NCBI GenBank assembly: GCA_028875655.1
Contig: JAPPCX010000054.1
Span: 62,001-126,000 of the forward strand
Reading direction: 5' to 3'
Length of the DNA: 64,000 nucleotides
From: Chloroflexota bacterium
Lineage (GTDB): Bacteria; Chloroflexota; Dehalococcoidia; Lucifugimonadales; UBA3495
The position numbers were made by a program, and so were the translations under genes. A model generated the notes under the pieces. It worked only from the letters and a program-made list of their open reading frames with translations, had not been told where the DNA came from and ran no database searches. Positions 1 through 64,000 of this stretch are shown here, one piece after another. Position 1 is the first letter of the stretch. The number at the start of each line of letters is the position of its first letter.

Positions 1-198
1 CAAGCGTCGAGCCAGGAGTTGGCCGGCGATGTCGCCACGCCCAAGACCGCCGCGTCCGTGGCGGTGGGCAAGCTGGTGGCTGAGCGGGCCATTGCGGCGG
101 GAGTAACGTCCGTCGTCTTCGACCGTGGAGGCTATCAATTCCACGGGCGGGTGAAGGCACTGGCCGATGCGGCCCGGGAAGGAGGGCTTAAGTTCTGA
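1..198 (+). CDS. rplR: 50S ribosomal protein L18, C-terminal part
   Basis: This is the last 65 codons of L18, cut by the window edge. L18 binds 5S rRNA and joins it to the large subunit. The visible part carries the family's C-terminal pattern: the [15 protein letters not shown] helix, then [28 protein letters not shown] at the very end of the protein. The TGA at 196-198 shares its last base with the ATG of rpsE, so translation is probably coupled. The order rplR-rpsE-rpmD-rplO-secY is the standard spc operon order. Confidence 0.95.
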
Positions 199-1043
199 TG
201 GTATCCCCAGCATCCCGCAGAGGTGAGCGCAATGACCGGGGCGGCGGTGAGCGTCGCGGTGGACGCGGCGGACGCGGCCGCGACCGGGAACAGCGACAAC
301 GCGATGACGACAGCGGCGGATTCAACGAGCGAGTGGTGCACACCCGCCGGATCGCCAAGGTCGTGAAAGGGGGCCGCCGGCTCCGTTTCAACGCGCTGGT
401 GGTGGTTGGCGACGGCCAGGGACGGGTGGGCGCCGGCATGGGAAAGGCGCTGGCCATTCCGGACGCCGTACGCAAGGGAACCGCAGTAGCCCGCCGGAGC
501 ACCATCAACATTCCGATCAAGGGCAGCACCATTCCTCACGAGATTTCCGTGCGCAAGGGCGCGTCGATCGTTATCATCAAGCCGGCGCCGCTGGGCACCG
601 GAATCATCGCGGCCGGCGCGATGCGCGCGATGCTGGAACTGGGCGGAGTTCAGGACGTGGTTGGCAAGTCGCTGGGCTCGCGCAACCCCATTAACATCGT
701 GCAGGCCACTCTTGAGGCTCTGAGCCTGTTGCGTGATCCGGAGACGGAGCGTGCCAACCGGCTGGGACTCAACCAACCGGCGACCAACGGCGCCGCCGAA
801 TCGTCCGAAGCAAGCGGAGAGGGTTCGCGGCCGGCTGCGGCGGAAGCGCCGGTCTCTACCGCGGGGGCGGAGACCACAGCGGAAACGGAAGCCACTGCCG
901 AAGCGTCTGCAACTGATCCTTCCGGAACCGGGCCGTCCGGAACCGACTCTTCCGAAGCGGCCCCGGCCTCCGAACCAGATGCACCGGCAACGGAACCTTC
1001 GGCGGAAACCGGTGCCGACGAAACAGCCCAGAGCGGCGAATGA
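198..1043 (+). CDS. rpsE: 30S ribosomal protein S5 with long N- and C-terminal extensions
   Basis: S5 sits at the mRNA entry site of the small subunit and influences decoding accuracy. The core (about residues 44-185) is typical, with VVGDGQGRVGAGMGKA and the C-terminal GSRNPINIVQATLEAL. The protein is 281 residues, whereas usual S5 has about 165-175. The N-terminal 40 residues are Arg/Gly-rich (GGRGGRGRDRE), and the last ~95 residues are an acidic, Ala/Thr/Ser/Pro/Glu-rich, low-complexity tail. The start overlaps the rplR stop (TGATG). The tail is continuous with the core in one frame and has no homology I recognise. Confidence 0.95.
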   Translation: MVSPASRRGERNDRGGGERRGGRGGRGRDREQRQRDDDSGGFNERVVHTRRIAKVVKGGRRLRFNALVVVGDGQGRVGAGMGKALAIPDAVRKGTAVARRSTINIPIKGSTIPHEISVRKGASIVIIKPAPLGTGIIAAGAMRAMLELGGVQDVVGKSLGSRNPINIVQATLEALSLLRDPETERANRLGLNQPATNGAAESSEASGEGSRPAAAEAPVSTAGAETTAETEATAEASATDPSGTGPSGTDSSEAAPASEPDAPATEPSAETGADETAQSGE

Positions 1044-1051
1044 GAACGGAA

Positions 1052-1234
1052 ATGGCGCAGATTAAGATTACCTGGAAGAAAAGTTGCATTGGCAGGCCGT
1101 CTTACCAACGTCGCATTGTTGAATCCCTGGGCCTGAAGCGGCTGAACCATTCGGTTGTTCACCAGGACAGCCCGACCATCATGGGAATGGTGAAAAAGGT
1201 CCAGCACCTGGTGGTGGTTGAGCCCGTCGAGTGA
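1052..1234 (+). CDS. rpmD: 50S ribosomal protein L30
   Basis: This is a small large-subunit protein, about 60 residues from MAQIKITWKKS. It shows the L30 signature IGRPSYQRRIVESLGLKRL followed by a short beta strand ending in VKKVQHLV. An ATG four codons upstream (1040), overlapping the rpsE stop, would add MRTE. I prefer 1052 because family members begin at the MAQIKIT strand, but the upstream start cannot be excluded. Part of the spc operon. Confidence 0.93.
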   Translation: MAQIKITWKKSCIGRPSYQRRIVESLGLKRLNHSVVHQDSPTIMGMVKKVQHLVVVEPVE

Positions 1235-1359
1235 CGCTCGACGGTTGGAATCGTCTGAATCAGGATTTACGAGATTTTCGGATTTTTCAGGATTGGGTAT
1301 CTCCTCCTGCCGGGGGACTGGGTACAGGCAGCAGCTGACTTACGGAGCAAGACATAGCC

Positions 1360-1806
1360 ATGATGGAGCACGAAGTATCGCCACCAAAGGGCGCCCGCCG
1401 CAGCCGGAAACGGGTGGGCCGGGGCGACGCGGCCGGGGGCGGCAGCTATGCCGGGCGCGGCATGAAGGGTCAAAAGTCCCGGTCGGGCAAAAGCGTAAGG
1501 ATCGGTTTTGAAGGCGGTCAGCTGCCCTTGATTAAGGGACTGCCCATGAAGCGGGGATTCAACAACCGCTACAAGACCTACTACGCGCTGGTGAATTTGA
1601 GCACCCTTCAGGAGCGGTTTGAAGCCGGCACGACGGTGACTCCCGAACTGCTGCACGGCCTGGGCATCGTGCGGCGCACCAGTTTGCCCGTGAAAATAGT
1701 GAGCGACGGCGAGCTAGACCACGCATTGACCGTGAACGCGCACAAGTTCACGGCAGCGGCCCGGGCCAAGATTGAAGCGGCGGGCGGCTCCGCCGTAGAA
1801 ATCTAG
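1360..1806 (+). CDS. rplO: 50S ribosomal protein L15
   Basis: This 148-residue protein has the usual length for L15, which binds 23S rRNA during late large-subunit assembly. The Gly/Arg-rich N-terminal half (KRVGRGDAAGGGSYAGRGMKG, GQKSRSG) and the globular C-terminal half ending in AKIEAAGGSAVEI match the family. A 125-base gap separates it from rpmD. That gap contains a repeated GATTTTCGGATTTTTCAGGATT-like stretch of the AGGAT-type dispersed repeats and no gene. Confidence 0.95.
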   Translation: MMEHEVSPPKGARRSRKRVGRGDAAGGGSYAGRGMKGQKSRSGKSVRIGFEGGQLPLIKGLPMKRGFNNRYKTYYALVNLSTLQERFEAGTTVTPELLHGLGIVRRTSLPVKIVSDGELDHALTVNAHKFTAAARAKIEAAGGSAVEI

Positions 1807-1832
1807 GCGGAACGGTTTAGTTATGGCAACGC

Positions 1833-1888
1833 CTGGATTCCTGCCCCGTATCGAGTACGGGGTGACGTTCTTTCGCAGGAATGACGGG
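1833..1888. repeat. Dispersed inverted repeat (CTGGATTCC/GGAATGACG family) between rplO and secY
   Basis: The arms CTGGATTCCTG and TTTCGCAGGAATGACGG flank an inner palindrome, CCCCGTA-tcgag-TACGGGG. The outer arms are the same family as the repeats at 5202, 5683, 16202, 20026, 23769, 23840, 42866, 42928 and 62261. It could fold as a hairpin in the operon transcript. No coding capacity. It is likely a short non-autonomous mobile repeat (MITE/REP-like), which is inference from its dispersal. Confidence 0.7.
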
Positions 1889-1936
1889 ACAAGCAAGAAT
1901 GCGGGATAATTTGACGACGGGCGAGTTACGGCGAGC

Positions 1937-3268
1937 ATGATCCAATCTGAGGTGCAGGGCGGCGGCAGATGGCCGCGACTGGTTCAGGCAGCGATTGACG
2001 CTTTCAGCGTGCCCGACCTCCGGGCGAAGATCCTGTTCACTCTGGGTATGCTGGCCGTCTATCGCCTGGTCGCTCACATCCCGATTCCGGGACTAGACGC
2101 GGCGGCGCTGAGCAACCTGTTCGACAACAACCAGTTGCTCCAGTTCCTTGACCTGTTTTCGGGCGGGGCTTTGGCGCGCATGAGCATTGTGGCGCTGGGC
2201 GTGTTTCCATACATCACGGCCTCCATCATCATGCAGTTGTTGACGCCGGTGATTCCGCAGCTGCAAAACATGTCGCGGGAGGGCGAGGCCGGCCGCATCA
2301 AGATGAACCGGATCACCCACTGGGGCACGGTTCCCATCGCCATCGCGCAAGCCTTTGCCCAGCTGATTCTGCTGCAGCAGGCCAACGTGCTGACCAACGT
2401 TGGGTTCACCGGCGACGCTTTCCTGCCCACGATAGCGGCCGTGTTCTCCATGACCGCGGGCACCATGTTCCTGGTGTGGCTGGGCGAGCAGATCACCGAG
2501 CGAGGCATCGGGAACGGTATCTCCCTGATCATCTTCGCCGGAATCGTGGTTGGCTTCCCCGGCCTGTTGACCACCGGCTTTCTGGCCCGCGACAACATCA
2601 TCGGGATTTTCTTCTTCGCCATCATCGGGCTGCTGATCATTGCCCTCATCGTGGTTTTCAACGAGGCGCACCGGCGCATACCGGTGCAGTACGGCCGCAG
2701 CATCTTCCGGGGCGGGCAGATGTATCGACAATCCGGCTCCACGTACATACCGCTGCGGATCAACTCGGCCGGCATGATCCCGCTGATTTTCGCTTTTTCA
2801 ATCGTGATCCTACCCGGCACGGTGGCGCAGTACATGAGTTCCGCCGGCGGGTTTGTCGGCAATGCCGCCGGCAACTTGCAGACGGCGCTCAGCCCGTCCG
2901 GTCCCATCTACTGGGTTCTGGCCTTCTTCCTGGTGGTGGCGTTCACGTTCTTCTACACGCTGGTCGTGTTCCAGCAGCAGAACATCGCCGAGAACCTGCA
3001 ACGCAACGGGGGTTTCGTGCTCGGCATCCGGCCAGGCCGGCCGACGCAGGATTACTTGAACCGGGTCATCGTACGATTGACGCTGGGCGGCGCATTGTTC
3101 CTGGGCTTCATCGCCATCGTGCCATATATCGCCTCGCTCATTACCAACGTTGAAGCGATCGCGCTGAGCAGCACCAGCCTGTTGATCATGGTTGGCGTGG
3201 GGTTGGACACGCTGCGTCAGTTGGAAGCGCAGTTAATGATGCGGAACTACGAAGGATTCCTGAGATGA
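1937..3268 (+). CDS. secY: Protein translocase subunit SecY
   Basis: This is the channel subunit of the Sec translocon in the cytoplasmic membrane. It is 443 residues with about ten hydrophobic segments, as usual. Recognisable landmarks are RLVAHIPIPGLD near residue 45, LFSGGALARMSIVALGVFPYITASI (plug/TM2), the cytoplasmic loop ERGIGNGISLIIFAGIV, PVQYGRSIFRGGQ, and the C-terminal RQLEAQLMMRNYEGFLR. The stop overlaps the adk start by four bases (ATGA). An unusual 130-base gap holding a dispersed repeat separates it from rplO. Confidence 0.97.
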   Translation: MIQSEVQGGGRWPRLVQAAIDAFSVPDLRAKILFTLGMLAVYRLVAHIPIPGLDAAALSNLFDNNQLLQFLDLFSGGALARMSIVALGVFPYITASIIMQLLTPVIPQLQNMSREGEAGRIKMNRITHWGTVPIAIAQAFAQLILLQQANVLTNVGFTGDAFLPTIAAVFSMTAGTMFLVWLGEQITERGIGNGISLIIFAGIVVGFPGLLTTGFLARDNIIGIFFFAIIGLLIIALIVVFNEAHRRIPVQYGRSIFRGGQMYRQSGSTYIPLRINSAGMIPLIFAFSIVILPGTVAQYMSSAGGFVGNAAGNLQTALSPSGPIYWVLAFFLVVAFTFFYTLVVFQQQNIAENLQRNGGFVLGIRPGRPTQDYLNRVIVRLTLGGALFLGFIAIVPYIASLITNVEAIALSSTSLLIMVGVGLDTLRQLEAQLMMRNYEGFLR

Positions 3269-3954
3269 CCGGGGCAGAAGCGGCGGAAACGCTCAGGCTG
3301 GTCCTCTTCGGCCCGCCGGGCGCCGGCAAAGGCACCCAGGCGCAGTTGCTCAAGGAAAGGCTGCCCATCGACCATATCAGTTCCGGAGACCTGTTCCGCC
3401 ACCATCTCTCCAACGGCACTGAACTGGGCGAATTGGCGCGCGAGTACATGAACCGGGGCGCGCTGGTTCCCGATACGGTGACCATAGGGATGGTGCTGGA
3501 CCGCATCACAACGATGCCGGAGGGGCGCGGTTTCATGCTGGACGGGTTCCCGCGCAACACCAGCCAGGCGGCGGCATTGGACGAGGCTTTGGCGGAACGC
3601 GGCCAGCGCATCGACCGAGTGGTGCACATCAAGGTGGCCGACGACGAGTTGATTCGCCGGCTCAGCAACCGCTACATCTGCCGCAGTTGTCAAAAGCCGT
3701 TTACCCGGGACCCCAGGTCTGGGGAGGCTCCGAAACGGTGCGATGACTGCGCCGACGGTGGCGAGATCTACCAACGAGACGACGACACGCCAGATGCGGT
3801 GGCCAACCGGCTTGCCGTGTATCACGAGGAAACCACGCCGGTGCTCGACTTTTACCGCGAGGGCGGGATATTGGCCGACATACCGGGGGAATCCTCGGTG
3901 GAAACCGTGAACGGTCTGGTTCTGAACGCCCTGGGCTTGACGGCTGAGGTATAA
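3265..3954 (+). CDS. adk: Adenylate kinase
   Basis: It catalyses AMP + ATP = 2 ADP in the cytosol. The P-loop is FGPPGAGKGTQAQ (about residues 14-26). The AMP-binding region ISSGDLFRHHL, the FMLDGFPRN motif and the long LID are present. The LID carries two Cys pairs (CRSCQK and CDDCAD), so it is the zinc-binding long form. 229 residues, slightly longer than the usual 214-217. It overlaps secY by four bases, the classic secY-adk-map arrangement. Confidence 0.96.
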   Translation: MTGAEAAETLRLVLFGPPGAGKGTQAQLLKERLPIDHISSGDLFRHHLSNGTELGELAREYMNRGALVPDTVTIGMVLDRITTMPEGRGFMLDGFPRNTSQAAALDEALAERGQRIDRVVHIKVADDELIRRLSNRYICRSCQKPFTRDPRSGEAPKRCDDCADGGEIYQRDDDTPDAVANRLAVYHEETTPVLDFYREGGILADIPGESSVETVNGLVLNALGLTAEV

Positions 3955-3959
3955 TTATA

Positions 3960-4769
3960 ATGGTGAAAGACCAGCCTAAAAGGATAACCGCTTCCAATGC
4001 CCCGTCGTCGTACACTGGCGGAATCACAATCAAGTCCCGCCGGGAGTTGGAAGCCATGGCACGCGCGGGCGCTATTGTCGGCGCCACTTTAACACTGCTC
4101 AAGCGTTCAGTGGAGCCGGGAATCACCACCGGCGAGTTGAACCGCATCGCGGAGAAGAACATCCGCAGCATGGGAGCAGTGCCTGCCTTCCTGGGTTACC
4201 AAGGCTTCCCGGGCACCATCTGCGCCTCGGTGAACGAGGAAATCGTGCACGGCATTCCGGGCAAGCGGGTTTTGAAAGAAGGCGACATCATCAAAATGGA
4301 CGTGGGCGCCACCATTGACGGCTTCATCGGCGACGCTGCAATCTCCGTAGCCGTTGGCGAGGTTGACCCGTCCGCCCAGCGCCTGATGGACGATACCGAA
4401 GCCAGCCTTTACGCCGGCATCGCTGCCGCGCAGCCCGGCAATCGCATCGGCGACATCGGGGCAGCTGTTGAGGGCTACGCCATGGAGCGAGGCTACGGCC
4501 TGGTACGGGGGTACGGCGGCCACGGCATCGGGCGACACCTTCACGAAGACCCTCACGTTTCCAACTACGGCGAACCGGGCAAGGGCCATCTGCTGCGCGT
4601 CGGCATGTGCATCTGCATTGAGCCGATGCTCAACCTCGGCGCCGATGCAACCAAGGTGCTGGACGACGACTGGACGGTGGTAACCGCCGACGGCGCTTTG
4701 TCGGCCCACTTTGAACATACGCTGGCCATTACCGAAGACGGCCCGAAAATTCTCACCGTTCACGACTAA
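3960..4769 (+). CDS. map: Methionine aminopeptidase, type I
   Basis: It removes the initiator methionine from nascent proteins. The five metal ligands are visible: two Asp in DVGATIDGFIGDAA, His in GHGIGRHLHEDP, Glu in CIEPML and Glu in FEHTLAI. The catalytic core starts at ITIKSRRELEAM. The ~23 residues before it, from the ATG at 3960, form a polar extension, so a later start is possible although none is clearly better. A GAGG sits about nine bases upstream of 3960. Five bases separate it from adk. Confidence 0.95.
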   Translation: MVKDQPKRITASNAPSSYTGGITIKSRRELEAMARAGAIVGATLTLLKRSVEPGITTGELNRIAEKNIRSMGAVPAFLGYQGFPGTICASVNEEIVHGIPGKRVLKEGDIIKMDVGATIDGFIGDAAISVAVGEVDPSAQRLMDDTEASLYAGIAAAQPGNRIGDIGAAVEGYAMERGYGLVRGYGGHGIGRHLHEDPHVSNYGEPGKGHLLRVGMCICIEPMLNLGADATKVLDDDWTVVTADGALSAHFEHTLAITEDGPKILTVHD

Positions 4770-4827
4770 TTTACTACCCGTCTCCCGCGCCAGTCTTATG
4801 GCGCGGCGGATCGAATAAGGATGATTT

Positions 4828-5046
4828 ATGGCTAAAAAAGAAGCAATAGAAGTTGAAGCCCAGGTTACCGAGGCGCTCCCCAACGGCATGTTCCGCGTGG
4901 AGTTGCCGAATGACCACCAGGTGCTGGCCCATATTTCCGGGAAGATTCGGATGCACTTCATCCGCGTGCTTCCCGGCGACCGGGTGTTGGTGGAACTTTC
5001 GCCATACGACCTGACTCGCGGCCGGATCACCTATCGATTCAAGTAA
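4828..5046 (+). CDS. infA: Translation initiation factor IF-1
   Basis: This is a 72-residue OB-fold protein that blocks the A site during initiation. It shows the family pattern [30 protein letters not shown]-like (here [17 protein letters not shown]) and [23 protein letters not shown] at the end. The length is exactly typical. It lies between map and rpmJ, the usual place in Gram-positive and Chloroflexota gene orders. Confidence 0.97.
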
Positions 5047-5065
5047 GGGTGAAGGGAGAGCGACT

Positions 5066-5179
5066 ATGAAAGTGTCCGCATCGGTAAAGCCTCGTTGCGA
5101 CCGTTGCCGGATAATCCGGCGCAAGGGCAGAGTGCGCATCATCTGCGTCAACAGCAAGCACGCGCAGCGACAGGGGTAG
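5066..5179 (+). CDS. rpmJ: 50S ribosomal protein L36
   Basis: This 37-residue protein was read directly from the sequence: ATGAAAGTGTCC at 5066, TAG at 5177-5179. It has the L36 zinc ribbon with Cys11, Cys14, Cys27 and His32 in the C-x2-C-x12-C-x4-H arrangement ([15 protein letters not shown] at the start, RQG at the end). It is preceded by GGGAGAG as ribosome binding site. The zinc ligands are all kept, so this is the zinc-dependent C+ form. Confidence 0.95.
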
Positions 5180-5201
5180 GCTTTTCCGGATTTGCCGAGC
5201 A

Positions 5202-5226
5202 CCTGGATTCCGGCTTTCGCCGGAAG
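5202..5226. repeat. Dispersed inverted repeat between rpmJ and rpsM
   Basis: CTGGATTCCGGCTTTCGCCGGAAGGA is a copy of the GGATTCC-GCTTTCGC-GGAAT family with a short hairpin (TTCCGGC / GCCGGAA). It lies in the 98-base gap inside the alpha-operon run, just upstream of rpsM, and is co-transcribed with the ribosomal genes. Confidence 0.7.
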
Positions 5227-5277
5227 GAAGAAAAAGTAAGTCCGGAATGCCGAAACAGCAGGTTCAGGAGAGTAATC

Positions 5278-5670
5278 ATGGTTCGTATCGCCGGAGTTGA
5301 CGTACCGGATCGAAAGCGCGCGCATATCGCGTTGCGCAGCATTTACGGAATAGGGCCGACCAAGGCGATTGAGATCGTCGGCAAGGCCAACCTGGACATG
5401 GACATGCCGCCTCGCATGAGCGAGCTCTCCGATGAGCAGCTGGACCGAATCCGAGTGATTGTGGACCAGGACTACATCACCGAGGGCGACCTGCGCCGGG
5501 AGAACAACGAAAACATCCGACGCCTGATCGACATCGGCAGCTATCGAGGCCTGCGCCACCGCAGGAACCTGCCGGTGCACGGCCAACGGACCCGCACCAA
5601 CGCTCGTTCGCGCAAAGGCGCGCGGCGCACGGTTGCCGGTCGCGGTCGCCGAACTGGCGGGAAGAAGTAA
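5278..5670 (+). CDS. rpsM: 30S ribosomal protein S13
   Basis: S13 contacts the P-site tRNA and the large subunit bridge. From the ATG at 5278 (preceded by CAGGAGAG) it is 130 residues: MVRIAGVDVPDRKRAHIAL at the start, the helix-hairpin-helix IYGIGPTKAIEIV, and the basic C-terminus RGLRHRRNLPVHGQRTRTNA. The open frame continues upstream to 5095, but that part runs through the repeat and has no S13 similarity. Confidence 0.96.
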   Translation: MVRIAGVDVPDRKRAHIALRSIYGIGPTKAIEIVGKANLDMDMPPRMSELSDEQLDRIRVIVDQDYITEGDLRRENNENIRRLIDIGSYRGLRHRRNLPVHGQRTRTNARSRKGARRTVAGRGRRTGGKK

Positions 5671-5682
5671 TCGTATCGTGCG

Positions 5683-5771
5683 CTGGATTCCCGCTTTCGC
5701 GGGAATGACAGACTGAAGAGCGGGACTGACGAACTATACAGCGCCGGAATGACGAACTACAGCGCCGGAAT
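5683..5771. repeat. Dispersed inverted repeat plus short tandem repeats before rpsK
   Basis: CTGGATTCCCGCTTTCGCGGGAATGAC (5683-5709) is a near-perfect hairpin copy of the dispersed family. It is followed by an imperfect direct repeat of about 22 bases, GACGAACTA(TA)CAGCGCCGGAAT, at 5728-5750 and 5751-5771. Nothing in this gap looks coding. The repeats separate rpsM from rpsK, which are normally adjacent with very short spacing. Confidence 0.7.
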
Positions 5772-5788
5772 GACGGAGAGGAAATATA

Positions 5789-6172
5789 ATGCCCCGACCA
5801 CGCACCCGCAGGCGAGAGCGCCGTTCGATCCCACAGGGACGCGCGTACATCTACTCGACGTTCAACAATACGCTGGTGAGCCTGACCGACCCCGACGGCA
5901 ACGTCGTCGCATCGACCAGTTCAGGCACCGTCGGATTCCGCGGCTCCCGAAAGGGTACGGCGTTCGCGGCGCAACGCGCTGCTGAGCAGGCCGCGCGGCG
6001 CGGCGTGGACATGGGCATGCGGAACGTCGACGTTTACATCAAGGGGCCGGGTTCCGGGCGAGAGCCGGCCATCCGTGCGCTCCAAGCTGCCGGACTGTAC
6101 GTCACCAGCATCAGGGACGTTACCCCGATACCGCACAACGGCGTGCGCCCGCCGAAACGCCGCAGAGTCTGA
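5789..6172 (+). CDS. rpsK: 30S ribosomal protein S11
   Basis: S11 lines the platform of the small subunit near the Shine-Dalgarno helix. It is 127 residues, with [39 protein letters not shown] and the C-terminal [18 protein letters not shown] typical of the family. The ATG follows GAGGAAATATA. It is part of the alpha operon with rpsM, rpsD, rpoA and rplQ. Confidence 0.97.
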
Positions 6173-6240
6173 TCGACAGGCTCGCCACCAAATTCCGGCG
6201 TATGCCGGGCCGTAACCGACACCAAAACGGAAAGACTGAA

Positions 6241-6867
6241 ATGGGCAGATATACCGGACCATCTTGCCGCCTTTGCCGCCGCGCCGGCGAAAAACTATTC
6301 CTGAAAGGCGACCGCTGTTTTTCGCCGCGCTGCGCCATCGAACGCCGGCATACGCCGCCGGGCGGTGGCGGCAACCGGCGCCGACGAGTCTCGGACTACG
6401 GGGTTCACCTGCGGGAAAAGCAAAAGGCCCGCCAGATGTATGGCATCATGGAAGGCCAGTTCCGCAAGTACATGACCGACGCCTTCAACGCGCCCGGGAT
6501 CTCAGGCAACAACCTGCTGCGCACCCTGGAGCGCCGGTTGGACAACGTGATTTATCACTTCGGCTTCGCCGACTCGCGCAAACAGGCGCGCCAGATGGTG
6601 CAGCACGGCCATTTCGCCGTCAATGGACGCAAGACCGACATACCATCGTTCCTCGTCAAACCTGGCCAGACCATATCCTGGACCGAAAGTTCAAAGAGTC
6701 GCGATTTCTTTGCCGAACGGACCGAGGGTCTGCCCCGGCGAACCTTGCCGAGTTGGTTGACGCTGGACCTGGCCAACATGGAAGGTCAGGTGGTATCCCT
6801 GCCACCGGACAACGAGCTGCCGGACACGATCAACTCCCGTCTCATTGTCGAGTACTACTCGAGGTAG
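6241..6867 (+). CDS. rpsD: 30S ribosomal protein S4
   Basis: S4 is a primary 16S rRNA binder and often the translational repressor of its operon. From the ATG at 6241 (MGRYTGPSCRLCRRAGEKL) it is 208 residues, the usual length. The N-terminal CxxC...C...C set (C9, C12, C26, C31) marks the zinc-binding C+ form. The S4 RNA-binding domain contains RLDNVIYHFGFADSRKQARQ. The frame is open to 6202, but the extra 13 residues are unlike the family. Confidence 0.96.
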   Translation: MGRYTGPSCRLCRRAGEKLFLKGDRCFSPRCAIERRHTPPGGGGNRRRRVSDYGVHLREKQKARQMYGIMEGQFRKYMTDAFNAPGISGNNLLRTLERRLDNVIYHFGFADSRKQARQMVQHGHFAVNGRKTDIPSFLVKPGQTISWTESSKSRDFFAERTEGLPRRTLPSWLTLDLANMEGQVVSLPPDNELPDTINSRLIVEYYSR

Positions 6868-6874
6868 CAACTGA

Positions 6875-7963
6875 ATGCTGAATACCCAAATTCTCCCGCC
6901 GATGCGGGAACCAGAACCCGAAGTTCCCACTCCCTCCATCAGGGTGATCGAAAGCGGCGACACTTACGCGTGTGTCGCGCTGGAGCCTTTGGAACGCGGA
7001 TTCGCTACCACCGTGGGGAACCCGCTGCGGAGGCTGCTGCTCAGCTCCATCCAGGGCACCGCGGTCACGTGGGTGAAAATCGAAGACGTGCCGCACGAAT
7101 ACACAGTGATTCCCGGCGTAAAAGAGGAGGTGATGGACCTCCTGCTGAGCATCAAACGCATCAGAATCCATGCCCTGGCCAAGCGCCCGGGCAAAATGCG
7201 CCTTGACGTTACCGGAGAGGGCCGCGTTTGCGCCGGCGACATATCGACGGCCAGCGACTTTCAGATCGTGAATCCGGAGTTGCATCTGGCGACGCTGGAC
7301 AATCCCGACGTTACCCTTTCCATCGAATTCAACATCGAAACCGGCAAGGGTTATCAACAGGCGACCCAGGGCGACAACAATTCAGGATTGCCGGTAGGCG
7401 TGCTGCCGGTGGATGCCATCTACAACCCGGTCAGGAAGGTTGAATACTCCGTCGAGCGCATGATGGTGGGCCAACAAACCGACTGGGAACGGCTGATCCT
7501 CCAGGTTTGGACCGACGGGGCCATTACTCCGTTGTCCGCGATCCAGGAAGCGTCGGAAAACCTGGTCCAGCATTTTTACATGTTCAACCAGCTCAGCCGT
7601 CCCGGCGATGCTCCTCTGGATGCGACGAATCTGCCGGTGGCGTCCGAAGTGTATCTGATGCCCATTGAGCGGCTGGACCTGTCATCCCGAACGCTCAACT
7701 GCCTCAAGCGGGCCAAGCTGGACCGGGTGGGCCAGGTGCTGGACCTGAGTCCGGACGATCTGCTCAACATCCGCAACTTTGGACAGAAGTCGTTGGAAGA
7801 GCTGCAAGGAAAGCTGGCCGAACTCGGGGTGAGTGCCTCCAGGCCCGCGGACGACCCGATGGCCGAACCGGGTCTCGTTGAAGAGGTCCGGAGCATGACC
7901 GGCGGCGGACTGGTTTTCGACCCCGACGACGATGACCTCAACTACGATGATGACGGAGAATAA
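6875..7963 (+). CDS. rpoA: DNA-directed RNA polymerase subunit alpha
   Basis: The alpha subunit dimerises to nucleate RNA polymerase assembly and contacts UP elements and activators. It is 362 residues, somewhat longer than the usual ~315-340. The N-terminal domain has [19 protein letters not shown], and the C-terminal domain has [20 protein letters not shown]. After the CTD there is an acidic tail ([15 protein letters not shown]). It starts seven bases after rpsD and runs into rplQ with two bases between. Confidence 0.97.
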
Positions 7964-7965
7964 CG

Positions 7966-8319
7966 ATGGCTTCCCATCGCGTAACCGGCCGCAAGCTCAG
8001 CCGGTACAAGGACCAGAGGAAAGCGCTGCTGCGCGGCCTCACCGTGGACCTGATCCAGCACGAACGGATCACCACCACGCTGGCCAAGGCCAAGGAAACC
8101 CGCGTAATGGCCGAAAAGCTGATTACCCACGGCAAGAAAGGCACCCTGCACAACCGGCGCGTCGCGCTGAGCAAGGTGCCGAACAAGAAGGCCGTGGCCA
8201 AGGTGTTCGATGAGTTGGGGCCGCGTTACGCTGAGCGGCCCGGCGGATACACGCGCATCATCAAGCTGGGTCCCCGCCAGGGCGACGGAGCCTCAATGGC
8301 GGTCATCGAATTGGTGTGA
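7966..8319 (+). CDS. rplQ: 50S ribosomal protein L17
   Basis: L17 lies near the peptide exit tunnel. It is 117 residues with the family start [42 protein letters not shown] and the ending [17 protein letters not shown]. It is the last gene of the alpha operon in the usual rpoA-rplQ order. Confidence 0.97.
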
Positions 8320-8406
8320 TCGACCGCAGGGCGAGCGCCAAGCCCTTGCCTGTCGTTTTCACAATAGCCTACTGCTCGTGAGGGATTGCCATCGCTGAAC
8401 GTTGAC

Positions 8407-9237
8407 ATGACATCTGAGAACGCCGCACATGGAACGGCCCGGCGGATTGCTTTGGTTGTGGCGTATGACGGAACGGATTACGCAGGTTTTCAGTCTCAGG
8501 TTGGTGTACCAACCATACAGAGCGAGTTGGAAACGGCCATCTCCAGGCTGACCGGGACTCCGAGCAGGGTTCGGGGGGCAAGCCGCACCGACGCGGGGGC
8601 CCACGCTTGCGGACAAGTGGTTGACTTCACTACCGAAAGCGCGTTGGATTCCTCCGTTTTTGTGCCCGCGATGAATTACTACCTCCCCGAGGCGATACGG
8701 GTTACATCCGCTCTTGATGTACCGCCGGAGTTTCACTCCCGGTACGACGCCGCTCACCGGGAATACCGGTACAGCATCCTCAATCGGGACGTTGCGTCGC
8801 CACTGTTGCGTCGGACCCACCACCTGGAAACGGCGCCGTTGGAACTGTCGGATATTCGGAAAGCTGCGACCAGCCTGCTGGGGATCAGGGACTTCCGGCG
8901 AGTATCGGCAAGTTATCCGGCCGACCGAAGCACGGTGCGCAAGGTTCTCAGGTGGGAGGCTAAACGCCATCCGAGCATCCCGGACGTCATCACCATCGAC
9001 TGCGCCGCCAACGGATTCCTGCGTCATCAAATCAGGCGCGCCAATGCGGTGCTTATTGAGATCGGAAAAGGTAAACTCCCAATTCATGCCATGGCGGAAA
9101 CACTAGCGGGACGCACACCAATCCAACACCGGATTCGCACCCTGCCCGCCAAAGGATTGTGCCTGAAGTCAGTTCATTACCCTGGTTACGATCATCTCTT
9201 TGCTCCAAAGGTTGAAGACAAACATGAAACGCACTAG
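8407..9237 (+). CDS. truA: tRNA pseudouridine(38-40) synthase TruA
   Basis: It makes pseudouridine at positions 38-40 of the tRNA anticodon arm. The catalytic Asp lies in GASRTDAGAHA (family RTDAGVHA). It starts IALVVAYDGTDYAGFQSQ and has the NGFLRHQIRR motif near the C-terminus. I chose the ATG at 8407; a TTG at 8386 is in frame, but AGGG abuts it too closely to serve it. The 3' end overlaps rplM by 14 bases. The order rplQ-truA-rplM-rpsI is common in Gram-positive bacteria. Confidence 0.94.
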   Translation: MTSENAAHGTARRIALVVAYDGTDYAGFQSQVGVPTIQSELETAISRLTGTPSRVRGASRTDAGAHACGQVVDFTTESALDSSVFVPAMNYYLPEAIRVTSALDVPPEFHSRYDAAHREYRYSILNRDVASPLLRRTHHLETAPLELSDIRKAATSLLGIRDFRRVSASYPADRSTVRKVLRWEAKRHPSIPDVITIDCAANGFLRHQIRRANAVLIEIGKGKLPIHAMAETLAGRTPIQHRIRTLPAKGLCLKSVHYPGYDHLFAPKVEDKHETH

Positions 9238-9655
9238 CACATATTTCGCCAAAGCCGGAGACGTGCCGGACAACTGGCGAGTCATCGACGCCACCGGGAT
9301 CAGTCTCGGCCGCCTGGCTCGGCAAGTTGCCGTGGCGCTGCAGGGCAAGGACCAGCCGACCTACACGCCTCACGTGATTACGGGCAGCCACGTCGTGGTC
9401 ATCAACGCGGACAAGGTTCGGATCACGGGCCGCAAGTTGATGCAGAAGATGTACTACCGGCACAGCGGTTACGTTGGCAATCTCAAGTCCTTCCTGATGA
9501 GGGACATGATGGAACAGCGGCCCGAGCGCGTCGTTTACCTGGCCGTAAAGGGCATGCTGCCATCCAACAAGCAGGGGCGCCAGATGTTGCGCCGGCTCCG
9601 GATCTATGCCGGAGACCAGCACCCGCACGAGGCCCAGGTGGGCGCCGCCGAATAG
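9224..9655 (+). CDS. rplM: 50S ribosomal protein L13
   Basis: L13 is an early-assembling large-subunit protein. From the ATG at 9224 it is 143 residues, the usual length, with WRVIDATGISLGRLARQVA, HVVVINADKVRITGRK, YYRHSGYVGNLK and AVKGMLPSNKQGRQMLRRL. It starts inside the 3' end of truA, which suggests translational coupling. A TTG at 9200 would add eight residues unlike the family. Confidence 0.96.
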   Translation: MKRTSTYFAKAGDVPDNWRVIDATGISLGRLARQVAVALQGKDQPTYTPHVITGSHVVVINADKVRITGRKLMQKMYYRHSGYVGNLKSFLMRDMMEQRPERVVYLAVKGMLPSNKQGRQMLRRLRIYAGDQHPHEAQVGAAE

Positions 9656-9697
9656 CCATTACGCAGTCAGTGACTTCAATAAACAGGCAGGTTTTCA

Positions 9698-10111
9698 ATG
9701 ACGTTGCAAGCTGAACCGCAGCAGCAGTACTTCTACGGCACCGGCCGGCGCAAGTCCGCCATCGCCAAGGTGCGCCTTTTCCCGGACGACGGAACCGCCA
9801 TCATCGTCAACGACAAGCCGATGGAGGAGTACTTCAACTGGCTTCCCTGGCAGTCCACCATCCGAGAGGCCTTTACGGTATCGGGAACCACCGGCCGATT
9901 CCGCGTGCAAGCGCAGGTCAAGGGTGGCGGCGTCAACGCCCAGGCGGAGGCCATCCGGCACGGCATTGCGCGCGCCCTGGTGGTTTCCGACGAGAGCCTC
10001 AAGCCCAGTCTCCGGCGCGCCGGATTCATCACCCGGGACGCGCGGGTCAAGGAGAGCAAGAAATACGGCCTCAAACGCGCCCGTCGCGCGCCGCAGTACA
10101 CCAAGCGCTAA
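9698..10111 (+). CDS. rpsI: 30S ribosomal protein S9
   Basis: S9 reaches with its C-terminal tail to the P-site tRNA anticodon loop. It is 137 residues, with YFYGTGRRKSAIAKVRLFP near the start, KGGGVNAQAEAIRHGIARAL, and the invariant tail RRAPQYTKR. It follows rplM by 42 bases and is followed by a strong hairpin. Confidence 0.97.
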   Translation: MTLQAEPQQQYFYGTGRRKSAIAKVRLFPDDGTAIIVNDKPMEEYFNWLPWQSTIREAFTVSGTTGRFRVQAQVKGGGVNAQAEAIRHGIARALVVSDESLKPSLRRAGFITRDARVKESKKYGLKRARRAPQYTKR

Positions 10112-10159
10112 GGGAGATCGTCCCAATCAGGACTCGCCTGATTATTGATTAACAGGATT

Positions 10160-10184
10160 GGGGGCAACCGTTGCGGTTGCCCCC
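10160..10184. terminator. Hairpin terminator between convergent rpsI and ccdA-like gene
   Basis: An 11-bp perfect stem, GGGGGCAACCG-ttg-CGGTTGCCCCC, lies between two convergent genes and so can serve both strands. A clear T-run is missing (ACGCTTTAC on the plus side), so it may work as a transcript-end stabiliser or a weak terminator. Confidence 0.7.
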
Positions 10185-10189
10185 ACGCT

Positions 10190-11110
10190 TTACAGCAAGT
10201 CGCCCAGGGTCAGCCAGTAGAACACGATGTAGGTGCCGGCTACCACCATCAGCCAGGCGCCGACCACTCCGACGTAGGGCAGCGCCGCTCGCATCCACCG
10301 GATCAACACTGAGCGAGCCACGGCCATGCCCAACGTCAGCGCCATGATAACGCTGCCCATGCCGGCGGCATAAAGGACGAACTGGCCGACCGTGTCCAGG
10401 AACCCGGAGGACAGGCCGGCGCCCACGCCGAGCACGGCCAGGAACAGCGGCAGCGTGCAACTCAGGGAGGCCAGGCCGTAGCTGACGCCGAACAGCACGT
10501 AGCCCGGTATGTTGAGTTGGTTCGGATCTCCTACCCGTGATGCGGCGCGCTGGGCCAGGCTGGTGTAAATCTTGCCGCCGCTGGCCATGTATGCGCCGGC
10601 CCCGATGAGCAGGACGCCGATAGCCAGACCCACGTAGGGCAGCGCGGCCACAACCACCGCCTGAGATCCTAAGCCCAGTATCAAGCCGACGGCTCCGAAG
10701 AGGACGACAAAGCCGAGCGACACCGACAGGCCGACCATCACGGCGCGGCTGACGAGACGCACCGGATTTCTCCGATCATCGTCCTGATTTCCTCCGCCAA
10801 CATACAGTCCCAGGTAGGCGGGCAGCATCGCGAATCCGCAGGGGTTAACGGCGGACGCCGCGCCAACCGCGTAGGCGAATCCCAGCTTGATGCCCACGTT
10901 GCTGATGCTGCTGCCTGAGGATCCGGACAACAGCTCGACAAATCTGTTGACTCCGTCGATACCCTCGGCATTGCGCAGCCAGAGCGCTCCCAGGACGGCG
11001 ATGGCGTAAGCAACGGCAGCAATGCCCACCGCGATTAAAATGCCGCGGCGGGCCTGGATGCGATCCATGAAAGACGGAGCGGTTTCGGCGGTGTTGGCTG
11101 GGATCGCCAT
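10190..11110 (-). CDS. ccdA: CcdA/DsbD-type thiol-disulfide transmembrane protein
   Basis: It is a membrane electron carrier that moves reducing equivalents from thioredoxin to extracytoplasmic thiols, for example in cytochrome c maturation. The 306-residue protein has about seven hydrophobic segments. Its two redox Cys are in the family positions: SAVNPCGFAMLPAYLGLY (first half) and ASLSCTLPLFLAV (second half). An extra N-terminal hydrophobic segment with an extracytoplasmic loop (about residues 20-75) precedes the core. It shares its direction with the downstream genes but not the ribosomal run. No ResB or ResC gene is nearby, so the partner is unknown. Confidence 0.85.
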   Translation of the reverse strand: MAIPANTAETAPSFMDRIQARRGILIAVGIAAVAYAIAVLGALWLRNAEGIDGVNRFVELLSGSSGSSISNVGIKLGFAYAVGAASAVNPCGFAMLPAYLGLYVGGGNQDDDRRNPVRLVSRAVMVGLSVSLGFVVLFGAVGLILGLGSQAVVVAALPYVGLAIGVLLIGAGAYMASGGKIYTSLAQRAASRVGDPNQLNIPGYVLFGVSYGLASLSCTLPLFLAVLGVGAGLSSGFLDTVGQFVLYAAGMGSVIMALTLGMAVARSVLIRWMRAALPYVGVVGAWLMVVAGTYIVFYWLTLGDLL

Positions 11111-11114
11111 TTTC

Positions 11115-11444
11115 TCACCTCATTATGATCGTACCGGCCACCCGGTCGGACAGCGAACGGTGTTCTTCATCGTCCATGAGCAGAAGGACAGCGTCGGCAA
11201 AAAACCCGATCACGAAACTGTGTGCGATCCACTTGACGACCTCACGGACGAACATGGTTCCCCAACCGGCCCGGTCTCCGTCGCGTTTGATTGCGTAGAT
11301 TCCCAGCAGCTGCTTGCCGGGGGTTTGGCCGCGCCCCAGGACGATCAGCCACCAGATGACGTAGCCGATGATGAGAGTCAGGAAGAACAGTATTCCGTCA
11401 AGGATGTTGGCAAACAACCTGCGTATCGGGCTGGCGGTTTCCAT
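11115..11444 (-). CDS. RDD family membrane protein
   Basis: This 109-residue protein starts at the ATG at 11444, behind GGAGG with six bases spacing. It has the RDD pattern: ANILDGILFFLTLIIGYVIWW (first membrane segment with the acidic residue), TPGKQLLGIYAIKRDG (the TxGxxxxG motif), and SLSDRVAGTIIMR at the end. Function is unknown for most RDD proteins; some are linked to Na+/H+ exchange. It lies four bases from the ccdA-like gene, so both are probably one transcript. Confidence 0.82.
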   Translation of the reverse strand: METASPIRRLFANILDGILFFLTLIIGYVIWWLIVLGRGQTPGKQLLGIYAIKRDGDRAGWGTMFVREVVKWIAHSFVIGFFADAVLLLMDDEEHRSLSDRVAGTIIMR

Positions 11445-11493
11445 GGCGTGGCCTCCATGTAAGATACGTTGGGATGGCGATCGCGGTTTTATG

Positions 11494-12906
11494 TCAGACT
11501 CCCAGATGAACCTCCATGGCGTCAAGCAGTTTTTGCACGTTGGCGGTGGTGTCGGCCTCGCAATAGATACGGAGCAGGGGTTCGGTGCCGGAGAAACGGG
11601 CGGCGACCCAGCCGGCGTCGACCAACCATCGCCGGCCGTCGATTTCATCCATGCCTCGCACCGGCATCCCGGCCAGCTCGGTCAGCGGGGAATTCGTCAA
11701 TCGGTCCGTGATGGCGAAGCGGGCGGCAGGGTCAAAACTCACGTCGCGTCGCTGGTAGTGGTGCTCGCCCACGGTCTCGAAAAGATGGCGAACCATGCCC
11801 GACGCGGAAAGACCGGCGGTAGCCATGTACTCCAACAGGTACAGGCCGCTGAGGATGCCATCCCGCTCCGGGATGTGCCCCCGGAAGGCGTATCCACCGC
11901 TCTCCTCGCCGCCCAGGATGGCGTCGTCGGCAACGAAACGGGGGCCGATGTTCTTGAAGCCCACGGGCATCTCGGATATTGCGACGCCGTACTTCTCCGC
12001 CAGCTTGTTCAGCATCAAGGATGCTGTGACGCCCTTCACCAACGGGCCGCGGTCGCCGCGTTCCAGCAGGTAGAGGGCCAGCAGGGAGAATACCTCCAGG
12101 GTGCTGACGAAACGACCGTTTTCGTCCACCATGCCGATGCGGTCGGCGTCGCCGTCCAGCGCCAGGCCGACGGCTGCGCCATCGTCAGGAACGCGGCGGC
12201 AAAGCTCGGCCAGGTTATGGGCGATTGGTTCGGGTTGCGCCATGCCGGGAAACGCGGGGTTGGGTTCGGATCGAAGCTCCACCACTGAGGTATCGCCACC
12301 ACGCAGCAGGTCGGCGAAATAGCCGGCTCCCGCGCCGTGCATGGCGTCCACCAGCACGTTCAGGCCGGCGGCGCGTATGGCATCCAGGTTAACCAAGCCG
12401 GCCAACGATTCACGGTAAGCCGGCGTTGGGTCGGTATCCTGCACCAGGCCGGCGTCGCGGCCCTCCGGCAGCGGCAATTTCTTAGGCTCGCCGGAGGACT
12501 CGATACACAGCTCCAGCACATCGGTGACGGCCTGGCTGGCGCTGCCGCCCTCGGAGGATTTGAACTTGAAGCCGCTCCACGCCGCCGGGTTGTGGCTGGA
12601 GGTGATGACCACGCCGCCGGCCGCGCCGCGATGCACGACATGATGGCTGACGACGGGCGTGGGTACCGGCTCGCGGCACAGAAACACCTGAATCTCGTTG
12701 CCCGACACTACCGACGCCACGGTTTCGGCGAACTCCCGGGACGCGAACCGGGTGTCGTAGCCCACGACCAGCCCCTGACGGGAGACTCCCGTGGCGCGGA
12801 GGTAGTCGGCCACGCCCTGGGAGCAGCGCGCCACGTTGGCAAAGGTGAAGTCGTCGGCGATGATGCCGCGCCATCCGTCGGTGCCGAATTTTATGGGGGT
12901 GACCAT
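11494..12906 (-). CDS. Phosphoglucomutase/phosphomannomutase family protein
   Basis: It interconverts hexose 1- and 6-phosphates through a phosphoserine. All four landmark loops are present: FGTDGWRGIIADDF at the N-terminus, the phosphoserine loop ITSSHNPAAWSGFKFK, the Mg2+ loop ALDGDADRIGMVD, and the sugar loop GEESGGYAFRGHIPERDG. The C-terminal phosphate-binding RFSGTEPLLRIYCE is also present. 470 residues is typical. Whether it prefers glucose, mannose or glucosamine phosphate cannot be told from sequence; GEESGGYAF resembles the glucose/PgcA-like groups. Confidence 0.9.
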   Translation of the reverse strand: MVTPIKFGTDGWRGIIADDFTFANVARCSQGVADYLRATGVSRQGLVVGYDTRFASREFAETVASVVSGNEIQVFLCREPVPTPVVSHHVVHRGAAGGVVITSSHNPAAWSGFKFKSSEGGSASQAVTDVLELCIESSGEPKKLPLPEGRDAGLVQDTDPTPAYRESLAGLVNLDAIRAAGLNVLVDAMHGAGAGYFADLLRGGDTSVVELRSEPNPAFPGMAQPEPIAHNLAELCRRVPDDGAAVGLALDGDADRIGMVDENGRFVSTLEVFSLLALYLLERGDRGPLVKGVTASLMLNKLAEKYGVAISEMPVGFKNIGPRFVADDAILGGEESGGYAFRGHIPERDGILSGLYLLEYMATAGLSASGMVRHLFETVGEHHYQRRDVSFDPAARFAITDRLTNSPLTELAGMPVRGMDEIDGRRWLVDAGWVAARFSGTEPLLRIYCEADTTANVQKLLDAMEVHLGV

Positions 12907-12945
12907 AAAATAATTCTAGCACAAAGATTTTCACCCTCACCCCGA

Positions 12946-12968
12946 CCCTCTCCCCTGATGGGAGAGGG
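12946..12968. repeat. CCCTCTCCC/GGGAGAGGG hairpin repeat
   Basis: A perfect 9-bp stem CCCTCTCCC-ctgat-GGGAGAGGG, preceded by TCACCCTCACCCCGAC. This sequence type is a common dispersed intergenic repeat in GC-rich genomes. It sits in the 89-base gap between the second RDD gene and the phosphohexomutase gene and could attenuate read-through on the minus strand. Confidence 0.6.
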
Positions 12969-12995
12969 GATATTGATTGTGCGCGCGAATCCGAT

Positions 12996-13445
12996 TCAGC
13001 GGCGGCGGGGCGTCACCATGGTTCCGGCCAGTATGTCGGATACGGAGCGTCGTTCCCGCTGATCCCGGAGGATGAACACGGCGTCAACGATCAAGCCGAT
13101 CAGGGTCAGGTGAAGGCCGATTTTGATCAGGGCGCGGACCAGTTTTCGGGGCGGGCCGGCCCCGCCACCGCGATGCTTGCGGATTTCCGTGTTAGTCAAC
13201 AGACGACCGGGAGGCCCAAGCTTGATGATAATCAGGAGCCAGATGGCATAGGTCATCACCACAGCCAGGGGCATTTGGATCGCGAAGAAATCGTACACGT
13301 CGAAGTTCACGGACTCGGGGCCGCTGATACCCAGCCGACTGTCAATCTCCCGAATGATGAACAGGATTGCTGCACCGGCACCGAAAAATACCAACCGGTC
13401 AATCACCCAGGAGGTAAAGCGTCGCAGAGGAACGATTCGATCCAT
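12996..13445 (-). CDS. RDD-like membrane protein
   Basis: The 149-residue protein has the RDD arrangement. The N-terminal RRFTSWVIDRLVFFGAGAAILF has the conserved Asp in the first membrane segment. A second hydrophobic segment follows at about residues 57-75 (PLAVVMTYAIWLLIIIKLGP). A basic loop follows, and then LIGLIVDAVFILRDQRERR and SVSDILAGTMVTP at the end. It is a diverged paralogue of the gene at 11115-11444, with the loop between segments lengthened. Function unknown. Confidence 0.7.
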   Translation of the reverse strand: MDRIVPLRRFTSWVIDRLVFFGAGAAILFIIREIDSRLGISGPESVNFDVYDFFAIQMPLAVVMTYAIWLLIIIKLGPPGRLLTNTEIRKHRGGGAGPPRKLVRALIKIGLHLTLIGLIVDAVFILRDQRERRSVSDILAGTMVTPRRR

Positions 13446-13600
13446 GGCTCATTTCCATACGCCGGCTTGTGGTTTATCAGCGTTCCGGCGGTGGACGCAA
13501 TTTTACCGGGATGAACCGGACGAGCCGGATATGCAGGATAGTCATGTTTGGCGAATCTTTCGCGGCGGTGCGCCCAGGACTGAACTGATGCAACGCAAAT

Positions 13601-13629
13601 GCGCCCCTCACCGCTGGGGTGAAGGGCGC
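13601..13629 (-). terminator. metK: Hairpin terminator after metK
   Basis: On the minus strand GCGCCCtTCACC-ccagc-GGTGAgGGGCGC forms a long stem with one mismatch, about 35 bases after the metK stop. It is followed by ATTTGCGTTGC. Its position at the end of the SAM-recycling operon suggests termination there. The 13446-13662 gap otherwise holds no recognisable gene. Confidence 0.65.
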
Positions 13630-13662
13630 GCACGAGGGAGAGCGAAGGGTTGGTTGGGCCAG

Positions 13663-14889
13663 TTAGTCGCTGGCAGCCTGCTTCAGAGCATCGGCTTTGT
13701 CGGTGCGCTCCCAGGGGAGGTCGATGTCCGTGCGCCCGAAGTGTCCGTAGGCGGCCGTCTTGCGATAGATGGGACGGCGGAGCTCCAGGTCTTCGATGAT
13801 TGCGCCGGGGCGCAGGTCGAAGTGCTCGTTCACCAATGCCTCGATGGTGTCGTTGTCCACCTTGTTGGTGTCGAAGGTTTCCACGGCCACGGAGATCGGA
13901 TCGGCGACGCCGATGGCGTAGGACACGATGACCTCGCAGCGGTCGGCCAGGCCGGCGGCCACGATGTTCTTCGCCACGTAGCGGGCGGCATACGCGCCGG
14001 AGCGGTCAACCTTGGTCGGATCCTTGCCGGAGAACGCGCCGCCGCCATGGCGGGCGATGCCGCCGTAGGTGTCCACCAGGATCTTGCGGCCGGTGAGGCC
14101 GGTATCGCCCTGGGGGCCGCCCACGACGAACCAGCCGCTGGGGTTGACGTAGTAGTTGGTGTCCGCGTCCAGCAGGTTGGCCGGCACGATGGGATTGATG
14201 ACGTGCTCAATGATGTCGGAGCGCAGTGTTTCGTTGAACGCGGCCCGGTCTTCGGCGTCGTCGTGCTGGGTACTGATGACCACCACATCGACGCGGTGGG
14301 GCTTGCCGTAGCGGTATTCCACGGTGACCTGGGACTTGCCGTCCGGGCCGAGGTAGGGCAGGGTGCCGTCCTTGCGGACTTTGGCCAACTGCTCCACCAG
14401 GCGGTGGGACAAGTCAACGGTGATGGGCATGAGGCTCTCGGTTTCGTTGCAGGCGAAGCCGACCATCATGCCCTGGTCGCCGGCGCCGGTGGCGCGGCGG
14501 GCATCGGCGGCAGTCGCGCCGTTATTGCGGGCTTCCAGCGCGGTACTGACGCCGGCGTTGATGTCCGGCGACTGTTGGCTGGCGTTGCGGATGACGCCGC
14601 ACGAATGGCCGTCGATGCCGTACTTGACGTCGGTGTAGCCAATCTCCAGCAGGGTCTTGCGGGTAATAGCGTCGAAGTCGAGGTCGGCCTGGGTGGTGAT
14701 TTCCCCGGTGACCATGATGAGGTTCTTGCCGGCGACGGTTTCGCAGGCGACGCGGCTCATGGGGTCTTCGCTGAAGGCGGCGTCCAGAACGGCATCGGAA
14801 ATCTGGTCGCATACCTTGTCGGGGTGCCCTTCGGTGACCGACTCGGAGGTGAGCAGGTACTTGGGCGAGGTCATAAATCGAATTGGCAT
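13663..14889 (-). CDS. metK: S-adenosylmethionine synthetase
   Basis: It makes S-adenosylmethionine from methionine and ATP. The 408-residue protein has all family signatures: [20 protein letters not shown] at the N-terminus, [16 protein letters not shown] (ATP loop), and the P-loop-like [23 protein letters not shown]. The ATG at 14889 is served by AAGGAGG nine bases upstream, so I keep it over the internal ATG five codons later. It is last in the riboswitch-led operon, 15 bases after ahcY. Confidence 0.97.
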
Positions 14890-14904
14890 TGGTTGGTTTC
14901 CTCC

Positions 14905-16182
<1,278 letters not shown>

Positions 16183-16201
16183 TTACCTCCGATTCTCCCG
16201 C

Positions 16202-16266
16202 CGTCGTTCCGGCCTTGAGCCGGAATCTAGGCGGGGGTTCTGGATTCCCGCTTTCGCGGGAATGAC
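16202..16266. repeat. Two dispersed inverted repeats upstream of ahcY
   Basis: CGTTCCGGCCTTGAGCCGGAATC (arms TTCCGGC / GCCGGAA) is followed by TTCTGGATTCCCGCTTTCGCGGGAATGACG. Both belong to the GGATTCC/GGAATGACG family. They fill most of the 222-base gap between the rhodanese gene and ahcY; the rest of the gap (16267-16398) shows nothing I recognise. Confidence 0.7.
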
Positions 16267-16398
16267 GTACTTTGTTGTCAGTCTCTAGTGCGCCACTCGG
16301 GAAAAGGCCAGGATTTCCAATAGTCGCTCGACGTAAGATCCCTGGTTATCCCGGTCCGTGAAAATGGCGGATTTCAGGTGTTGCGGAAAATGGGCCAG

Positions 16399-16758
16399 TT
16401 ACGGATCGTCTCCGTAGGAAGTGGGGTTGCCGGCGGCAATCCACGAGGGGGTGCCGTCGTCAACGTTGTACAGCAGTTCCGAGTCGATGCCCAGCGCGGA
16501 CGCATACTCGCAGGCAACGCCGCTGCGGACGCCGGCGGCGCAGATGAACAGCAGCTTCTTGCCTTCGGGAAGCTCGTCCACACGGTCCATGAACTCATCG
16601 ACGTTGATGTGAATCGCGCCGCTGGCGTGGCCGGTGACCCATTCGTCATCGCGTCGGACATCGACGACGACGGTGTTGTCCGGGTCGGCGTTGAGGATTT
16701 GCAGGGCTTCGGGAGAATCAACCCGGTAGTAGGGTTCCCCCGGATTCTGTCGTGGCAT
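16399..16758 (-). CDS. Rhodanese-like domain protein
   Basis: A single-domain rhodanese of 119 residues, starting at the ATG at 16758 behind GGAGG with seven bases spacing. The active-site Cys is in LFICAAGVRSG. The fold markers VVVDVRRDDEWVTGHASGAIHI and the C-terminal DDGTPSWIAAGNPT are present. Rhodaneses carry persulfide sulfur; the acceptor is unknown. In methionine salvage some rhodaneses are found near mtn genes, and this one lies between mtnP and ahcY in the same direction. Confidence 0.85.
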   Translation of the reverse strand: MPRQNPGEPYYRVDSPEALQILNADPDNTVVVDVRRDDEWVTGHASGAIHINVDEFMDRVDELPEGKKLLFICAAGVRSGVACEYASALGIDSELLYNVDDGTPSWIAAGNPTSYGDDP

Positions 16759-16870
16759 TCGGTTACCTCCTTCGGTATTTGGCATGGATACACAGGATGA
16801 ATGGGATGGAATGATTCGCTTGAATAAATCCCAAATCAAAAATCCCGTTTATCCTGTTCATCCATGCAAG

Positions 16871-17758
16871 TTAATTGGGTGGCGGGTCAAGGCGCTTGCC
16901 GGCGATGGGTTGCAAGCGACGGCGCACCTCGCTGGGAATCATGTCGCGGTCGGTGATGATGGCGTTGGCGAGGGCGGTCTGGCACTCGCACGGGCCGAGT
17001 TGGGCCAGCGCCGGCATGATGTGGCGCAGGATGATGCGGCTGTTGGCCACGTTGGCAATCAGGTTTTCCACTACCATATCGACGGTCACCGCGTCGTGGT
17101 CGGGATGCCAGCAGTCATAGTCGGTGACCCATGCCATGGTGGCGTAGCAGATCTCGGCTTCACGGGCCAGCTTGGCCTCCGGCAGCGCGGTCATGCCGAT
17201 CAGATCGCCGCCCCAGGAACGGTACATTTCGGATTCGGCCTTGGTGGAGAAAGCCGGGCCTTCCATGACCACCATGGTTGCCCCCTGGTGGGTCGGGATG
17301 CCCTGGCCCTTTGCGCCATCGGCGAGGATTTGGCCCATCTCGGGACAGAACGGGTCGGCAAAGGAAATGTGCGCGACCACGCCGTCCTCGAAGAATGTGC
17401 TGGGACGCAGCCCGCGGGTGCGGTCAATCAGCTGGTCGGGCACCACCATGTGCTGCGGCTCCAGGCGGGCTTGCAGGCTGCCCACGGCGCTGACGGATAC
17501 GATCTGCTTCACGCCAAGCGTCTTCAGCGCGTAGATGTTGGCGCGGAAGGGCAGCTCGGTGGGGCTGACGCGGTGGCCCCGGCCGTGCCTGGGCAGGAAC
17601 GCGACGGGCACGTCCAGCAGCTCACCGACGGTGATGACGTCGCTGGGCTTGCCGTAGGGGGTGTCGATGTCCACCACGGCGGTTTCCTCGAAACCCTGGA
17701 TTTCGTAGAGGCCGCTGCCGCCGATGATGGCTATTTCTGCCTGGGGATGGTTGGGCAT
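16871..17758 (-). CDS. mtnP: S-methyl-5'-thioadenosine phosphorylase
   Basis: It splits methylthioadenosine, the polyamine-synthesis by-product of SAM, into adenine and methylthioribose 1-phosphate. The family motifs are IAIIGGSGLYEI at the N-terminus, PRHGRGHRVSPTELPFRANIYAL, SAVGSLQ, the substrate loop MEGPAFSTKAESEMYR and GMTALPEAKLAREAEICYA. 295 residues is typical. Its product is the substrate of MtnA, encoded upstream in the same operon. Confidence 0.95.
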   Translation of the reverse strand: MPNHPQAEIAIIGGSGLYEIQGFEETAVVDIDTPYGKPSDVITVGELLDVPVAFLPRHGRGHRVSPTELPFRANIYALKTLGVKQIVSVSAVGSLQARLEPQHMVVPDQLIDRTRGLRPSTFFEDGVVAHISFADPFCPEMGQILADGAKGQGIPTHQGATMVVMEGPAFSTKAESEMYRSWGGDLIGMTALPEAKLAREAEICYATMAWVTDYDCWHPDHDAVTVDMVVENLIANVANSRIILRHIMPALAQLGPCECQTALANAIITDRDMIPSEVRRRLQPIAGKRLDPPPN

Positions 17759-17774
17759 TGATTGTTTCCTATGC

Positions 17775-18869
17775 TTAACGCAGCTGCGGAATCTGCTCGG
17801 GCAGGTAGTGGTTGGAGCGGAAAACGCTGTTCACCACGTAGCCCTGCTCGTTGGGCGCGAAGTGGGGGTTGATGTATTCCCACACCACTTCGCCAGCCGG
17901 CGTGACCTGGAATATGCGCCCAGGTTGTCCCTCGGTGATCAGTGTGTTGCCGTTGGGCAGACGGCGCGCGCCGGAAATGTAGGCGCTGAAGAAGTTGAAC
18001 GGCGGGTTGTCCCGGTATTCCCAGACTATCTCGTTGGTTGCCGGGTTGACCTCAATGACGCGAGAGGCCGGCAGCGGGTTGTGCCGGCTGTGGGAACCGT
18101 TGTCGTAGATCAGCACGTTGCCGTTGTCCAGCAGGGACGGGTCGTGCTGCTGGGCTAGCGTGTCGTCGCCAATTTGCCACTCGATGTTGCCCGTGGCCTT
18201 GTCGATGATGCCGACGGTGGAGATGTTGCGGAAGCTGAACATCACCCGATTGTCGGGCAGCGGCACAACGGTATTGCCGTGGCTCCATTCGTCGCGCAGG
18301 TCGTTGAAGGTGATGACGTGGCGGTCGGGGTCCAGGTGTTCGGCAGCGTACCACTCCCAGATGCGGTTGCCATCGGCGTCCACCTCCACCAGCACGTCGG
18401 CGTACATGCCGCCGGCGTCGGTGCCGGGTTGGCCGCCTTGGATCTTTGCGGCCTGGGCGTCGTCCATCCGCTCGACGGTCATGTACAAGCAGCCGCCGGA
18501 TTCGGTGCGGCGGGCGTCGTGGTGGTGGTAGGGGTCGCGGTGCTCCCAGAGGATGTTGCCGTCCCAGTCGGCTTCCAGCATTACGCCGCCCTTGAACCGC
18601 TTCATGGCCTCGAAGAGGTCCCAGCCGCCATCGTCGCGCACCTTGCCGCCGTAGAACAGGTTGCCGTTGGGCAGCAGGTAGCCGTAGAGACCCGGCGGGT
18701 AGGGCATCTGCCACTGGTGCGCCACCGCTCCGTTGGCGTCCAGCAGGTACACCTCACCGTTGCCCGACAGGGGCGCGTAGAGGGTGTATCCGGGACTGGC
18801 CTGCGCCGGGTCATGGGCCGTCAGGCCGGTGCGGGCGATGCGGCGGCGGGTTTGTTGGTCAATGGTCAT
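17775..18869 (-). CDS. Arylsulfotransferase-like beta-propeller protein
   Basis: This 364-residue protein consists of repeated propeller blades with the DANGAVAHQW, EADWDGNILWEHRD, DADGNRIWEW and TPAGEVVWEY type of strand motif, each ending in W-E-[YHW]. This is the pattern of arylsulfotransferase (ASST) and related PQQ-like propellers. A His-rich loop HRDPYHHHDARR and DEWSHGNTV could supply catalytic or binding residues. There is no signal peptide, unlike the periplasmic ASST of enterobacteria, so it is probably cytosolic. It sits between mtnA and mtnP, 16 bases from mtnP. Its part in methionine salvage is not known to me; the ASST name describes the fold, not proven activity. Confidence 0.7.
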   Translation of the reverse strand: MTIDQQTRRRIARTGLTAHDPAQASPGYTLYAPLSGNGEVYLLDANGAVAHQWQMPYPPGLYGYLLPNGNLFYGGKVRDDGGWDLFEAMKRFKGGVMLEADWDGNILWEHRDPYHHHDARRTESGGCLYMTVERMDDAQAAKIQGGQPGTDAGGMYADVLVEVDADGNRIWEWYAAEHLDPDRHVITFNDLRDEWSHGNTVVPLPDNRVMFSFRNISTVGIIDKATGNIEWQIGDDTLAQQHDPSLLDNGNVLIYDNGSHSRHNPLPASRVIEVNPATNEIVWEYRDNPPFNFFSAYISGARRLPNGNTLITEGQPGRIFQVTPAGEVVWEYINPHFAPNEQGYVVNSVFRSNHYLPEQIPQLR

Positions 18870-18941
18870 TTTTTTCGGGATAAACAGGATGAATACGATT
18901 TCGAGATTGCCACGCTATGCTCGCAATGACACAGCGGTGGA

Positions 18942-19985
18942 CTAGGCGGCGTCCACGGCTTGTTGCAGCGATTCGGTGTAGGGCGGGCGGCAGACCATGG
19001 CCTCGGTAACGATGCCGGCGATGTAACGGTGCGGCGTTACGTCGAAGGCGGGGTTGTAGGCGGGAGTGCCTTCAGGCGCGATTCGAGCGCCTCCATACCC
19101 CGTAACCTCGTGCTCGGGACGTTCCTCGATGGCGATGTTGTCGCCGTGAGCGATGGCCAGGTCCACGGTACTGGTGGGCGCGGCGATGTAAAACGGGATG
19201 CCGTTCTCGTGGGCCAGCACGGCCAGGGAGTAGGTGCCAATCTTGTTGGCGGTGTCGCCGTTGGCGGCGACGCGATCCGCGCCGGTGATGACGCAGGACA
19301 CTTCGCCCCGCTGCATCAGGATGCCGGCGGCAGAGTCGGCCACCAGCGTGGCGGGGATGCCGAGTTGCTGGAACTCCCAGGACGTGAGCCGCGCTCCCTG
19401 CAGCCAGGGTCGGGTCTCCGTGTTGAACACCCGGAAGCGTCCGCCGGCTTCCCAACCGGCGCGGATGACGCCCAAGGCGGTGCCGAAGGCCGAAGTGGCC
19501 AACGCTCCGGTATTGCAGTGGGTCAGCACGCCCTGACCGTCGGGCGGCATCAGCGGCCGGCCGTTCTCGCCGATCCGACGGTTGATGTTTTCGTCCTCTT
19601 CCTGAATCCGGCGGGCCTCCGCTTCCAGGCGCGGCCGGATGCTGCCCGGGTCCGGTTCCGCGTCGGCGACCCTGAGCATCCGGCGGACGGCCCAGCCCAG
19701 GTTGACGGCAGTGGGACGCGCGGCGGCGACGTGGGCGCCGGCCTGCCGCAACGCGTCGATGAAATGGTCGCGTTCGCGGGATTGTAGTTCCGCCGCGGCG
19801 AGAACCACGGCATAGGCAGCGGTTACGCCGATGGCGGGCGCGCCGCGTACTCGCATCTCGGTGATGGCGGCGGCGGCGGCGCGGTAGTCGGTGATGGTGA
19901 CCGTTACGTGCTGGTGGGGCAGCAGCGTCTGGTCGAGCAACTGGATACTGCTTCCGGTCCAGTTGATAGGTCTAATTTCGGTCAT
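18942..19985 (-). CDS. mtnA: S-methyl-5-thioribose-1-phosphate isomerase
   Basis: It isomerises methylthioribose 1-phosphate to methylthioribulose 1-phosphate in methionine salvage. The eIF2B-like fold shows TEMRVRGAPAIGVTAAYAVV, the catalytic Cys in THCNTGALATSAFGTALG, and the Asp in ITGADRVAANGDTANKIG. 347 residues is typical. It is the first gene of the operon after the SAM-I riboswitch. The later salvage genes (mtnB, mtnC, mtnD) are not in this window. Confidence 0.95.
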   Translation of the reverse strand: MTEIRPINWTGSSIQLLDQTLLPHQHVTVTITDYRAAAAAITEMRVRGAPAIGVTAAYAVVLAAAELQSRERDHFIDALRQAGAHVAAARPTAVNLGWAVRRMLRVADAEPDPGSIRPRLEAEARRIQEEDENINRRIGENGRPLMPPDGQGVLTHCNTGALATSAFGTALGVIRAGWEAGGRFRVFNTETRPWLQGARLTSWEFQQLGIPATLVADSAAGILMQRGEVSCVITGADRVAANGDTANKIGTYSLAVLAHENGIPFYIAAPTSTVDLAIAHGDNIAIEERPEHEVTGYGGARIAPEGTPAYNPAFDVTPHRYIAGIVTEAMVCRPPYTESLQQAVDAA

Positions 19986-20025
19986 GGCAGCAAGTCAGCC
20001 CATGGCGACGGTGGACACGCGGTTT

Positions 20026-20053
20026 CTGGATTCCAGCTTTCGCCGGAATGACG
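20026..20053. repeat. Dispersed inverted repeat between riboswitch and mtnA
   Basis: CTGGATTCCAGCTTTCGCCGGAATGACG is a family copy with a hairpin. It lies downstream of the riboswitch terminator and about 40 bases before the mtnA start, so it is part of the untranslated leader when the terminator is read through. Confidence 0.7.
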
Positions 20054-20070
20054 TTTCCTGATAGATGGAC

Positions 20071-20103
20071 AAAAATAAAAGGCTCACCCACGCCGGGAGA
20101 GCC
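20071..20103 (-). terminator. Intrinsic terminator of the SAM-I riboswitch
   Basis: On the minus strand GGCTCtCCC-ggcgt-GGGtGAGCC is followed by TTTTATTTTT, a textbook terminator. Its 5' arm contains TCTCCC, which is complementary to GGGAGA overlapping the 3' strand of riboswitch P1. Terminator and antiterminator are therefore mutually exclusive: SAM bound, P1 closed, transcription stops. Confidence 0.9.
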
Positions 20104-20119
20104 CATCAGTACAGTTCTC

Positions 20120-20265
20120 CCCTCATCTTTCGTCATACCGCTTGCTGACGTGCCGCAGGGCGACACTACGCGCGGGACGCCGGAATTAGCACCTGATCCC
20201 ACCGGGTGAGCGGGATTGGTTGCCAGGCTTCACAGGGCCGTTCCCTCCGCCTGTCTGGATAAGGG
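20120..20265 (-). ncRNA. SAM-I riboswitch (S-box) aptamer
   Basis: The minus strand reads CTTATCCAGACAGGCGGAGG, then GAACGGCCCTGTGAAGCC, TGGCAACC, and later GGTGCTAATTCC. These are the conserved blocks of the S-box: P1/P2 kink-turn, GGAGGGA, GGCCC-GAAGCC-GGCAACC, and GGTGC-AAT-CC. P1 closes as CCCTTATC with GATGAGGG. The P4 region is enlarged, so the aptamer is about 146 nt. It senses S-adenosylmethionine and controls mtnA and the genes behind it, down to metK. Confidence 0.95.
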
Positions 20266-20299
20266 TTCCAGCAGCATATCCTGTTGTTAATCGTTACTT

Positions 20300-20328
20300 A
20301 TACTATCGTCAATGTCCGATTTTGTCAA
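20300..20328 (-). promoter_or_regulatory. Promoter of the SAM-I riboswitch operon
   Basis: The minus strand has TTGACA (20328-20323), 17 bases, then TAGTAT (20305-20300), a good sigma-70-type promoter. Transcription would start near 20293, about 28 bases before P1 of the aptamer. Confidence 0.75.
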
Positions 20329-20378
20329 CTTGGTTACGATTGTCGGGCAAGCGCCGGGGCCCGTTTAACGCTCGCCGG

Positions 20379-20885
20379 CTACAATTCCAGGGCGTAGAGG
20401 TACAGCGTCAGACTGGTATGGGGAAAGGCGTGGTCCTCGATCTCCCGGTAACCCCGGCGGCGCAGGAAGGCGATGGCTCCTGGCATGTGGTTGTAGGTCC
20501 ACGCGGTGGTTCGGACGTAGCCGTAGTCCCGGCAGAAAGCCTCGGCCTGGTCCAACAGTTGAGAGGCGATGCCCTGGCGTCGGGCGTCGCGGAGCACCGC
20601 CAACCGGCGGATCTCCGCCTCCACGTGGCTGCGCTGGTACGCCCCGATGCAGCCTACCGTTTCGCCGTCTCGCTCGGCCACCCAGAAGTTGCTGCCGGGA
20701 TGTTCCAGGTAGCTGCGCCGGATGTCGGCCAGGTCGCGGGTCAGCGCGCCCTCGAAGTAGTCGGTGAACTCCTGCCGATCTTCGTCCGAGTGCAGATAGC
20801 TCTGGGCGAAGTCGTCCTGCTCGTGGCTGAAAACTTCCCGGACGGCTTCGTAGTCTCTGGAACGGTAAAGGCGAATATCTATCAT
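20379..20885 (-). CDS. GNAT family N-acetyltransferase
   Basis: This 168-residue acetyl-CoA-dependent acyltransferase has the acetyl-CoA loop LAVLRDARRQGIASQLLDQA (R/Q-x-x-G-x-A pattern), the strand NFWVAERDGETVGCIGAYQ and the closing AIAFLRRRGYREIED. The N-terminal ~55 residues (IDIRLYRSRDYEAVREVF and a helical, acidic stretch) are longer than the minimal fold. The substrate is unknown. It is 17 bases downstream of the YchF gene. Confidence 0.85.
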   Translation of the reverse strand: MIDIRLYRSRDYEAVREVFSHEQDDFAQSYLHSDEDRQEFTDYFEGALTRDLADIRRSYLEHPGSNFWVAERDGETVGCIGAYQRSHVEAEIRRLAVLRDARRQGIASQLLDQAEAFCRDYGYVRTTAWTYNHMPGAIAFLRRRGYREIEDHAFPHTSLTLYLYALEL

Positions 20886-20902
20886 CAGGCATCAACCGGG
20901 CA

Positions 20903-21994
20903 TCAGGTATTGACCAGGAAGTTGATAATGTCGCCGTCGCGCACCGGGTAGGTCTTGCCTTCTGAGCGCAGCAGTCCTTCCCGGCGGCCCTGGGCCATAC
21001 TGCCGCAGAGGGAGAAGTCGTCGTAGGCGATCACCTCGGCGCGGATGAAACCACGGGTAAAGTCGGTATGAATCACGCCCGCGGCGTCCACCGCCGGCAT
21101 CCCCCCGGGCACGCTCCACGCTCGCACCTCGTCGTCCCCTACTGTGAGGAACGACACCAGGCCCAGCGTATCGTAGCTGGCGCTGATGACCTGGCTCGTT
21201 GCCGGCTCTCCCAATTCCAGGTCGGCGCGGAACTCGGCAGCCTCTTTCACGTCCATCATGCCCAGTTCGGCCTCGATGCGCGCGCTGATGCTCACCGACC
21301 CAACGCCGCGCGTCAGTTCCGGGTCGAGTCCCAGGTCGGTGATGCACACGTCGGCGGCGTCTTCGTCGGTGTTGAACACCGCAATGATCTTTTTGTCGGT
21401 CAGCAGCTGGTAGTTGACTAATATCGCCCGCTCCGAATCCGTGAAGCTCTGCAACCGCACCGGGATGCCGTCCTCAAGCCCCTGCCGTGCCTTGTCAACC
21501 GCGTCTTTATGGCGGATCGCGGCGGGCCGGTCTGCGGGTTTGGTCTTGTTCATCTGGTCAGCGAGGCGAGTTGATGCCCTCTCCAGAACTTCGAGGTCCG
21601 CGAAGGACAACTCGTTGAGCATGGTTTCGAGGTCCCGAGCGGGGTCCAAGTCGCCGGTGGGGTGGGCCACCGCGTCGTTGGTAAAGGCCCGCACTACTAC
21701 CAGAAAAGCGGTGGCGGATTGGAGTATGTTGCGATAACGCCCGCTGATGCCCTGGGATTTCGCCATGGACTCAGGACCGGGCAGATCGATGTAGCGAATC
21801 TCGGCGGGTACGACTTTCCGGGGGTGATATACCTCGGCTAGGCTGTCCAGGCGCGGGTCGGGGACCTTGACTACGCCCATGTGCATTTCGGTTGCCGAAC
21901 CCGACGCGCCGCTGGCGTCCGACTTGCCGAGGGTGAGCGCGTTGAAGAGGGTGGTTTTGCCGGATTGGGGCAGGCCGATGATTACTGTGTCCAT
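20903..21994 (-). CDS. ychF: YchF/OLA1-type translation-associated ATPase
   Basis: This is an Obg-related P-loop protein with a C-terminal TGS domain, 363 residues. The P-loop is IIGLPQSGKTTLFNALT, where most YchF proteins have GLPNVGKST; DLPGPES is the G3 motif. The base-recognition motif is degenerate (FNTDED where YchF has NVDE), and the TGS end reads GKTYPVRDGDIINFLVNT. YchF prefers ATP over GTP and binds ribosomes. The central helical hairpin (residues ~130-185) is present. The altered P-loop should still bind nucleotide. Confidence 0.88.
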   Translation of the reverse strand: MDTVIIGLPQSGKTTLFNALTLGKSDASGASGSATEMHMGVVKVPDPRLDSLAEVYHPRKVVPAEIRYIDLPGPESMAKSQGISGRYRNILQSATAFLVVVRAFTNDAVAHPTGDLDPARDLETMLNELSFADLEVLERASTRLADQMNKTKPADRPAAIRHKDAVDKARQGLEDGIPVRLQSFTDSERAILVNYQLLTDKKIIAVFNTDEDAADVCITDLGLDPELTRGVGSVSISARIEAELGMMDVKEAAEFRADLELGEPATSQVISASYDTLGLVSFLTVGDDEVRAWSVPGGMPAVDAAGVIHTDFTRGFIRAEVIAYDDFSLCGSMAQGRREGLLRSEGKTYPVRDGDIINFLVNT

Positions 21995-22065
21995 AAAATT
22001 CAGAGAATCTCTCCCAAGGCAATGGGCCGAATTTCTATCCCAATCCGGTCGATTTCCAATCGCCT

Positions 22066-22332
22066 TTATCTAGAGCCGTTGGCGTTGGAGTCGCCTTTCA
22101 AGATTTCGAGCACTTCGGGAGGCACCTGGTCGCCCAGCTGCGCTACCTCATTGAGGATACGCTGGCGCTCTTCCTTACGACCTTCGACGCGTCCCTCTTT
22201 GCGGCCGATCTCTTTGAGTCTCTTAATCTCAGCCGGTATCAGCAGTACCATGCGACCGATCACCTCCATCAGGATTGCCGCCAGCAGGGCTACGCCGGCG
22301 GCCAGGGCAAAGACGGCGACCAGCGCGTACAA
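22066..22332 (-). CDS. Small membrane-anchored coiled-coil protein, hypothetical
   Basis: An 88-residue product with an N-terminal membrane helix (ALVAVFALAAGVALLAAILMEVIG), a charged helix that repeats GRKEGRVEGRKEERQR, and a short tail. The start is a TTG at 22332; no ATG is in frame and no strong ribosome binding site is seen, so the exact start is uncertain. It resembles single-pass proteins with cytosolic coiled coils. I do not recognise the family. Confidence 0.5.
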   Translation of the reverse strand: MYALVAVFALAAGVALLAAILMEVIGRMVLLIPAEIKRLKEIGRKEGRVEGRKEERQRILNEVAQLGDQVPPEVLEILKGDSNANGSR

Positions 22333-22480
22333 CTCGTCATTGCCCGACTGTTGCCAGGGCCGGTATCGCCAGAGTCCGACGCCCGCCGCGATGACCTACA
22401 CCAGGTAATACGCTATCCAGTAGCGTTCCCCGATGCTTTTCAGCGGCTCTATTGTACAACAGCCGCTCTCCCACCGCCGA

Positions 22481-23656
22481 CTAGCCGGTTGCCAGCACCA
22501 CCGTTCCGGTTGAGGACAGCGAGCCGCCGGTGCCGTTCACGATGCTGGTGGCGGCCGGCTGGTCGGTGGAACCCTTGCGATGCACCTGCCGGTCGCCGCA
22601 CTCGCCGCGCAGCTGACGCACCGCCTCCACCAGCAGGAAACTGCCGTACATGCCGGGATGCGAATAGGACAGCCCGCCGCCGTTAGTATTCAGCGGGAAC
22701 TCGCCGCCGGGGGCGGTGCGCTGGTCGGCCACAAAGTCCGGCCCCTCGCCGGGCCCGCAGAAGCCCAGACCCTCGATGGTAACCAGCGTGGTGTAGGTGA
22801 AGGAGTCGTAGATCATGGTGTGGTCGATGTCGGCGTGGGTCAAGCCGGCCCGCTCCAACGACCGGGGGCCGGTCTCCCGGGACCAGGTGGACGTGTGGTC
22901 GGGCATGAAACTGATCAGGTTGTGGTCGTGGCCTTCCGCCGCGCCCAGCACCCAAACCGGCTCCTTGCGGCAGTTGCGCGCCTTCTCCGCCGTGGTCACG
23001 ATGATGGCCGCGCCAGAGTCGGTGACCAGGCAGCAGTCGAACAGGTGGAAGGGCCAGGCGACCCAGCGGGAGTTGTGGTAGTCGTCGAAGGACATGGGGG
23101 TTTCGTGCATGTAGGCCACCGGGTTCAGATTGGCCCACGCGCGGGTGGACACGGCGATTTCCGCCAGCGCCTGCCGGGTTCGCTCCTCACCGTACTCGTG
23201 CATGTACCTGGTGCAGGCCATGGCGTAGTTGATCGGCTGCCCGATCATCCCGTAGGGCGTTTCGTACTGAGCGACGGGAAGGTTGCGGTCCGGCGGCACC
23301 GGGGCACGGGTGGACCGCCCGGCCTGCCCGTGGGTGATGAGCACCGTGTCGCAGTAACCGGCGCGGATGGCGGCGGCGGCGTGCGCGACGTGGATCACGA
23401 ACGACGAACCGCCCACCGACGTGTTATCCGTGAAAGAGGGCTGCAAGCCGAAATACTCCGCGGTGACCAGCGTGCTGAATCCTGCGGTCATCAGGCCGTT
23501 CACGTCGGACAGGGACATTCCGGCGTCTTCCAGCGCGTTGTGCGCGGCCTCGGCGTGGTGCTGCAACGAGGATTTGTCGGGTACGGTGCCCATAACGTCG
23601 GACTCGGCGACTCCCACGATAGCGATGTCGCGTTCACGTTGTGCGGTGCTGGCCAT
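22481..23656 (-). CDS. Thiolase-like protein (lipid-transfer/SCP2 type)
   Basis: The 391-residue protein has the thiolase fold: IAIVGVAESD start, NTSVGGSSFVIHVAHAAAAI around the nucleophile elbow, GGGLSYSHPGMYG with the conserved His, and VNGTGGSLSSTGTVVL at the end. Both catalytic Cys of true thiolases are missing: the first site reads GGSS and the C-terminal site NGTGG. That pattern fits the non-thiolytic lipid-transfer-like group, some members of which (Ltp2) act as retro-aldolases with a DUF35 partner. No DUF35 gene is adjacent. The substrate is unknown. Confidence 0.8.
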   Translation of the reverse strand: MASTAQRERDIAIVGVAESDVMGTVPDKSSLQHHAEAAHNALEDAGMSLSDVNGLMTAGFSTLVTAEYFGLQPSFTDNTSVGGSSFVIHVAHAAAAIRAGYCDTVLITHGQAGRSTRAPVPPDRNLPVAQYETPYGMIGQPINYAMACTRYMHEYGEERTRQALAEIAVSTRAWANLNPVAYMHETPMSFDDYHNSRWVAWPFHLFDCCLVTDSGAAIIVTTAEKARNCRKEPVWVLGAAEGHDHNLISFMPDHTSTWSRETGPRSLERAGLTHADIDHTMIYDSFTYTTLVTIEGLGFCGPGEGPDFVADQRTAPGGEFPLNTNGGGLSYSHPGMYGSFLLVEAVRQLRGECGDRQVHRKGSTDQPAATSIVNGTGGSLSSTGTVVLATG

Positions 23657-23768
23657 AGATTCACTCCCGGTGGTCGGTTTGCCGGTTTATCAGCGCAGGG
23701 ATGGTACAACATTACCCGTTCCCCGACAATTGCCTTGCGGCGCGACCCAACGCCTTTCGATTATCACC

Positions 23769-23868
23769 GTCATGCCGGACTTGATCCGGCATCCAGCAAT
23801 CTCCTATTACCGACAGCGTTCCTTGAACACCAGCATCTTCTGGACACCGGCTTTCGCCGGTATGACGG
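23769..23868. repeat. Two dispersed inverted repeats upstream of the thiolase-like gene
   Basis: GTCATGCCGGACTTGATCCGGCATCC (23769-23796) has arms ATGCCGGA / TCCGGCAT. CTGGACACCGGCTTTCGCCGGTATGACGG (23840-23868) has arms ACCGGC / GCCGGT. Both are variants of the GGATTCC/GGAATGACG family. The 23657-24000 stretch holds nothing else I can recognise. Confidence 0.65.
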
Positions 23869-24023
23869 TTTTGGTGCGGGGCCGCCACCTCAAACTTGAA
23901 CAGTTACGCGCCGCGGGCAGCGCCGTTACGGATGGCGGTACTGGCCTTCATTAGGCGCAGTTGTTGATAAAAATTTATGCGATAGTCGTTAATTTGATAA
24001 CTATTTTACATATCAAATTTTGC

Positions 24024-24105
24024 ACCGTTGCGTGGCTCAGTTTTTTCACGATGGATTTGTACCGTTGCGGAGCTCAGCACGGATTATTTCCGTAGGGCCG
24101 TTGCG
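24024..24105. repeat. Three spaced CCGTTGCG repeats in an AT-rich patch
   Basis: CCGTTGCG occurs at 24025, 24062 and 24098, that is at 37- and 36-base spacing. The first two copies are longer and close to each other (ACCGTTGCGTGGCTCAG and ACCGTTGCGGAGCTCAG). The surrounding sequence is unusually AT-rich for this contig. The even spacing of about 3.5 helical turns suggests protein-binding sites rather than a CRISPR array. It lies 70-150 bases upstream of the promoter at 24174. Confidence 0.55.
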
Positions 24106-24173
24106 TGCAAGCTACGATAATTGATTGTCGTTTGGCCCGCTCCGGCAACGATAATCGTCGAATTGACAGGAAA

Positions 24174-24202
24174 TTGACAGGAATCGGTTAAGGCCATAGA
24201 AT
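24174..24202 (+). promoter_or_regulatory. Strong sigma-70-type promoter for the protease leader
   Basis: TTGACA (24174-24179), 17 bases, TAGAAT (24197-24202). A second TTGACA sits 11 bases upstream in the direct repeat AATTGACAGGAAATTGACAGG. Transcription would start near 24209 and yield a leader of about 200 nt before the protease start codon. Confidence 0.75.
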
Positions 24203-24219
24203 CTGCGAGCCAACAAAAA

Positions 24220-24341
24220 CGGCCCCGGTGCTGCTAACACCGAGGCCGCGGTCGATGGGGAATTGGGGTCCGCCATCGGGCTCAATAGTAGCCCTGTGCC
24301 CTCTGCGTGTCCAGCCCCGTCGCTCGCGGCGGGGCTTTTTG
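24220..24341 (+). ncRNA. Structured leader or small RNA ending in a terminator
   Basis: Immediately after the promoter there is a strong hairpin, CGGCCcCGGTG-ctgctaa-CACCGaGGCCG (24220-24248). About 65 bases later a second hairpin, AGCCCCG...CGGGGCT, is followed by TTTTTG (24313-24341), a typical intrinsic terminator. The sequence GGGCTCAATAG occurs once between the hairpins and again after the terminator. Either a small RNA ends here, or the terminator attenuates the protease gene. I do not recognise a known RNA family. Confidence 0.5.
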
Positions 24342-24407
24342 TTGGCATGTGAGCCCCGATTGGTTGGGCTCAATAGCGACAACCCTCACACGTAAGGAGG
24401 ACAGGAA

Positions 24408-25560
24408 ATGGCAGTACGCAAATGGGCACCGTGGGTCGTAGTACCGGCGCTTGCGGCGTTGGTAGCGGCTCTCTTGATCAGCATCGCCGCAGTCGGCGGT
24501 GGGGAAAGCTACGTTGGCGCAGCGCGTGACGCAGCGAGTTACGCGGACGATTACGGGGTATCCGTAGATGAGGCGAAGAGACGGCTGGGCTTGCGGGCTG
24601 AGGCTGGTAAGCTTGGTGCGGCTCTGACTTCCGGTGAGGTCTCTACGTTCGGCGGTCTGTGGATTGTGCATACCCCGCAATACTCTGTGAAGGTGGCGTT
24701 CACTGGGGACGGTGAGGCAACCTTGGAGGGTTACAACATGAGTGAAGCGCTCGCCGGTGTCATTGATGTGGTGCCGGTTGACACTACCCTTGAGGCGTTG
24801 ATCACTGCGCAATCTGGTGCCGCGTCAGCGGTTGCCAGCACCGGTGTTGCTGCCGAGTCTGGCGTCATGGTGCAGGAGAACGCGGTTCACGTGTTCACCT
24901 TGGACAAGGCTGCGTTGGAGCGGGCTCTTGATTCTGCGGGTGCCGTTCTACCCACGAAGTCTCGTGTCAAGGAGGTTTCCGTTTTGAGCACGCCGGCTCA
25001 CGGTAGTGAACTTCACGGGGGAGAACACATCACGGGTTGCACTTCCGGTTTTGCAGTGAAGAATTCCGTGGGCACGCAGGGTATTACAACTGCAGGGCAC
25101 TGTGATGATGAGCAGCGGCGGTCCGGAACAACGTTGACTCTCGTGAAAAAGTGGGATGGTGGTTCGTATGACCTGCAATGGCATACCGGCCCAAGCGACC
25201 AGACAATTCGCAATCTGGTTTACGACGGCACGAATCATCGGTATATCAATTCTGGACGTGCCAGAAGGGACCAGTCCGCAGGGGAATTATGTGTGCAAGT
25301 ATGGCAAGACCACAAAGTACGACTGCGGAGAGATCGAGAGCACGCGTTATGAGATAAAGGGGCGTGGCAACACTTGGGTGTTGGTGCGCAACGTTGATGG
25401 CGACGACTCCGACCTGGCGCAAGGCGGGGATAGCGGCGGTCCGTTCTTTGACGGCAACGTGGCCCTCGGAATATTGACGCACGGCGTTGATGAAACGAAA
25501 GCCATTTACATGCCATTTGATCTCATCGAGGACAAGGGGTTGACTTTGGACACTGACTAG
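24408..25560 (+). pseudogene. Secreted trypsin-like serine protease, frameshifted
   Basis: The first frame (24408-25352) gives a signal anchor (WVVVPALAALVAALLISIAAV), a ~180-residue pro-region, and the start of an S1 chymotrypsin-fold domain with the His motif TTAGHCDDE and the candidate Asp in SYDLQWH. The rest of the domain, including GDSGGPFFDGNVALGILTHG with the catalytic Ser, is in the +1 frame (25156-25560). The break lies near 25245-25265, and a single shift there joins NHRY to ILDVPEGTSPQGNY. All three triad residues are present across the two frames. It could be a recent pseudogene, a sequencing or assembly error, or, less likely, a programmed frameshift; no slippery sequence is evident. 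AAGGAGG precedes the start. Confidence 0.8.
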
Positions 25561-25621
25561 CATGGCGCTCCGCTACGGGTCGTCCTGCGATGTCGAGCCT
25601 TATGCTGCGAGGGGGTTTCGT

Positions 25622-26548
25622 ATGCTCCGCTTTCTGTTGATGCTGATGATCGCACTGTCCCTGGCCTCATGCCGGGGCGGGGTGGACGTTCCCGTGGCTC
25701 CAACTCCCACGCTGGAAGTCTTGGGGAATGCTCGTGCAGGCATTCCCCAGACGGCCGATTTCTCCTCTCTCGCATCTGAGGATGGCAAGGCCGTCGGCGA
25801 CCCTGGCGAATTTCCTGCTGCTGCGACCATGCTGTCGCTTCCGCGCCATGATGAGGTATTGCCCGCGAATCGCGGGGACTATTACGTTTACGGCGAACTT
25901 TTGCGGTCGGGAGATTGTTTGCGGGTTTCCTATGCAGACCAAGTGGACCCTGTGGCGACTCGCGACGGTTTGTTGGTGGTCTGGCCAACGGGATTCGTCG
26001 CGGATGATGACGGCGAGACGGTCAAGGTGTTCGACCTTGACGGCAGTTTGGTTGCCTCTGTGGGCCAGTCGATTAGGATGTCGGGCAAGAAGGTTTTCTC
26101 GGCAGGCGAATGGGACTGGACTGGTTCGCCGGATAGTTGCTCTGGCCCTTTCTGGCTGGTGGGTGATGAGGTATCGCCGTCAAAGGAGAGAATGGGCTTG
26201 AGCGTTGAGTCGTATGACGGCGTATTATTTGCCACCTCGGCGGAGCAGCGTGGGCCTATTATATCGAATGTGGCGCAGTTGGAAGGGCACTTGCGATTGC
26301 ACGACCGTTGCTTGGTCGTTGAATCAGTTGATGTGCCAAAAGAATATCTGGTGATCTGGCCTCCGGGGTTCAGTTTGGAGGGTTCTGGTTCTGGCCTTTC
26401 CATCCTGAACGGAGGCCGGCAGGTGGTCGCCAAGTTGGGTGACCGTGTTCTGCTGGGCGGTGGGCACAGCAAGGTTGGAACCGCCTATTCGGGCGAATGC
26501 GACGGGCCGTATTTCAAGGCGGGCCGTGTAGCCCTCGCGGGCCAGTGA
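25622..26548 (+). CDS. Lipoprotein with two tandem copies of an unknown domain
   Basis: From the ATG at 25622 (behind GAGGGGG) the 308-residue protein has a lipoprotein signal peptide, LLMLMIALSLASC, with the modified Cys at about residue 17. Two homologous halves follow, at about residues 95-180 and 215-305. Each contains a [D/H]-x-C-L-x-V start, then LLVVWPTGF or YLVIWPPGF, a strand with VAS[V]GQ or VAKLGD, and an ending SCSGPFWLVGD or ECDGPYFKAG. The paired Cys may form a disulfide. The frame is open from 25562, but the extra part lacks signal character. The domain is not one I recognise. Confidence 0.75.
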   Translation: MLRFLLMLMIALSLASCRGGVDVPVAPTPTLEVLGNARAGIPQTADFSSLASEDGKAVGDPGEFPAAATMLSLPRHDEVLPANRGDYYVYGELLRSGDCLRVSYADQVDPVATRDGLLVVWPTGFVADDDGETVKVFDLDGSLVASVGQSIRMSGKKVFSAGEWDWTGSPDSCSGPFWLVGDEVSPSKERMGLSVESYDGVLFATSAEQRGPIISNVAQLEGHLRLHDRCLVVESVDVPKEYLVIWPPGFSLEGSGSGLSILNGGRQVVAKLGDRVLLGGGHSKVGTAYSGECDGPYFKAGRVALAGQ

Positions 26549-26557
26549 GGTAGGCCA

Positions 26558-27079
26558 GTGTCTCCGGGCCTACAGATATTGAGCTTCGTATTCAGGCATC
26601 GGGTCGGTGTCTGGACAGCGATTGTCATTCTGTGCATTGACCAGATTGCCAAGCACACGGTGAGCGCTGTGCTGGGAATCGGCGAATCGTGGCCGGCTGA
26701 TGGACTCTTGCGTCTTACTCACGTAACGAACTCCGGCAATACGCTGGATTTATTCAGCGGCCATTCGGTTGCTCTAGTCGCCGTGTCGGCAGCTGGGGTT
26801 GCGCTGCTGTTCGCCCTGTACTGGCCTCGCCCGAAAACAGGGATGATTGCCCAGGTCTCATTTGGGCTGATGCTGGCCGGTCTGACCGGTAATTTGGCGG
26901 ATCGTGTGATCCTGGGGCATGTCACCGACTTCATCGACGTGATGCGTTGGTTTGTCTTCAACGTGGCGGACGTGGCCATCTTGTTCGGGCTGTTGGGTTT
27001 CACGGTAGACATGCCTGGGGCGGCGGCTGCGTTCGTGCGTGCCAGGAGGAGTGTCTTGCCACCGGCGTGTCCCGGCTAA
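26558..27079 (+). CDS. lspA: Signal peptidase II (prolipoprotein signal peptidase)
   Basis: It removes signal peptides from lipidated prolipoproteins. The 173-residue protein has four hydrophobic segments and both catalytic Asp motifs: GLTGNLADRVILG and FVFNVADVAILFG. The N-terminal Asp-Gln (LCIDQIAKH) also matches. HVTNSGNTLDLFSG replaces the more usual N-x-G-A-A-F-G. The start is a GTG nine bases after the lipoprotein stop, so both are probably one transcript. It may be an accessory copy; whether a second lspA exists elsewhere cannot be seen here. Confidence 0.88.
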   Translation: MSPGLQILSFVFRHRVGVWTAIVILCIDQIAKHTVSAVLGIGESWPADGLLRLTHVTNSGNTLDLFSGHSVALVAVSAAGVALLFALYWPRPKTGMIAQVSFGLMLAGLTGNLADRVILGHVTDFIDVMRWFVFNVADVAILFGLLGFTVDMPGAAAAFVRARRSVLPPACPG

Positions 27080-27283
27080 GAGAAACTGACTTTTCTGGCG
27101 GTGGTTTTACGTTGCGTGGGATAGCCCACGATGATCTTATGGATCTCGTGCCAAGAGGTCGATGCCGAGATAGCCGGCGGCTAGTGAGATTAGCCGGTTG
27201 CGGATGTGCACCTTGTCTGCTCCCGAATCTGAGTAGCGAAATCGGCTCTCTCCGTGGTTTAGTCTGGGAATGGAGCAACTACC

Positions 27284-27652
27284 ATGCAAGGTTTCGATCC
27301 CGGAAACGACATTACAATCCTTCTCTACGCCGTCATCGTCGGCAATCTGTTGGCTCCTATTTTTCTGCCACTCATCACTGGCGCGATTTGCGGCGGCTTC
27401 ATGGCAAATATCAACCCCGACCATGGCCTGAGTCAGGGTTTCAAGGCGATGCTGGTGAGTTTGGGCGTGGCCGCGCTCTGGACCGTTTTGTTGTTGGTGG
27501 CGACCGATTCCTTGGCCCGTCTCAATTTCAACATCTTTTTAGGCGGGTTGGCGGCGGCCAACCTATGTGGCGTAGTAGCGGCTTTTTTCATTTGCCGCAA
27601 CCTGAACGACTATCGGAAATTTGAACACATCACCAATCGGCGACGGAGATAG
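27284..27652 (+). CDS. Small integral membrane protein, hypothetical
   Basis: A 122-residue protein with three or four hydrophobic segments, including NLLAPIFLPLITGAICGGFM and LVSLGVAALWTVLLLVATDS. A Gly-rich turn (GGFMANINPDHG) is typical of small multi-pass proteins, and it ends in a basic tail (ITNRRRR). I do not recognise the family. The 204-base gap before it (27080-27283) shows nothing coding. Confidence 0.6.
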   Translation: MQGFDPGNDITILLYAVIVGNLLAPIFLPLITGAICGGFMANINPDHGLSQGFKAMLVSLGVAALWTVLLLVATDSLARLNFNIFLGGLAAANLCGVVAAFFICRNLNDYRKFEHITNRRRR

Positions 27653-28334
27653 CACGCTTTTAGTCGCCGATGTTGAAATGCTTGCGCGACACCCACGCCG
27701 ACACCTGGCGGCGCGAGCGAGACAGCCCGGCGAACGGATACCGGACGCTCACGCCTACCCACTTTCGCCCGAACTGCCATCCCGACACCGCGCTTGATAA
27801 CGTCGCGCCGCACTTGATGCGGGGAGTGGCAATCCCGTCTCGGCAATTCACAATCCTGTGACGCTTCACCGCTTGCCCCTACCCGCCACCCATCCGTACT
27901 ATTTAACTATCGAACCACCCAACTCCATCCCGCCACCCAACCCAAATGACCGGCCCACCAATCTTGAAAATCCTATAATCACGTGAATCCTGATTCAGAC
28001 AATCACGTACCATCCCAAACCCTCCCTCAAAATCCGCCCATCCGCCCGCCAAAACCCCTGCAATCACCCCCAAAATCTCACCAATCCCCGACCATTCACC
28101 CCTACAACCCGCCCTCGGCCCCGCACGAACGATAGGAAATGCGCGGAAATAACCGGAAAACCCAAAAATCCTGTCCATCCTGTATATCGATGTAAAACTC
28201 CCCCGTATGAAGAAACCGGAAGGATTGCTTACGACTTCGACCACTGGATTCCCGCGCAAGCCCGGACGCCGTCCGGTCGTGTGCTAGAATGCCCCCAATT
28301 TCCGGATGCGCCATCCATTTACCGGGATCTAGAT
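27653..28334. other. Intergenic stretch without a supported gene
   Basis: About 680 bases. The first part (27660-27870) has an open frame on both strands but no ribosome binding site and an unnatural composition. The middle (27900-28140) is C/A-rich on the plus strand. Around 28160-28195 there is AATCCTGTCCATCCTGTATATCGATG, one of the ATCCTGTTCATCC-type dispersed repeats also seen near 16780, 16845 and 18880. A half copy of CTGGATTCCCGCGCAAGCCC lies at 28242-28262. TAGAAT at 28284-28289 could be a -10 element for the EVE gene. Confidence 0.5.
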
Positions 28335-29093
28335 ATGCCGCATAACTTCTGGATGATTAACTGCAACAATCACAACTTCGACATCACTCGGGACCTGGGC
28401 TTTTCGCAACAGGGCTTGAAAGCCGAGTACCGACGCAAAGTGCAGCGGGTTGAACCCGGCGACCGCATCATTTACTACGTCAGCGGCCAGCGCGTGTTCA
28501 CCGCCACCGCCACCGTAACCAAGGGGTACGAGGAAGTCAGGTCCACTCCCTGGATCAAAGAGGGCAAAACGTCCTGGCCCTACCGCATCCACATCAAACC
28601 GGACGTGGTGCTGAACCAGGAGCAGTATATCGACGCCGGGTTGATCGCATACCGCCTGGAATATCTGCGGAAGTGGCCGCCCGAAGACTGGCACATGGCG
28701 TTCCAGGGCAACCTGCACCTGCTTTCCAAGGGTGACTTCTTCCTGCTGGAAACCGAGATGCTCAAGTTGCGGGACGGGCGCGAGGCGGCCCTGCGTCGCG
28801 TCGATGAGGAGTTGGCGGCGGAAGCGGAACGAACCAACGCCCAACGCGAACGCCGGCGCCGCAACGCGGAACGCGACCCTGCGCGCGCGGCACACCCAAG
28901 GAATGGAGCCACGGCCGAGACGACGGACCGGAGAGTTGAAGAACCCCCGGCGGCCGGCGAAACGGCAACCGCTGCCCCAACCGATCAGCCGGCTACGGGG
29001 CGAGGTCGGGCAAGCGCGCGCGGCCGGCGAAGTCAGGGCAGAGGCCGCAACCGTCAGCCCGCGCCCAACAACACCAAGTTCGACAACGGCTAG
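28335..29093 (+). CDS. EVE domain protein with Arg/Gly-rich tail
   Basis: EVE domains are PUA-like folds related to YTH and are thought to read modified bases. The first ~145 residues hold the domain: HNFWMINCNNHNFDITRDLGFSQQ, then KVQRVEPGDRIIYYVSGQRVF, then WPYRIHIKP, and LHLLSKGDFFLLETEM at the end. From about residue 160 a charged helix is followed by a low-complexity tail rich in Arg, Ala, Thr and Gly (GRGRASARGRR, GRGRNRQPAPNN). I start at the ATG at 28335; the frame is open from 28281. It ends tail-to-tail with queG, sharing a CTAG. Confidence 0.8.
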   Translation: MPHNFWMINCNNHNFDITRDLGFSQQGLKAEYRRKVQRVEPGDRIIYYVSGQRVFTATATVTKGYEEVRSTPWIKEGKTSWPYRIHIKPDVVLNQEQYIDAGLIAYRLEYLRKWPPEDWHMAFQGNLHLLSKGDFFLLETEMLKLRDGREAALRRVDEELAAEAERTNAQRERRRRNAERDPARAAHPRNGATAETTDRRVEEPPAAGETATAAPTDQPATGRGRASARGRRSQGRGRNRQPAPNNTKFDNG

Positions 29094-30256
29094 GTTGCAC
29101 CGGCCTCGGTCAGCGCCAGACGGATTTCGGTTCGGACTTCCTCATCAGGTTCGACGCTTTCCGCGGTTCGAAGGGCCGCGATAGCCTCGTTTCCGCCAAT
29201 GCGCCCCAGCGCCCAGGCTGCGTGCTGCCGCACCAACGGATCACCCGACGCCAGGGCACGTTCAAGCGCAGGCGCTGCATCCGCATCACCGAGATTGCCC
29301 AACGCCACGCAGGCGTTGCGCTGCATCCCGATCCGCTTGGCGCGCATCAGGGGCGTGCCGGCAAAGCGCTCGCGAAACTGCTCCTCGTCCATGTCCAGCA
29401 ATTCAACCAGATCCAGAGTCGTCAGGTCACGCCGGCCAAAGTTGGAGTCCGACGTCGCTTTGGCCTTGCGGTTGACCGGGCACACCTCCTGGCAGATGTC
29501 GCAGCCGAACACCCAGGTTCCCATGGCCGGACGAAACTCTCGGGGTATGGCGCCCTTGTGCTCAATGGTCAGGTAGCTGATGCACCGGCGGTTGTCCACC
29601 ACGTAGGGCGCAACGATGGCGTCGGTGGGGCAGGCGGGAATGCAGCGGGCGCATTGGCCGCAGGTCTTGGCCAGGGGCGCATCCGGTTCCAGCTTCAGGT
29701 TGGTGACAATCTGGCCCAGCAGCAGCCACGAGCCGTAGGTCGGGTTCAGGATGTTCCCGTTCTTTCCGAACCAGCCCAGTCCGGCGCGGGCGGCAGCAGC
29801 GCGGTCCAGCATCGGGCCGTCGTCCACGTACCAGCGGGCCGCCAGCTCTGCATCGGCCTGTTGCAGCGCGGGATGCTCGGAGAGGGCAATGACCAACCGG
29901 CGCATCCGCCGCTTCATCACGCGGTGATAATCGCGCGCCTGGGCATAGCGGGCGACCAGTCCCGAGCCATGCTCCGGCGCTGGCGTTGAGCCGGGGTAGT
30001 AATTCAGCCCCAGGGATATGATGGAACGGGCGCCGGGCAGCAGTTCGTCGGGACTCGATCCCCGCGCAACACGCGCTTTGGTGAACCACGGCAAGCCGTC
30101 CATCAGCCCGTCGTCAATGCGGCGCATGGCGGTTTCACGATCAGCGCCGAAATCGGCGGCATCGGTCACCGCCACCAAATCGAAACCGACCTCGCGCGCC
30201 AGCCCGTCGATCAATAGTCGCAGGTCGGCAGGTTTCCCGTTACCCTGACGTGTCAT
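29090..30256 (-). CDS. queG: Epoxyqueuosine reductase QueG with C-terminal HEAT-like repeats
   Basis: It reduces epoxyqueuosine to queuosine in tRNA, using cobalamin and two [4Fe-4S] clusters. The clusters are bound by CGQCARCIPACP and CDICQEVCP. The core has WYVDDGPMLDRAAAARAGLGWFGKN and GSWLLLGQIVTNLKL. The C-terminal ~90 residues form HEAT-like repeats (ACVALGNLGDADAAPALERAL, RQHAAWALGRIGG), as in longer QueG forms. It follows dcd by two bases and is probably co-transcribed. Its stop shares a CTAG palindrome with the stop of the EVE gene. Confidence 0.94.
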   Translation of the reverse strand: MTRQGNGKPADLRLLIDGLAREVGFDLVAVTDAADFGADRETAMRRIDDGLMDGLPWFTKARVARGSSPDELLPGARSIISLGLNYYPGSTPAPEHGSGLVARYAQARDYHRVMKRRMRRLVIALSEHPALQQADAELAARWYVDDGPMLDRAAAARAGLGWFGKNGNILNPTYGSWLLLGQIVTNLKLEPDAPLAKTCGQCARCIPACPTDAIVAPYVVDNRRCISYLTIEHKGAIPREFRPAMGTWVFGCDICQEVCPVNRKAKATSDSNFGRRDLTTLDLVELLDMDEEQFRERFAGTPLMRAKRIGMQRNACVALGNLGDADAAPALERALASGDPLVRQHAAWALGRIGGNEAIAALRTAESVEPDEEVRTEIRLALTEAGAT

Positions 30257-30258
30257 GC

Positions 30259-30801
30259 TTACAAGTTCTCGCCCTGGTACCGTCCCGTGTATCCCTGTAC
30301 ATCATCGGCGTCCAATGGGAAGAATACCAACTGGGCCACTCTGGCGTCGCGCCGGATTCTGAACCCGGCGGGGTGATGGACGGTCAGCAGCGCCTGGGAG
30401 CGTCCGGAGTAGCCGGCGTCCCAGACGGCGGTGTGGATGGCAACGCCGGAGCGCAGCAGACTGGAACGGGGACGGGCCAGGGCCATGATGTGATTGGGCA
30501 AGTTGACGATTTCGTTGAATGTGAGTAGATAAGGGCCGGGCCGGAGATGCAGCCAACCATCCGAATCGAAGGACAACTCCGCGCTTTCGGGCAACGCCCG
30601 GTCGTCGTCGGAAATACCGATGCTGCCCGGCGCGGAGACGTCGCCAGAAGCGGAAACGGCCCGGACTGTCACGTCGAACCCGTTGGGCTGAAGTTGCGCG
30701 TCGATATCGCGGTATTCGTTCAGCAGCGGCGGGTCGCCGGCGATGAGACGGGCGATGGTCGTCCGGCTGAGCGCGCTGGTGAGTTGAGGTTGCGGGTTCA
30801 T
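30259..30801 (-). CDS. dcd: dCTP deaminase / dUTPase-like protein
   Basis: A trimeric dUTPase-fold enzyme of 180 residues that supplies dUMP for thymidylate synthesis or removes dUTP. It has ARPRSSLLRSGVAIHTAVWDAGYSGR, the nucleotide-binding strand pair of the Dcd/dUTPase superfamily, and DAQLQPNGFDVTVR near the start. The catalytic Glu of dCTP deaminases is not obvious in this motif: TAVWDAGYSG has Asp in the dUTPase-like place. The choice between deaminase and dUTPase is therefore open; archaeal-type dUTPases look similar. Confidence 0.8.
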   Translation of the reverse strand: MNPQPQLTSALSRTTIARLIAGDPPLLNEYRDIDAQLQPNGFDVTVRAVSASGDVSAPGSIGISDDDRALPESAELSFDSDGWLHLRPGPYLLTFNEIVNLPNHIMALARPRSSLLRSGVAIHTAVWDAGYSGRSQALLTVHHPAGFRIRRDARVAQLVFFPLDADDVQGYTGRYQGENL

Positions 30802-30827
30802 ACCAAGGCTAGGATGTAGATATATCG

Positions 30828-30864
30828 GTAGGGGCGATCCGCCGATGGCGGACGTCGCCCCTAC
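30828..30864. repeat. GTAGGGGCGA hairpin repeat before dcd
   Basis: Outer arms GTAGGGGCGA / TCGCCCCTAC enclose a second stem TCCGCC-gat-GGCGGA. It belongs to the same family as the hairpins at 47184, 56868 and 60399. It lies between the groL 3' end and the dcd start, both on the minus strand, and may terminate groL transcripts. Confidence 0.7.
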
Positions 30865-30893
30865 GTTGGGAATCCGAACGGATTACGGTGCGG

Positions 30894-32519
30894 CTAGTCG
30901 TGCATGAAGTCCTGAATGTCGGCCGGCAGCGGCTCGTACTTGGGAATTTCGGTTACGACGGCCTGGGTGGTCAAGAGCATTCCGGCGACGGAGCCCGCGT
31001 TCTGCAGCGCCGAGCGGGTAACCTTGGCCGGGTCAATGATGCCCCGAGCGACCACGTTGGTGTACTCCCCGCGGTCAGCGTCGAATCCATAGTCGCCTTC
31101 GGCGTTGCGGACGTTCTCCACGATCACATCGCCCTTGTAACCGGCGTTCTGCGCGATGGTGGTCAACGGAGCCTCCAGCGCGTTTCGCACCAGGCGTATG
31201 CCCACGGCCACGTCGCCGGAGGCACGCTCCAGGATGTCGTCCAACGCAGCCTGCGCGCGCAACAGGGTCACGCCACCGCCGGGGATGACGCCCTCTTCGA
31301 CGGCAGCCCGTGTGGAGGCCAGGGCATCCTCGGTGCGGCTCTTGCGCTCGTTCAGTTCCGGCTCGGTGGCCGCGCCGACCTTGATTACGGCAACGCCACC
31401 GGCCAGGTTGGCGAGGCGCTCCTGCAACTTTTCTCGGTCGTAGTCAGAGGTGGTCTCCTCAATCTGCACTCGAAGCTCGGCAACACGGCCGGTGATGGCG
31501 TCCTCGTGGCCTCGCCCCTCGACGATGGTAGTTTCGTCCTTGGTGGCCAGAACGCGGCGCGCGGAGCCCAGGTTCTCCAGGGAAACTTCGTCGAGGCGCA
31601 TACCCGCGTCGGTGGTGATAACCGCGCCGCCGGTAACGATGGCCAGGTCTTCCAGCAACGCCTTGCGTCGTTCTCCGAACCCCGGGGCCTTGACGGCCAG
31701 GCTGCTCACGGTGCCGCGCAGCTTGTTGACCACCAGGGTCGCCAGCGCTTCGCCTTCCACGTCCTCGGCGATTATGATCAATGGCCGCCGCCCGGCCTGG
31801 GCCACGGCTTCCAGGGTGGGCACCACGTCGGCCGCCGAAGAAAGCTTCTGGTCGGTGAGCAGGAACAGCGGCTCGTCCAGGGAAACTTCCATCCGGTCGG
31901 CGTCGGTGATGAAGTGCGGCGAAAGGTACCCGCGATCAAGGCGCATTCCCTCAACCACGTCCAGCTCGTCGGTGAGGCCGCGGCTCTCCTCAACGGTGAT
32001 GATGCCCTCGCGGCCCACCTTGTCCATAGCGTCGGCGATCAGCTCGGCGATGGCCTCTTCGTGCGCGGATAGCGCAGCCACGCGGGCGACCTGCTCGCGG
32101 CTCTCGACAGCCACGGCCTGAGCGCTGATCTCGCTGCTGACCGCGCCGACGGCCTGGTCGATGCCCGACTTCAAGGCCAGAGGGTTGGCGCCGGCGGCCA
32201 CGTTCATGAAACCGCCCTGGATGATGGAGCGGGCCAGCACCACGGACGTGGTCGTTCCGTCGCCCACGACGTCGTTGGTCTTGGCAGCGGCCTCTTTGAC
32301 AACCTGCGCGCCCATGTTTTCGTAGGGGTCCGGCAATTCGACCTCTTTGGCGATGGTGACGCCATCGCTACAGACCACGGGCAGGGTCCAGACGCGACCC
32401 AGGATCACGTTGCGCCCGCTGGGGCCCAGCGTAAGCGCGACCACGCGACCCAGTTGGTCAACGCCGCTCATCAGGCTCTGTCGGGCGTCTTCGTCAAAAA
32501 TCAGTTGCTTTTCAGGCAT
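30894..32519 (-). CDS. groL: Chaperonin GroEL
   Basis: This is a 541-residue subunit of the double-ring folding machine. It has the nucleotide pocket [12 protein letters not shown] and [16 protein letters not shown], and the C-terminal equatorial [21 protein letters not shown]. The C-terminus ends [12 protein letters not shown] without the GGM-repeat tail. No groES is adjacent, which points to a second or unlinked chaperonin locus. No CIRCE element is seen upstream. The ATG at 32519 has GGAGG six to seven bases before it. Confidence 0.96.
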
Positions 32520-32623
32520 TGCGGGAATCCTCCGGACTCGGCGAATTGATGCGCGCGATTCGGCGATACGTTACGATATGTCCCGATTGGACGCAATCGG
32601 ATCGCGCAGAGTTTGGCGCTACA

Positions 32624-32652
32624 ATTGTCCGCAACAGGGCGGCTATTGTCAA
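32624..32652 (-). promoter_or_regulatory. groL: Candidate groL promoter
   Basis: The minus strand has TTGACA (32652-32647), 17 bases, GACAAT (32629-32624). The leader to the groL start would be about 100 nt. A perfect 9-bp inverted repeat lies directly upstream of the -35 box. Confidence 0.65.
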
Positions 32653-32655
32653 CCG

Positions 32656-32679
32656 AAGGATGACATTTCGGTCATCCTT
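32656..32679. promoter_or_regulatory. Perfect inverted repeat between groL and rpsT
   Basis: AAGGATGAC-atttcg-GTCATCCTT is a perfect 9-bp dyad. It lies just upstream of the groL -35 box on the minus strand and inside the spacer of a weak plus-strand promoter (ATGACA-N17-TACCAT, 32660-32688) that would serve rpsT. It could be an operator for either gene. It is unlike CIRCE (TTAGCACTC) and unlike the HspR site. Confidence 0.5.
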
Positions 32680-32723
32680 TGGTACCATACCAGGCCACAA
32701 ACCAGATCGCAGGAGCCGTTCCC

Positions 32724-32978
32724 TTGCCCGCACAGAAGGCCCACCGTCAATCCGTAAAGCGCTACGCGCGCAACCTGAGCGTGCGCCGCGCCACCCGCAC
32801 CGCCATCGGACGCGCCCGCCGCGCCATCGCCACCGGAGCACCCGAGTCTGCGGAAGAAGTACACAAGGCGATGCGTCAGTTGGACATTGCCGCTCGCAAA
32901 GGCGTGCTGCATAAGAACAACGCATCGCGCCGCAAGGCTCGCCTCGCCGCCGCTCTCAATCGCGCTCAAGGGGAGTAG
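32724..32978 (+). CDS. rpsT: 30S ribosomal protein S20
   Basis: S20 is an early 16S rRNA binder. Starting at the TTG at 32724, with AGGAG eight bases upstream, the product is 84 residues, the usual length. It has the family start PAQKAHRQSVKRYARNLSV, the long helices, and AARKGVLHKNNASRRKARLA. The frame is open to an upstream ATG at 32679, which would add 15 residues unlike S20. TTG starts are common for rpsT in several phyla. Confidence 0.92.
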   Translation: MPAQKAHRQSVKRYARNLSVRRATRTAIGRARRAIATGAPESAEEVHKAMRQLDIAARKGVLHKNNASRRKARLAAALNRAQGE

Positions 32979-33022
32979 TGGCATCGCGCAAACCGGATGC
33001 CCGCACCCGATACCCGTATTGG

Positions 33023-33048
33023 CCGGCGTTTGGCACACGCCGGTTTTT
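33023..33048 (+). terminator. Intrinsic terminator after rpsT
   Basis: CCGGCGT-ttggcac-ACGCCGG followed by TTTTT. It separates rpsT from the lexA promoter, whose -35 box begins three bases after the T-run. Confidence 0.85.
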
Positions 33049-33050
33049 CG

Positions 33051-33093
33051 TTGACACCCTGGTTCAAGTCGGGTATTATGTTCGCAACGAACA
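33051..33093 (+). promoter_or_regulatory. lexA: lexA promoter with candidate LexA operator
   Basis: TTGACA (33051-33056), 17 bases, TATTAT (33074-33079). The perfect dyad TGTTCG-CAA-CGAACA (33079-33093) begins at the last base of the -10 element and spans the start site, an ideal place for repression. It differs from the Bacillus-type CGAAC-N4-GTTCG site by having the half-sites in the opposite order. Autoregulation by LexA is the natural reading but is inference. Confidence 0.7.
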
Positions 33094-33141
33094 AAGTTTC
33101 CGCACAATGGAACGCCTGAACAAACCCGGAGGTATCCACTT

Positions 33142-33795
33142 ATGACGACGAAACGCGAACTGCGACCGCGGCAGCAACGCATCCTTGAATACATCGAACA
33201 GTTCCTGGAAGAAAACGGCATGCCGCCCACGGTGCGCGACATCCAGCGCGGCTGTGAAATCAGCAGCACCTCGGTTGTGGACTACAACCTCCGACTGCTG
33301 GAACGCTATGGCTATCTCAAGCGCCGCTCGGAGATCGCTCGCGGCATCGAGCTTCTTGATGAGACCGGTTTGCCGGTCAACACCGGTTCCACCCGCGTCC
33401 AGATCGTGGGCAGCATCGCGGCCGGCGAACCGATACCCGCTTTCTCGACCGAAGGCGCTGCCGCCGCTGCCGAATTCGACATCGTCGAGGTGCGGCCGGA
33501 GTTGAAGAAGAAGCACGGCACCCTGTTCGCTCTGTCCGTCAAGGGGACGTCGATGATCGACGCCCTGATCGACGACGGAGACGTGGTGGTGATCACGCCG
33601 ACCAACACGGCCCAGAACGGCGAGATGGTCGTGGCATGGCTCAAAGAGGAAGAGGAAGCCACGCTCAAAAAGTTCTACCGCGAGGGCAGCCGCGTCCGCC
33701 TGCAACCGGCCAACAGCACCATGGAACCCATATACGCCGACGCCGCCAACGTGGAAGTGCGAGGGCGTGTCGTGGAAGTGCTGCGCCAGTTCTAG
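33142..33795 (+). CDS. lexA: LexA repressor
   Basis: It represses SOS genes and cleaves itself when RecA filaments form. The N-terminal winged helix (LRPRQQRILEYIEQFLEENG, TVRDIQRGCEISSTSVVDYN) is followed by the Ala-Gly cleavage site in GSIAAGEPIP. The catalytic Ser is in VKGTSMIDALIDDGDVV and the catalytic Lys is most likely in the ATLKKFYREG strand. 217 residues is typical. It is transcribed alone between two terminators. Confidence 0.95.
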   Translation: MTTKRELRPRQQRILEYIEQFLEENGMPPTVRDIQRGCEISSTSVVDYNLRLLERYGYLKRRSEIARGIELLDETGLPVNTGSTRVQIVGSIAAGEPIPAFSTEGAAAAAEFDIVEVRPELKKKHGTLFALSVKGTSMIDALIDDGDVVVITPTNTAQNGEMVVAWLKEEEEATLKKFYREGSRVRLQPANSTMEPIYADAANVEVRGRVVEVLRQF

Positions 33796-33819
33796 GCGAC
33801 ATCCTTCCTGGAGTCAGCA

Positions 33820-33850
33820 GGGCGCATCGTTGATGGCGGTGCGCCCTTTA
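33820..33850 (+). terminator. Hairpin terminator after lexA
   Basis: GGGCGCA-(13 bases)-TGCGCCC followed by TTTA, 25 bases after the lexA stop. It lies between convergent lexA and the NrtS-like gene. Confidence 0.65.
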
Positions 33851-33866
33851 CCTTGGGTCCGGGCGC

Positions 33867-34175
33867 CTAGTTACGGCTGTTGGACAGCGCGCCGTAAGTC
33901 GCCACCACGAAGGGCACGCAGTAGGTCAACGGGATTTTCCACGCCAGCGCGCCCACCAGTTGGCCGGACAGAATGGCGTCGCCCTGGTTCAACGCGGTCA
34001 ACACGGTTCCCACGACTACGCTCGCCATGAGGGACCGCCGCAGCATGGGCCAGTGGCGCAGCGCGCACCTCAGGCACTTGGTGATTACGTCGGACCCGCT
34101 GGTCGGGCGGAACGTGTAACTCGAACCGTCAAGGGCCCGTGCGCATCCCCGGCAAGTTGCGTCGGTCGCATCCAT
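33867..34175 (-). CDS. Small NrtS-like membrane protein with a Cys-pair N-terminus
   Basis: This 102-residue protein starts at the ATG at 34175, directly behind truB. The N-terminal part has two CxxC pairs (CRGCARAL and CLRCALRH), a possible metal-binding knuckle. The C-terminal part has two membrane helices: RRSLMASVVVGTVLTALNQGD and WKIPLTYCVPFVVATYGALS. The membrane part resembles the small nitrate/nitrite transporter NrtS described in cyanobacteria, and the NQGD and TYxVPxxVATYGAL patterns are what I rely on. The function is uncertain. The open frame extends far upstream through truB in another frame; that part is not real. Confidence 0.55.
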   Translation of the reverse strand: MDATDATCRGCARALDGSSYTFRPTSGSDVITKCLRCALRHWPMLRRSLMASVVVGTVLTALNQGDAILSGQLVGALAWKIPLTYCVPFVVATYGALSNSRN

Positions 34176-34177
34176 CC

Positions 34178-35167
34178 TCAGACCCCTGCTGGCCGGGGAC
34201 GCGCGTTCGACGGCGATGGAGCGTAGGGAGACACGTCGGAACCCTGAAACACCCTCCTGGGTTGCCAGCGGTCGGTCTCGCCCTGGAACTGCAGCAGCGC
34301 CAGGAAAACGCCGTCGGGATCGTAAGCGCGCCGCATCCCCGGCGCTTCGGGGCCGGCCGCTGCGTCGCCTACGGGCAGGATGGCTTGCCCGTGTTTGATG
34401 GCCGTCGCCTGGTCGCTGGTCACGCGCAAGGCGGGATAATCTCGCAGCGCCCAGTCCACCGGCTGAAGGTGAACGCGCCAGTCTCCTTCCGCGGCGGAAT
34501 CTTCCAACCCTTCCAATGTAACTCCGTGCTCGGCCTTGAACCGGCCGCAGCTCAATCGACAAAGCTCGGTGACATACCCTCCGCAGCCCAGGGCCTGCCC
34601 AAGATCGTGGGCGATGGAGCGCAGATATGTGCCCTTGCCGCAGTCAACGGTCAGGCGCAGGTAAGGCAGGCTGATTTCGTCAATATGGATCTCGTACACC
34701 TGAACCGGACGCGGCGCCCGCTCCACTTCTTTCCCCGCCCGCGCCAGTTCGTACAGGCGGCGACCATCCACTTTAATCGCGCTGTACATGGGCGGCACTT
34801 GCTCGATCCGTCCGACGAAGTTGACCAACGCGGTCTCGATTTCGCGGCGCGTTAGTTCGACGGAGTATGCGCTTTCCGTGATGTCGCCCTCGGCGTCGTA
34901 AGTCGTGCTGGTGGCGCCCAGGCGCATGGTCATGCGGTACCGCTTGCGGCCGGATACCACATCCTCCATCAGGCGCGTGGCCTGGCCGAAGCAGATCGGC
35001 AACACGCCTTCGGCCAGCGGGTCTATGGTTCCGGCGTGTCCTACCTTCCTGCGTTGCCCCGTGGCGCGCTTCACCCGGCGCAGGGCTGCCATGGAGGTGA
35101 TTCCCGCCGGCTTGTACAGGTTCAAAAACCCGTGGACCGGTGGCTCAGCCTGTCGATTGGATGCCAC
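34178..35167 (-). CDS. truB: tRNA pseudouridine(55) synthase TruB
   Basis: It makes pseudouridine 55 in the T-loop of tRNAs. The catalytic Asp is in KVGHAGTIDPLAEGVLPICFG. It starts GFLNLYKPAGITSM, and YDAEGDIT, VPPMYSAIKVDGRRLYELAR and DCGKGTYLRSIAHDLG follow. At 329 residues it has a C-terminal PUA-like extension. It follows rbfA by three bases. Confidence 0.95.
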   Translation of the reverse strand: MASNRQAEPPVHGFLNLYKPAGITSMAALRRVKRATGQRRKVGHAGTIDPLAEGVLPICFGQATRLMEDVVSGRKRYRMTMRLGATSTTYDAEGDITESAYSVELTRREIETALVNFVGRIEQVPPMYSAIKVDGRRLYELARAGKEVERAPRPVQVYEIHIDEISLPYLRLTVDCGKGTYLRSIAHDLGQALGCGGYVTELCRLSCGRFKAEHGVTLEGLEDSAAEGDWRVHLQPVDWALRDYPALRVTSDQATAIKHGQAILPVGDAAAGPEAPGMRRAYDPDGVFLALLQFQGETDRWQPRRVFQGSDVSPYAPSPSNARPRPAGV

Positions 35168-35170
35168 GGC

Positions 35171-35572
35171 TCAACCCCGGCCGGACGAAGGAGCATGGCC
35201 ACCATCGCCGGACGCTTCCGATGCGGGCAGGTCGTCGATAATTCGCATCAGGCGGTCAGCCTCGATCATCGCGTCATCCAGCACGAAACGCAGGAAGGGT
35301 ATGTAGCGGAGCGATACCCGGTTGCGCAGTTCGCGCCGCAAGTAGGAGGCTGAGGACTGGATTCCGGCCAACGCTTCCTGGCGAACCGCCTCGCGCCCCA
35401 TGACGCTGACGTACACCCGGGCATTGCGCAGGTCCGGCGCGGTCCTGACCTGGGTAATGGTGATTATCCCGTTGAGACGCGGATCGTTGACCTGCGAGGC
35501 TACCAGGTTGGAAATCTCCTGGCGCAGCAGCCCGTTTACGCGTTCAACGCGGCGGCGGTCGGCCATGTTCAC
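35171..35572 (-). CDS. rbfA: Ribosome-binding factor A
   Basis: RbfA binds the immature 30S subunit during 16S processing. The 133-residue protein has RRVERVNGLLRQEISNLVAS, the KH-like core NGIITITQVRTAPDLRNARVYVSV, and FVLDDAMIEADRLMRII. It begins MNMADRRR; the second Met (35566) is an equally good start. Ten bases separate it from infB. Confidence 0.93.
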   Translation of the reverse strand: MNMADRRRVERVNGLLRQEISNLVASQVNDPRLNGIITITQVRTAPDLRNARVYVSVMGREAVRQEALAGIQSSASYLRRELRNRVSLRYIPFLRFVLDDAMIEADRLMRIIDDLPASEASGDGGHAPSSGRG

Positions 35573-35582
35573 CTCGGACGGT

Positions 35583-37394
35583 TCAGTTGACCCGCTCCAT
35601 GCGGTAGGCGAGGATCACGTCGCCTTCCTCATAGTTGTTGAAGGATTCGAGCACGATACCGCAATCGGTGCCGGCCGTCGCCTGGTTGACTTCATCTCGG
35701 AAGTGCCGCAGGCTCGACATCTCGGTTTCGACCAGGATATCGTCTTCCCGCATCACCCTGACCGAGCCTTGGCGGGTGATCCGGCCATCCAGCACGCGAC
35801 AACCCGCGATCTGGACGCCGCGACGCCCCGCGAAGATTTCGCGCACTTCGGCCCGTCCGACGACCACTTCCTCGTATTCCGGTTCCAGCATGCCGTGGAG
35901 AGCTTGTTCCACGTCCTCCAGCAGACGGTAGATGATCTGGTAGTTCCTCACTTCAACGCCCAGGCGTTCGGCGGTGCGCTCCGCGCCGATTTCAAACCCC
36001 ACGTTGAACGCCAGGATGATGCCGCCCGACGCTGAAGCCAACTGCACGTCGGAGTCGCTGACCAGGCCGGAGCCGGCGTGGATGATACGTGCTTTCACGT
36101 CTCCGTCGGACAGTTTCTCAATGGAATTCACCGCCGCTTCAACGCTGCCCTGGACATCGGCTTTGAGAACCAGGACCAGTTCCTTGACGTCGCCGGCATC
36201 GATCTGCTTCACGATATTGTCAAGAGTAAGGACGGTGTCCAGATTGCCCGTGCTGCCGCGCTGGCCGTGCCGCGTCGCGGTCTGGCGGGCGGTTCGTTCG
36301 TTGGATACCACCCTCAAAATATCGCCGGCCTCCGGTGTCGCGTTGAGGCCGGTGACCACGCCCGGCGATCCTGGAGTGATTGCCTCCATGGTCTCACCGC
36401 GTTCGTTGGTGATAGCCCGGACTCTTCCCCACGCGCCGCCGGCCACGATGTGGTCGCCCACTTTCAGGGTTCCGGTCTGGACCAGCACGGTTGCGGAAGG
36501 TCCCCGGCGGCGGTCAAGGGTGGCTTCGATAATCACGCCGGCGGCGTCCCGCCCGGGGTTGGCCTTCAACTCCAGGATTTCCGAAAGGACCAGCAGGTTC
36601 TCGATCAAATCGTCAACGCCGTCGCCGGTTTGCGCCGAGACGGGAACGGCGATGATGTCGCCGCCCCATTCTTCGACCAGCAGGTTGCGCTCGCTGAGCT
36701 GCCGCTTGACAACGTCCGGCTGGGCGGAGGGCAAGTCCATCTTGTTGATTGCGACGACGATCGGCACCTCGGCCGCCCGGGCATGGTCGATGGCCTCGTC
36801 CGTCTGGGGCATGATTCCATCGTCGGCGGCGACGACCAGCACGGCGATGTCGGTCACCCGCGCGCCGCGGGACCTGATCGCCGTGAAGGCGGCGTGCCCG
36901 GGGGTATCCAGGAAGGTAATCGGCTGCCCGTCCTGTGAAACCTGGTAGGCGCCGATGTGTTGAGTAATCCCGCCGGCTTCTTTTTCCACCACCGCCGTTG
37001 ACCGGATGTAGTCCAGCAGGCTGGTTTTCCCGTGGTCAACGTGTCCAAGTATGGTGATCACCGGCGGGCGGGATTCCAGCAGGTCTTCGTCGTCTTCCGC
37101 GGCGCCGGCGTTGATGGCCGACGTGTCCTCGGCAACTTCCGCCAGTCGGGTCCTGACGCTGTATGCGGCGGCGGCGACGGTGGCGACCTGGTGGTCGATA
37201 ACCTGGTTCACCGATACCATGATGCCGTGTCGCATCAGTTGCTTGATCACGTCCACCGGCGATTGGTCCAGCAATTCCGCCAGCTCTTTCACGGTCATGG
37301 TCTCGGGCAGCACCAGCACTCGAGGGGTATTGCGGCGGGGTTCGCCGCGCCTGGGCCGCCGGGCGCCTGCGGTGCGCTGCTGGGTTGTTGTCAT
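35583..37394 (-). CDS. infB: Translation initiation factor IF-2, short form
   Basis: It is the GTPase that brings initiator tRNA to the 30S subunit. The G-domain motifs are ILGHVDHGKTSLLDYI (G1), FLDTPGHAAF (G3) and VAINKMDLP (G4). Only about 110 residues precede the G domain, including an IF2N module (ETMTVKELAELLDQSPVDVIK), so the protein is short (603 residues). The ATG at 37394, with AGGAGG eight bases upstream, overlaps the ylxR stop as ATGA. Confidence 0.96.
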   Translation of the reverse strand: MTTTQQRTAGARRPRRGEPRRNTPRVLVLPETMTVKELAELLDQSPVDVIKQLMRHGIMVSVNQVIDHQVATVAAAAYSVRTRLAEVAEDTSAINAGAAEDDEDLLESRPPVITILGHVDHGKTSLLDYIRSTAVVEKEAGGITQHIGAYQVSQDGQPITFLDTPGHAAFTAIRSRGARVTDIAVLVVAADDGIMPQTDEAIDHARAAEVPIVVAINKMDLPSAQPDVVKRQLSERNLLVEEWGGDIIAVPVSAQTGDGVDDLIENLLVLSEILELKANPGRDAAGVIIEATLDRRRGPSATVLVQTGTLKVGDHIVAGGAWGRVRAITNERGETMEAITPGSPGVVTGLNATPEAGDILRVVSNERTARQTATRHGQRGSTGNLDTVLTLDNIVKQIDAGDVKELVLVLKADVQGSVEAAVNSIEKLSDGDVKARIIHAGSGLVSDSDVQLASASGGIILAFNVGFEIGAERTAERLGVEVRNYQIIYRLLEDVEQALHGMLEPEYEEVVVGRAEVREIFAGRRGVQIAGCRVLDGRITRQGSVRVMREDDILVETEMSSLRHFRDEVNQATAGTDCGIVLESFNNYEEGDVILAYRMERVN

Positions 37395-37693
37395 GGATAA
37401 CACCTCCTGGCGCCGCCGGACGCGATGGTATCAATGTAGTAATTCTGTAGCGTTTCGATGTCTGAATCCGTCACTCTGGCGCGAAGGCTGCGCTCCAGGG
37501 CGCGTTTCGCCAACCCACGTTCCCAACACCCCACTCGGTTGCACAAATATGCTCCGCGCCCGTTGGCTCGCCCGGTGGGGTCGGGCAGCACAGGACCGTC
37601 CGGCGTGCGGACGACCCGCACCAACTGCCCTTTCGGCCCTTTCCGGCCACAGGCGATGCAACTGCGTTCGGGTATGTGTCGCTTTTTGGGAAT
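37391..37693 (-). CDS. ylxR: YlxR-family RNA-binding protein, probable ATT start
   Basis: YlxR (DUF448) genes lie between nusA and infB in most bacteria. The frame reads IPKKRHIPERSCIACGRKG, with the conserved Cys pair CIAC, then LVRVVRTPDGPVLPDPTGRANG and RGAYLCNRVGCWERGLAKRAL. No ATG, GTG or TTG exists upstream of the Cys pair in this frame back to the nusA stop. The best start is ATT at 37693-37691, which has AAAGGT seven to eight bases upstream and gives 100 residues. A GTG at 37624 would remove the conserved N-terminus. Confidence 0.8.
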   Translation of the reverse strand: MPKKRHIPERSCIACGRKGPKGQLVRVVRTPDGPVLPDPTGRANGRGAYLCNRVGCWERGLAKRALERSLRARVTDSDIETLQNYYIDTIASGGARRCYP

Positions 37694-37743
37694 GCCTATT
37701 ACCTTTCGTCGGTCGAGAGTCGTGATACGGCTGTGCGCTATTT

Positions 37744-39525
37744 TTAACGTCGGCGGGGGCCCGGGCCGCGCGCGCCCGGTACGTTGCCGCCGCGCCGGTT
37801 GCCGCCGCCACGGCGCCGGCGTCCGGAGCCTCCCCTGAAGTCGCCAACTATGTCTTCTGCGAACCGGATCTTCCCGGCGTCGGGAGCAAGGTTAGGCAAG
37901 CCGGCGAGCAGTTCGCTCATTTCCTCGTCAAGCTCTTCGTCTTCAAGTTCATCATCTTCGTCGTCGTAATCTTCAACTACGTCGTCCAGGGTGAGGTTCT
38001 CAAGAGCTTCGACGCCCAGGCCCACGGGTTCCGGTTCTGATTCCGGCTCTTCCTGGCTCGGCGTTTCCACCGGAGCGGCGGCCGCTTCCTCCGCCAGCAG
38101 GGCGGCGAAGAGGGCTTCTTCATCGTAATCCGGGGCGGCCTCAGCTTCTTCCAAAATCGGCTCAGCCACTTCGGACACGCTTTCTTCGATCACCGCCGGA
38201 GCTTCCACGGCAGCGGTGGCTTCGACCTCCGGAGACTCCTCGTGGAGTTCGGCGGTTTCGGGCGTTTCGACGGACAGGCCGGTTTCCGCAATCGCAGCCT
38301 CCGCGGCCTCGGCGACGCTGAGAGTTTCCACCTCGGTCTCTTCCGCAACCGCAGCGGCAGCCAGGGCTTCGGCCTCAGCTTGCGCCTCGGCTTCAGCCAA
38401 TGCGGCCGCCTGTTCGGCCGCTATGCGTGCAGCTTCTGCCGCCCGGGCCGCCCGCAGAGCCTCCCACTGCTCAACGTTCTTGATGTCCAGCCGCCACCCG
38501 GTGAGGCGAGCCGCCAGCTTTGCGTTCTGCCCGTCCCTGCCGATAGCCAGCGACATCTGGGTTTCGGGAACCACCACGTACGCGGTGCGTTCATCGGCAT
38601 CAAGCTCCACTGCACCCACATCCGCAGGGCTGAGGGCGCGCGAGATCATAACCTGCGGGTTCGAGTCCCACTCTATGACGTCGATCTTCTCGCCCTGCAA
38701 CTCGTTGACGATGCTCTGGATGCGGTTGCCCCGCAGCCCGATGCAGGAACCTACCGGGTCAACGCCGTCCTGGTGGGATGCGACTGCGACCTTGCTGCGG
38801 ATCCCGGGATCCCGGGCAATGGCGCGAATTTCCACGGTGCCGTTGCTGATTTCGGGGACTTCCGCCTCCATCAGGCGACGCAAAAGGTCGCGGTGCGAAC
38901 GGCTGACCACAACCTCGGGTCCCCGCGTGGTTTGCTGGACTTCTACCAGCAGCACCTTTAGATTCTGGCCCTTGCGGTACCGTTCGTTGCCGACCTGGTT
39001 GTCGGGGCGCATGATGCCTCGCGCCCGATTCTGGTTCTGGGCCTGGTGGGGGTTCAGGTTGATGAACACCGTCGGGCCTTTCTCAATGCTCTCAACGCTG
39101 CCGCTGATTATTTCGCCCTGGTATCCGGAGTATTCCTCAAAGGTCTTTTCCCTTTCCGCCTCACGCAACCCTTGCATCAGCACCTGGCGCGCCGTTTGAG
39201 CGGAGATGCGGCTGGTGTCGTAGGATACCTCCTCGGATTCGGGAATTTCGGTGTCCACCTGGGCGTCGGGAACGAGTTTCAAAGCTTCGGACAGCAGGAT
39301 CTGCGTCTCGGGGTCGTCCACTTCATCCACCACCGTCCGCAGGGGGAAAATGCTGATGTCGCCCGTGTTCGGGTTGAGTTTCACCGACAGGTTCTTGGCC
39401 CCGGCAACGCTGTCGCGGCGGAACGCGGTGGCCAGCGCCACCTCCACCTTGTTCAGGACCAGTTCCTTGCGTAGCCCGCGTTCGGCAGATAACTGATTTA
39501 ACGCCATCATGAAATCGCTTTTCAT
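37744..39525 (-). CDS. nusA: Transcription termination/antitermination factor NusA with long acidic tail
   Basis: The N-terminal domain, S1 domain ([21 protein letters not shown]) and two KH domains ([40 protein letters not shown]) occupy residues 1-355. The last ~240 residues are unusual: an Ala/Glu coiled-coil stretch, a very acidic part ([18 protein letters not shown]), a short conserved-looking helix, and a final RGG-like basic end ([16 protein letters not shown]). Typical NusA of Gram-positive type ends near residue 370. No rimP gene precedes it. It is first in the nusA-ylxR-infB-rbfA-truB operon. Confidence 0.95.
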
Positions 39526-39580
39526 GCTTGTCCTCCGCTGGCCGAACGCTCCGAATTTTTATCTGGTACCCCAGTCCAAT

Positions 39581-39611
39581 GGATAGAAATAAGGCGGGTG
39601 TACGCCCCGCC
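39581..39611 (-). terminator. Terminator in the nusA leader
   Basis: On the minus strand GGCGGG-gcgtaca-CCCGCC is followed by TTATTTCTATCC. It lies between the nusA promoter (39693-39721) and the nusA start, so it can attenuate the operon. It is about 55 bases upstream of the nusA ATG. Confidence 0.65.
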
Positions 39612-39687
39612 TAATCAATCCTTGAACCTCTCGTTGCCGGCTCGGAGGTCATACAACCTTCGTATCCCGCAACCGGGCGTTTGTATG
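39612..39687 (-). ncRNA. Structured 5' leader of the nusA operon
   Basis: The transcript from the promoter at 39693-39721 would begin with CATACAA...TTGTATG (39687-39650), a 7-bp stem that encloses CCCG-gttg-CGGG. An ACCTC...GAGGT stem then precedes the terminator hairpin. This nested arrangement before an intrinsic terminator looks like a cis-regulatory leader. I cannot assign it to a known family; NusA autoregulation or a ribosomal ligand are possible. Confidence 0.5.
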
Positions 39688-39692
39688 TCGGG

Positions 39693-39721
39693 ATTATACC
39701 ACCGCTATCACCAGTGGGCAA
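39693..39721 (-). promoter_or_regulatory. nusA operon promoter
   Basis: The minus strand has TTGCCC (39721-39716), 17 bases, TATAAT (39698-39693), preceded by TGG. It lies within 50 bases after the cysM stop. Transcription would start near 39687, giving a leader of about 160 nt. Confidence 0.75.
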
Positions 39722-39740
39722 GGCGAGGCAGCCCACGGCG

Positions 39741-40691
39741 CTACCACCAGATTTTGCCCTGCGCTTCCTGGGCCAGCGTTTCGTAGTCCCGGGTCCACAG
39801 CTGGCTGCTCAGGTACTTCCAGCCGCCGTCGGCCAGCAGGCAGACCACGTTGCCGCTTTCCATCCGCTCGGCATGTTTCAACGCGCCGGCGATGACCGAA
39901 CCGGAGGAGATGCCGGCGAAGATGCCTTCCTTGTCCATCAGATCTTTCGTCATGTAGAACGAATCGAAGCTGTTCACCAGCAGGCGGTTGTCCAGCAGGT
40001 TGATGTCCAGGATGGGGGGAATGAACCCGTCTTCGAGGCGGCGCAGGCCGGAGATGAAGTCATCCGGTTCGGGGGCGACCGCGATGATCTTGATGTCGCT
40101 GCGGTGCTCCTTGAGGCGGCGGGCGTTGCCCATCAGGGTGCCGCCGGTGCCCAGGCCGGCCACGAACACGTCCACGTCGGGCAGGGCTTCCACGATTTCC
40201 TGGCCGGTTCCTTCGTAGTGGGCTTCCGGGTTGCCCTCGTTGCCGTACTGGTAGAGCATCAGGTAGTCGTGGGGGTTCTTCTCGACGATTTCCTGCGCGA
40301 CCACCACGCTGCCGTTGGTGCCCAGGGTGCCGTCGGAGTAGATGATCTCCGCGCCGTAGGCTTCCAAAAGCTGCGTCCGCTCCACGGAGACATTCTCAGG
40401 CATCACCACGGACACCTTGTAACCCTTCAGCCGGCCGATCATGGCCAGAGAAATACCCGTGTTGCCCGACGTCGGTTCGAGGATAGTCCGGTTTGGCGAG
40501 ATCTCGCCGTCCGCTTCTGCCCGTTCGATCATCTTGAGCGCGATGCGGTCCTTGACGCTGCCGGTGGGGTTCTGCCCCTCCAGCTTGGCGTACAAGCGGA
40601 CATTGGGGTTGGGGCTCAGGTTTTCCAGTTCCACCAGGGGCGTGTTGCCGATAGTGGAAATCAGACCCTTGTAGGCGCCCTTGGTGAGCAT
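39741..40691 (-). CDS. cysM: Cysteine synthase (CysM-like, PLP-dependent)
   Basis: It replaces the side group of O-acetyl- or O-phosphoserine with sulfide sulfur. The PLP lysine is in EGQNPTGSVKDRIA, TSGNTGISLAMIG binds the substrate, and GTGGTLMGNARRL binds the cofactor phosphate. SSGSVIAGALKHAE is near the C-terminus. The 316-residue length and the neighbouring MoeB-like gene recall mycobacterial CysM, which takes sulfur from the thiocarboxylated carrier CysO. No carrier gene is seen here, so the sulfur donor is inferred only. Confidence 0.9.
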   Translation of the reverse strand: MLTKGAYKGLISTIGNTPLVELENLSPNPNVRLYAKLEGQNPTGSVKDRIALKMIERAEADGEISPNRTILEPTSGNTGISLAMIGRLKGYKVSVVMPENVSVERTQLLEAYGAEIIYSDGTLGTNGSVVVAQEIVEKNPHDYLMLYQYGNEGNPEAHYEGTGQEIVEALPDVDVFVAGLGTGGTLMGNARRLKEHRSDIKIIAVAPEPDDFISGLRRLEDGFIPPILDINLLDNRLLVNSFDSFYMTKDLMDKEGIFAGISSGSVIAGALKHAERMESGNVVCLLADGGWKYLSSQLWTRDYETLAQEAQGKIWW

Positions 40692-40715
40692 CAGCGGCGT
40701 CTCAACAATTTGATT

Positions 40716-41567
40716 CTAGACAGCCCCGGCCGCGACGGCGAGGGGTTCGGGGGCTTCCTCGGCCACTCCGCAGAACACTTCGTAGTCGATGAGTTCCTTC
40801 ACCGTCGGATTCTCTCCGCACAGCGGGCAGTCGGGGTTGCGCCGCAACCGGACTTCCCGGAACTGCATGCTCAGCGCGTCGATGACCAGCAGGCGGGAGG
40901 ACAGGCTCTCCCCGATGCCCAGGATGTGCTTCAGCGCCTCGGTGGCCTGAATGGAACCCACCAGGCCGGTCAGCGCGCCCAGCACTCCGGCCTCGGCGCA
41001 GTTGGGCACCATGCCCGGAGGCGGCGGCGCCGGGAACAGGCAACGGTAGCAGCCCTGTCCCGGCAGGAATACGGTGGCCTGGCCGTCGAAAATCAGGATG
41101 CTGCCGTCGATGAGCGGCTTGTTGAGCAGATAGCAGGCGTCGTTGACCAGGTATCGGGTGGCGAAGTTGTCCGCGCCGTTGATCACGATGTCGTACTGAC
41201 CGATGATGTCAAAGGCGTTCTCGGAGGTGAGCCACGCCTCGTGCAGCACCACGTCAACTTCCGGGTTGTAGGACTTGATGTTGTCCAGGGCCGACTGGAC
41301 TTTGGGCCGGCCCACGTCGGGCGTGTGGTGGAGGATCTGCCGTTGCAGGTTGGACAATTCGACGACGTCGAAGTCAACGATGCCCAGCTTGCCGACGCCG
41401 GCCAGGGCCAGGTACACCGCCGAGGGGGAACCCAGTCCGCCGGCCCCGATGATCAGCGCGCTGGACTCCATCATTTTGCGCTGTCCGGCACTGCCCACGT
41501 CCTGCATGATGATGTGTCGGCTGTAGCGTTTGACCTGATCCGGGGTCAACCGAAGGGGTTGCACCAT
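40716..41567 (-). CDS. moeB: MoeB/ThiF-type adenylyltransferase
   Basis: An E1-like enzyme that adenylates the C-terminal Gly of ubiquitin-like sulfur carriers. It has the ATP loop LIIGAGGLGSPSAVYLALAG, the acidic IVDFDVVELSNLQRQILH, and VINGADNFATRYLVNDACY. A zinc site is formed by CYRCLF and CPLCGE. The start at 41567 has GGAGG eight bases upstream; longer frames lack it. There is no rhodanese domain, so it is MoeB- rather than MoeZ-like (283 residues). It is 24 bases upstream of cysM. Confidence 0.9.
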   Translation of the reverse strand: MVQPLRLTPDQVKRYSRHIIMQDVGSAGQRKMMESSALIIGAGGLGSPSAVYLALAGVGKLGIVDFDVVELSNLQRQILHHTPDVGRPKVQSALDNIKSYNPEVDVVLHEAWLTSENAFDIIGQYDIVINGADNFATRYLVNDACYLLNKPLIDGSILIFDGQATVFLPGQGCYRCLFPAPPPPGMVPNCAEAGVLGALTGLVGSIQATEALKHILGIGESLSSRLLVIDALSMQFREVRLRRNPDCPLCGENPTVKELIDYEVFCGVAEEAPEPLAVAAGAV

Positions 41568-41770
41568 TTGGGATTCCTCCGTTTGGGGCGCCATTACATA
41601 AGAAAACCCGCGCCCCAATCCGTGGCACGGTTCTTGCGGGCACAGGCGCTTTGCAGTTGCAGTTGGCCCGTCCCTATGTGTCGGGACAGGCGCAGGTAAA
41701 GGTAGAGAGTGGCGTTTGCAGCATTTCCAGCGAGTTTATCGCCGGGCCGGATTTTTTGTCAAGTGAAAAG

Positions 41771-41818
41771 GCATCCTTCGACAGGCTCAGGATGATTCGA
41801 CAGGCTCAGGACGAGCGG
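41771..41818. repeat. TTCGACAGGCTCAGGA direct repeats
   Basis: GCATCCTTCGACAGGCTCAGGATGA is followed at once by TTCGACAGGCTCAGGACGAGCGG. The same repeat type occurs at 57379-57455. It belongs to a widely dispersed bacterial intergenic repeat type; function unknown. The rest of the 41568-41828 gap shows no gene. Confidence 0.65.
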
Positions 41819-41828
41819 AAAAGTGGGA

Positions 41829-42308
41829 TCAAACCGATGCCGAAACCGGACCGGCAACGGGCTCCCAACGGTCGGCGCGCAGGTCGGATTCCTCGATCAA
41901 CGCGCACTGCCGCTCGGCCAGGTGCGCCAGCGTGGTCCCTTCCAGAACCTTCTGAATGGAGTCCTCCACCGTCCGCCAGATTTCCTTTTGCGCGCAGCAG
42001 TCCGCGAACATGCAGTCCGTCGGGAGGGTCAGACAGTCAAGGGGCGATGAATTGCCGTCCAGTTCCTGCATGATTTCATACAGGTTCACTTGCTGCGGGG
42101 GACGGGCCAGCAGGTGGCCGCCCTGGGGGCCGCGCCGGCTGTGAACGAAGCCGCTCTTGTTCAGCGCGGACATCAGCCGTTCCAGATAAGACTCGGGGAT
42201 ACCCTGCCGGTAGGCGATGGCGGAGGTCTGCACCGGGCCGTCGCCATAGCGCATGGCCAATTCGACCAACGCCCTAACCCCATAATCGACTCTCATCGGG
42301 ATGCGCAA
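41829..42308 (-). CDS. Rrf2-family transcriptional regulator
   Basis: A winged-helix repressor of 159 residues. MRVDYGVRALVELAMRYG opens the family fold; the recognition region is RQGIPESYLERLMSALNKSG, followed by HSRRGPQGGHLLARPP. The Cys-rich loop DCLTLPTDCMFADCC could hold an Fe-S cluster, as in IscR or NsrR. The best start is the TTG at 42308, with GGAGG seven bases upstream, not the ATG at 42296. Its place before moeB-cysM suggests control of sulfur assimilation. Confidence 0.87.
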   Translation of the reverse strand: MRIPMRVDYGVRALVELAMRYGDGPVQTSAIAYRQGIPESYLERLMSALNKSGFVHSRRGPQGGHLLARPPQQVNLYEIMQELDGNSSPLDCLTLPTDCMFADCCAQKEIWRTVEDSIQKVLEGTTLAHLAERQCALIEESDLRADRWEPVAGPVSASV

Positions 42309-42386
42309 ACCGACACCTCCGTCGCTTACCGATTATACCGAATCTCCGACGGGAATGCCAACCGTCGATTATCCGACAACTCGCAA

Positions 42387-42815
42387 TCAATCCGTCCTGG
42401 GGTTCACCCGCCGGTCGTACACCGTCATGTAGGTTCCGAGACCCGTAGCGATGAGATTGCCGTCCGGTCCCATGATCTCCATATCCGCAACTATGATGCG
42501 ACCTCCCCGGCTCTTAATGACGCTCCGGGCCGTAAGATCGCCTTCCCTGGCCGGGGCGATGAAGTTCAGTTTCAGCTCGATGGTGACGGCATGTTCGCCC
42601 TCTTTCAGCACCGACCGGCAGGCGCGGAAAAATGCGTAATCCGCCAGGGCCACCAGAATCCCGCCCTGCACCGCGCCGGCGCGTTGGCGATGCTTGTCCG
42701 CCACCGTCATAAAGGCCGTGCCTACGCCGGCGGCGGATTCGCCCGGCCGTATGTCCAGCAATTCGGCGAACGGCCCATCCTGGTCGGCCGGCGACGATGT
42801 TTCCTGCTGCGTCAT
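42387..42815 (-). CDS. PaaI-type hotdog thioesterase
   Basis: A 142-residue hotdog-fold protein of the acyl-CoA thioesterase group. It has AGAVQGGILVALADYAFFRAC (the HGG-like helix, with Gln in place of His) and TIELKLNFIAPAREGDLTARSV. The ATG at 42815 is behind AGGAGGAAACA. The open frame upstream runs through a dispersed repeat and is not part of the protein. The substrate is unknown. Confidence 0.85.
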   Translation of the reverse strand: MTQQETSSPADQDGPFAELLDIRPGESAAGVGTAFMTVADKHRQRAGAVQGGILVALADYAFFRACRSVLKEGEHAVTIELKLNFIAPAREGDLTARSVIKSRGGRIIVADMEIMGPDGNLIATGLGTYMTVYDRRVNPRTD

Positions 42816-42865
42816 TGTTTCCTCCTGCGTCCGTGGTCGGCGCGCGTTAATTGTCAGAGGCACAC

Positions 42866-42964
42866 CGTCGTTCCTGCGAAAGCAGGAACCCAGAAGATCC
42901 CTTGCGGGAAGAACGTTGGCCTTTTTTTGCGCTCCCTGGATTCCCGCTTTCGCGGGAATGACGG
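42866..42964. repeat. Two dispersed inverted repeats upstream of the thioesterase gene
   Basis: ACCGTCGTTCCTGCGAAAGCAGGAACCCAG (42866-42895) and CTGGATTCCCGCTTTCGCGGGAATGACGG (about 42937-42965) are opposed copies of the GGATTCC/GGAATGACG family. They lie between the thioesterase and the divergent membrane protein gene. Confidence 0.7.
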
Positions 42965-43113
42965 GTGGTGAGTGGGAATGACGAGGTTGAAGTTTCATAT
43001 GCGATAGCACCGATTATAAGCCGAAACGCCAATGCGCCGCCGTCCCCGGCCGGCTATACTGATTGCTCCCATGCCAACCTTGTCATCGCCAACCCCCGAC
43101 CCGCTGCCCCACC

Positions 43114-43494
43114 ATGGCTAAGGGCGTCCTCACCGCGCTGGCCGTGATGCTGATCTGCACGGTGATACCCATTGCCAACGTGCTGCTGGCGCCTTTCGGC
43201 CCGTTCCTGGGCGCGTATTACGGCATCCGATCCGTGGACACGGGAGACCGCGCGCCGCTGGTGGCTGCGGCCTGGTTCGGCTGCGTGGTTGGAGCGGTGT
43301 CGGCGTTGATCCTGGCGGCAATCGCCATTATCGTGACCCTCGCGCTGCCCATACCCGGCCGGTTCGTGGCGCTCACCTGGATCGCGGTGGCGGTGTTTTC
43401 GGCATACGTGGCCGGCATGAGCACGCTGGGCGGCCTCTACCGTCTGATCAAAACGCAAACCGCCGCAACCGCCCCAGCGTCCGAAACGGGTTGA
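43114..43494 (+). CDS. Small multi-pass membrane protein, hypothetical
   Basis: A 126-residue protein from the ATG at 43114 (MAKGVLTALAVMLICTVIPI) with four probable membrane helices, including GAVSALILAAIAIIVTLALP and FVALTWIAVAVFSAYVAGMS. The short C-terminal tail is polar. I do not recognise the family. It ends four bases before larB, so they share a transcript. The frame opens at 43063, but the residues before 43114 are not membrane-like. Confidence 0.6.
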   Translation: MAKGVLTALAVMLICTVIPIANVLLAPFGPFLGAYYGIRSVDTGDRAPLVAAAWFGCVVGAVSALILAAIAIIVTLALPIPGRFVALTWIAVAVFSAYVAGMSTLGGLYRLIKTQTAATAPASETG

Positions 43495-43497
43495 GTC

Positions 43498-44265
43498 ATG
43501 GATTCGGCGTCTCTGTTCGCTCTGCTGGAAGGGGTACGCGACGGGAGCGTTCCCGTGTCCGACGCAGTGGTTGCCCTACGGGGTTTGCCCTACCAGGACC
43601 TGGACTACGCCCGCCTGGACCATCACCGGCCACTGCGCACGGGCTGGCCCGAAGTGGTGATGGGACAGGGCAAGACGCCGGAGCAAATCGCCGGAATCGT
43701 GCCGGCGCTGGCGGGCCGGGGGCATCCCGTCCTGGTCACGCGGGCCTCAGCGGACGCTTATCGGGCAGTGTCGGCCGCGGTTCCGGCGGCGGAGTACCGG
43801 CAGTTGGCCCGCTGCATCGTGGTTCCTGCGGATCCGCCGGCCGCGCCACGGGACGCCGGGCTGCTGATCGTCACCGCCGGCACCGCTGACCTGCCGGTGG
43901 CCGAAGAGGCCGCCGTTACCGCTGAGCTGATGGGCTGTCGCCCCGGCCGGCTCAATGACGTGGGCGTCGCCGGGCTGCACCGCCTGCTGGACCAGCTGGA
44001 ACGGTTGCAGCAGGCCCGGGCGATCGTGGTGGTTGCCGGCATGGAGGCCGCCTTGGCCAGCGTGGTGTCCGGCCTGGTACCTGCGCCGGTCATCGCGGTG
44101 CCCACCAGCGTGGGTTATGGGGCAAGTTTCGAGGGCCTGGCCGCGCTGCTGGGAATGGTGAACTCCTGCGCGCCGGGTATCGGCGTGGTGAACATCGACA
44201 ACGGCTTCGGGGCCGGTTACCTGGCGGCGCAGATTTGCCTGATGCCAAATGCGGGGGCGGATTGA
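43498..44265 (+). CDS. larB: LarB-type nickel-pincer cofactor synthase (P2CMN synthase)
   Basis: LarB carboxylates and hydrolyses nicotinic acid adenine dinucleotide in the first step of the nickel-pincer nucleotide cofactor. It shares the PurE fold. The C-terminal half is very characteristic: VVAGMEAALASVVSGLVPAP, IAVPTSVGYGASFEGLAALL, and NSCAPGIGVVNIDNGFGAGY. 255 residues is typical. LarC, LarE and LarA are not in the window. Confidence 0.93.
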   Translation: MDSASLFALLEGVRDGSVPVSDAVVALRGLPYQDLDYARLDHHRPLRTGWPEVVMGQGKTPEQIAGIVPALAGRGHPVLVTRASADAYRAVSAAVPAAEYRQLARCIVVPADPPAAPRDAGLLIVTAGTADLPVAEEAAVTAELMGCRPGRLNDVGVAGLHRLLDQLERLQQARAIVVVAGMEAALASVVSGLVPAPVIAVPTSVGYGASFEGLAALLGMVNSCAPGIGVVNIDNGFGAGYLAAQICLMPNAGAD

Positions 44266-45227
44266 ACCGGCGCAACTGGCTGCTGCTGATCCTGCTGACC
44301 GTCGCGGCGTTCGCCGGGCTGCTGGTGTACGGAGACCTGCGGGAGGTGAGCAGCCTGTTGGCGAGCGCGCCGTCGCCCTACGAGGGGTTGGCGGCTGCCC
44401 TGGGCCTGGCCGTGGCCAACTATGTCCTGCGCTACCTGCGGTGGGCGATATACCTGCGGGCGCTGGATATCCGCGTGTCCCAATCGGTAAGCGCGTCGGT
44501 TTTCGTTGCCGGACTCGCCCTGTCCATCACGCCGGGGAAGGCCGGCGAACTGCTGAAGAGCGTTTGGCTGAACCGCCGGGCCGGCGTCCCGGTTTCCGCC
44601 TCCGCGCCGGCCGTGGTCATGGAACGCCTCACCGATGTCGTATCGGTCGGCCTGCTGGGTCTCACCGGCATCCTGTTGCTGCCGACTGCCGTGGCGCTGA
44701 TGGTCGGCGGCGTTGTGGCGGTGACGGTGGTCATCGGGATCATGGCAGCGTCGCGGATGGGCGCGTCAGCATTGCGATTGCCGGTGCTGCGACGGTGGCG
44801 GGAACCGCTGGAGCAATCGCTGGACAGTTTCCGACGTTTGATGAGGCCCGGCATGCTCACCGTAGCGGTGATCCTGGGCGCTTTGGCCTGGGCCGCCGAG
44901 GGGCTGGCGCTGTGGATCATCGTCGTCGGCATTGGCGAGTGGGTATCACCGCTGACTGCGATACCGATTTCGGCGGCGGCGGCATTGGTGGGTGCGGTAA
45001 CGGCGTTGCCGGGCGGGTTGGTGGGCTTCGAGGGCAGCATGGTGGCGCTGCTGCGGCAGGCCGGCCTGGGCGCGCCGGAGGCGGCGTTGGCTACGCTGTT
45101 GACCAGGCTGGCAACCCTGTGGTTCGCGGTGCTGATCGGCCTGATGGCGTGGCTATGGATCAGCCGGGCCGGAGGCGCCGAGGGCCAACCTGAAGCGCGG
45201 CAGGAGATCACGGCGGACAATCGATGA
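44262..45227 (+). CDS. Flippase-like integral membrane protein (UPF0104/LPG synthase TM type)
   Basis: The 321-residue protein has seven or more membrane helices and the family motifs: NYVLRYLRWAIYLRALDI, ALSITPGKAGELLKSVWLN, VVMERLTDVVSVGLLGLTG, and ALPGGLVGFEGSMVALLRQAG near the end. Members include AglD and the membrane half of lysyl-PG synthase (MprF). I choose the TTG at 44262, which overlaps the larB stop as TTGA; a TTG at 44235 is possible. The substrate is unknown, perhaps a polyprenyl-linked sugar given its neighbour. Confidence 0.82.
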   Translation: MNRRNWLLLILLTVAAFAGLLVYGDLREVSSLLASAPSPYEGLAAALGLAVANYVLRYLRWAIYLRALDIRVSQSVSASVFVAGLALSITPGKAGELLKSVWLNRRAGVPVSASAPAVVMERLTDVVSVGLLGLTGILLLPTAVALMVGGVVAVTVVIGIMAASRMGASALRLPVLRRWREPLEQSLDSFRRLMRPGMLTVAVILGALAWAAEGLALWIIVVGIGEWVSPLTAIPISAAAALVGAVTALPGGLVGFEGSMVALLRQAGLGAPEAALATLLTRLATLWFAVLIGLMAWLWISRAGGAEGQPEARQEITADNR

Positions 45228-46132
45228 ACTCCGTTGTCGGACTCTGCAAAGCCATGCGGCCACGGCAGTGGGTGAAGAACCTGCTGGTGTTCCTGCCATT
45301 GCTGTTCGCCGTTGACCTGGTCTGGTCGCCGACCGAACTGATGACGCTGCTGGCGTATGCGCCGCGGCTGGCCGCATTGTTCGCCGCTTTCTGCGCGCTG
45401 TCGTCGGCCGTGTACATCATCAACGACCTGGTCGACCGCGAGGCAGACCGTCAGCATCCGACCAAGCGGTTCCGCCCCATCGCGTCCGGCGACGTGTCCC
45501 CGGCGTTGGCCTGGGCCGCGTTTGCCGCGCTGGTGGTTGCGGGTATGGTCGGGCTGTACGCAATATCAGCGCCACCGTACCGAGCGCTGGCGGTGATTGG
45601 CGCCGTCTATCTGCTGGTCAATGTGGCCTACTCGCTGCGGCTCAAGCGGGTCGCGCTGGTGGACGTGATGCTGGTGGCTGCGGGCTACGTGATGCGGGCC
45701 GTGGCGGGCGCGGTGGCGGTGGGCGCGACGCCGTCGCCCTGGCTCTACGCGGTAACGGCGGCCGGTGCGCTGTTCATCGTGATTGGCCGGCGTTACGCCG
45801 AGGCGCGGCTGGCCGGCCCGGACCCGGACGCGCAGCGGCCCACCCTGCAACACTACGGGCCGCCGGTGGGCGGTCAGCTGCTGGTGCTCTCGGCAACGGC
45901 TGCGCTGGTCAGCTATACGCTGTACGCCGTGGAGGCCGACAACCTCCCGGACAACAACACCATGCTGCTCACCGTGCCGCTGGTGATTTTTGGCCTGTTC
46001 CGCTACCTGTATCTGCTCAACCACAGCCGGGACGCCGAATCGCCTGAAATACTGATGTTGCGGGACGTACCGCTGCTGCTGTCGATAGCCGCGTGGGTGG
46101 TGGTTGCCGGGGGGGTATTGGTGTTGAACTGA
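45224..46132 (+). CDS. UbiA-family prenyltransferase, decaprenyl-phosphate phosphoribosyltransferase type
   Basis: A nine-helix UbiA-fold enzyme of 302 residues. MRPRQWVKNLLVFLPLLFA at the N-terminus, the first Asp motif YIINDLVDREADRQHPTKRF and the RPIASG that follows are typical of the phosphoribosyltransferase branch (Rv3806c-like). That branch moves phosphoribose from PRPP to polyprenyl phosphate. The second Asp motif is near LKRVALVDVMLVAAGYVMR. It overlaps the flippase-like gene as ATGA. Together they could make and flip a polyprenyl-phosphoribose, which is inference. Confidence 0.88.
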   Translation: MNSVVGLCKAMRPRQWVKNLLVFLPLLFAVDLVWSPTELMTLLAYAPRLAALFAAFCALSSAVYIINDLVDREADRQHPTKRFRPIASGDVSPALAWAAFAALVVAGMVGLYAISAPPYRALAVIGAVYLLVNVAYSLRLKRVALVDVMLVAAGYVMRAVAGAVAVGATPSPWLYAVTAAGALFIVIGRRYAEARLAGPDPDAQRPTLQHYGPPVGGQLLVLSATAALVSYTLYAVEADNLPDNNTMLLTVPLVIFGLFRYLYLLNHSRDAESPEILMLRDVPLLLSIAAWVVVAGGVLVLN

Positions 46133-46200
46133 ACGTTGCTGGCTGCTGCGCTATAATGAACTCAATCAATGCTTTGCAGTGGGTTATCGGTTAGGTGGTT

Positions 46201-46809
46201 ATGGACTGGCAGGAGCGTATCGTTACCGACCGGGAGATACTATCGGGGCAGCCGACGGTTAAAGGAACCGGGCTGGCGGTAGCATTCATCCTGGACCGGC
46301 TGGCAGACGGCGAAAGCGAAGCCACGTTGCTGAGCGCCCACAAGGAACTGTGCTCCGACGACATAAGGGCCTGCCTGCGCTATGCCAGCGAGCGCGTTGC
46401 GCCACGGAAGGTTTCCCCGATTAGCGATATGATCGCCAGCGAATCCATCCCGCAAGAGGCGCGGGCAATGCTGGTGAAAGCCGACGAGCGGTTCAGACAC
46501 TACGACTACTGCGAAGGCTCGCGGCTGCTGTGGCAAGCGGTGGAATGGTCTATCAGACACGTTGCCGCCAAACGCGGCTGGCCGGCGGGGGACGAGCGGG
46601 AGTTGGAGCAGGTCGTGGAGCGGTTGGGCGACGAAACCGGCGACTATGACGAAAAGCTCACCATGATAGGCGGATTGCAAAACGCTCAGGTACTCCTGGA
46701 CAACGCCAAACACGACGGTTATGTCCTGTCGCCGGACCGGACTGAATTTTACGCCAGTCTAGCTCCTCCCTTCATCGAACGCGTTTTTGCTGCCGCCAAT
46801 ACGGGCTAA
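46201..46809 (+). CDS. DUF433 domain fused to HEPN/PaREP1-like domain
   Basis: Residues 1-67 match DUF433, an antitoxin-like winged helix: RIVTDREILSGQPTVKGTGL, DRLADGESEATLLSAHKEL, DIRACLRYASE. Residues 80-200 form an all-helical part (AMLVKADERFRHYDYCEGSR, LLWQAVEWSIRHVAAKRGWP) like the HEPN/PaREP1 group. The next gene encodes a similar helical domain. I start at the ATG at 46201; a GTG two codons upstream is possible. The split antitoxin-plus-HEPN layout resembles toxin-antitoxin systems, but no RNase motif (RxxxxH) is clear. Confidence 0.65.
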   Translation: MDWQERIVTDREILSGQPTVKGTGLAVAFILDRLADGESEATLLSAHKELCSDDIRACLRYASERVAPRKVSPISDMIASESIPQEARAMLVKADERFRHYDYCEGSRLLWQAVEWSIRHVAAKRGWPAGDERELEQVVERLGDETGDYDEKLTMIGGLQNAQVLLDNAKHDGYVLSPDRTEFYASLAPPFIERVFAAANTG

Positions 46810-46819
46810 CGTAACGGTT

Positions 46820-47182
46820 ATGACCCTGGATCAGCATCGTGAATGGGTGCAAATCTGCTCTGAATTGGCGGAACGTGAGTTCACCGCGCGGCGCACTGTA
46901 ACCGGGGCGGAAATGGCGTGGGGCGCGGTTTCTCATGCAGTCAAGTGGGTTGCCCATCAGCGCGATGGGATGCCCACGTACAGCCATCACCATGTCGGAT
47001 TGGCCGTTGATCAGCTGGATGCAGAATTCTCGGAACTGTACCTTGCCAGCGATTTTGGCCAGGCGGAATCCCTGCACGAGCATTTTTACCGGGGCCATTT
47101 ACGTGACCACCAAGTACGCAATTCGTGGAATCTTGCGCAGCGTTTCATCGCCAACCTGCTATCCTTGCCAATACCGCCATAG
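46820..47182 (+). CDS. HEPN/PaREP1-like helical protein
   Basis: A 120-residue, mostly helical protein: WVQICSELAEREFTARRTVT, AEMAWGAVSHAVKWVAHQRD, then SELYLASDFGQAESLHEHFY and VRNSWNLAQRFIANLL. The pattern of a helix with A-W-x-A-V-x-H-A-V-K followed by a small-protein C-half matches the second domain of the preceding gene, so they are diverged relatives. It lies ten bases downstream. Its function is unknown; toxin, antitoxin and nucleotide-binding roles are all possible for HEPN folds. Confidence 0.6.
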   Translation: MTLDQHREWVQICSELAEREFTARRTVTGAEMAWGAVSHAVKWVAHQRDGMPTYSHHHVGLAVDQLDAEFSELYLASDFGQAESLHEHFYRGHLRDHQVRNSWNLAQRFIANLLSLPIPP

Positions 47183-47183
47183 C

Positions 47184-47211
47184 GTAGGGGCGAATGGCGA
47201 TTCGCCCCTAC
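47184..47211. repeat. GTAGGGGCGAAT hairpin repeat
   Basis: GTAGGGGCGAAT-ggcg-ATTCGCCCCTAC is a perfect 12-bp stem with a four-base loop. It lies between convergent HEPN-like and clpB genes, so it may serve as a terminator for both. It is a member of the AGGGGCG hairpin family. Confidence 0.75.
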
Positions 47212-47227
47212 ATTGTTCCATCCGGGA

Positions 47228-49711
47228 TTATGCCACCCCGGCCAGTTCCTTCTCCGGTTCAGGCGCTGGGACGCTGACCGACAGCGTCAGTCCGTCGCCA
47301 GCTTCATTCACGTCGGCGATCACGTGGTCGCCTTCGGAGAACTCGCCGGAGAGCACGCCCCGCGACAGCTGATTTTCCAGGTGGCGCTGGATGGCGCGGC
47401 GCAACGGGCGGGCCCCGTAGCTCACGTCGAACCCTTCCTTGACCAGCCAGTCGCAGCCGGCCTCAGTCAGTTCGCAGGTGATGCCGCGCTCGGCCAGGCG
47501 CTCCTGCACCTGGGTGACCAGCAGCCCCACGATCTGTCCAATCTGCGCCCGGCTCAGCGGGTGGAACACGATGGTCTCGTCGATGCGGTTCAGCAGCTCC
47601 GGGCGGAAGGCCCGGCGCAACGCCTCATGCACCGCGCGGGATTGCTCGGCGGTGACCTTGCCGGCATCCTGCTCCCGGTCGGCGCCGGGGCCCAGGCCGA
47701 AGGGCTGCCGTGACAGGTCGCCGGTACCCAGGTTGCTGGTCATAATGATCACGGTGTTGCGGAAATCCACGGTGCGGCCCTGGCCGTCGGTCAGCCGGCC
47801 GTCTTCCAGGATCTGAAGCAGCAGGTTGAACACGTCCGGGTGCGCCTTTTCGATTTCGTCGAACAGGATCACCTGGTGCGGCCGGCGGCGCACCGCCTCG
47901 GTCAGCTGCCCCGCGTCGTCATACCCGACGTAGCCGGGGGGCGCGCCAATCAGCCGCGACACCGTATGCCGCTCGCCGTACTCGGACATGTCCAGGCGCA
48001 CCATGTTGTCATCATCCGCAAACAGGAACTCGGCCAGCGCTCGGCTCAGCTCCGTCTTGCCCACGCCGGTGGGGCCCAGGAAGATGAAACTGCCGTAGGG
48101 CCGCTTGGGGTCGTTGAGGCCGGAGCGGGCGCGGCGGATGGTGTCGGACACGGCGTTGATAGCCTCGTCCTGGCCGATGACCCGCTGGTGCAGATGGTCT
48201 TCCATGCGCAGCAGGCGTTCGGCCTCGCCTTCCATCAGGTGACCCACCGGGATGCCGGTCCAGTTGGACACCAGCTCGGCGATGTCCTTTTCGTTCACCA
48301 CCAGGTCGGGGCCAGAGTCGTGTTCGATCCGCCGATGCTCGGCGTTCAACTCCTCTTCCAGGCGCATCCGCTCGGTGCGGTGCTGGGCCGACCGCTCGTA
48401 GTCAGACATCTGGTTGGCGCGCTCTTCAAGGTCCAGCAGTTCCCGGCGGCGGTTTTCCATCTCCTGCACCTGGGGCGGCAGGGAACCGGCGTCGATGCGG
48501 ACCTTGCTGGCCGCCTCGTCGATGAAGTCGATGGCCTTGTCCGGCAGCTTGCGGTCGGTGATGTAGCGGTCGCTCAGGCGCACTGCCGCTTCCAGCGCGT
48601 TGTCGGTCATGGTCACCTTGTGGTGAGCCTCGTAGCGCGGCTTCAGCGCCCGCAGGATGGCAAGGGCCTGTTCCTGGTCGGGTTCTTCCACGTACACCGG
48701 CTGGAACCGGCGGGCCAGCGCCGGGTCCTTCTCGATGTGCTTGCGAAATTCGTCCAGGGTGGTGGAGCCGATGGCTTGCAGCTCGCCCCGGGCCAGGGCG
48801 GGTTTGAGCATGTTGCTGGCGTCCAGCCCGCCCTCGCCGGCGCCGGCGCCCACCAGCGTGTGCATTTCGTCCAGGAACACGATGACCTCGCCGTTGGACG
48901 ACGTCACCTCGTCAATCACCGACTTCAGGCGTTCCTCGAACTCGCCGCGGAACTTGGCGCCGGCCACCAGCCGGCCCATGTCCAGGGCCATCACTCGCTT
49001 GTTGTGCAGGGAGTCCGGCACGTCGTCGCAGATGATCTTGCTGGCCAGGCCCTCCGCGATGGCCGTTTTACCCACGCCGGCCTCGCCGATCAGCACCGGG
49101 TTATTCTTGGTGCGCCGGGTGAGCGTCTGCATAACCTGGCGGATTTCCTGCTCGCGGCCCACCACGGGGTCCAGCTTGCCGACGCGGGCCAGCTCCGTGA
49201 GATCAACGCTATACTTCTCCAGCGAGCGGTAGCACTGCTCGGCGTTGGGGTCATCGACCCGGTGGGCGCCGCGCAGTTTCTGCATCGCCTGATAGACCAT
49301 CTCCTGGTTGATGCCCAGGTCCTGGAACAGGCGGGCGGAATCGCCCGAGTTTTCCCGGGCGGCGGCGACCAGCAAGTGCTCGACGCTGATGAACTGGTCG
49401 CGCAGCCGTTGGGCCTCTTCATCCGACACCTGGAGCATGCGCTGCAGCCGGGGCGTGATGAAAATCTGCTGGGATCCGGCGACCATTTTCGGCATACCTT
49501 CCAGCGACTGGTGCAGCCGGCTCTTGACCTGTTCCGGGTCCACACCCAGCTCGCGCAGGATGCGCTCGGGCAGCCCGTCTTCCAGGGCGACCAGCGCCAG
49601 CAGCACGTGCTCCACGTCCCATTGGGTGTGCTGGTAGTTCCTCAGCAGTTCCTGGGAACGTTGCAGGGCTTCCTGCGCTTGGCGGGTGAATTTTTCTGCG
49701 CTCAGTACCAT
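47228..49711 (-). CDS. clpB: ClpB/ClpC-type AAA+ unfoldase
   Basis: A Hsp100 protein of 827 residues. It has a Clp-N domain (residues 1-145), a first AAA module with [15 protein letters not shown] and [20 protein letters not shown], and a ClpB-type middle region (residues ~395-480). The second AAA module has [20 protein letters not shown] and [20 protein letters not shown]. The middle region is shorter than in classical ClpB disaggregases, intermediate with ClpC. No ClpP-docking tripeptide is obvious. The ATG at 49711 follows GGAGG. It is last in the dnaJ-hspR-clpB operon. Confidence 0.93.
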
Positions 49712-49727
49712 ATCGGTCACCTCCACT

Positions 49728-50081
49728 CTAATTATTGCGGGACGGGCTGACGGTCCGGTTATGCCCGGCGGCTCTCAACCGCGCCACTTCGTTGGCCAAC
49801 GCGTCCACTTCCGCCTCCAGCTCCCGGATCCGGTCAACCAGTTTCAGGGCGATCTCGGCTCCGGCCAGGTTCACGCCCATCTCGTCGGTAAAAGTCTTGA
49901 TGCGCCGCAGCCTTTCCACGTCGGCCATGGAGTAGAGCCGCTGGCGGCCTCCGGAACGGGACGGCATTACGAGGCCCACGCGTTCGTAGTAACGCAGCGT
50001 CTGGGCGTGCAATCCCACCATGCGGGCCGCGACGCTGATGACGAAGCAGGGTTCGGTGGTGAAATCGTCATTTGGCGTCAT
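49728..50081 (-). CDS. hspR: HspR-type MerR-family heat-shock repressor
   Basis: A 117-residue MerR-like regulator with the winged helix VISVAARMVGLHAQTLRYYE, RVGLVMPSRSGGRQRLYSMA and DVERLRRIKTFTDEMGVNLA. A C-terminal coiled coil (IRELEAEVDALANEVARLRA) serves dimerisation. The R-L-Y-S-x-x-D-V-E pattern is typical. HspR represses dnaK and clpB operons in Actinobacteria and other phyla. It lies between dnaJ and clpB, six and 16 bases away, which supports the role. Confidence 0.88.
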   Translation of the reverse strand: MTPNDDFTTEPCFVISVAARMVGLHAQTLRYYERVGLVMPSRSGGRQRLYSMADVERLRRIKTFTDEMGVNLAGAEIALKLVDRIRELEAEVDALANEVARLRAAGHNRTVSPSRNN

Positions 50082-50087
50082 GGCAAA

Positions 50088-50996
50088 TTACTCCTTTGTC
50101 GATGGTTCTTTTTCGGTTTCCAGCGCGCGCATCCGCTCGAACAGATCGCGCTGTTCTTCGGTAAGGTTGGAAGGCAGTATCACGTTGACGGTGGCGTACA
50201 GGTCGCCCCGGCGCTCAGAGTCGTTCAACCGGGCCATGCCCTGGCCGGCCAGCCGGAACCGCCGGCCGTTCTGCGTTTCGGGCGGCAGCGTCAACTCGAT
50301 TTGGCCGCGCAGCGTGCGCACCTGCGCCGTGCCGCCCAGCATCGCGTCCAACAGCGGCACATCCACCGACGTGTGCAGGTCGGCGCCCTGCCGCTCAAAC
50401 CGTTGGTGGGGCAACACCGATACCACCAGGTTGAACTCGCCGCCGGACTCATTGCCCGCTGCGATGTGCACCCGGCCGCCGTCGGCGATTCCCGGCGGGA
50501 TTTTGACTTCCAGCCGACGGCCGCCGGGCAGGTTGACCCGGCGCGTCGTGCCGGCGTCGGCTTCCTCCAGCGAAATGTCCACTGGAATCTCCGCCGGTCG
50601 CGGCCGCGGCCGTTCGCCCATACCGCCCGAGTCCCTGATCCCTCCCAGGCCGCCGAGTAGATCGGAAAGCGACGCGCCGCCGATGTTGAACGAGAAGCCG
50701 CCCGATCCGTGGCCGGCGTTGCCGCCCCGGAAGAATTGCGAAAAGTCCGGGCCGCCCTGCTGCTCAAAATGCTCGGCGTGCTGCCACTGGTCGCCGTAGC
50801 GGTCGTATTTCGCCCGCTTATCGGCGTCGGACAGCACCTCGTAGGCGGCATTGATGGACTTGAACCGCTCGGCGGCGGCGTCATCGCCCGGGTTCACGTC
50901 GGGATGGTGCTGGCGGGCCAGCCGGCGGTACGCCTGACGGATTTCCTTCTCGTCGGCGCCGCGCGGCACGCCTAATATGTCATAGTAATCGGCCAT
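50088..50996 (-). CDS. dnaJ: DnaJ-type co-chaperone (CbpA-like, no zinc finger)
   Basis: The J domain is at residues 1-65, with YYDILGVPRGADEKEIRQAY and the HPD motif in RRLARQHHPDVNPGDDAA. A Gly/Phe-rich linker (FSQFFRGGNAGHGSGGFSFN) and the two C-terminal substrate domains (VDVPLLDAMLGGTAQVRTLR) follow. The zinc-finger Cys motifs of DnaJ are absent, so it is CbpA-like, 302 residues. The start chosen, MADYYD, is at 50996; a weak AGGA lies farther upstream. No dnaK is adjacent. Confidence 0.92.
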   Translation of the reverse strand: MADYYDILGVPRGADEKEIRQAYRRLARQHHPDVNPGDDAAAERFKSINAAYEVLSDADKRAKYDRYGDQWQHAEHFEQQGGPDFSQFFRGGNAGHGSGGFSFNIGGASLSDLLGGLGGIRDSGGMGERPRPRPAEIPVDISLEEADAGTTRRVNLPGGRRLEVKIPPGIADGGRVHIAAGNESGGEFNLVVSVLPHQRFERQGADLHTSVDVPLLDAMLGGTAQVRTLRGQIELTLPPETQNGRRFRLAGQGMARLNDSERRGDLYATVNVILPSNLTEEQRDLFERMRALETEKEPSTKE

Positions 50997-51032
50997 TTCG
51001 GTCAATGATCCTGATAAAATGGTGCTGCTACC

Positions 51033-51061
51033 ATCATACATGGCAATGGCCATTTAGTCAA
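51033..51061 (-). promoter_or_regulatory. Promoter of the dnaJ-hspR-clpB operon
   Basis: The minus strand has TTGACT (51061-51056), 17 bases, TATGAT (51038-51033), about 40 bases upstream of the dnaJ start. Confidence 0.7.
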
Positions 51062-51088
51062 TAAGATAATGTGATTGTAGCGTAATAG

Positions 51089-51117
51089 TTGATAAATTAC
51101 CATCAAGTTTATAAAGT
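51089..51117 (+). promoter_or_regulatory. Hsp20 promoter overlapping an inverted repeat (candidate HspR site)
   Basis: The dyad TTGAT-AAATTACC-ATCAA (51089-51106) lies in the divergent region of dnaJ and hsp20. TTGATA (51089-51094), 17 bases, TAAAGT (51112-51117) could be the hsp20 promoter, so a repressor bound to the dyad would block it. The half-site TTGA...TCAA resembles the HspR-associated repeat (CTTGAGT-N7-ACTCAAG) but with one base less in the middle. Confidence 0.5.
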
Positions 51118-51189
51118 AGTCACTGTCAGTTGGCAAAAGCCGACCGACGGAGATTCCGGCCAGAGAGCCGACTTGATGGAGGAACGACT

Positions 51190-51681
51190 ATGACCATGCA
51201 GCGATTTGATCCTTTCCGCGAAATGCGCCGCTTCAACCGCCTGATGTCCAGCCCGCTCTGGGTTGGCCAACGCTGGGGTGATCCCATGGAGGGCGACGAC
51301 GATCAGCCCTCCGACACGTGGTCCATTCCCATGGACGTGCGCCGGGACGACCAGGCGCTGACCGTGAGAGCGTCGCTCCCCGGCTTTGCCGCCGAGGACG
51401 TGGACGTGTCCATCAGCCCCGACCGGGTACTGGCGGTCAAGGCGTCTCGCCAGTCCGAGGTAACCCGTGAGAGCGAGGAGTACCTGATGCGGGAGCGTCG
51501 CACCGGCAGATTCTCCCGGGCCATCCGGCTGCCCAGCGACCTCAAGCTGGACGACGCGGCCGTGGCCCTGGACAACGGCGTGCTGACGGTGACGGTGCCC
51601 GTGGCCGAAACGGCGCAGACCCGGCGGCTCCACATCGCCGGCGGCGCGGCATCTGACAGCGCGGCTTCGGGCAGCGCGTAA
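51190..51681 (+). CDS. Hsp20/alpha-crystallin family small heat-shock protein
   Basis: An ATP-independent holdase. The alpha-crystallin domain (about residues 45-140) runs from IPMDVRRDDQALTVRASLPG to LDNGVLTVTVPVAETAQTRR, with the typical A-x-x-x-n-G-V-L motif near its end. The N-terminal part has QRFDPFREMRRFNRLMSSPL. 163 residues from the ATG at 51190, behind GATGGAGG. It is divergent from dnaJ-hspR-clpB, consistent with shared heat-shock control. Confidence 0.93.
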   Translation: MTMQRFDPFREMRRFNRLMSSPLWVGQRWGDPMEGDDDQPSDTWSIPMDVRRDDQALTVRASLPGFAAEDVDVSISPDRVLAVKASRQSEVTRESEEYLMRERRTGRFSRAIRLPSDLKLDDAAVALDNGVLTVTVPVAETAQTRRLHIAGGAASDSAASGSA

Positions 51682-51709
51682 CCGACGACCTCACAGGTCG
51701 CTTACGCCG

Positions 51710-51736
51710 GGGGCGGGTTTATCACCCGCCCCTTTT
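51710..51736 (+). terminator. Intrinsic terminator after hsp20
   Basis: GGGGCGGGT-ttatc-ACCCGCCCC followed by TTTT, about 30 bases after the hsp20 stop. Confidence 0.85.
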
Positions 51737-51770
51737 GCGCGGTCCGTCCTTCAAGATTGCGTAAACTGCC

Positions 51771-51797
51771 ATTGCGAGCGTAGCGCGGCAATCTCGC
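51771..51797. repeat. GCGAGCGTAGCGCGGCAATC dispersed repeat
   Basis: ATTGCGAGCGTAGCGCGGCAATCTCG is a known style of intergenic repeat (arms ATTGC / GCAAT). A related copy in the opposite orientation, GAGATTGCCACGCTATGCTCGCAATGAC, lies at 18902-18930 between mtnA and the propeller gene. Confidence 0.6.
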
Positions 51798-51805
51798 CAG
51801 CGCTA

Positions 51806-51848
51806 TTGACACTCGCCAATGTTATGCTATGATTTGTTTCCGCAAATC
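51806..51848 (+). promoter_or_regulatory. fur/zur promoter with candidate metalloregulator operator
   Basis: TTGACA (51806-51811), 16 bases, TATGAT (51828-51833). The perfect dyad GATTTG-TTTCCG-CAAATC (51831-51848) overlaps the -10 box and the start site. Its size and place fit autoregulation by the Fur-family protein encoded just downstream; the metal is inferred. Confidence 0.65.
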
Positions 51849-51871
51849 TATGCAACAACAGAGGTTCGCAT

Positions 51872-52300
51872 ATGTCCGGACACGACTCAGCGGTTTCACG
51901 GCTTCGCGCTCAAGGGTATCGAATGACTCCACAGCGGCTTTCCGTGCTGGATATCGTCGCCCGGCGCACCGGGCACGTCGGAGCGGATGAAGTGTGGAAC
52001 CTGGCCCGGGAAGAACACCCCTACGTTGACCTGGCGACCATCTATCGCACCCTGCAATGGCTCAAGGGCCTGGGCGTGGTCACCGAAGTCATCATCGGCA
52101 ACAAGCTGCACTTCGAAATGTCCGACCATCACAACCCCCACAACCACATGGTCTGCTCCGTGTGCGACGGCGTGCAGACCCTCACCCCCGACTACCTGGC
52201 CGAATTCAGCCAGCGCCTGGAGCAGGAGTTCGGCTTCTCCCCCAGCCTGGACAACATAACCATTGGTGGCGTGTGCAATCAATGCCGGGCAGTGACGTAG
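51872..52300 (+). CDS. zur: Fur-family metalloregulator, probably Zur
   Basis: A 142-residue Fur-type repressor. The winged helix RLRAQGYRMTPQRLSVLDIV is followed by HVGADEVWNLAREEHPYVDL and ATIYRTLQWLKGLGVV. The metal-binding part has HHNPHNHMVCSVC and CNQC, the two Cys pairs of the structural zinc. It precedes a ZnuABC-type operon in the same direction, so zinc (Zur) is likeliest. Manganese or iron cannot be ruled out from sequence alone. Confidence 0.88.
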   Translation: MSGHDSAVSRLRAQGYRMTPQRLSVLDIVARRTGHVGADEVWNLAREEHPYVDLATIYRTLQWLKGLGVVTEVIIGNKLHFEMSDHHNPHNHMVCSVCDGVQTLTPDYLAEFSQRLEQEFGFSPSLDNITIGGVCNQCRAVT

Positions 52301-52340
52301 ATTGCGTCTGCCCAACTCTCCCCTCATGAGGTATAGTTCC

Positions 52341-53384
52341 ATGTTTTACAAGCTGTTTGCGGCCTCGCTGATTGCGCTCGCCGCCGCGGTGTTGGTCGCC
52401 TGTTCGCCAGCGGCGGCGCCGGCCCCCGCGCCAACCGAACTGCCGGCATCATCACCCTCAACCACCACATCCGCGCTGAATGTTGTCAGCACGGTCTCTC
52501 CCATCACCAGCGTGGTGGAAAACATCGGCGGAACCCGCATCAACCTGATCGGCGTGGTGCCCGAGGGCGTCAACTCGCACACTTTCGATCCGGCTCCCTC
52601 CGTCGCCGCCACCCTATCGCAGGCGGACTTGATTTTCCTCAACGGCCTGTTCCTGGAGGAGCCCACCCTGGAGATGGCCAAGGCGAACCTCAAGCCCGGG
52701 GCGTCCATCGTGAGTTTGGGGGAACAGACCATAAGCCGCGACCAATGGGAGTTCGACTTCTCTTTCCCGGAAGAGCTTGGACATCCCAATCCGCACCTCT
52801 GGCCCGACCCCATCCTTACGCTGCGTTACGCTGAGATAGTGCGGGACAACCTGACCGCCCGGGACCCGGCCAACTCCGACTACTATTCGTCCAACTACGA
52901 TGCGTTTGCGGCACGCATCGCGTCACTGGACGCCGCCATCAAGGAGGCGGTACCGACCATACCGCCGGAAAATCGCAAACTCCTCACCTACCACGACTCC
53001 TGGGCCTACTTCGCCGACCGGTATGGTATAACCGTCGTGGGCGCCGCCCAGCCGGAGGACTTCTCGGAGCCTTCGGCCAAGGAGGTAGCGGACCTGATCA
53101 CCCAGATTCAGACCGAGGGCATCCCGGCCGTGTTCGGCTCTGAGGTGTTCCCCAACGACATCATGGAAACCATCGCCGCGGAATCGGGAGCCACCTACAT
53201 CGACGAACTGAGCGACGATGACCTGCCCGGCGTCCCAGGGGACCCGGACCACAGCTACCTGGGGCTTGAGGTGGCGAACTTGAGGATAATCATTCCTGCC
53301 CTGGGCGGCGATGCCTCCGCTTTGGACAAAGTTGACATCTCTCCCGTCTTTGAAGGCGCATCCAACGCGGTCTATCCTCAGTAA
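52341..53384 (+). CDS. znuA: Metal ABC transporter substrate-binding lipoprotein (ZnuA-like)
   Basis: A cluster A-I metal-binding protein. The lipoprotein signal peptide ends in AAVLVACS, followed by a Pro/Ala/Thr linker. Likely ligands are His in GVNSHTFDPAPS, His in LGHPNPHLWPDP and His in LLTYHDSWAYFADRYG, with Glu/Asp in FGSEVFPND. No long His-rich loop, typical of some zinc-specific ZnuA, is present. About 347 residues from the ATG at 52341, nine bases after GAGG; an ATG at 52326 is also possible. It starts 40 bases after zur. Confidence 0.9.
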   Translation: MFYKLFAASLIALAAAVLVACSPAAAPAPAPTELPASSPSTTTSALNVVSTVSPITSVVENIGGTRINLIGVVPEGVNSHTFDPAPSVAATLSQADLIFLNGLFLEEPTLEMAKANLKPGASIVSLGEQTISRDQWEFDFSFPEELGHPNPHLWPDPILTLRYAEIVRDNLTARDPANSDYYSSNYDAFAARIASLDAAIKEAVPTIPPENRKLLTYHDSWAYFADRYGITVVGAAQPEDFSEPSAKEVADLITQIQTEGIPAVFGSEVFPNDIMETIAAESGATYIDELSDDDLPGVPGDPDHSYLGLEVANLRIIIPALGGDASALDKVDISPVFEGASNAVYPQ

Positions 53385-53421
53385 CGCCGGCGAGTCATTC
53401 ACCAATCAACACGGATACGCC

Positions 53422-54366
53422 ATGCTGCACCCGCCCGAACTGGAACACCTCCACAGGCCGGATCCCAATGCCAGGCCCATCGTCGAACTGAGAAACGTAT
53501 CGGCCGGTTATAACGGAGTGCCGGTTCTCAGCGACGTGGATCTCAGGATAATGCCGGGCGATTTCATCGGCCTGCTGGGACCCAGCGGCTCCGGCAAGAC
53601 CACGCTGCTACGGACCATCCTGGGCGCGGTGCCGACGCAGAGCGGGGAACTGAGGGTGCATGGCATCCCCACGCGCGCCAGGCGCATGCCCGCCGGCTAC
53701 GTGCCGCAACTGGAAACCATCGACTGGAACTTTCCGGTGACGGTGGAGGAAGTGGTGATGATGGGGCGCACCATGTCCAATACCTGGTTCCCCTGGTTCC
53801 GCAAGCAGGAACGGGAACTGGCCTACGACATGATGGAGCGGCTGGGCATCGCCAGTCTCGGCAAACGGCACATACGCCAGTTGTCAGGGGGCCAGCAGCA
53901 ACGGGTCTTCCTGGCCCGCGCCCTGGTGAGCAGCCCCGAGCTGCTGCTGCTGGACGAGCCCACCGCCGGCGTGGACGTGAAGACCCGGGACGACGTGATG
54001 CACCTGCTGCACGACCTTAACCACGCCGGCGTAACCATCATCCAGTCCACCCACGAGATCAACACGGTGGCCGTGCATCTGCCGCGGATCGTCTGCATCA
54101 ATGGAGCCATCGTCGCCGACGGCCCGCCCAACCGGGTGATCACGCCCCACATTCTGTGGGAGGTGTACGGCGCCGAGATGCCGGTAATCCAGTATCACGG
54201 GATGCCCATGGTCGCCGAAAGCGCCCACTTCTGGATCGACCGCAACGGCGGCGAACCCCTGGCAACCGTGCCGGACGAAAGCCACCGGGAACCCATCCTG
54301 CCACACACCCACCCCACGGGCGACAACGTGCCTGCTCACCACCATCACGACGCCAGCAGCGATTAG
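53422..54366 (+). CDS. znuC: Metal ABC transporter ATP-binding protein (ZnuC-like)
   Basis: The ATPase of the uptake system. It has the Walker A GLLGPSGSGKTTLLRTILG, Q-loop GYVPQLETIDWNFP, signature RQLSGGQQQRVFLARALVS, Walker B LLLLDEPTAGVD, and the switch His in QSTHEIN. A 60-residue C-terminal extension ends in a His-rich tail (LPHTHPTGDNVPAHHHHDAS) that could bind the transported metal or sense it. 314 residues from the ATG at 53422; the frame is open upstream without family resemblance. Confidence 0.92.
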   Translation: MLHPPELEHLHRPDPNARPIVELRNVSAGYNGVPVLSDVDLRIMPGDFIGLLGPSGSGKTTLLRTILGAVPTQSGELRVHGIPTRARRMPAGYVPQLETIDWNFPVTVEEVVMMGRTMSNTWFPWFRKQERELAYDMMERLGIASLGKRHIRQLSGGQQQRVFLARALVSSPELLLLDEPTAGVDVKTRDDVMHLLHDLNHAGVTIIQSTHEINTVAVHLPRIVCINGAIVADGPPNRVITPHILWEVYGAEMPVIQYHGMPMVAESAHFWIDRNGGEPLATVPDESHREPILPHTHPTGDNVPAHHHHDASSD

Positions 54367-54380
54367 GCTCTCCACAACCC

Positions 54381-55250
54381 ATGCTGCTGGAACCCTTTGA
54401 GTTCGGTTTTTTCGTGCGGGCGATCATTGCGGCCAGCCTGGTCGGCGGGCTGTGCGGCCTGATGGGGGTGTACATCGTCCTGCGCGGCATGTCTTACATC
54501 GGGCACGGGCTTTCCCACGCCGTTTTCGGGGGCGCTGTTGTCAGTTCCATCATGTCGATAAATTTCTTCATTGGAGCGACGGCTTGGGGTTTCCTGTCGG
54601 CTCTGCTCATCGCGTGGACCACTCGCAAAAACCCCATAGGCTCAGACGCCGCCATCGGGATCATCACCACTGCCAGCTTCGCCCTGGGCATCGCCATCGT
54701 CAGCCGCAGCCACACCGCTACCCACAACTTCGAAGCCTCGTTGTGGGGGAGCGTCCTGGCCGTTGACCGGGAAGACCTGATCGCCATAGCCGTTGCCGCC
54801 TTGGTGATCGCCGTGATTTTCTTCGTAGCATACAAGCTGTTCCTCTTTGCCACCTTCGACCCCGATGTTGCCCAGTTCTACGGAGTCCCCACAGGCTGGG
54901 TTGACACGCTGTTTTCCCTCATGCTGGCCGGCACCATCGTGGTGTCGATGCAGGTGCTTGGCGTAACAATGATCGCTGCCGCCGTGGTCATCCCCCCTAT
55001 CGTTGCGCGGTTGCTCACCAACAGCTTCAGAAAGATGGTTATGCTCTCCACGGCAATCGGCATAATCTGCTCCGTGTTGGGTATCTACATCAGCTACTTC
55101 GTTGATGTATCATCAGGAGCCAGCGTAGTGCTGCTTTCAGCGGCGGTATTCGTCGCAGTACTGGCCTGGTCCAAAATTCGCAGCAACTGGTTCCCAGAGG
55201 CGGAAGACCTGTCCAGCCTGCCACGGGAATCCGCAGGAACGTTCGAGTAA
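54381..55250 (+). CDS. znuB: Metal ABC transporter permease (ZnuB-like)
   Basis: The membrane subunit, 289 residues with about eight hydrophobic segments. Landmarks are VGGLCGLMGVYIVLRGMSYI, GHGLSHAVFGGAVVSSI and VTMIAAAVVIPPIVARLLTN. The ATG at 54381 lies 15 bases after znuC. The long open frame upstream overlaps znuC in another frame and is not real. Confidence 0.92.
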   Translation: MLLEPFEFGFFVRAIIAASLVGGLCGLMGVYIVLRGMSYIGHGLSHAVFGGAVVSSIMSINFFIGATAWGFLSALLIAWTTRKNPIGSDAAIGIITTASFALGIAIVSRSHTATHNFEASLWGSVLAVDREDLIAIAVAALVIAVIFFVAYKLFLFATFDPDVAQFYGVPTGWVDTLFSLMLAGTIVVSMQVLGVTMIAAAVVIPPIVARLLTNSFRKMVMLSTAIGIICSVLGIYISYFVDVSSGASVVLLSAAVFVAVLAWSKIRSNWFPEAEDLSSLPRESAGTFE

Positions 55251-55297
55251 ACACCCCAATCCGCGCATCGGGCAACCACGGGCCACAGGAGGTCGCT

Positions 55298-56842
55298 ATG
55301 GCGCACGCTCATCACCATCACGCCGCTCCTTCGGTAACGGAGGGCCGCACCGGGTTCCGACGCGGCGCAGCGTTTATCATCGGCGGCCTGTCCAGCGGGC
55401 ACGGCGTTTTCCATTCCATCCAACAGAGCTTCATAGTGGTGCTTCCTGAAGTGCGCAACGTGCTTTTGGGCGGCGACACTCTCGTCGGCAACCTGGCCGT
55501 TACGAGCATCCAAACCACCCGTGAAATTGCCTCAGGCGTTGTGGCCTTGCCCGGCGGCGTTTTGACTGACGCACTGCGCCGTTACTGGGGCTGGGTAATG
55601 GCAGTCTGCATGGCCTTGTTCGGCGTCGGCTGGCTGCTGATGTCCGCCGCCGGCTGGCAAGTACCCGGCTCAACCTGGGTTGCTGGCAGCGAGCCGGCAG
55701 CCACGTCCACGTCGCTGAATCCAGTGGGATATACGCTGCTGCTAATCGGCATGGCGGTGGTAGCGATTGCCGCATCGGTATGGCACCTGCCGGCCATGGC
55801 CGCCCTGTCGTCGCACTTCACGCACCGGAGAGGGACTGTGCTGACCTTCCACGGCGTGGGCGGCAACATCGGCGACGTTATTGGCCCCGTACTCACCGGC
55901 ATCCTGCTGCTGTCTCTGGCCTGGCAGTCCATTATCACCATTTACGCCGCGGTGCCCATCTTCCTGACGTTCCTGGTGTTCTGGGCGTTCCGGGACATCG
56001 GACAGCGGGCGCAGGCTGCGGTGGAGGAAAAGGCCGTCAGCACGATGCAAACCCAGATTGCCGAAACCAAATTGCTGGTTCGCAATCCTCGCGTGTGGGG
56101 CATCACCGTGGTGGCTGGTCTGCGGGGAATGGCCTACATTGGATTCATCACCGTCCTGCCACTCTACCTGACCGACGTGTTGGGATTGAAGACGGAAGGT
56201 GGGGCAAAAGGTTTTGAAAACTTCTTTTTCAACTTCCTGAGCGGCACCGGCTTCCGGGGCTTACTCATCGGCCTGCTGGTGTTCGTCGGCATTTTCGCGA
56301 GCCCGGTGATGGGCTACCTGTCCGACCGATTCGGGCGCAAAATTATCCTGGTGCCAGGGATGCTGTTCCTTGCCGTGGTGACACTGCTGATGGCGCCATT
56401 CGGTAGCAACCTGGCGTTGATGACCGTCCTGCTGGCCGCCCTGGGCCTGTTCCTGTACAGCGACCAGCCCATCCTGACGGCGGCGGCGATGGACATCGTG
56501 CGCGAGGGGACGGCGGCCACCACGTTGGGGCTGCTGTCAACCTCCCGGTTCATCCTCAGCGCGGCGTCGCCCATCATCGCCGGCTGGCTGTACACCCAGG
56601 AGGCTTCGTACCTCTTCTACTACACCGCCGTACTGTACGTGGCCGCCGCCATAATTCTGGCCATGATTCGCCTGCCGCAACTGGCTCCGGTTGACGACCA
56701 CCACGATCATCAGCACCACGACGAGCACGGACACGCGCCCCATTCGGCTGATGCCCATGACCACCACGGCGACCATGACCAGGGCCACGGTCACGACCAC
56801 CACAGCGAATCCGGGCACGAAGGGCACGGACATCGCCACTAG
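55298..56842 (+). CDS. MFS transporter with His-rich N- and C-termini
   Basis: The 514-residue carrier has 12 probable membrane helices. The MFS motif A-like loop is GYLSDRFGRKIILVPG in the second half, and FLLYSDQPILTAAAMDI-like segments (LYSDQPILTAAAMDIVREG) appear later. The N-terminus starts MAHAHHHHAAPS. The last ~50 residues are a metal-binding-type tail in which more than a third of residues are His with many Asp/Glu (for example HHDHQHHDEHGHAPHS, HDQGHGHDHHSESGHEGHGH). It follows znuB by 48 bases with the same direction. A metal, probably zinc, is inferred. MFS proteins with such tails are not a family I recognise. Confidence 0.75.
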   Translation: MAHAHHHHAAPSVTEGRTGFRRGAAFIIGGLSSGHGVFHSIQQSFIVVLPEVRNVLLGGDTLVGNLAVTSIQTTREIASGVVALPGGVLTDALRRYWGWVMAVCMALFGVGWLLMSAAGWQVPGSTWVAGSEPAATSTSLNPVGYTLLLIGMAVVAIAASVWHLPAMAALSSHFTHRRGTVLTFHGVGGNIGDVIGPVLTGILLLSLAWQSIITIYAAVPIFLTFLVFWAFRDIGQRAQAAVEEKAVSTMQTQIAETKLLVRNPRVWGITVVAGLRGMAYIGFITVLPLYLTDVLGLKTEGGAKGFENFFFNFLSGTGFRGLLIGLLVFVGIFASPVMGYLSDRFGRKIILVPGMLFLAVVTLLMAPFGSNLALMTVLLAALGLFLYSDQPILTAAAMDIVREGTAATTLGLLSTSRFILSAASPIIAGWLYTQEASYLFYYTAVLYVAAAIILAMIRLPQLAPVDDHHDHQHHDEHGHAPHSADAHDHHGDHDQGHGHDHHSESGHEGHGHRH

Positions 56843-56867
56843 GTCCGGCAGGTAAGCCGACAAAAAT

Positions 56868-56896
56868 GCAGGGGCGGGTCTGGGACCCGCCCCTGC
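56868..56896. terminator. GCAGGGGCGGGT hairpin after the MFS gene
   Basis: GCAGGGGCGGGT-ctggg-ACCCGCCCCTGC, a perfect 12-bp stem between convergent MFS and cupin genes. It is a member of the AGGGGCG hairpin family and likely works as a terminator; a T-run is absent, so this is uncertain. Confidence 0.65.
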
Positions 56897-56919
56897 AACG
56901 CTCAGGTTGTGAAACCGGA

Positions 56920-57279
56920 CTAGTCCTCGTTCTGCTGAGTCTGGCTGCCCTTCACCGTGATGGTGATGTGGGACATGGCCGTCTCGCGGGAGCCGTGCCA
57001 ATGGTCTTCGCCGGCCGGGATGATGGCGACGTCGCCCTCGGTTACGGTCACTTCCTCGTCGCGGGTGGCGACGATGCCGGTGCCCTCGGTGACGATCAGG
57101 ATCTGGTCGCCGCTGTGGGTGTGGAACTTGTTGCGCACGCCGGCGCCGAAGTGGACGATGCCGAAGTTGAAGTTGTTGCTGTCGTCGGGGTCCAGGATCG
57201 CCTGCCGGCCCACCGGCCCGGTGAACAGGGGCGCGGTGCCTTCAGTCCGTTCCACATCCGACATCTTTACGATTTTCAT
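56920..57279 (-). CDS. Cupin-domain protein
   Basis: A single-domain beta-barrel of 119 residues from the ATG at 57279. The two cupin motifs are visible: HFGAGVRNKFHTHSGDQILIV (H-x-H...E-like, with Gln for Glu) and VAIIPAGEDHWHG (His in the second motif). Metal binding is likely but the enzymatic role is unknown. The open frame extends 17 codons upstream without a ribosome binding site. Confidence 0.82.
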   Translation of the reverse strand: MKIVKMSDVERTEGTAPLFTGPVGRQAILDPDDSNNFNFGIVHFGAGVRNKFHTHSGDQILIVTEGTGIVATRDEEVTVTEGDVAIIPAGEDHWHGSRETAMSHITITVKGSQTQQNED

Positions 57280-57378
57280 TGCAGCAGTGTACCTCCGGAT
57301 AGTTTTGCGATGGGTCGATTGCCGAACCAATCATACCCGCCGCCGCTTACCCCGTCCAGTTACGATATGTCCTGCGTC

Positions 57379-57455
57379 CATCCGCTCATGGTGAGCCTGT
57401 CGAACCATCTACCTGAAGGGGCCGGCATCCTTCGACAAGCTCAGGATGAGCGTAA
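57379..57455. repeat. TTCGACAGGCTCAGGA-type repeats in opposed orientation
   Basis: CCATCCGCTCATGGTGAGCCTGTCGAACCAT (57379-57408) is one copy in reverse orientation; GCATCCTTCGACAAGCTCAGGATGAGCG (57425-57452) is another in forward orientation. This is the same family as 41771-41818. They lie between the cupin gene and the small gene at 57592. The remaining bases up to 57591 show no gene. Confidence 0.6.
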
Positions 57456-57591
57456 GGAAGGTTTGAGTTGCCTTTGAACAAGCCCTGGCGAGCAGCCCGT
57501 TTCGTTGACACTGCTACCGTCGGCTCGTACACTGCAACGGCAGTATTCGCCCAGTCCGTTTGGCGCCGCTTTTCTCCCAGGAGGTATCCCG

Positions 57592-57834
57592 ATGAGTTTT
57601 GACCTGTACGAAAAGGGAATGAAAGTCGAAGCCGTCGCCGACTTCGAGGTTCGCGAAGTCATGGCCTCCCCGGTCGGCTCTTCCGTCCGCAGCATCACCA
57701 CCGGAGACGTTGGCGAAGTGCGCGAAAAGCGCACCATCGGCCCCGCCACCTGGCTCATCGTCTATTTCGACAGCGTAAAGCGCCAGATCAACGTTGATGA
57801 GACCAATATCGACAACATCAAACCCGCCGAATAA
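57592..57834 (+). CDS. Small SH3-like protein, hypothetical
   Basis: An 80-residue protein from the ATG at 57592, with CAGGAGG six to nine bases upstream. It is rich in beta strands: GMKVEAVADFEVREVMASPV, RSITTGDVGEVREKRTIGPA, TWLIVYFDSVKRQINVDETN. The short-strand pattern with GDVGEV and WLIVYFD suggests an SH3-like barrel, but I do not recognise the family. It is followed by the HAD gene after 23 bases. Confidence 0.65.
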   Translation: MSFDLYEKGMKVEAVADFEVREVMASPVGSSVRSITTGDVGEVREKRTIGPATWLIVYFDSVKRQINVDETNIDNIKPAE

Positions 57835-57857
57835 CGCCTACGCCGGAGAACTCGTTC

Positions 57858-58583
57858 ATGCCAAGCAACCCCATCGCCCAGGTCAATACCCTTGCCTTCG
57901 ACATGTTCGGCACGGTACTGGACTTGGGCGGCAGTCTGATCGGCCCCGCCGACACGTTCCTCAAAGCCTGCGGTTCATCGGTTACCGGCGACCAGCTCTG
58001 GGCCGACTGGCGCGGGCGGCAGCGCATCGAGCAGTACCAGGACAACCTGTTCATGCTGGGACACAGCGGTTACCTGGAAACCTGCCGCCGTTCCTTCATC
58101 TACTGCCTAAGGCTGCACAAGGTGGATTTCACCTACGATGACGTGGCGAAATTCATGGCCGCGTACGACGGTCTGCGCCCCTACGACGACGCGGTGGCCG
58201 GCTTGCGGCGGCTGGCCGACAGCGGCCGCTTCCGCATGGTAGCCATTTCCAACGGCGAGCAAACCTACCTGGAAAAACTGGTCCGCGACAACATCGGCGT
58301 GCCGTTTGACGACATCATCTCCGTGGAAAAGGCCGGCGCTTTCAAGCCCCATCCTGCGGTGTACCGGACCGCCGCCCGCATCCTGGGCAAAGCGCCCGGC
58401 GAGATTATGATGGTCGCCGCCCACTCGTTCGACATTACCGGCGCCCGGGCCTGCGGGTATCGCGCCGCCTACGTCAACCGCTACGACCTGCCCAACGAGG
58501 AGTCGGCGTACCTGCCCGACTTCGAGGTGGCGGACTTCAACCAACTGGCCGACCGTCTGCTATCAGCTTCGGAGACCGCCTGA
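57858..58583 (+). CDS. HAD-superfamily hydrolase, haloacid dehalogenase type II
   Basis: A 241-residue HAD enzyme close to L-2-haloacid dehalogenases. Motif I with the nucleophile is NTLAFDMFGTVLD, motif II VAISNG, motif III Lys in EKAGAFKPHPAVY, and the acidic motif AAHSFDITGARACGYRAAYV. A cap domain lies between motifs I and II. The closing pattern AYVNR fits haloacid dehalogenases rather than phosphatases. The natural substrate is unknown. Confidence 0.87.
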   Translation: MPSNPIAQVNTLAFDMFGTVLDLGGSLIGPADTFLKACGSSVTGDQLWADWRGRQRIEQYQDNLFMLGHSGYLETCRRSFIYCLRLHKVDFTYDDVAKFMAAYDGLRPYDDAVAGLRRLADSGRFRMVAISNGEQTYLEKLVRDNIGVPFDDIISVEKAGAFKPHPAVYRTAARILGKAPGEIMMVAAHSFDITGARACGYRAAYVNRYDLPNEESAYLPDFEVADFNQLADRLLSASETA

Positions 58584-58588
58584 TCGCC

Positions 58589-59824
58589 ATGGCTGCCGCT
58601 GCCATCGCTGGCCGGCTCAGCACCTTCTCCGCGCTGCGCCACCGGGATTTCCGGTGGTTCTTTTTGAATATCGGGGTCCAGTCCTTCGGCCAGGGCATCC
58701 AGTTCCTGGGCATTGGATGGCTCATCTATGACCTGACGGGCGACAAAACGTCGCTGGGTCTGGCAGTCAGCATTTTCGGCGTATCCAACCTGTTCTTTAC
58801 CTTTGTCGGCGGGGTGCTGGCCGACCGGGTGGACCGCAAGCTGTTCCTGATTTTCTGCGTTCTGGGCAACGCCGCTATCACCCTGGCCCTGGCCTTTCTC
58901 GCTCTGACCGGCCTGGCGCAGGTCTGGCACGTGTACGTCGTAGTTTTCATCCTGGGCGGGTTGATGGCCGTGCAGATGCCGGCGCGTTTCGCCCTCGCCG
59001 CCGACCTGGTGCCCCGCGAGGACATGATGAACGCGGTGGCGTTGCACACCTCCATCGGTCAGATTGGCAACATGATTGGCCCGCTGGTCGGCGGCTGGGC
59101 CATCGACCATATCGATACCTGGGCAGCCATTATGATCAACGGCGCCAGCTACCTGTTGGGCATTGTGTTCCTGCTGATGATGGCCAAGCCGCCCACCACG
59201 ACCAGGCGCAACTCGTCGCCGGTCAGCGACCTCATCGGAGGGTTCTCGCACGCCATTCGCACGCCCATGGCCGCCGTCCTGATCCTTATGTCCGCGTCCT
59301 TCGGGTTCTTCGGCATGGCCTACATGCAGGTGGTCGTTGGTTTCACCCAGGAATTCCTCAAGCTGAACGGCACGCAGACCGGCATATTCATGATGGCGCG
59401 CGGCGGCGGCGCTTTTCTCGGGTCGATGGTCGTGGCCAGTTGGGGCGACCGCAAGCGCAAGGGGCTGCTGATGTACCTGGAGGTCACCCTGTGCTGCGTC
59501 GGCCTGATCGTCATGGCCTGGACGCCCTGGTTCTGGGCCGGCTGTGTCCTCGTGGCCATGGTCGGCTCCACCAGCATCGGCGGTTTCTGGCCCGTATCCA
59601 GCTCCCTGATGCAGCTGACCACCGCGCCGGAGATGCGCGGGCGCATGATGGCCATGATGCAGCTCGCCCCGGTGTTCCACTTCCTGGGCGCGTGGCCCCT
59701 CACCTGGCTGGCGCAGCTCTACGGCTGGTCCATCGCCATCAGCAGCGGCGCGGCGGTGTTGCTGGTCATATCGATCGCCGGGTGGATGTACCGCCCCATG
59801 GTGCGCCGGATGGACGAAATCTGA
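58589..59824 (+). CDS. MFS transporter
   Basis: A 411-residue carrier of the enterobactin-exporter/MFS_3 type with 12 probable helices. Its N-terminus FSALRHRDFRWFFLNIGVQS and the loop GGVLADRVDRKLFLIFCV (motif A) are typical. A second motif-like loop, ASWGDRKRKGLLMYLEVTL, lies in the second half. It starts six bases after the HAD stop. The substrate is unknown. Confidence 0.85.
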   Translation: MAAAAIAGRLSTFSALRHRDFRWFFLNIGVQSFGQGIQFLGIGWLIYDLTGDKTSLGLAVSIFGVSNLFFTFVGGVLADRVDRKLFLIFCVLGNAAITLALAFLALTGLAQVWHVYVVVFILGGLMAVQMPARFALAADLVPREDMMNAVALHTSIGQIGNMIGPLVGGWAIDHIDTWAAIMINGASYLLGIVFLLMMAKPPTTTRRNSSPVSDLIGGFSHAIRTPMAAVLILMSASFGFFGMAYMQVVVGFTQEFLKLNGTQTGIFMMARGGGAFLGSMVVASWGDRKRKGLLMYLEVTLCCVGLIVMAWTPWFWAGCVLVAMVGSTSIGGFWPVSSSLMQLTTAPEMRGRMMAMMQLAPVFHFLGAWPLTWLAQLYGWSIAISSGAAVLLVISIAGWMYRPMVRRMDEI

Positions 59825-59921
59825 CGGCGCCCCCTTGCCGCCGTATTCTTGCCTGCCGGTGTCAACTATCGTATATTAACCATCAACAGGCGCCCATCTT
59901 ATTCACGAAAGGAGCAGCAAA

Positions 59922-60371
59922 ATGGTAAAACCCAAGCAAGTCGGCCATCTGGTAATCAACGTCTCCGACGTGGAGGCATCGACCAAGTTCTACACCGAAA
60001 TTCTCGGCTTCCAAATCGCCGTCCAGCGCCCCACCGCAACCTTCCTCACCTGTGGCGAGATTCACCACGACCTGGCCCTGTTCCAGGCGTCCGACGATTC
60101 CCCGGCCACCGGCAAGGGCAATATCGGCCTGAACCACTTCGCCGTGCAGGTCGAGGACTTCGACTCCCTGCGCGACCTCTACCACAGCCTGATCGAAAAC
60201 GACATCAAGGTGGACCGCACCACCGACCACGGCATGACCGGCAGCGTCTATTTCGAGGACCCGGACGGCAACGGCATCGAGTTCTACTACGACAAGTTCG
60301 ATACTCCCGAAGAGGGCCTCGCCGAAATGCGCCGCGAGGGTCGTGAGAACACCGTGCTGGTCATTGACTAG
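59922..60371 (+). CDS. VOC-family (glyoxalase/dioxygenase-like) protein
   Basis: A 149-residue vicinal oxygen chelate protein. VGHLVINVSDVEASTKFYTE opens the first module (first metal His), IGLNHFAVQVEDFDSLRDLY opens the second (second His), and FEDPDGNGIEFYY gives the Glu ligand. The pattern is that of type I extradiol dioxygenases and glyoxalases. AAAGGAGCAGC precedes the ATG. The substrate is unknown. Confidence 0.88.
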   Translation: MVKPKQVGHLVINVSDVEASTKFYTEILGFQIAVQRPTATFLTCGEIHHDLALFQASDDSPATGKGNIGLNHFAVQVEDFDSLRDLYHSLIENDIKVDRTTDHGMTGSVYFEDPDGNGIEFYYDKFDTPEEGLAEMRREGRENTVLVID

Positions 60372-60398
60372 CCCACAATTCTCGTCGCGCGAATGCGT

Positions 60399-60423
60399 AG
60401 GGGCGGGCCTTGTGCCCGCCCCT
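60399..60423. terminator. AGGGGCGGGC hairpin after the VOC gene
   Basis: AGGGGCGGGC-cttgt-GCCCGCCCCT is a perfect 10-bp stem between convergent VOC and PAC2 genes. Another member of the AGGGGCG hairpin family; it has no T-run. Confidence 0.65.
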
Positions 60424-60452
60424 GTTCCGTTCCGGTAGCGTCGGGATGCCCG

Positions 60453-61424
60453 TCACCGCGCCCCGGCCAGGCCCTCGTCATCGTCGCCCGGCAGGTCAAA
60501 CTGCCCCAGGATGTCGGCCAGCGTGCCCTCAATGCTCGGCGGCAGTTCGATGGGTTCCTCAAAGGCCTGGAAATTGTGCTCGCTCCGCACCCGGTCGATG
60601 TAACGCCGGGCTTCGTCGTTGCGTTGCGCCACCCGGTCCAGTGATTCCTGGAGGCGTTGCGCTTCCTCTTCGTACCGGGGCCGCAGGTCCGACAGGTCGA
60701 TGTCCAGCGAGTACAACGCGCGCAACCGCCGCATGATGTCGTAAAAGGCCCGGTGGTCGGTGGTAATACCCAGTTGGCCGCCGCTGCCGCCGCTGAATGG
60801 GAACATCGGGGCCATGGCACCCACCCGCACCATCTCGACGTCGGGATGCTGGTAGTGGGCCATGCTCACCATGGCCATTCCGACCGTCGGCCCCTGCCGC
60901 TGCTGAGACCCGTAGCTGGAAAACAACATCCCGTGCTGTCGCAGCTCATCGGCCATTGACGCCTTGCTGTACACGCACGAGATCCGCCGCTCCTGCTCGG
61001 GAGGGGCGGGGCCGTTGTAGCCTTCCACCGCCGCGATCTTGGGATTGCCCAGGGCGGCCACCGCTTCAAAGAACGCCTGCCCATACAGGTCGATCCGATA
61101 CCACGGCTCGATGCCCAGGAATATTACCAGCCCGTTGCCGGCATCCCAGAACCTGTTGTCCCATTGCATCGGGCGGCTCGGCAAGCCGTCGCTAAAGGCG
61201 GCGCGGGGACGATAGAGGTCGTGGGTGCCGGCCACCTGGAACGGGAAGCACATCCTCGAAATCTCATCGGTCATCTGTCCGATGCTGCGGGCTGACAGCT
61301 TGTCGATCAACCAGCGCGGCATCCCGCTGGATATGTTGCCGCCGTCCGACCACTGACGACGCCAGCCGGCTATGACTACCCGGGTCTCGGGTACCTCGTC
61401 CAACGCAATCAGTGGTTCGGCCAT
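60453..61424 (-). CDS. PAC2-family protein
   Basis: A 323-residue protein related to proteasome assembly chaperone 2, also common in archaea and in Actinobacteria and Chloroflexota. The markers are VIAGWRRQWSDGGNISSGMP at the N-terminus, LVIFLGIEPWYRIDLYGQ, FFEAVAALGNPKIAAVEGYN (helix and loop of the fold), and GMAMVSMAHYQHPDVEM. A C-terminal helical part (residues ~240-290) is charged. The function in bacteria is not known. Confidence 0.8.
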   Translation of the reverse strand: MAEPLIALDEVPETRVVIAGWRRQWSDGGNISSGMPRWLIDKLSARSIGQMTDEISRMCFPFQVAGTHDLYRPRAAFSDGLPSRPMQWDNRFWDAGNGLVIFLGIEPWYRIDLYGQAFFEAVAALGNPKIAAVEGYNGPAPPEQERRISCVYSKASMADELRQHGMLFSSYGSQQRQGPTVGMAMVSMAHYQHPDVEMVRVGAMAPMFPFSGGSGGQLGITTDHRAFYDIMRRLRALYSLDIDLSDLRPRYEEEAQRLQESLDRVAQRNDEARRYIDRVRSEHNFQAFEEPIELPPSIEGTLADILGQFDLPGDDDEGLAGAR

Positions 61425-61453
61425 AGTCCTTCAACCCTCCCGCCTGGCCCAAC

Positions 61454-62233
61454 CTATATCAGCTGGGCCGGCGTGAAGATGCCCTCCATGTCTTCCTCAG
61501 TGGCGGGAGTCTGCGCCGGCTGGTTCAGGTTGGTATCCATAAACCAATAGACCTGCTTCAGGTGGTGCGTGCTGTGGCTCAGGATGATGTTGAGCAGTTC
61601 CAGCACGGTGACCTCCCCGCCGTAGTGGGCCGGCACCACACGGTCGAATCCCTCGGCGTCCCCGCTGTTCAGGAACGCGACGATCCCGTCGGCAACGCCG
61701 TTGGCATAGTCGGCAATATCCTGCGGCTTCACCAGGTGCGCCAGGCTCTCTCGGCAGGCCCGCATGTCATCCGAGCTCATGGAGCCGCGGGTGCGGCTGG
61801 TGTACGCCAGCTCCGGGAACGACACGATGTGCACCAGGGTGTCGCGGAGCATCTCGGGCCGCCACTGCACCGGCTGTGCGAGTTGCTCTTCGGAAAGCTC
61901 CAGCGTGGCGCGGACGGCGGCTTCCAGGATCACACGGTACTTGTCCGCCAGCCAGGCGGTTTTGCCCGACAGGTCGATGGGAGCATCTTCCAGGCCCAGC
62001 GCCGGAATGAGCTTCTTCGGGTAGTATCCGATGATGACCTCGGTGCCGTCGATGATGGTCACGGGCGCGGACAGCACGCCCCGGGATTTCAGGTCCTCGC
62101 GGGCCGCGTCGTCGGTCAGCAGGTCGTGGTGTTCATACTGAACACCGTTGGACGCCAGGAATTCCTCCAGCGTCCGGCAGCTGAATCAACCAGGGTTGGT
62201 GTAAACGTGGACTTCTCGTACTGCGGTTGTCAT
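61454..62233 (-). CDS. Glutaredoxin-DinB fusion, candidate selenoprotein (in-frame TGA at codon 16)
   Basis: From the ATG at 62233 (behind AGGAGAGGAAA) the frame reads MTTAVREVHVYTNPG, TGA (62188-62186), then FSCRTLEEFLASNGVQYEHH. The TGA is exactly where glutaredoxins have the first Cys of CxxC; Cys19 is kept, so the motif would be U-F-S-C. The cis-Pro loop (LSAPVTIIDG) and the Gly-containing VIIGYYP complete a thioredoxin fold up to about residue 80. A DinB-like four-helix domain follows (residues ~92-240), with TLVHIVSFPE and the metal-site-like SHSTHHLKQVYW. Total 259 codons including Sec. Without Sec the only product would be the N-terminally truncated part from a GTG at 62077. A nonsense mutation or sequencing error is the alternative. 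Confidence 0.75.
62150..62188 (-). promoter_or_regulatory. Candidate bacterial SECIS stem-loop after the TGA
   Basis: The mRNA after the UGA has ten bases (UUCAGCUGCC), then GGACGC, UGG, AGG-AAUU-CCU, G, GCGUCC. GGACGC pairs with GCGUCC, and AGG with CCU around an AAUU loop, with a UGG bulge holding a U and Gs. The 10-base spacer and total size fit bacterial SECIS elements, which lie within ~40 bases of the UGA. The match is structural, by eye. Confidence 0.5.
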
Positions 62234-62260
62234 TTTCCTCTCCTACTTAATGTCCTACCC

Positions 62261-62337
62261 GTCATTCCCGCGTAGGCGGGAATCCAGGAGTCTTTGCATC
62301 AGCGGGGTCACCGGATTCCTGCTTCCGCAGGAATGAC
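62261..62337. repeat. Two dispersed inverted repeats between Grx-DinB and GMC genes
   Basis: GTCATTCCCGCGTAGGCGGGAATCCAG (62261-62287) and CCGGATTCCTGCTTCCGCAGGAATGAC (62311-62337) are opposed copies of the GGATTCC/GGAATGACG family. They fill the gap between the GMC gene's 3' end and the promoter region of the candidate selenoprotein gene. Confidence 0.7.
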
Positions 62338-62352
62338 CAATAAAACCTGCTC

Positions 62353-63891
62353 CTATTCGCCGGCGCGGAACCAGTCTGATTTGCGCTCAGCGATCATGAT
62401 CGTCGTGCAGTTGGTGTTGGCCCGTATGCAGTCCGGCATCACCGACGCGTCGGCCACGTGCAGATTTTCCAGCCCGTACACCTTGCAGTGCTGGTCAACC
62501 ACGGCCATCGGGTCGTCGGGCGTGCCGATCTTGCAGGTGCCCGAGATGTGCTGCGAGGTGCTGACGGTGCGCTTCATCCAGTCGTTCAGCGCCTCGTCGC
62601 TCTCCAGGTCCGCCGGCAGCGGGTCCAGCAACTCGTCGGCCACGTCCCGATAGTGTTCGCTGTCCAGCAGGTTCACACAGAGCCGGACGGCCTCGCGCAT
62701 CCGCGACAGGTCGAACTCCTCCTGGAAGTAGTTGTAATTCAGCGCAACCTGCTCGTGCGGGTCGGTGCTGGCCAGCTGCAGGTGGCCGGAACCCACCGCC
62801 AGCTCCAGGATGCAGGTGAACCGGATGCCCTCGGCTTCCAGCGGGTCGCCGGCGATGGGCGACGAGAACGACGACTGCATGATCTGGATGTCGTTGCGCA
62901 GGTGGCTGCCTGTCGCCGTGTAGCGCAGGCAAACCTGGGTGCGCGGCACCGACGGGTCCAGCGGGAAGTCGTCCCTGACCTTCACCGGCACGCGGATATT
63001 GGGATGGTCGCGCAGGTTCCGGCCCACGCCGGGCAGCTCATGCACCACCGGAATGCCCATCTCCCGCAGGTGGTCGGCCGGGCCCACGCCGGACAGCAGC
63101 AGCAGTTGCGGCGACCCTATCGCCCCCGAACTGAGGATGATGTCCTCGCCCTCCACGGTGAACACTTCACCGCCGCTTTCCACCTCGACGCCTACGGCCT
63201 TCTTGCCCTCGAAAACGATCCGACGGCAGGTGACGTTGGCGCGGATGGTCAGGTTCAGCCGGTGCCGCGCTTCCCGCAGGTACGTGATGGACGTACTCAT
63301 GCGTACCCCGTTGGGGTTGTTCATGGGGATGGGGCCAACGCCGCCCGAATCCGGGTGGTTCATGTCGGGGTCGTCGGGGTATCCGGCGGCGCGGCAGGCG
63401 TTCCAGAACGCCACCTGGGCCGGCAGCCAGTCCTCCCGGCGGTGGCGGCGCACCGGAATCGGGCCGGTGTTGCCGTGGAAATCGTCCGTGATGTCGGTGT
63501 CGGTTTCCAGCTTGCGGAAGTACGGCAGGCACTCGGTGAAGCCCCACTCGTCATTTCCCAGCGCCGCCCAGGCGTCGTAATCCTCGGGCACGCCACGCAG
63601 CAGCACCTGCCCGTTGATGGCCGACGAACCGCCCACGACCCGGCCGCGCGGCACGGGCATGGGATTGGCCTGCCCGGGGTTGTTCGCCCAGAACGTCCAG
63701 TTGTGCGGCGCGTTGACCGCCGAGGCCGTCTGGTCGTAGCCGTACTTCAGGTCGTCGGGGTACAGCTCGAAGTCCGGGTAGTCCGGTCCGGCCTCCAGCA
63801 CCAGCACTGAACGGTCCGGATCCTCGGTGAGGCGGGCTGCCATCGTGCAGCCGGCCGATCCGGCGCCGATGATGATCACGTCATACTTCAT
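62353..63891 (-). CDS. GMC-family FAD-dependent oxidoreductase
   Basis: The 512-residue flavoprotein has the FAD-binding start YDVIIIGAGSAGCTMAARLT, the GMC signature RGRVVGGSSAINGQVLLRG, LSSGAIGSPQLLLLSGVGP, and the C-terminal catalytic His region VSTSQHISGTCKIG, with NTNCTTIMIAE near the end. It resembles choline dehydrogenase and alcohol dehydrogenases (AlkJ, PEG-DH). The physiological alcohol is unknown. Nothing recognisable lies between its start and the window end (63892-64000). Confidence 0.92.
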   Translation of the reverse strand: MKYDVIIIGAGSAGCTMAARLTEDPDRSVLVLEAGPDYPDFELYPDDLKYGYDQTASAVNAPHNWTFWANNPGQANPMPVPRGRVVGGSSAINGQVLLRGVPEDYDAWAALGNDEWGFTECLPYFRKLETDTDITDDFHGNTGPIPVRRHRREDWLPAQVAFWNACRAAGYPDDPDMNHPDSGGVGPIPMNNPNGVRMSTSITYLREARHRLNLTIRANVTCRRIVFEGKKAVGVEVESGGEVFTVEGEDIILSSGAIGSPQLLLLSGVGPADHLREMGIPVVHELPGVGRNLRDHPNIRVPVKVRDDFPLDPSVPRTQVCLRYTATGSHLRNDIQIMQSSFSSPIAGDPLEAEGIRFTCILELAVGSGHLQLASTDPHEQVALNYNYFQEEFDLSRMREAVRLCVNLLDSEHYRDVADELLDPLPADLESDEALNDWMKRTVSTSQHISGTCKIGTPDDPMAVVDQHCKVYGLENLHVADASVMPDCIRANTNCTTIMIAERKSDWFRAGE

Positions 63892-64000
63892 TGCGCTACG
63901 CCTCCTGGTGGACGCCTACGTGTTTTGCCTTGTGCGGATTATCGCCGCTTACGCCATCGCCGGCAAGCGGGAGAGTCGCTGCGCCACTGTATCATACGGC

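Follow-up and report, generated by a model that had tools for sequence, protein, structure and literature searches.

Selenocysteine (Sec) is already known in glutaredoxins and in glutaredoxin-like proteins. A catalogue of prokaryotic selenoproteins published in 2026, with 119 families and subfamilies, includes glutaredoxin (Grx) with a UxxC motif as well as UXX-star Grx-like forms, one of which is fused to another domain (PMC13188914). Sec-Grx is given there as experimentally verified, and binding of metals or of unknown substrates has been proposed for the UXX-star proteins (PMC13188914). Among DinB/S-transferase-like proteins, the bacillithiol S-transferase BstA has three histidines (H67, H160 and H164) that are thought to bind a metal, and EDTA abolishes activity in all eight Bacillus transferases (PMC5815605).

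In the window, by which we mean the whole 64-kb stretch of DNA analysed here, a Grx domain and a DinB domain are encoded by a single minus-strand gene that is interrupted by one TGA. Judging from its sequence and that of its relatives, this gene very probably encodes a selenoprotein, with UGA codon 16 recoded as Sec and a UxxC Grx joined to a presumably metal-binding DinB/S-transferase-like domain. The features of the locus are as follows.

60453..61424, minus strand: PAC2-family protein, on the same strand as the fusion gene and 29 nt downstream of it.
61454..62233, minus strand: putative Sec-containing Grx-DinB fusion gene, 259 residues plus stop (translation, Pfam, homologues).
61529..61969, minus strand: DinB/S-transferase-like four-helix domain, about residues 89-235 (Pfam, predicted structure).
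61562..61564, minus strand: His224, third ligand of the presumed metal triad (HxxxH), invariant.
61574..61576, minus strand: His220, second ligand of the presumed triad, invariant.
61829..61831, minus strand: His135, first ligand of the presumed triad, invariant.
61994..62212, minus strand: Grx domain, about residues 8-80, NrdH/YruB/cGrx1-like, with cis-Pro57 (Pfam, NCBIfam, structure match).
62128..62146, minus strand: second conserved hairpin, GGUGUUCA/UGAACACC, within the coding sequence (folding, dip in synonymous change, covariation).
62150..62175, minus strand: bSECIS-like hairpin, with apical loop GGAAU (62165..62161) lying 20 nt downstream of the UGA (folding, covariation, model constraints of PMC13188914).
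62177..62179, minus strand: Cys19, putative resolving Cys of UxxC, invariant (alignments of close and diverse rows).
62186..62188, minus strand: TGA, predicted Sec codon, residue 16 and first UxxC position (TGA in homologues, Cys in distant ones).
62237..62244, minus strand: ribosome binding site AGGAGAGG.
62353..63891, minus strand: GMC-family FAD oxidoreductase, on the same strand as the fusion gene and near it in many homologous loci.

With TGA read as Sec, the minus-strand translation of 62233..61454 is MTTAVREVHVYTNPG-U-FSCRTLEEFL...FTPAQLI*, which corresponds to a protein beginning and ending MTTAVREVHVYTNPGUFSCRTLEEFL...FTPAQLI. The plus-strand reading of 61454..62233 gave no sensible protein and was rejected. 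The original prediction had put an in-frame TGA in the place of the first active-site Cys of a Grx domain, behind a good ribosome binding site and ahead of a frame remaining open for 243 codons into DinB, without stating the strand. The minus-strand translation and the Pfam matches bear this out: the TGA is the only one in frame, it replaces the first active-site Cys (PG-U-FSC), 243 codons follow it, and AGGAGAGG lies 3 bases upstream of the ATG. Purine-rich sites also precede the start in most homologues. Under the standard code, all that is left is a 207-residue DinB ORF with a GTG start at 62077, and the Sec half would be lost from annotation because standard-code calling would show this DinB protein only.

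The N-terminal domain matches Pfam Glutaredoxin (PF00462; residues 8-65, 38.4 bits for a cut-off of 22.9) and the C-terminal one DinB_2 (PF12867; residues 112-228, 33.4 bits for a cut-off of 24.8). The fusion was modelled with AlphaFold2 (pLDDT 90.3, pTM 0.83). In the predicted structure the Grx half superposes on cGrx1 (PDB 7c10), its best match in both sequence and structure, with a Z score of 14.0 and an rmsd of 0.9 Å over 75 residues at 40% identity; among NCBIfam models it is closest by sequence to those of YruB/NrdH type, under their cut-offs. This half has the profile match, the Trx fold, the C/UxxC motif and the cis-Pro of a glutaredoxin and, as had been proposed, its second Cys, its cis-Pro loop and its fold are intact. 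The DinB half has the four-helix fold and the profile match of its superfamily, with Z scores of up to 15.8 to DinB/YfiT proteins, 12.8 to mycothiol S-transferase (8f5v) and 12.5 to maleylpyruvate isomerase (2nsf), all for the predicted structure. Foldseek matches to whole GSTs covered both domains but at about 16 Å rmsd, and were rejected as a global fit. None of the three residues His135, His220 and His224 varies in the alignments of 31 close and 13 diverse rows, in which every subfamily and the aligned Cys proteins are represented. By analogy with BstA, we presume that they form a triad for a divalent metal.

Taken as a whole, a selenoprotein with an inferred thiol-transfer or thiol-reduction function is likely to be the best explanation of this locus. 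The function itself can be assigned only tentatively: from its resemblance to S-transferases, the protein may be a two-module enzyme of thiol S-transfer and reduction. Sec-dependent redox chemistry coupled to thiol transfer had been suggested from the outset, and is plausible in that it fits the conserved His triad. In the mechanism that we propose, SelB and tRNA-Sec would decode UGA codon 16 as Sec, aided by the hairpin located just downstream. The DinB domain would probably bind a divalent metal via His135, His220 and His224, and this metal site would activate a thiol, either of low molecular weight or on a protein, which would be passed to a substrate. The Sec-Grx domain would then reduce the resulting mixed disulfide or selenenyl-sulfide, with Cys19 acting as resolving residue, and the Sec/Cys pair would be recharged by thioredoxin reductase or by a small thiol. 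The metal, the substrate, the thiol and the electron donor are here those that we infer. Thioredoxin reductase would more likely supply the electrons, as the Grx half resembles NrdH/YruB and the source genome contains a thioredoxin reductase and lacks the glutathione and bacillithiol synthesis enzymes that were searched for: BshC was not found, and glutamate-cysteine ligase, searched as the GCS2 type, was absent. For MshC, the only match in this genome was under the cut-off. The same genome encodes a second cysteinyl-tRNA-synthetase-like protein (L141:1402-3723), whose long C-terminal extension looks like a glycosyltransferase; this protein might be a non-canonical CysRS or an enzyme of thiol synthesis.

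A serious rival to thiol transfer, although one of rather low probability, is that the selenoprotein handles metals, metalloids or organometals, or reduces electrophiles or peroxides, with Sec16 and Cys19 binding or reducing the toxic agent and DinB as a structural or metal-delivery partner. The role envisaged for UXX-star Grx-like selenoproteins (PMC13188914) points in this direction, and the neighbouring FAD-dependent GMC oxidoreductase may produce peroxide or aldehydes. However, there is no metal-resistance gene among the annotated neighbours, and catalytic S-transferases have a matching His triad, in BstA (PMC5815605) as in the structure matches. Of 56 loci, 31 have a GMC oxidoreductase nearby, frequently on the same strand, and 18 have a PAC2 protein; since the setting differs among subfamilies, the neighbourhood is a weak functional hint. 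The sole Rfam match in the window at gathering score is a SAM riboswitch (S box leader, RF00162) at 20120-20265 on the minus strand (70.2 bits).

The reading as a thiol S-transfer and reduction enzyme can be extended, rather doubtfully, to a selenium-dependent counterpart of glutathione S-transferase, in which metal-bound DinB would add a thiol to organic electrophiles and Sec-Grx would remove it reductively, as part of the breakdown of resistant dissolved organic matter by SAR202-type Chloroflexota. If this were true, a GST-like Sec enzyme, expanded in several subfamilies of these bacteria, would serve that breakdown.

The case for Sec at codon 16 rests in large part on comparison. Across 84,980 species genomes, 42 relatives were found, nearly all titled as Chloroflexota, Dehalococcoidia or SAR202 MAGs; the one titled Mesorhizobium may be a mis-binned contig. 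Among the close homologues (61-95% identity), TGA is present in all 41 that cover the site, and Cys in none. When 250 genomes of the order were searched with a profile, yielding fusions that overlap the set of 42 relatives, 44 close fusions came to light, with TGA in 43 and the 44th truncated before the site. Profile searches also uncovered three more distant Grx-DinB subfamilies, all with TGA: two in the same 250 genomes, with 18 divergent fusions (GUFTCGRTKEFL and GUATCARTKEFLS), and a fourth subfamily (GUSSCAMTK), with two members in other Chloroflexota, in a phylum-wide search. In six distant proteobacterial Grx-DinB proteins, which are plasmid-borne, the same column contains Cys (GCSSC). 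TGA in Chloroflexota versus Cys in Proteobacteria at one aligned column is, at the sequence level, a classic Sec/Cys pairing. In an unrooted tree of 21 proteins, few of them Cys sequences, the Cys forms cluster with subfamily four, and the three SAR202-type subfamilies form a cluster of their own. No relative was found in the viral contigs searched.

Some additional observations were made on these gene families. One divergent Grx-DinB copy (L103, G595:C309) has an additional in-frame TAG within its DinB part, perhaps as a decaying paralogue or through an assembly error. Glutaredoxins of one domain that share this UGA and hairpin are common in the order (GUGPCHMVK, GUHFCQRTEEF and GULQCKRTKEF; L118-L133, for example L118:1274-1336 and L127:1490-1552), and one genome has a Cys form of such a protein (GCGPCEMVK, L121).

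We then considered the RNA downstream of the TGA. Hairpin stability in this region is above that of shuffled sequences (z about -2.2). In the main clade, 91.4% of pairs are kept in a structure consisting of a 9-pair stem and the second hairpin, and two-sided changes number 23, compared with 11.8 in shuffles (0 of 500). A separate set of 35 other genes, from other subfamilies and single-domain Sec-Grx, has a hairpin xxGAAAG...CTTTCxx at the same place, 90% kept, with 24 two-sided changes against 9.8 (again 0 of 500). A-U to G-C and C-G to U-A switches are found there in 11 sequences each, these being counts of related sequences and not of separate events. The published bSECIS model requires a loop of 3-9 nt with G at its first two positions, a spacing of 16-37 nt and an MFE of at most -7.5 (PMC13188914). 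The hairpin of the fusion gene agrees with it (loop GGAAU, 20 nt from the UGA, -18.4 kcal/mol), as do those of 31 of 42 main-clade genes, compared with 64 of 252 (25%) arbitrary codon positions in the same genes. It is therefore covariation that carries the weight of the hairpin, given that a quarter of background positions also pass. RNAalifold alone preferred a different pairing for the main clade. The second hairpin, GGUGUUCA/UGAACACC, just past the SECIS-like one, is preserved in 94% of main-clade cells, and synonymous change dips for a second time at this position.

Synonymous differences are lowest at about codons 12-22 and 25-38, around the UGA. The pN/pS ratio is 0.29 in codons 17-53, between the TGA and the first alternative start, and 0.35 in DinB, and we read the protein as being under purifying selection across the TGA. 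These values bear on the view that the TGA is a real stop and that DinB is made alone from an internal start, as the 207-residue standard-code ORF would allow. We hold this to be very improbable: codons 17-53, which would be in neither product, show the same degree of constraint as the remaining codons, neither Cys19 nor the Grx fold varies, and the distant relatives have a Cys codon within one continuous ORF. That the gene is a pseudogene, its frame broken under the standard code by a lone TGA that arose by nonsense mutation or sequencing error, has a negligible probability in view of the retention of this TGA in all 41 close homologues from separate assemblies and in every divergent Chloroflexota fusion found, and of the purifying selection downstream of it. 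The original prediction had likewise judged a chance nonsense mutation unlikely; a misread TGC or TGT is excluded because the TGA recurs in dozens of separate assemblies.

Decoding of UGA as Sec would require a dedicated machinery, for which the original prediction had proposed a search. The source assembly, a draft of 3.45 Mb in 123 contigs (97% complete, 4.4% estimated contamination), contains all four components: a tRNA-Sec with UCA anticodon (66.4 bits) and, over their family cut-offs, SelB (361.5 bits), SelA (552.9 bits) and SelD (377.7 bits). SelD has an in-frame TGA of its own, in the active-site motif HCAGU, so the genome uses Sec beyond the fusion gene. Single-contig genomes of the same genus (G584-G586) have the same gene with TGA, plus selA. 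In the order, selA is present in 61 of the 67 genomes having a match, the remaining six all being less than 90% complete; this co-occurrence discriminates weakly because selA is widespread there (202 of 250 genomes). Genome-wide reassignment of TGA to a sense amino acid would equally leave the frame open, but it is hardly credible, since TGA is the normal stop of an ispF-like gene directly before cysS in this genome and terminates several homologous fusions, the aligned residue is Cys and the full Sec system is present. Other candidates were set aside: a second tRNA-Sec-like match (54.9 bits) was rejected for want of confirmation by ARAGORN, the in-frame TGA of the MshC-like match proved to be the ispF-like stop before cysS, and the further TGA-bridged frames obtained by scanning the 64-kb window were all unconvincing.

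That a Sec-containing Grx-DinB fusion had not been described was also part of the original prediction, and it stands. The catalogue of 119 families lists no DinB fusion and does not contain the word 'DinB' (PMC13188914), no NCBIfam model matches the fusion over its cut-off, and nothing relevant on selenoproteins with DinB or in SAR202 was found in open-licence papers. On sequence grounds, the Grx-DinB fusion thus appears to be a new, well-supported and uncatalogued selenoprotein family of SAR202-type Chloroflexota. The bacterial selenoproteome would gain a family with several subfamilies from abundant, hard-to-grow ocean bacteria, and selenium would be tied to the DinB/S-transferase-like superfamily by the joining of two redox/thiol modules known separately.

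Each of the closest systems resembles the fusion in part. Sec-Grx (PF00462) and cGrx1 (7c10) share with it the Grx fold and a CxxC motif with Sec or Cys first and Cys second, but Sec-Grx is catalogued without a second domain, whereas the present Grx is DinB-fused and NrdH/YruB-like (NCBIfam scores under cut-off). The UXX-star proteins and the HUGP/GUXX-star fusion (NF041212, NF045501) also have Sec in a Grx-like domain, in the latter case in a fused form, but there the partner is not DinB, and the NCBIfam scores of the present protein fall far short of the cut-offs (NF041212, 33.2 versus 66; NF041211, 23.7 versus 100; NF045501, 19.8 versus 325). DinB/S-transferase-like proteins share the four-helix bundle (Z 12.5-15.8) at only 8-16% identity, and the present DinB sits behind a Grx. 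With BstA the likeness extends to the three conserved His, including HxxxH, H135/H220/H224 corresponding to H67/H160/H164 (PMC5815605); in contrast to the setting of bacillithiol S-transferases, the source genome has no BshC match, and one to MshC under cut-off only. The proteobacterial Cys-type Grx-DinB proteins of Roseomonas, Variovorax, Caballeronia and Rhizobium plasmids, annotated only as 'DinB family' or 'glutaredoxin domain-containing' proteins, share the domain order and the CxxC and His triad columns but have Cys in place of the predicted Sec, at about 23% identity.
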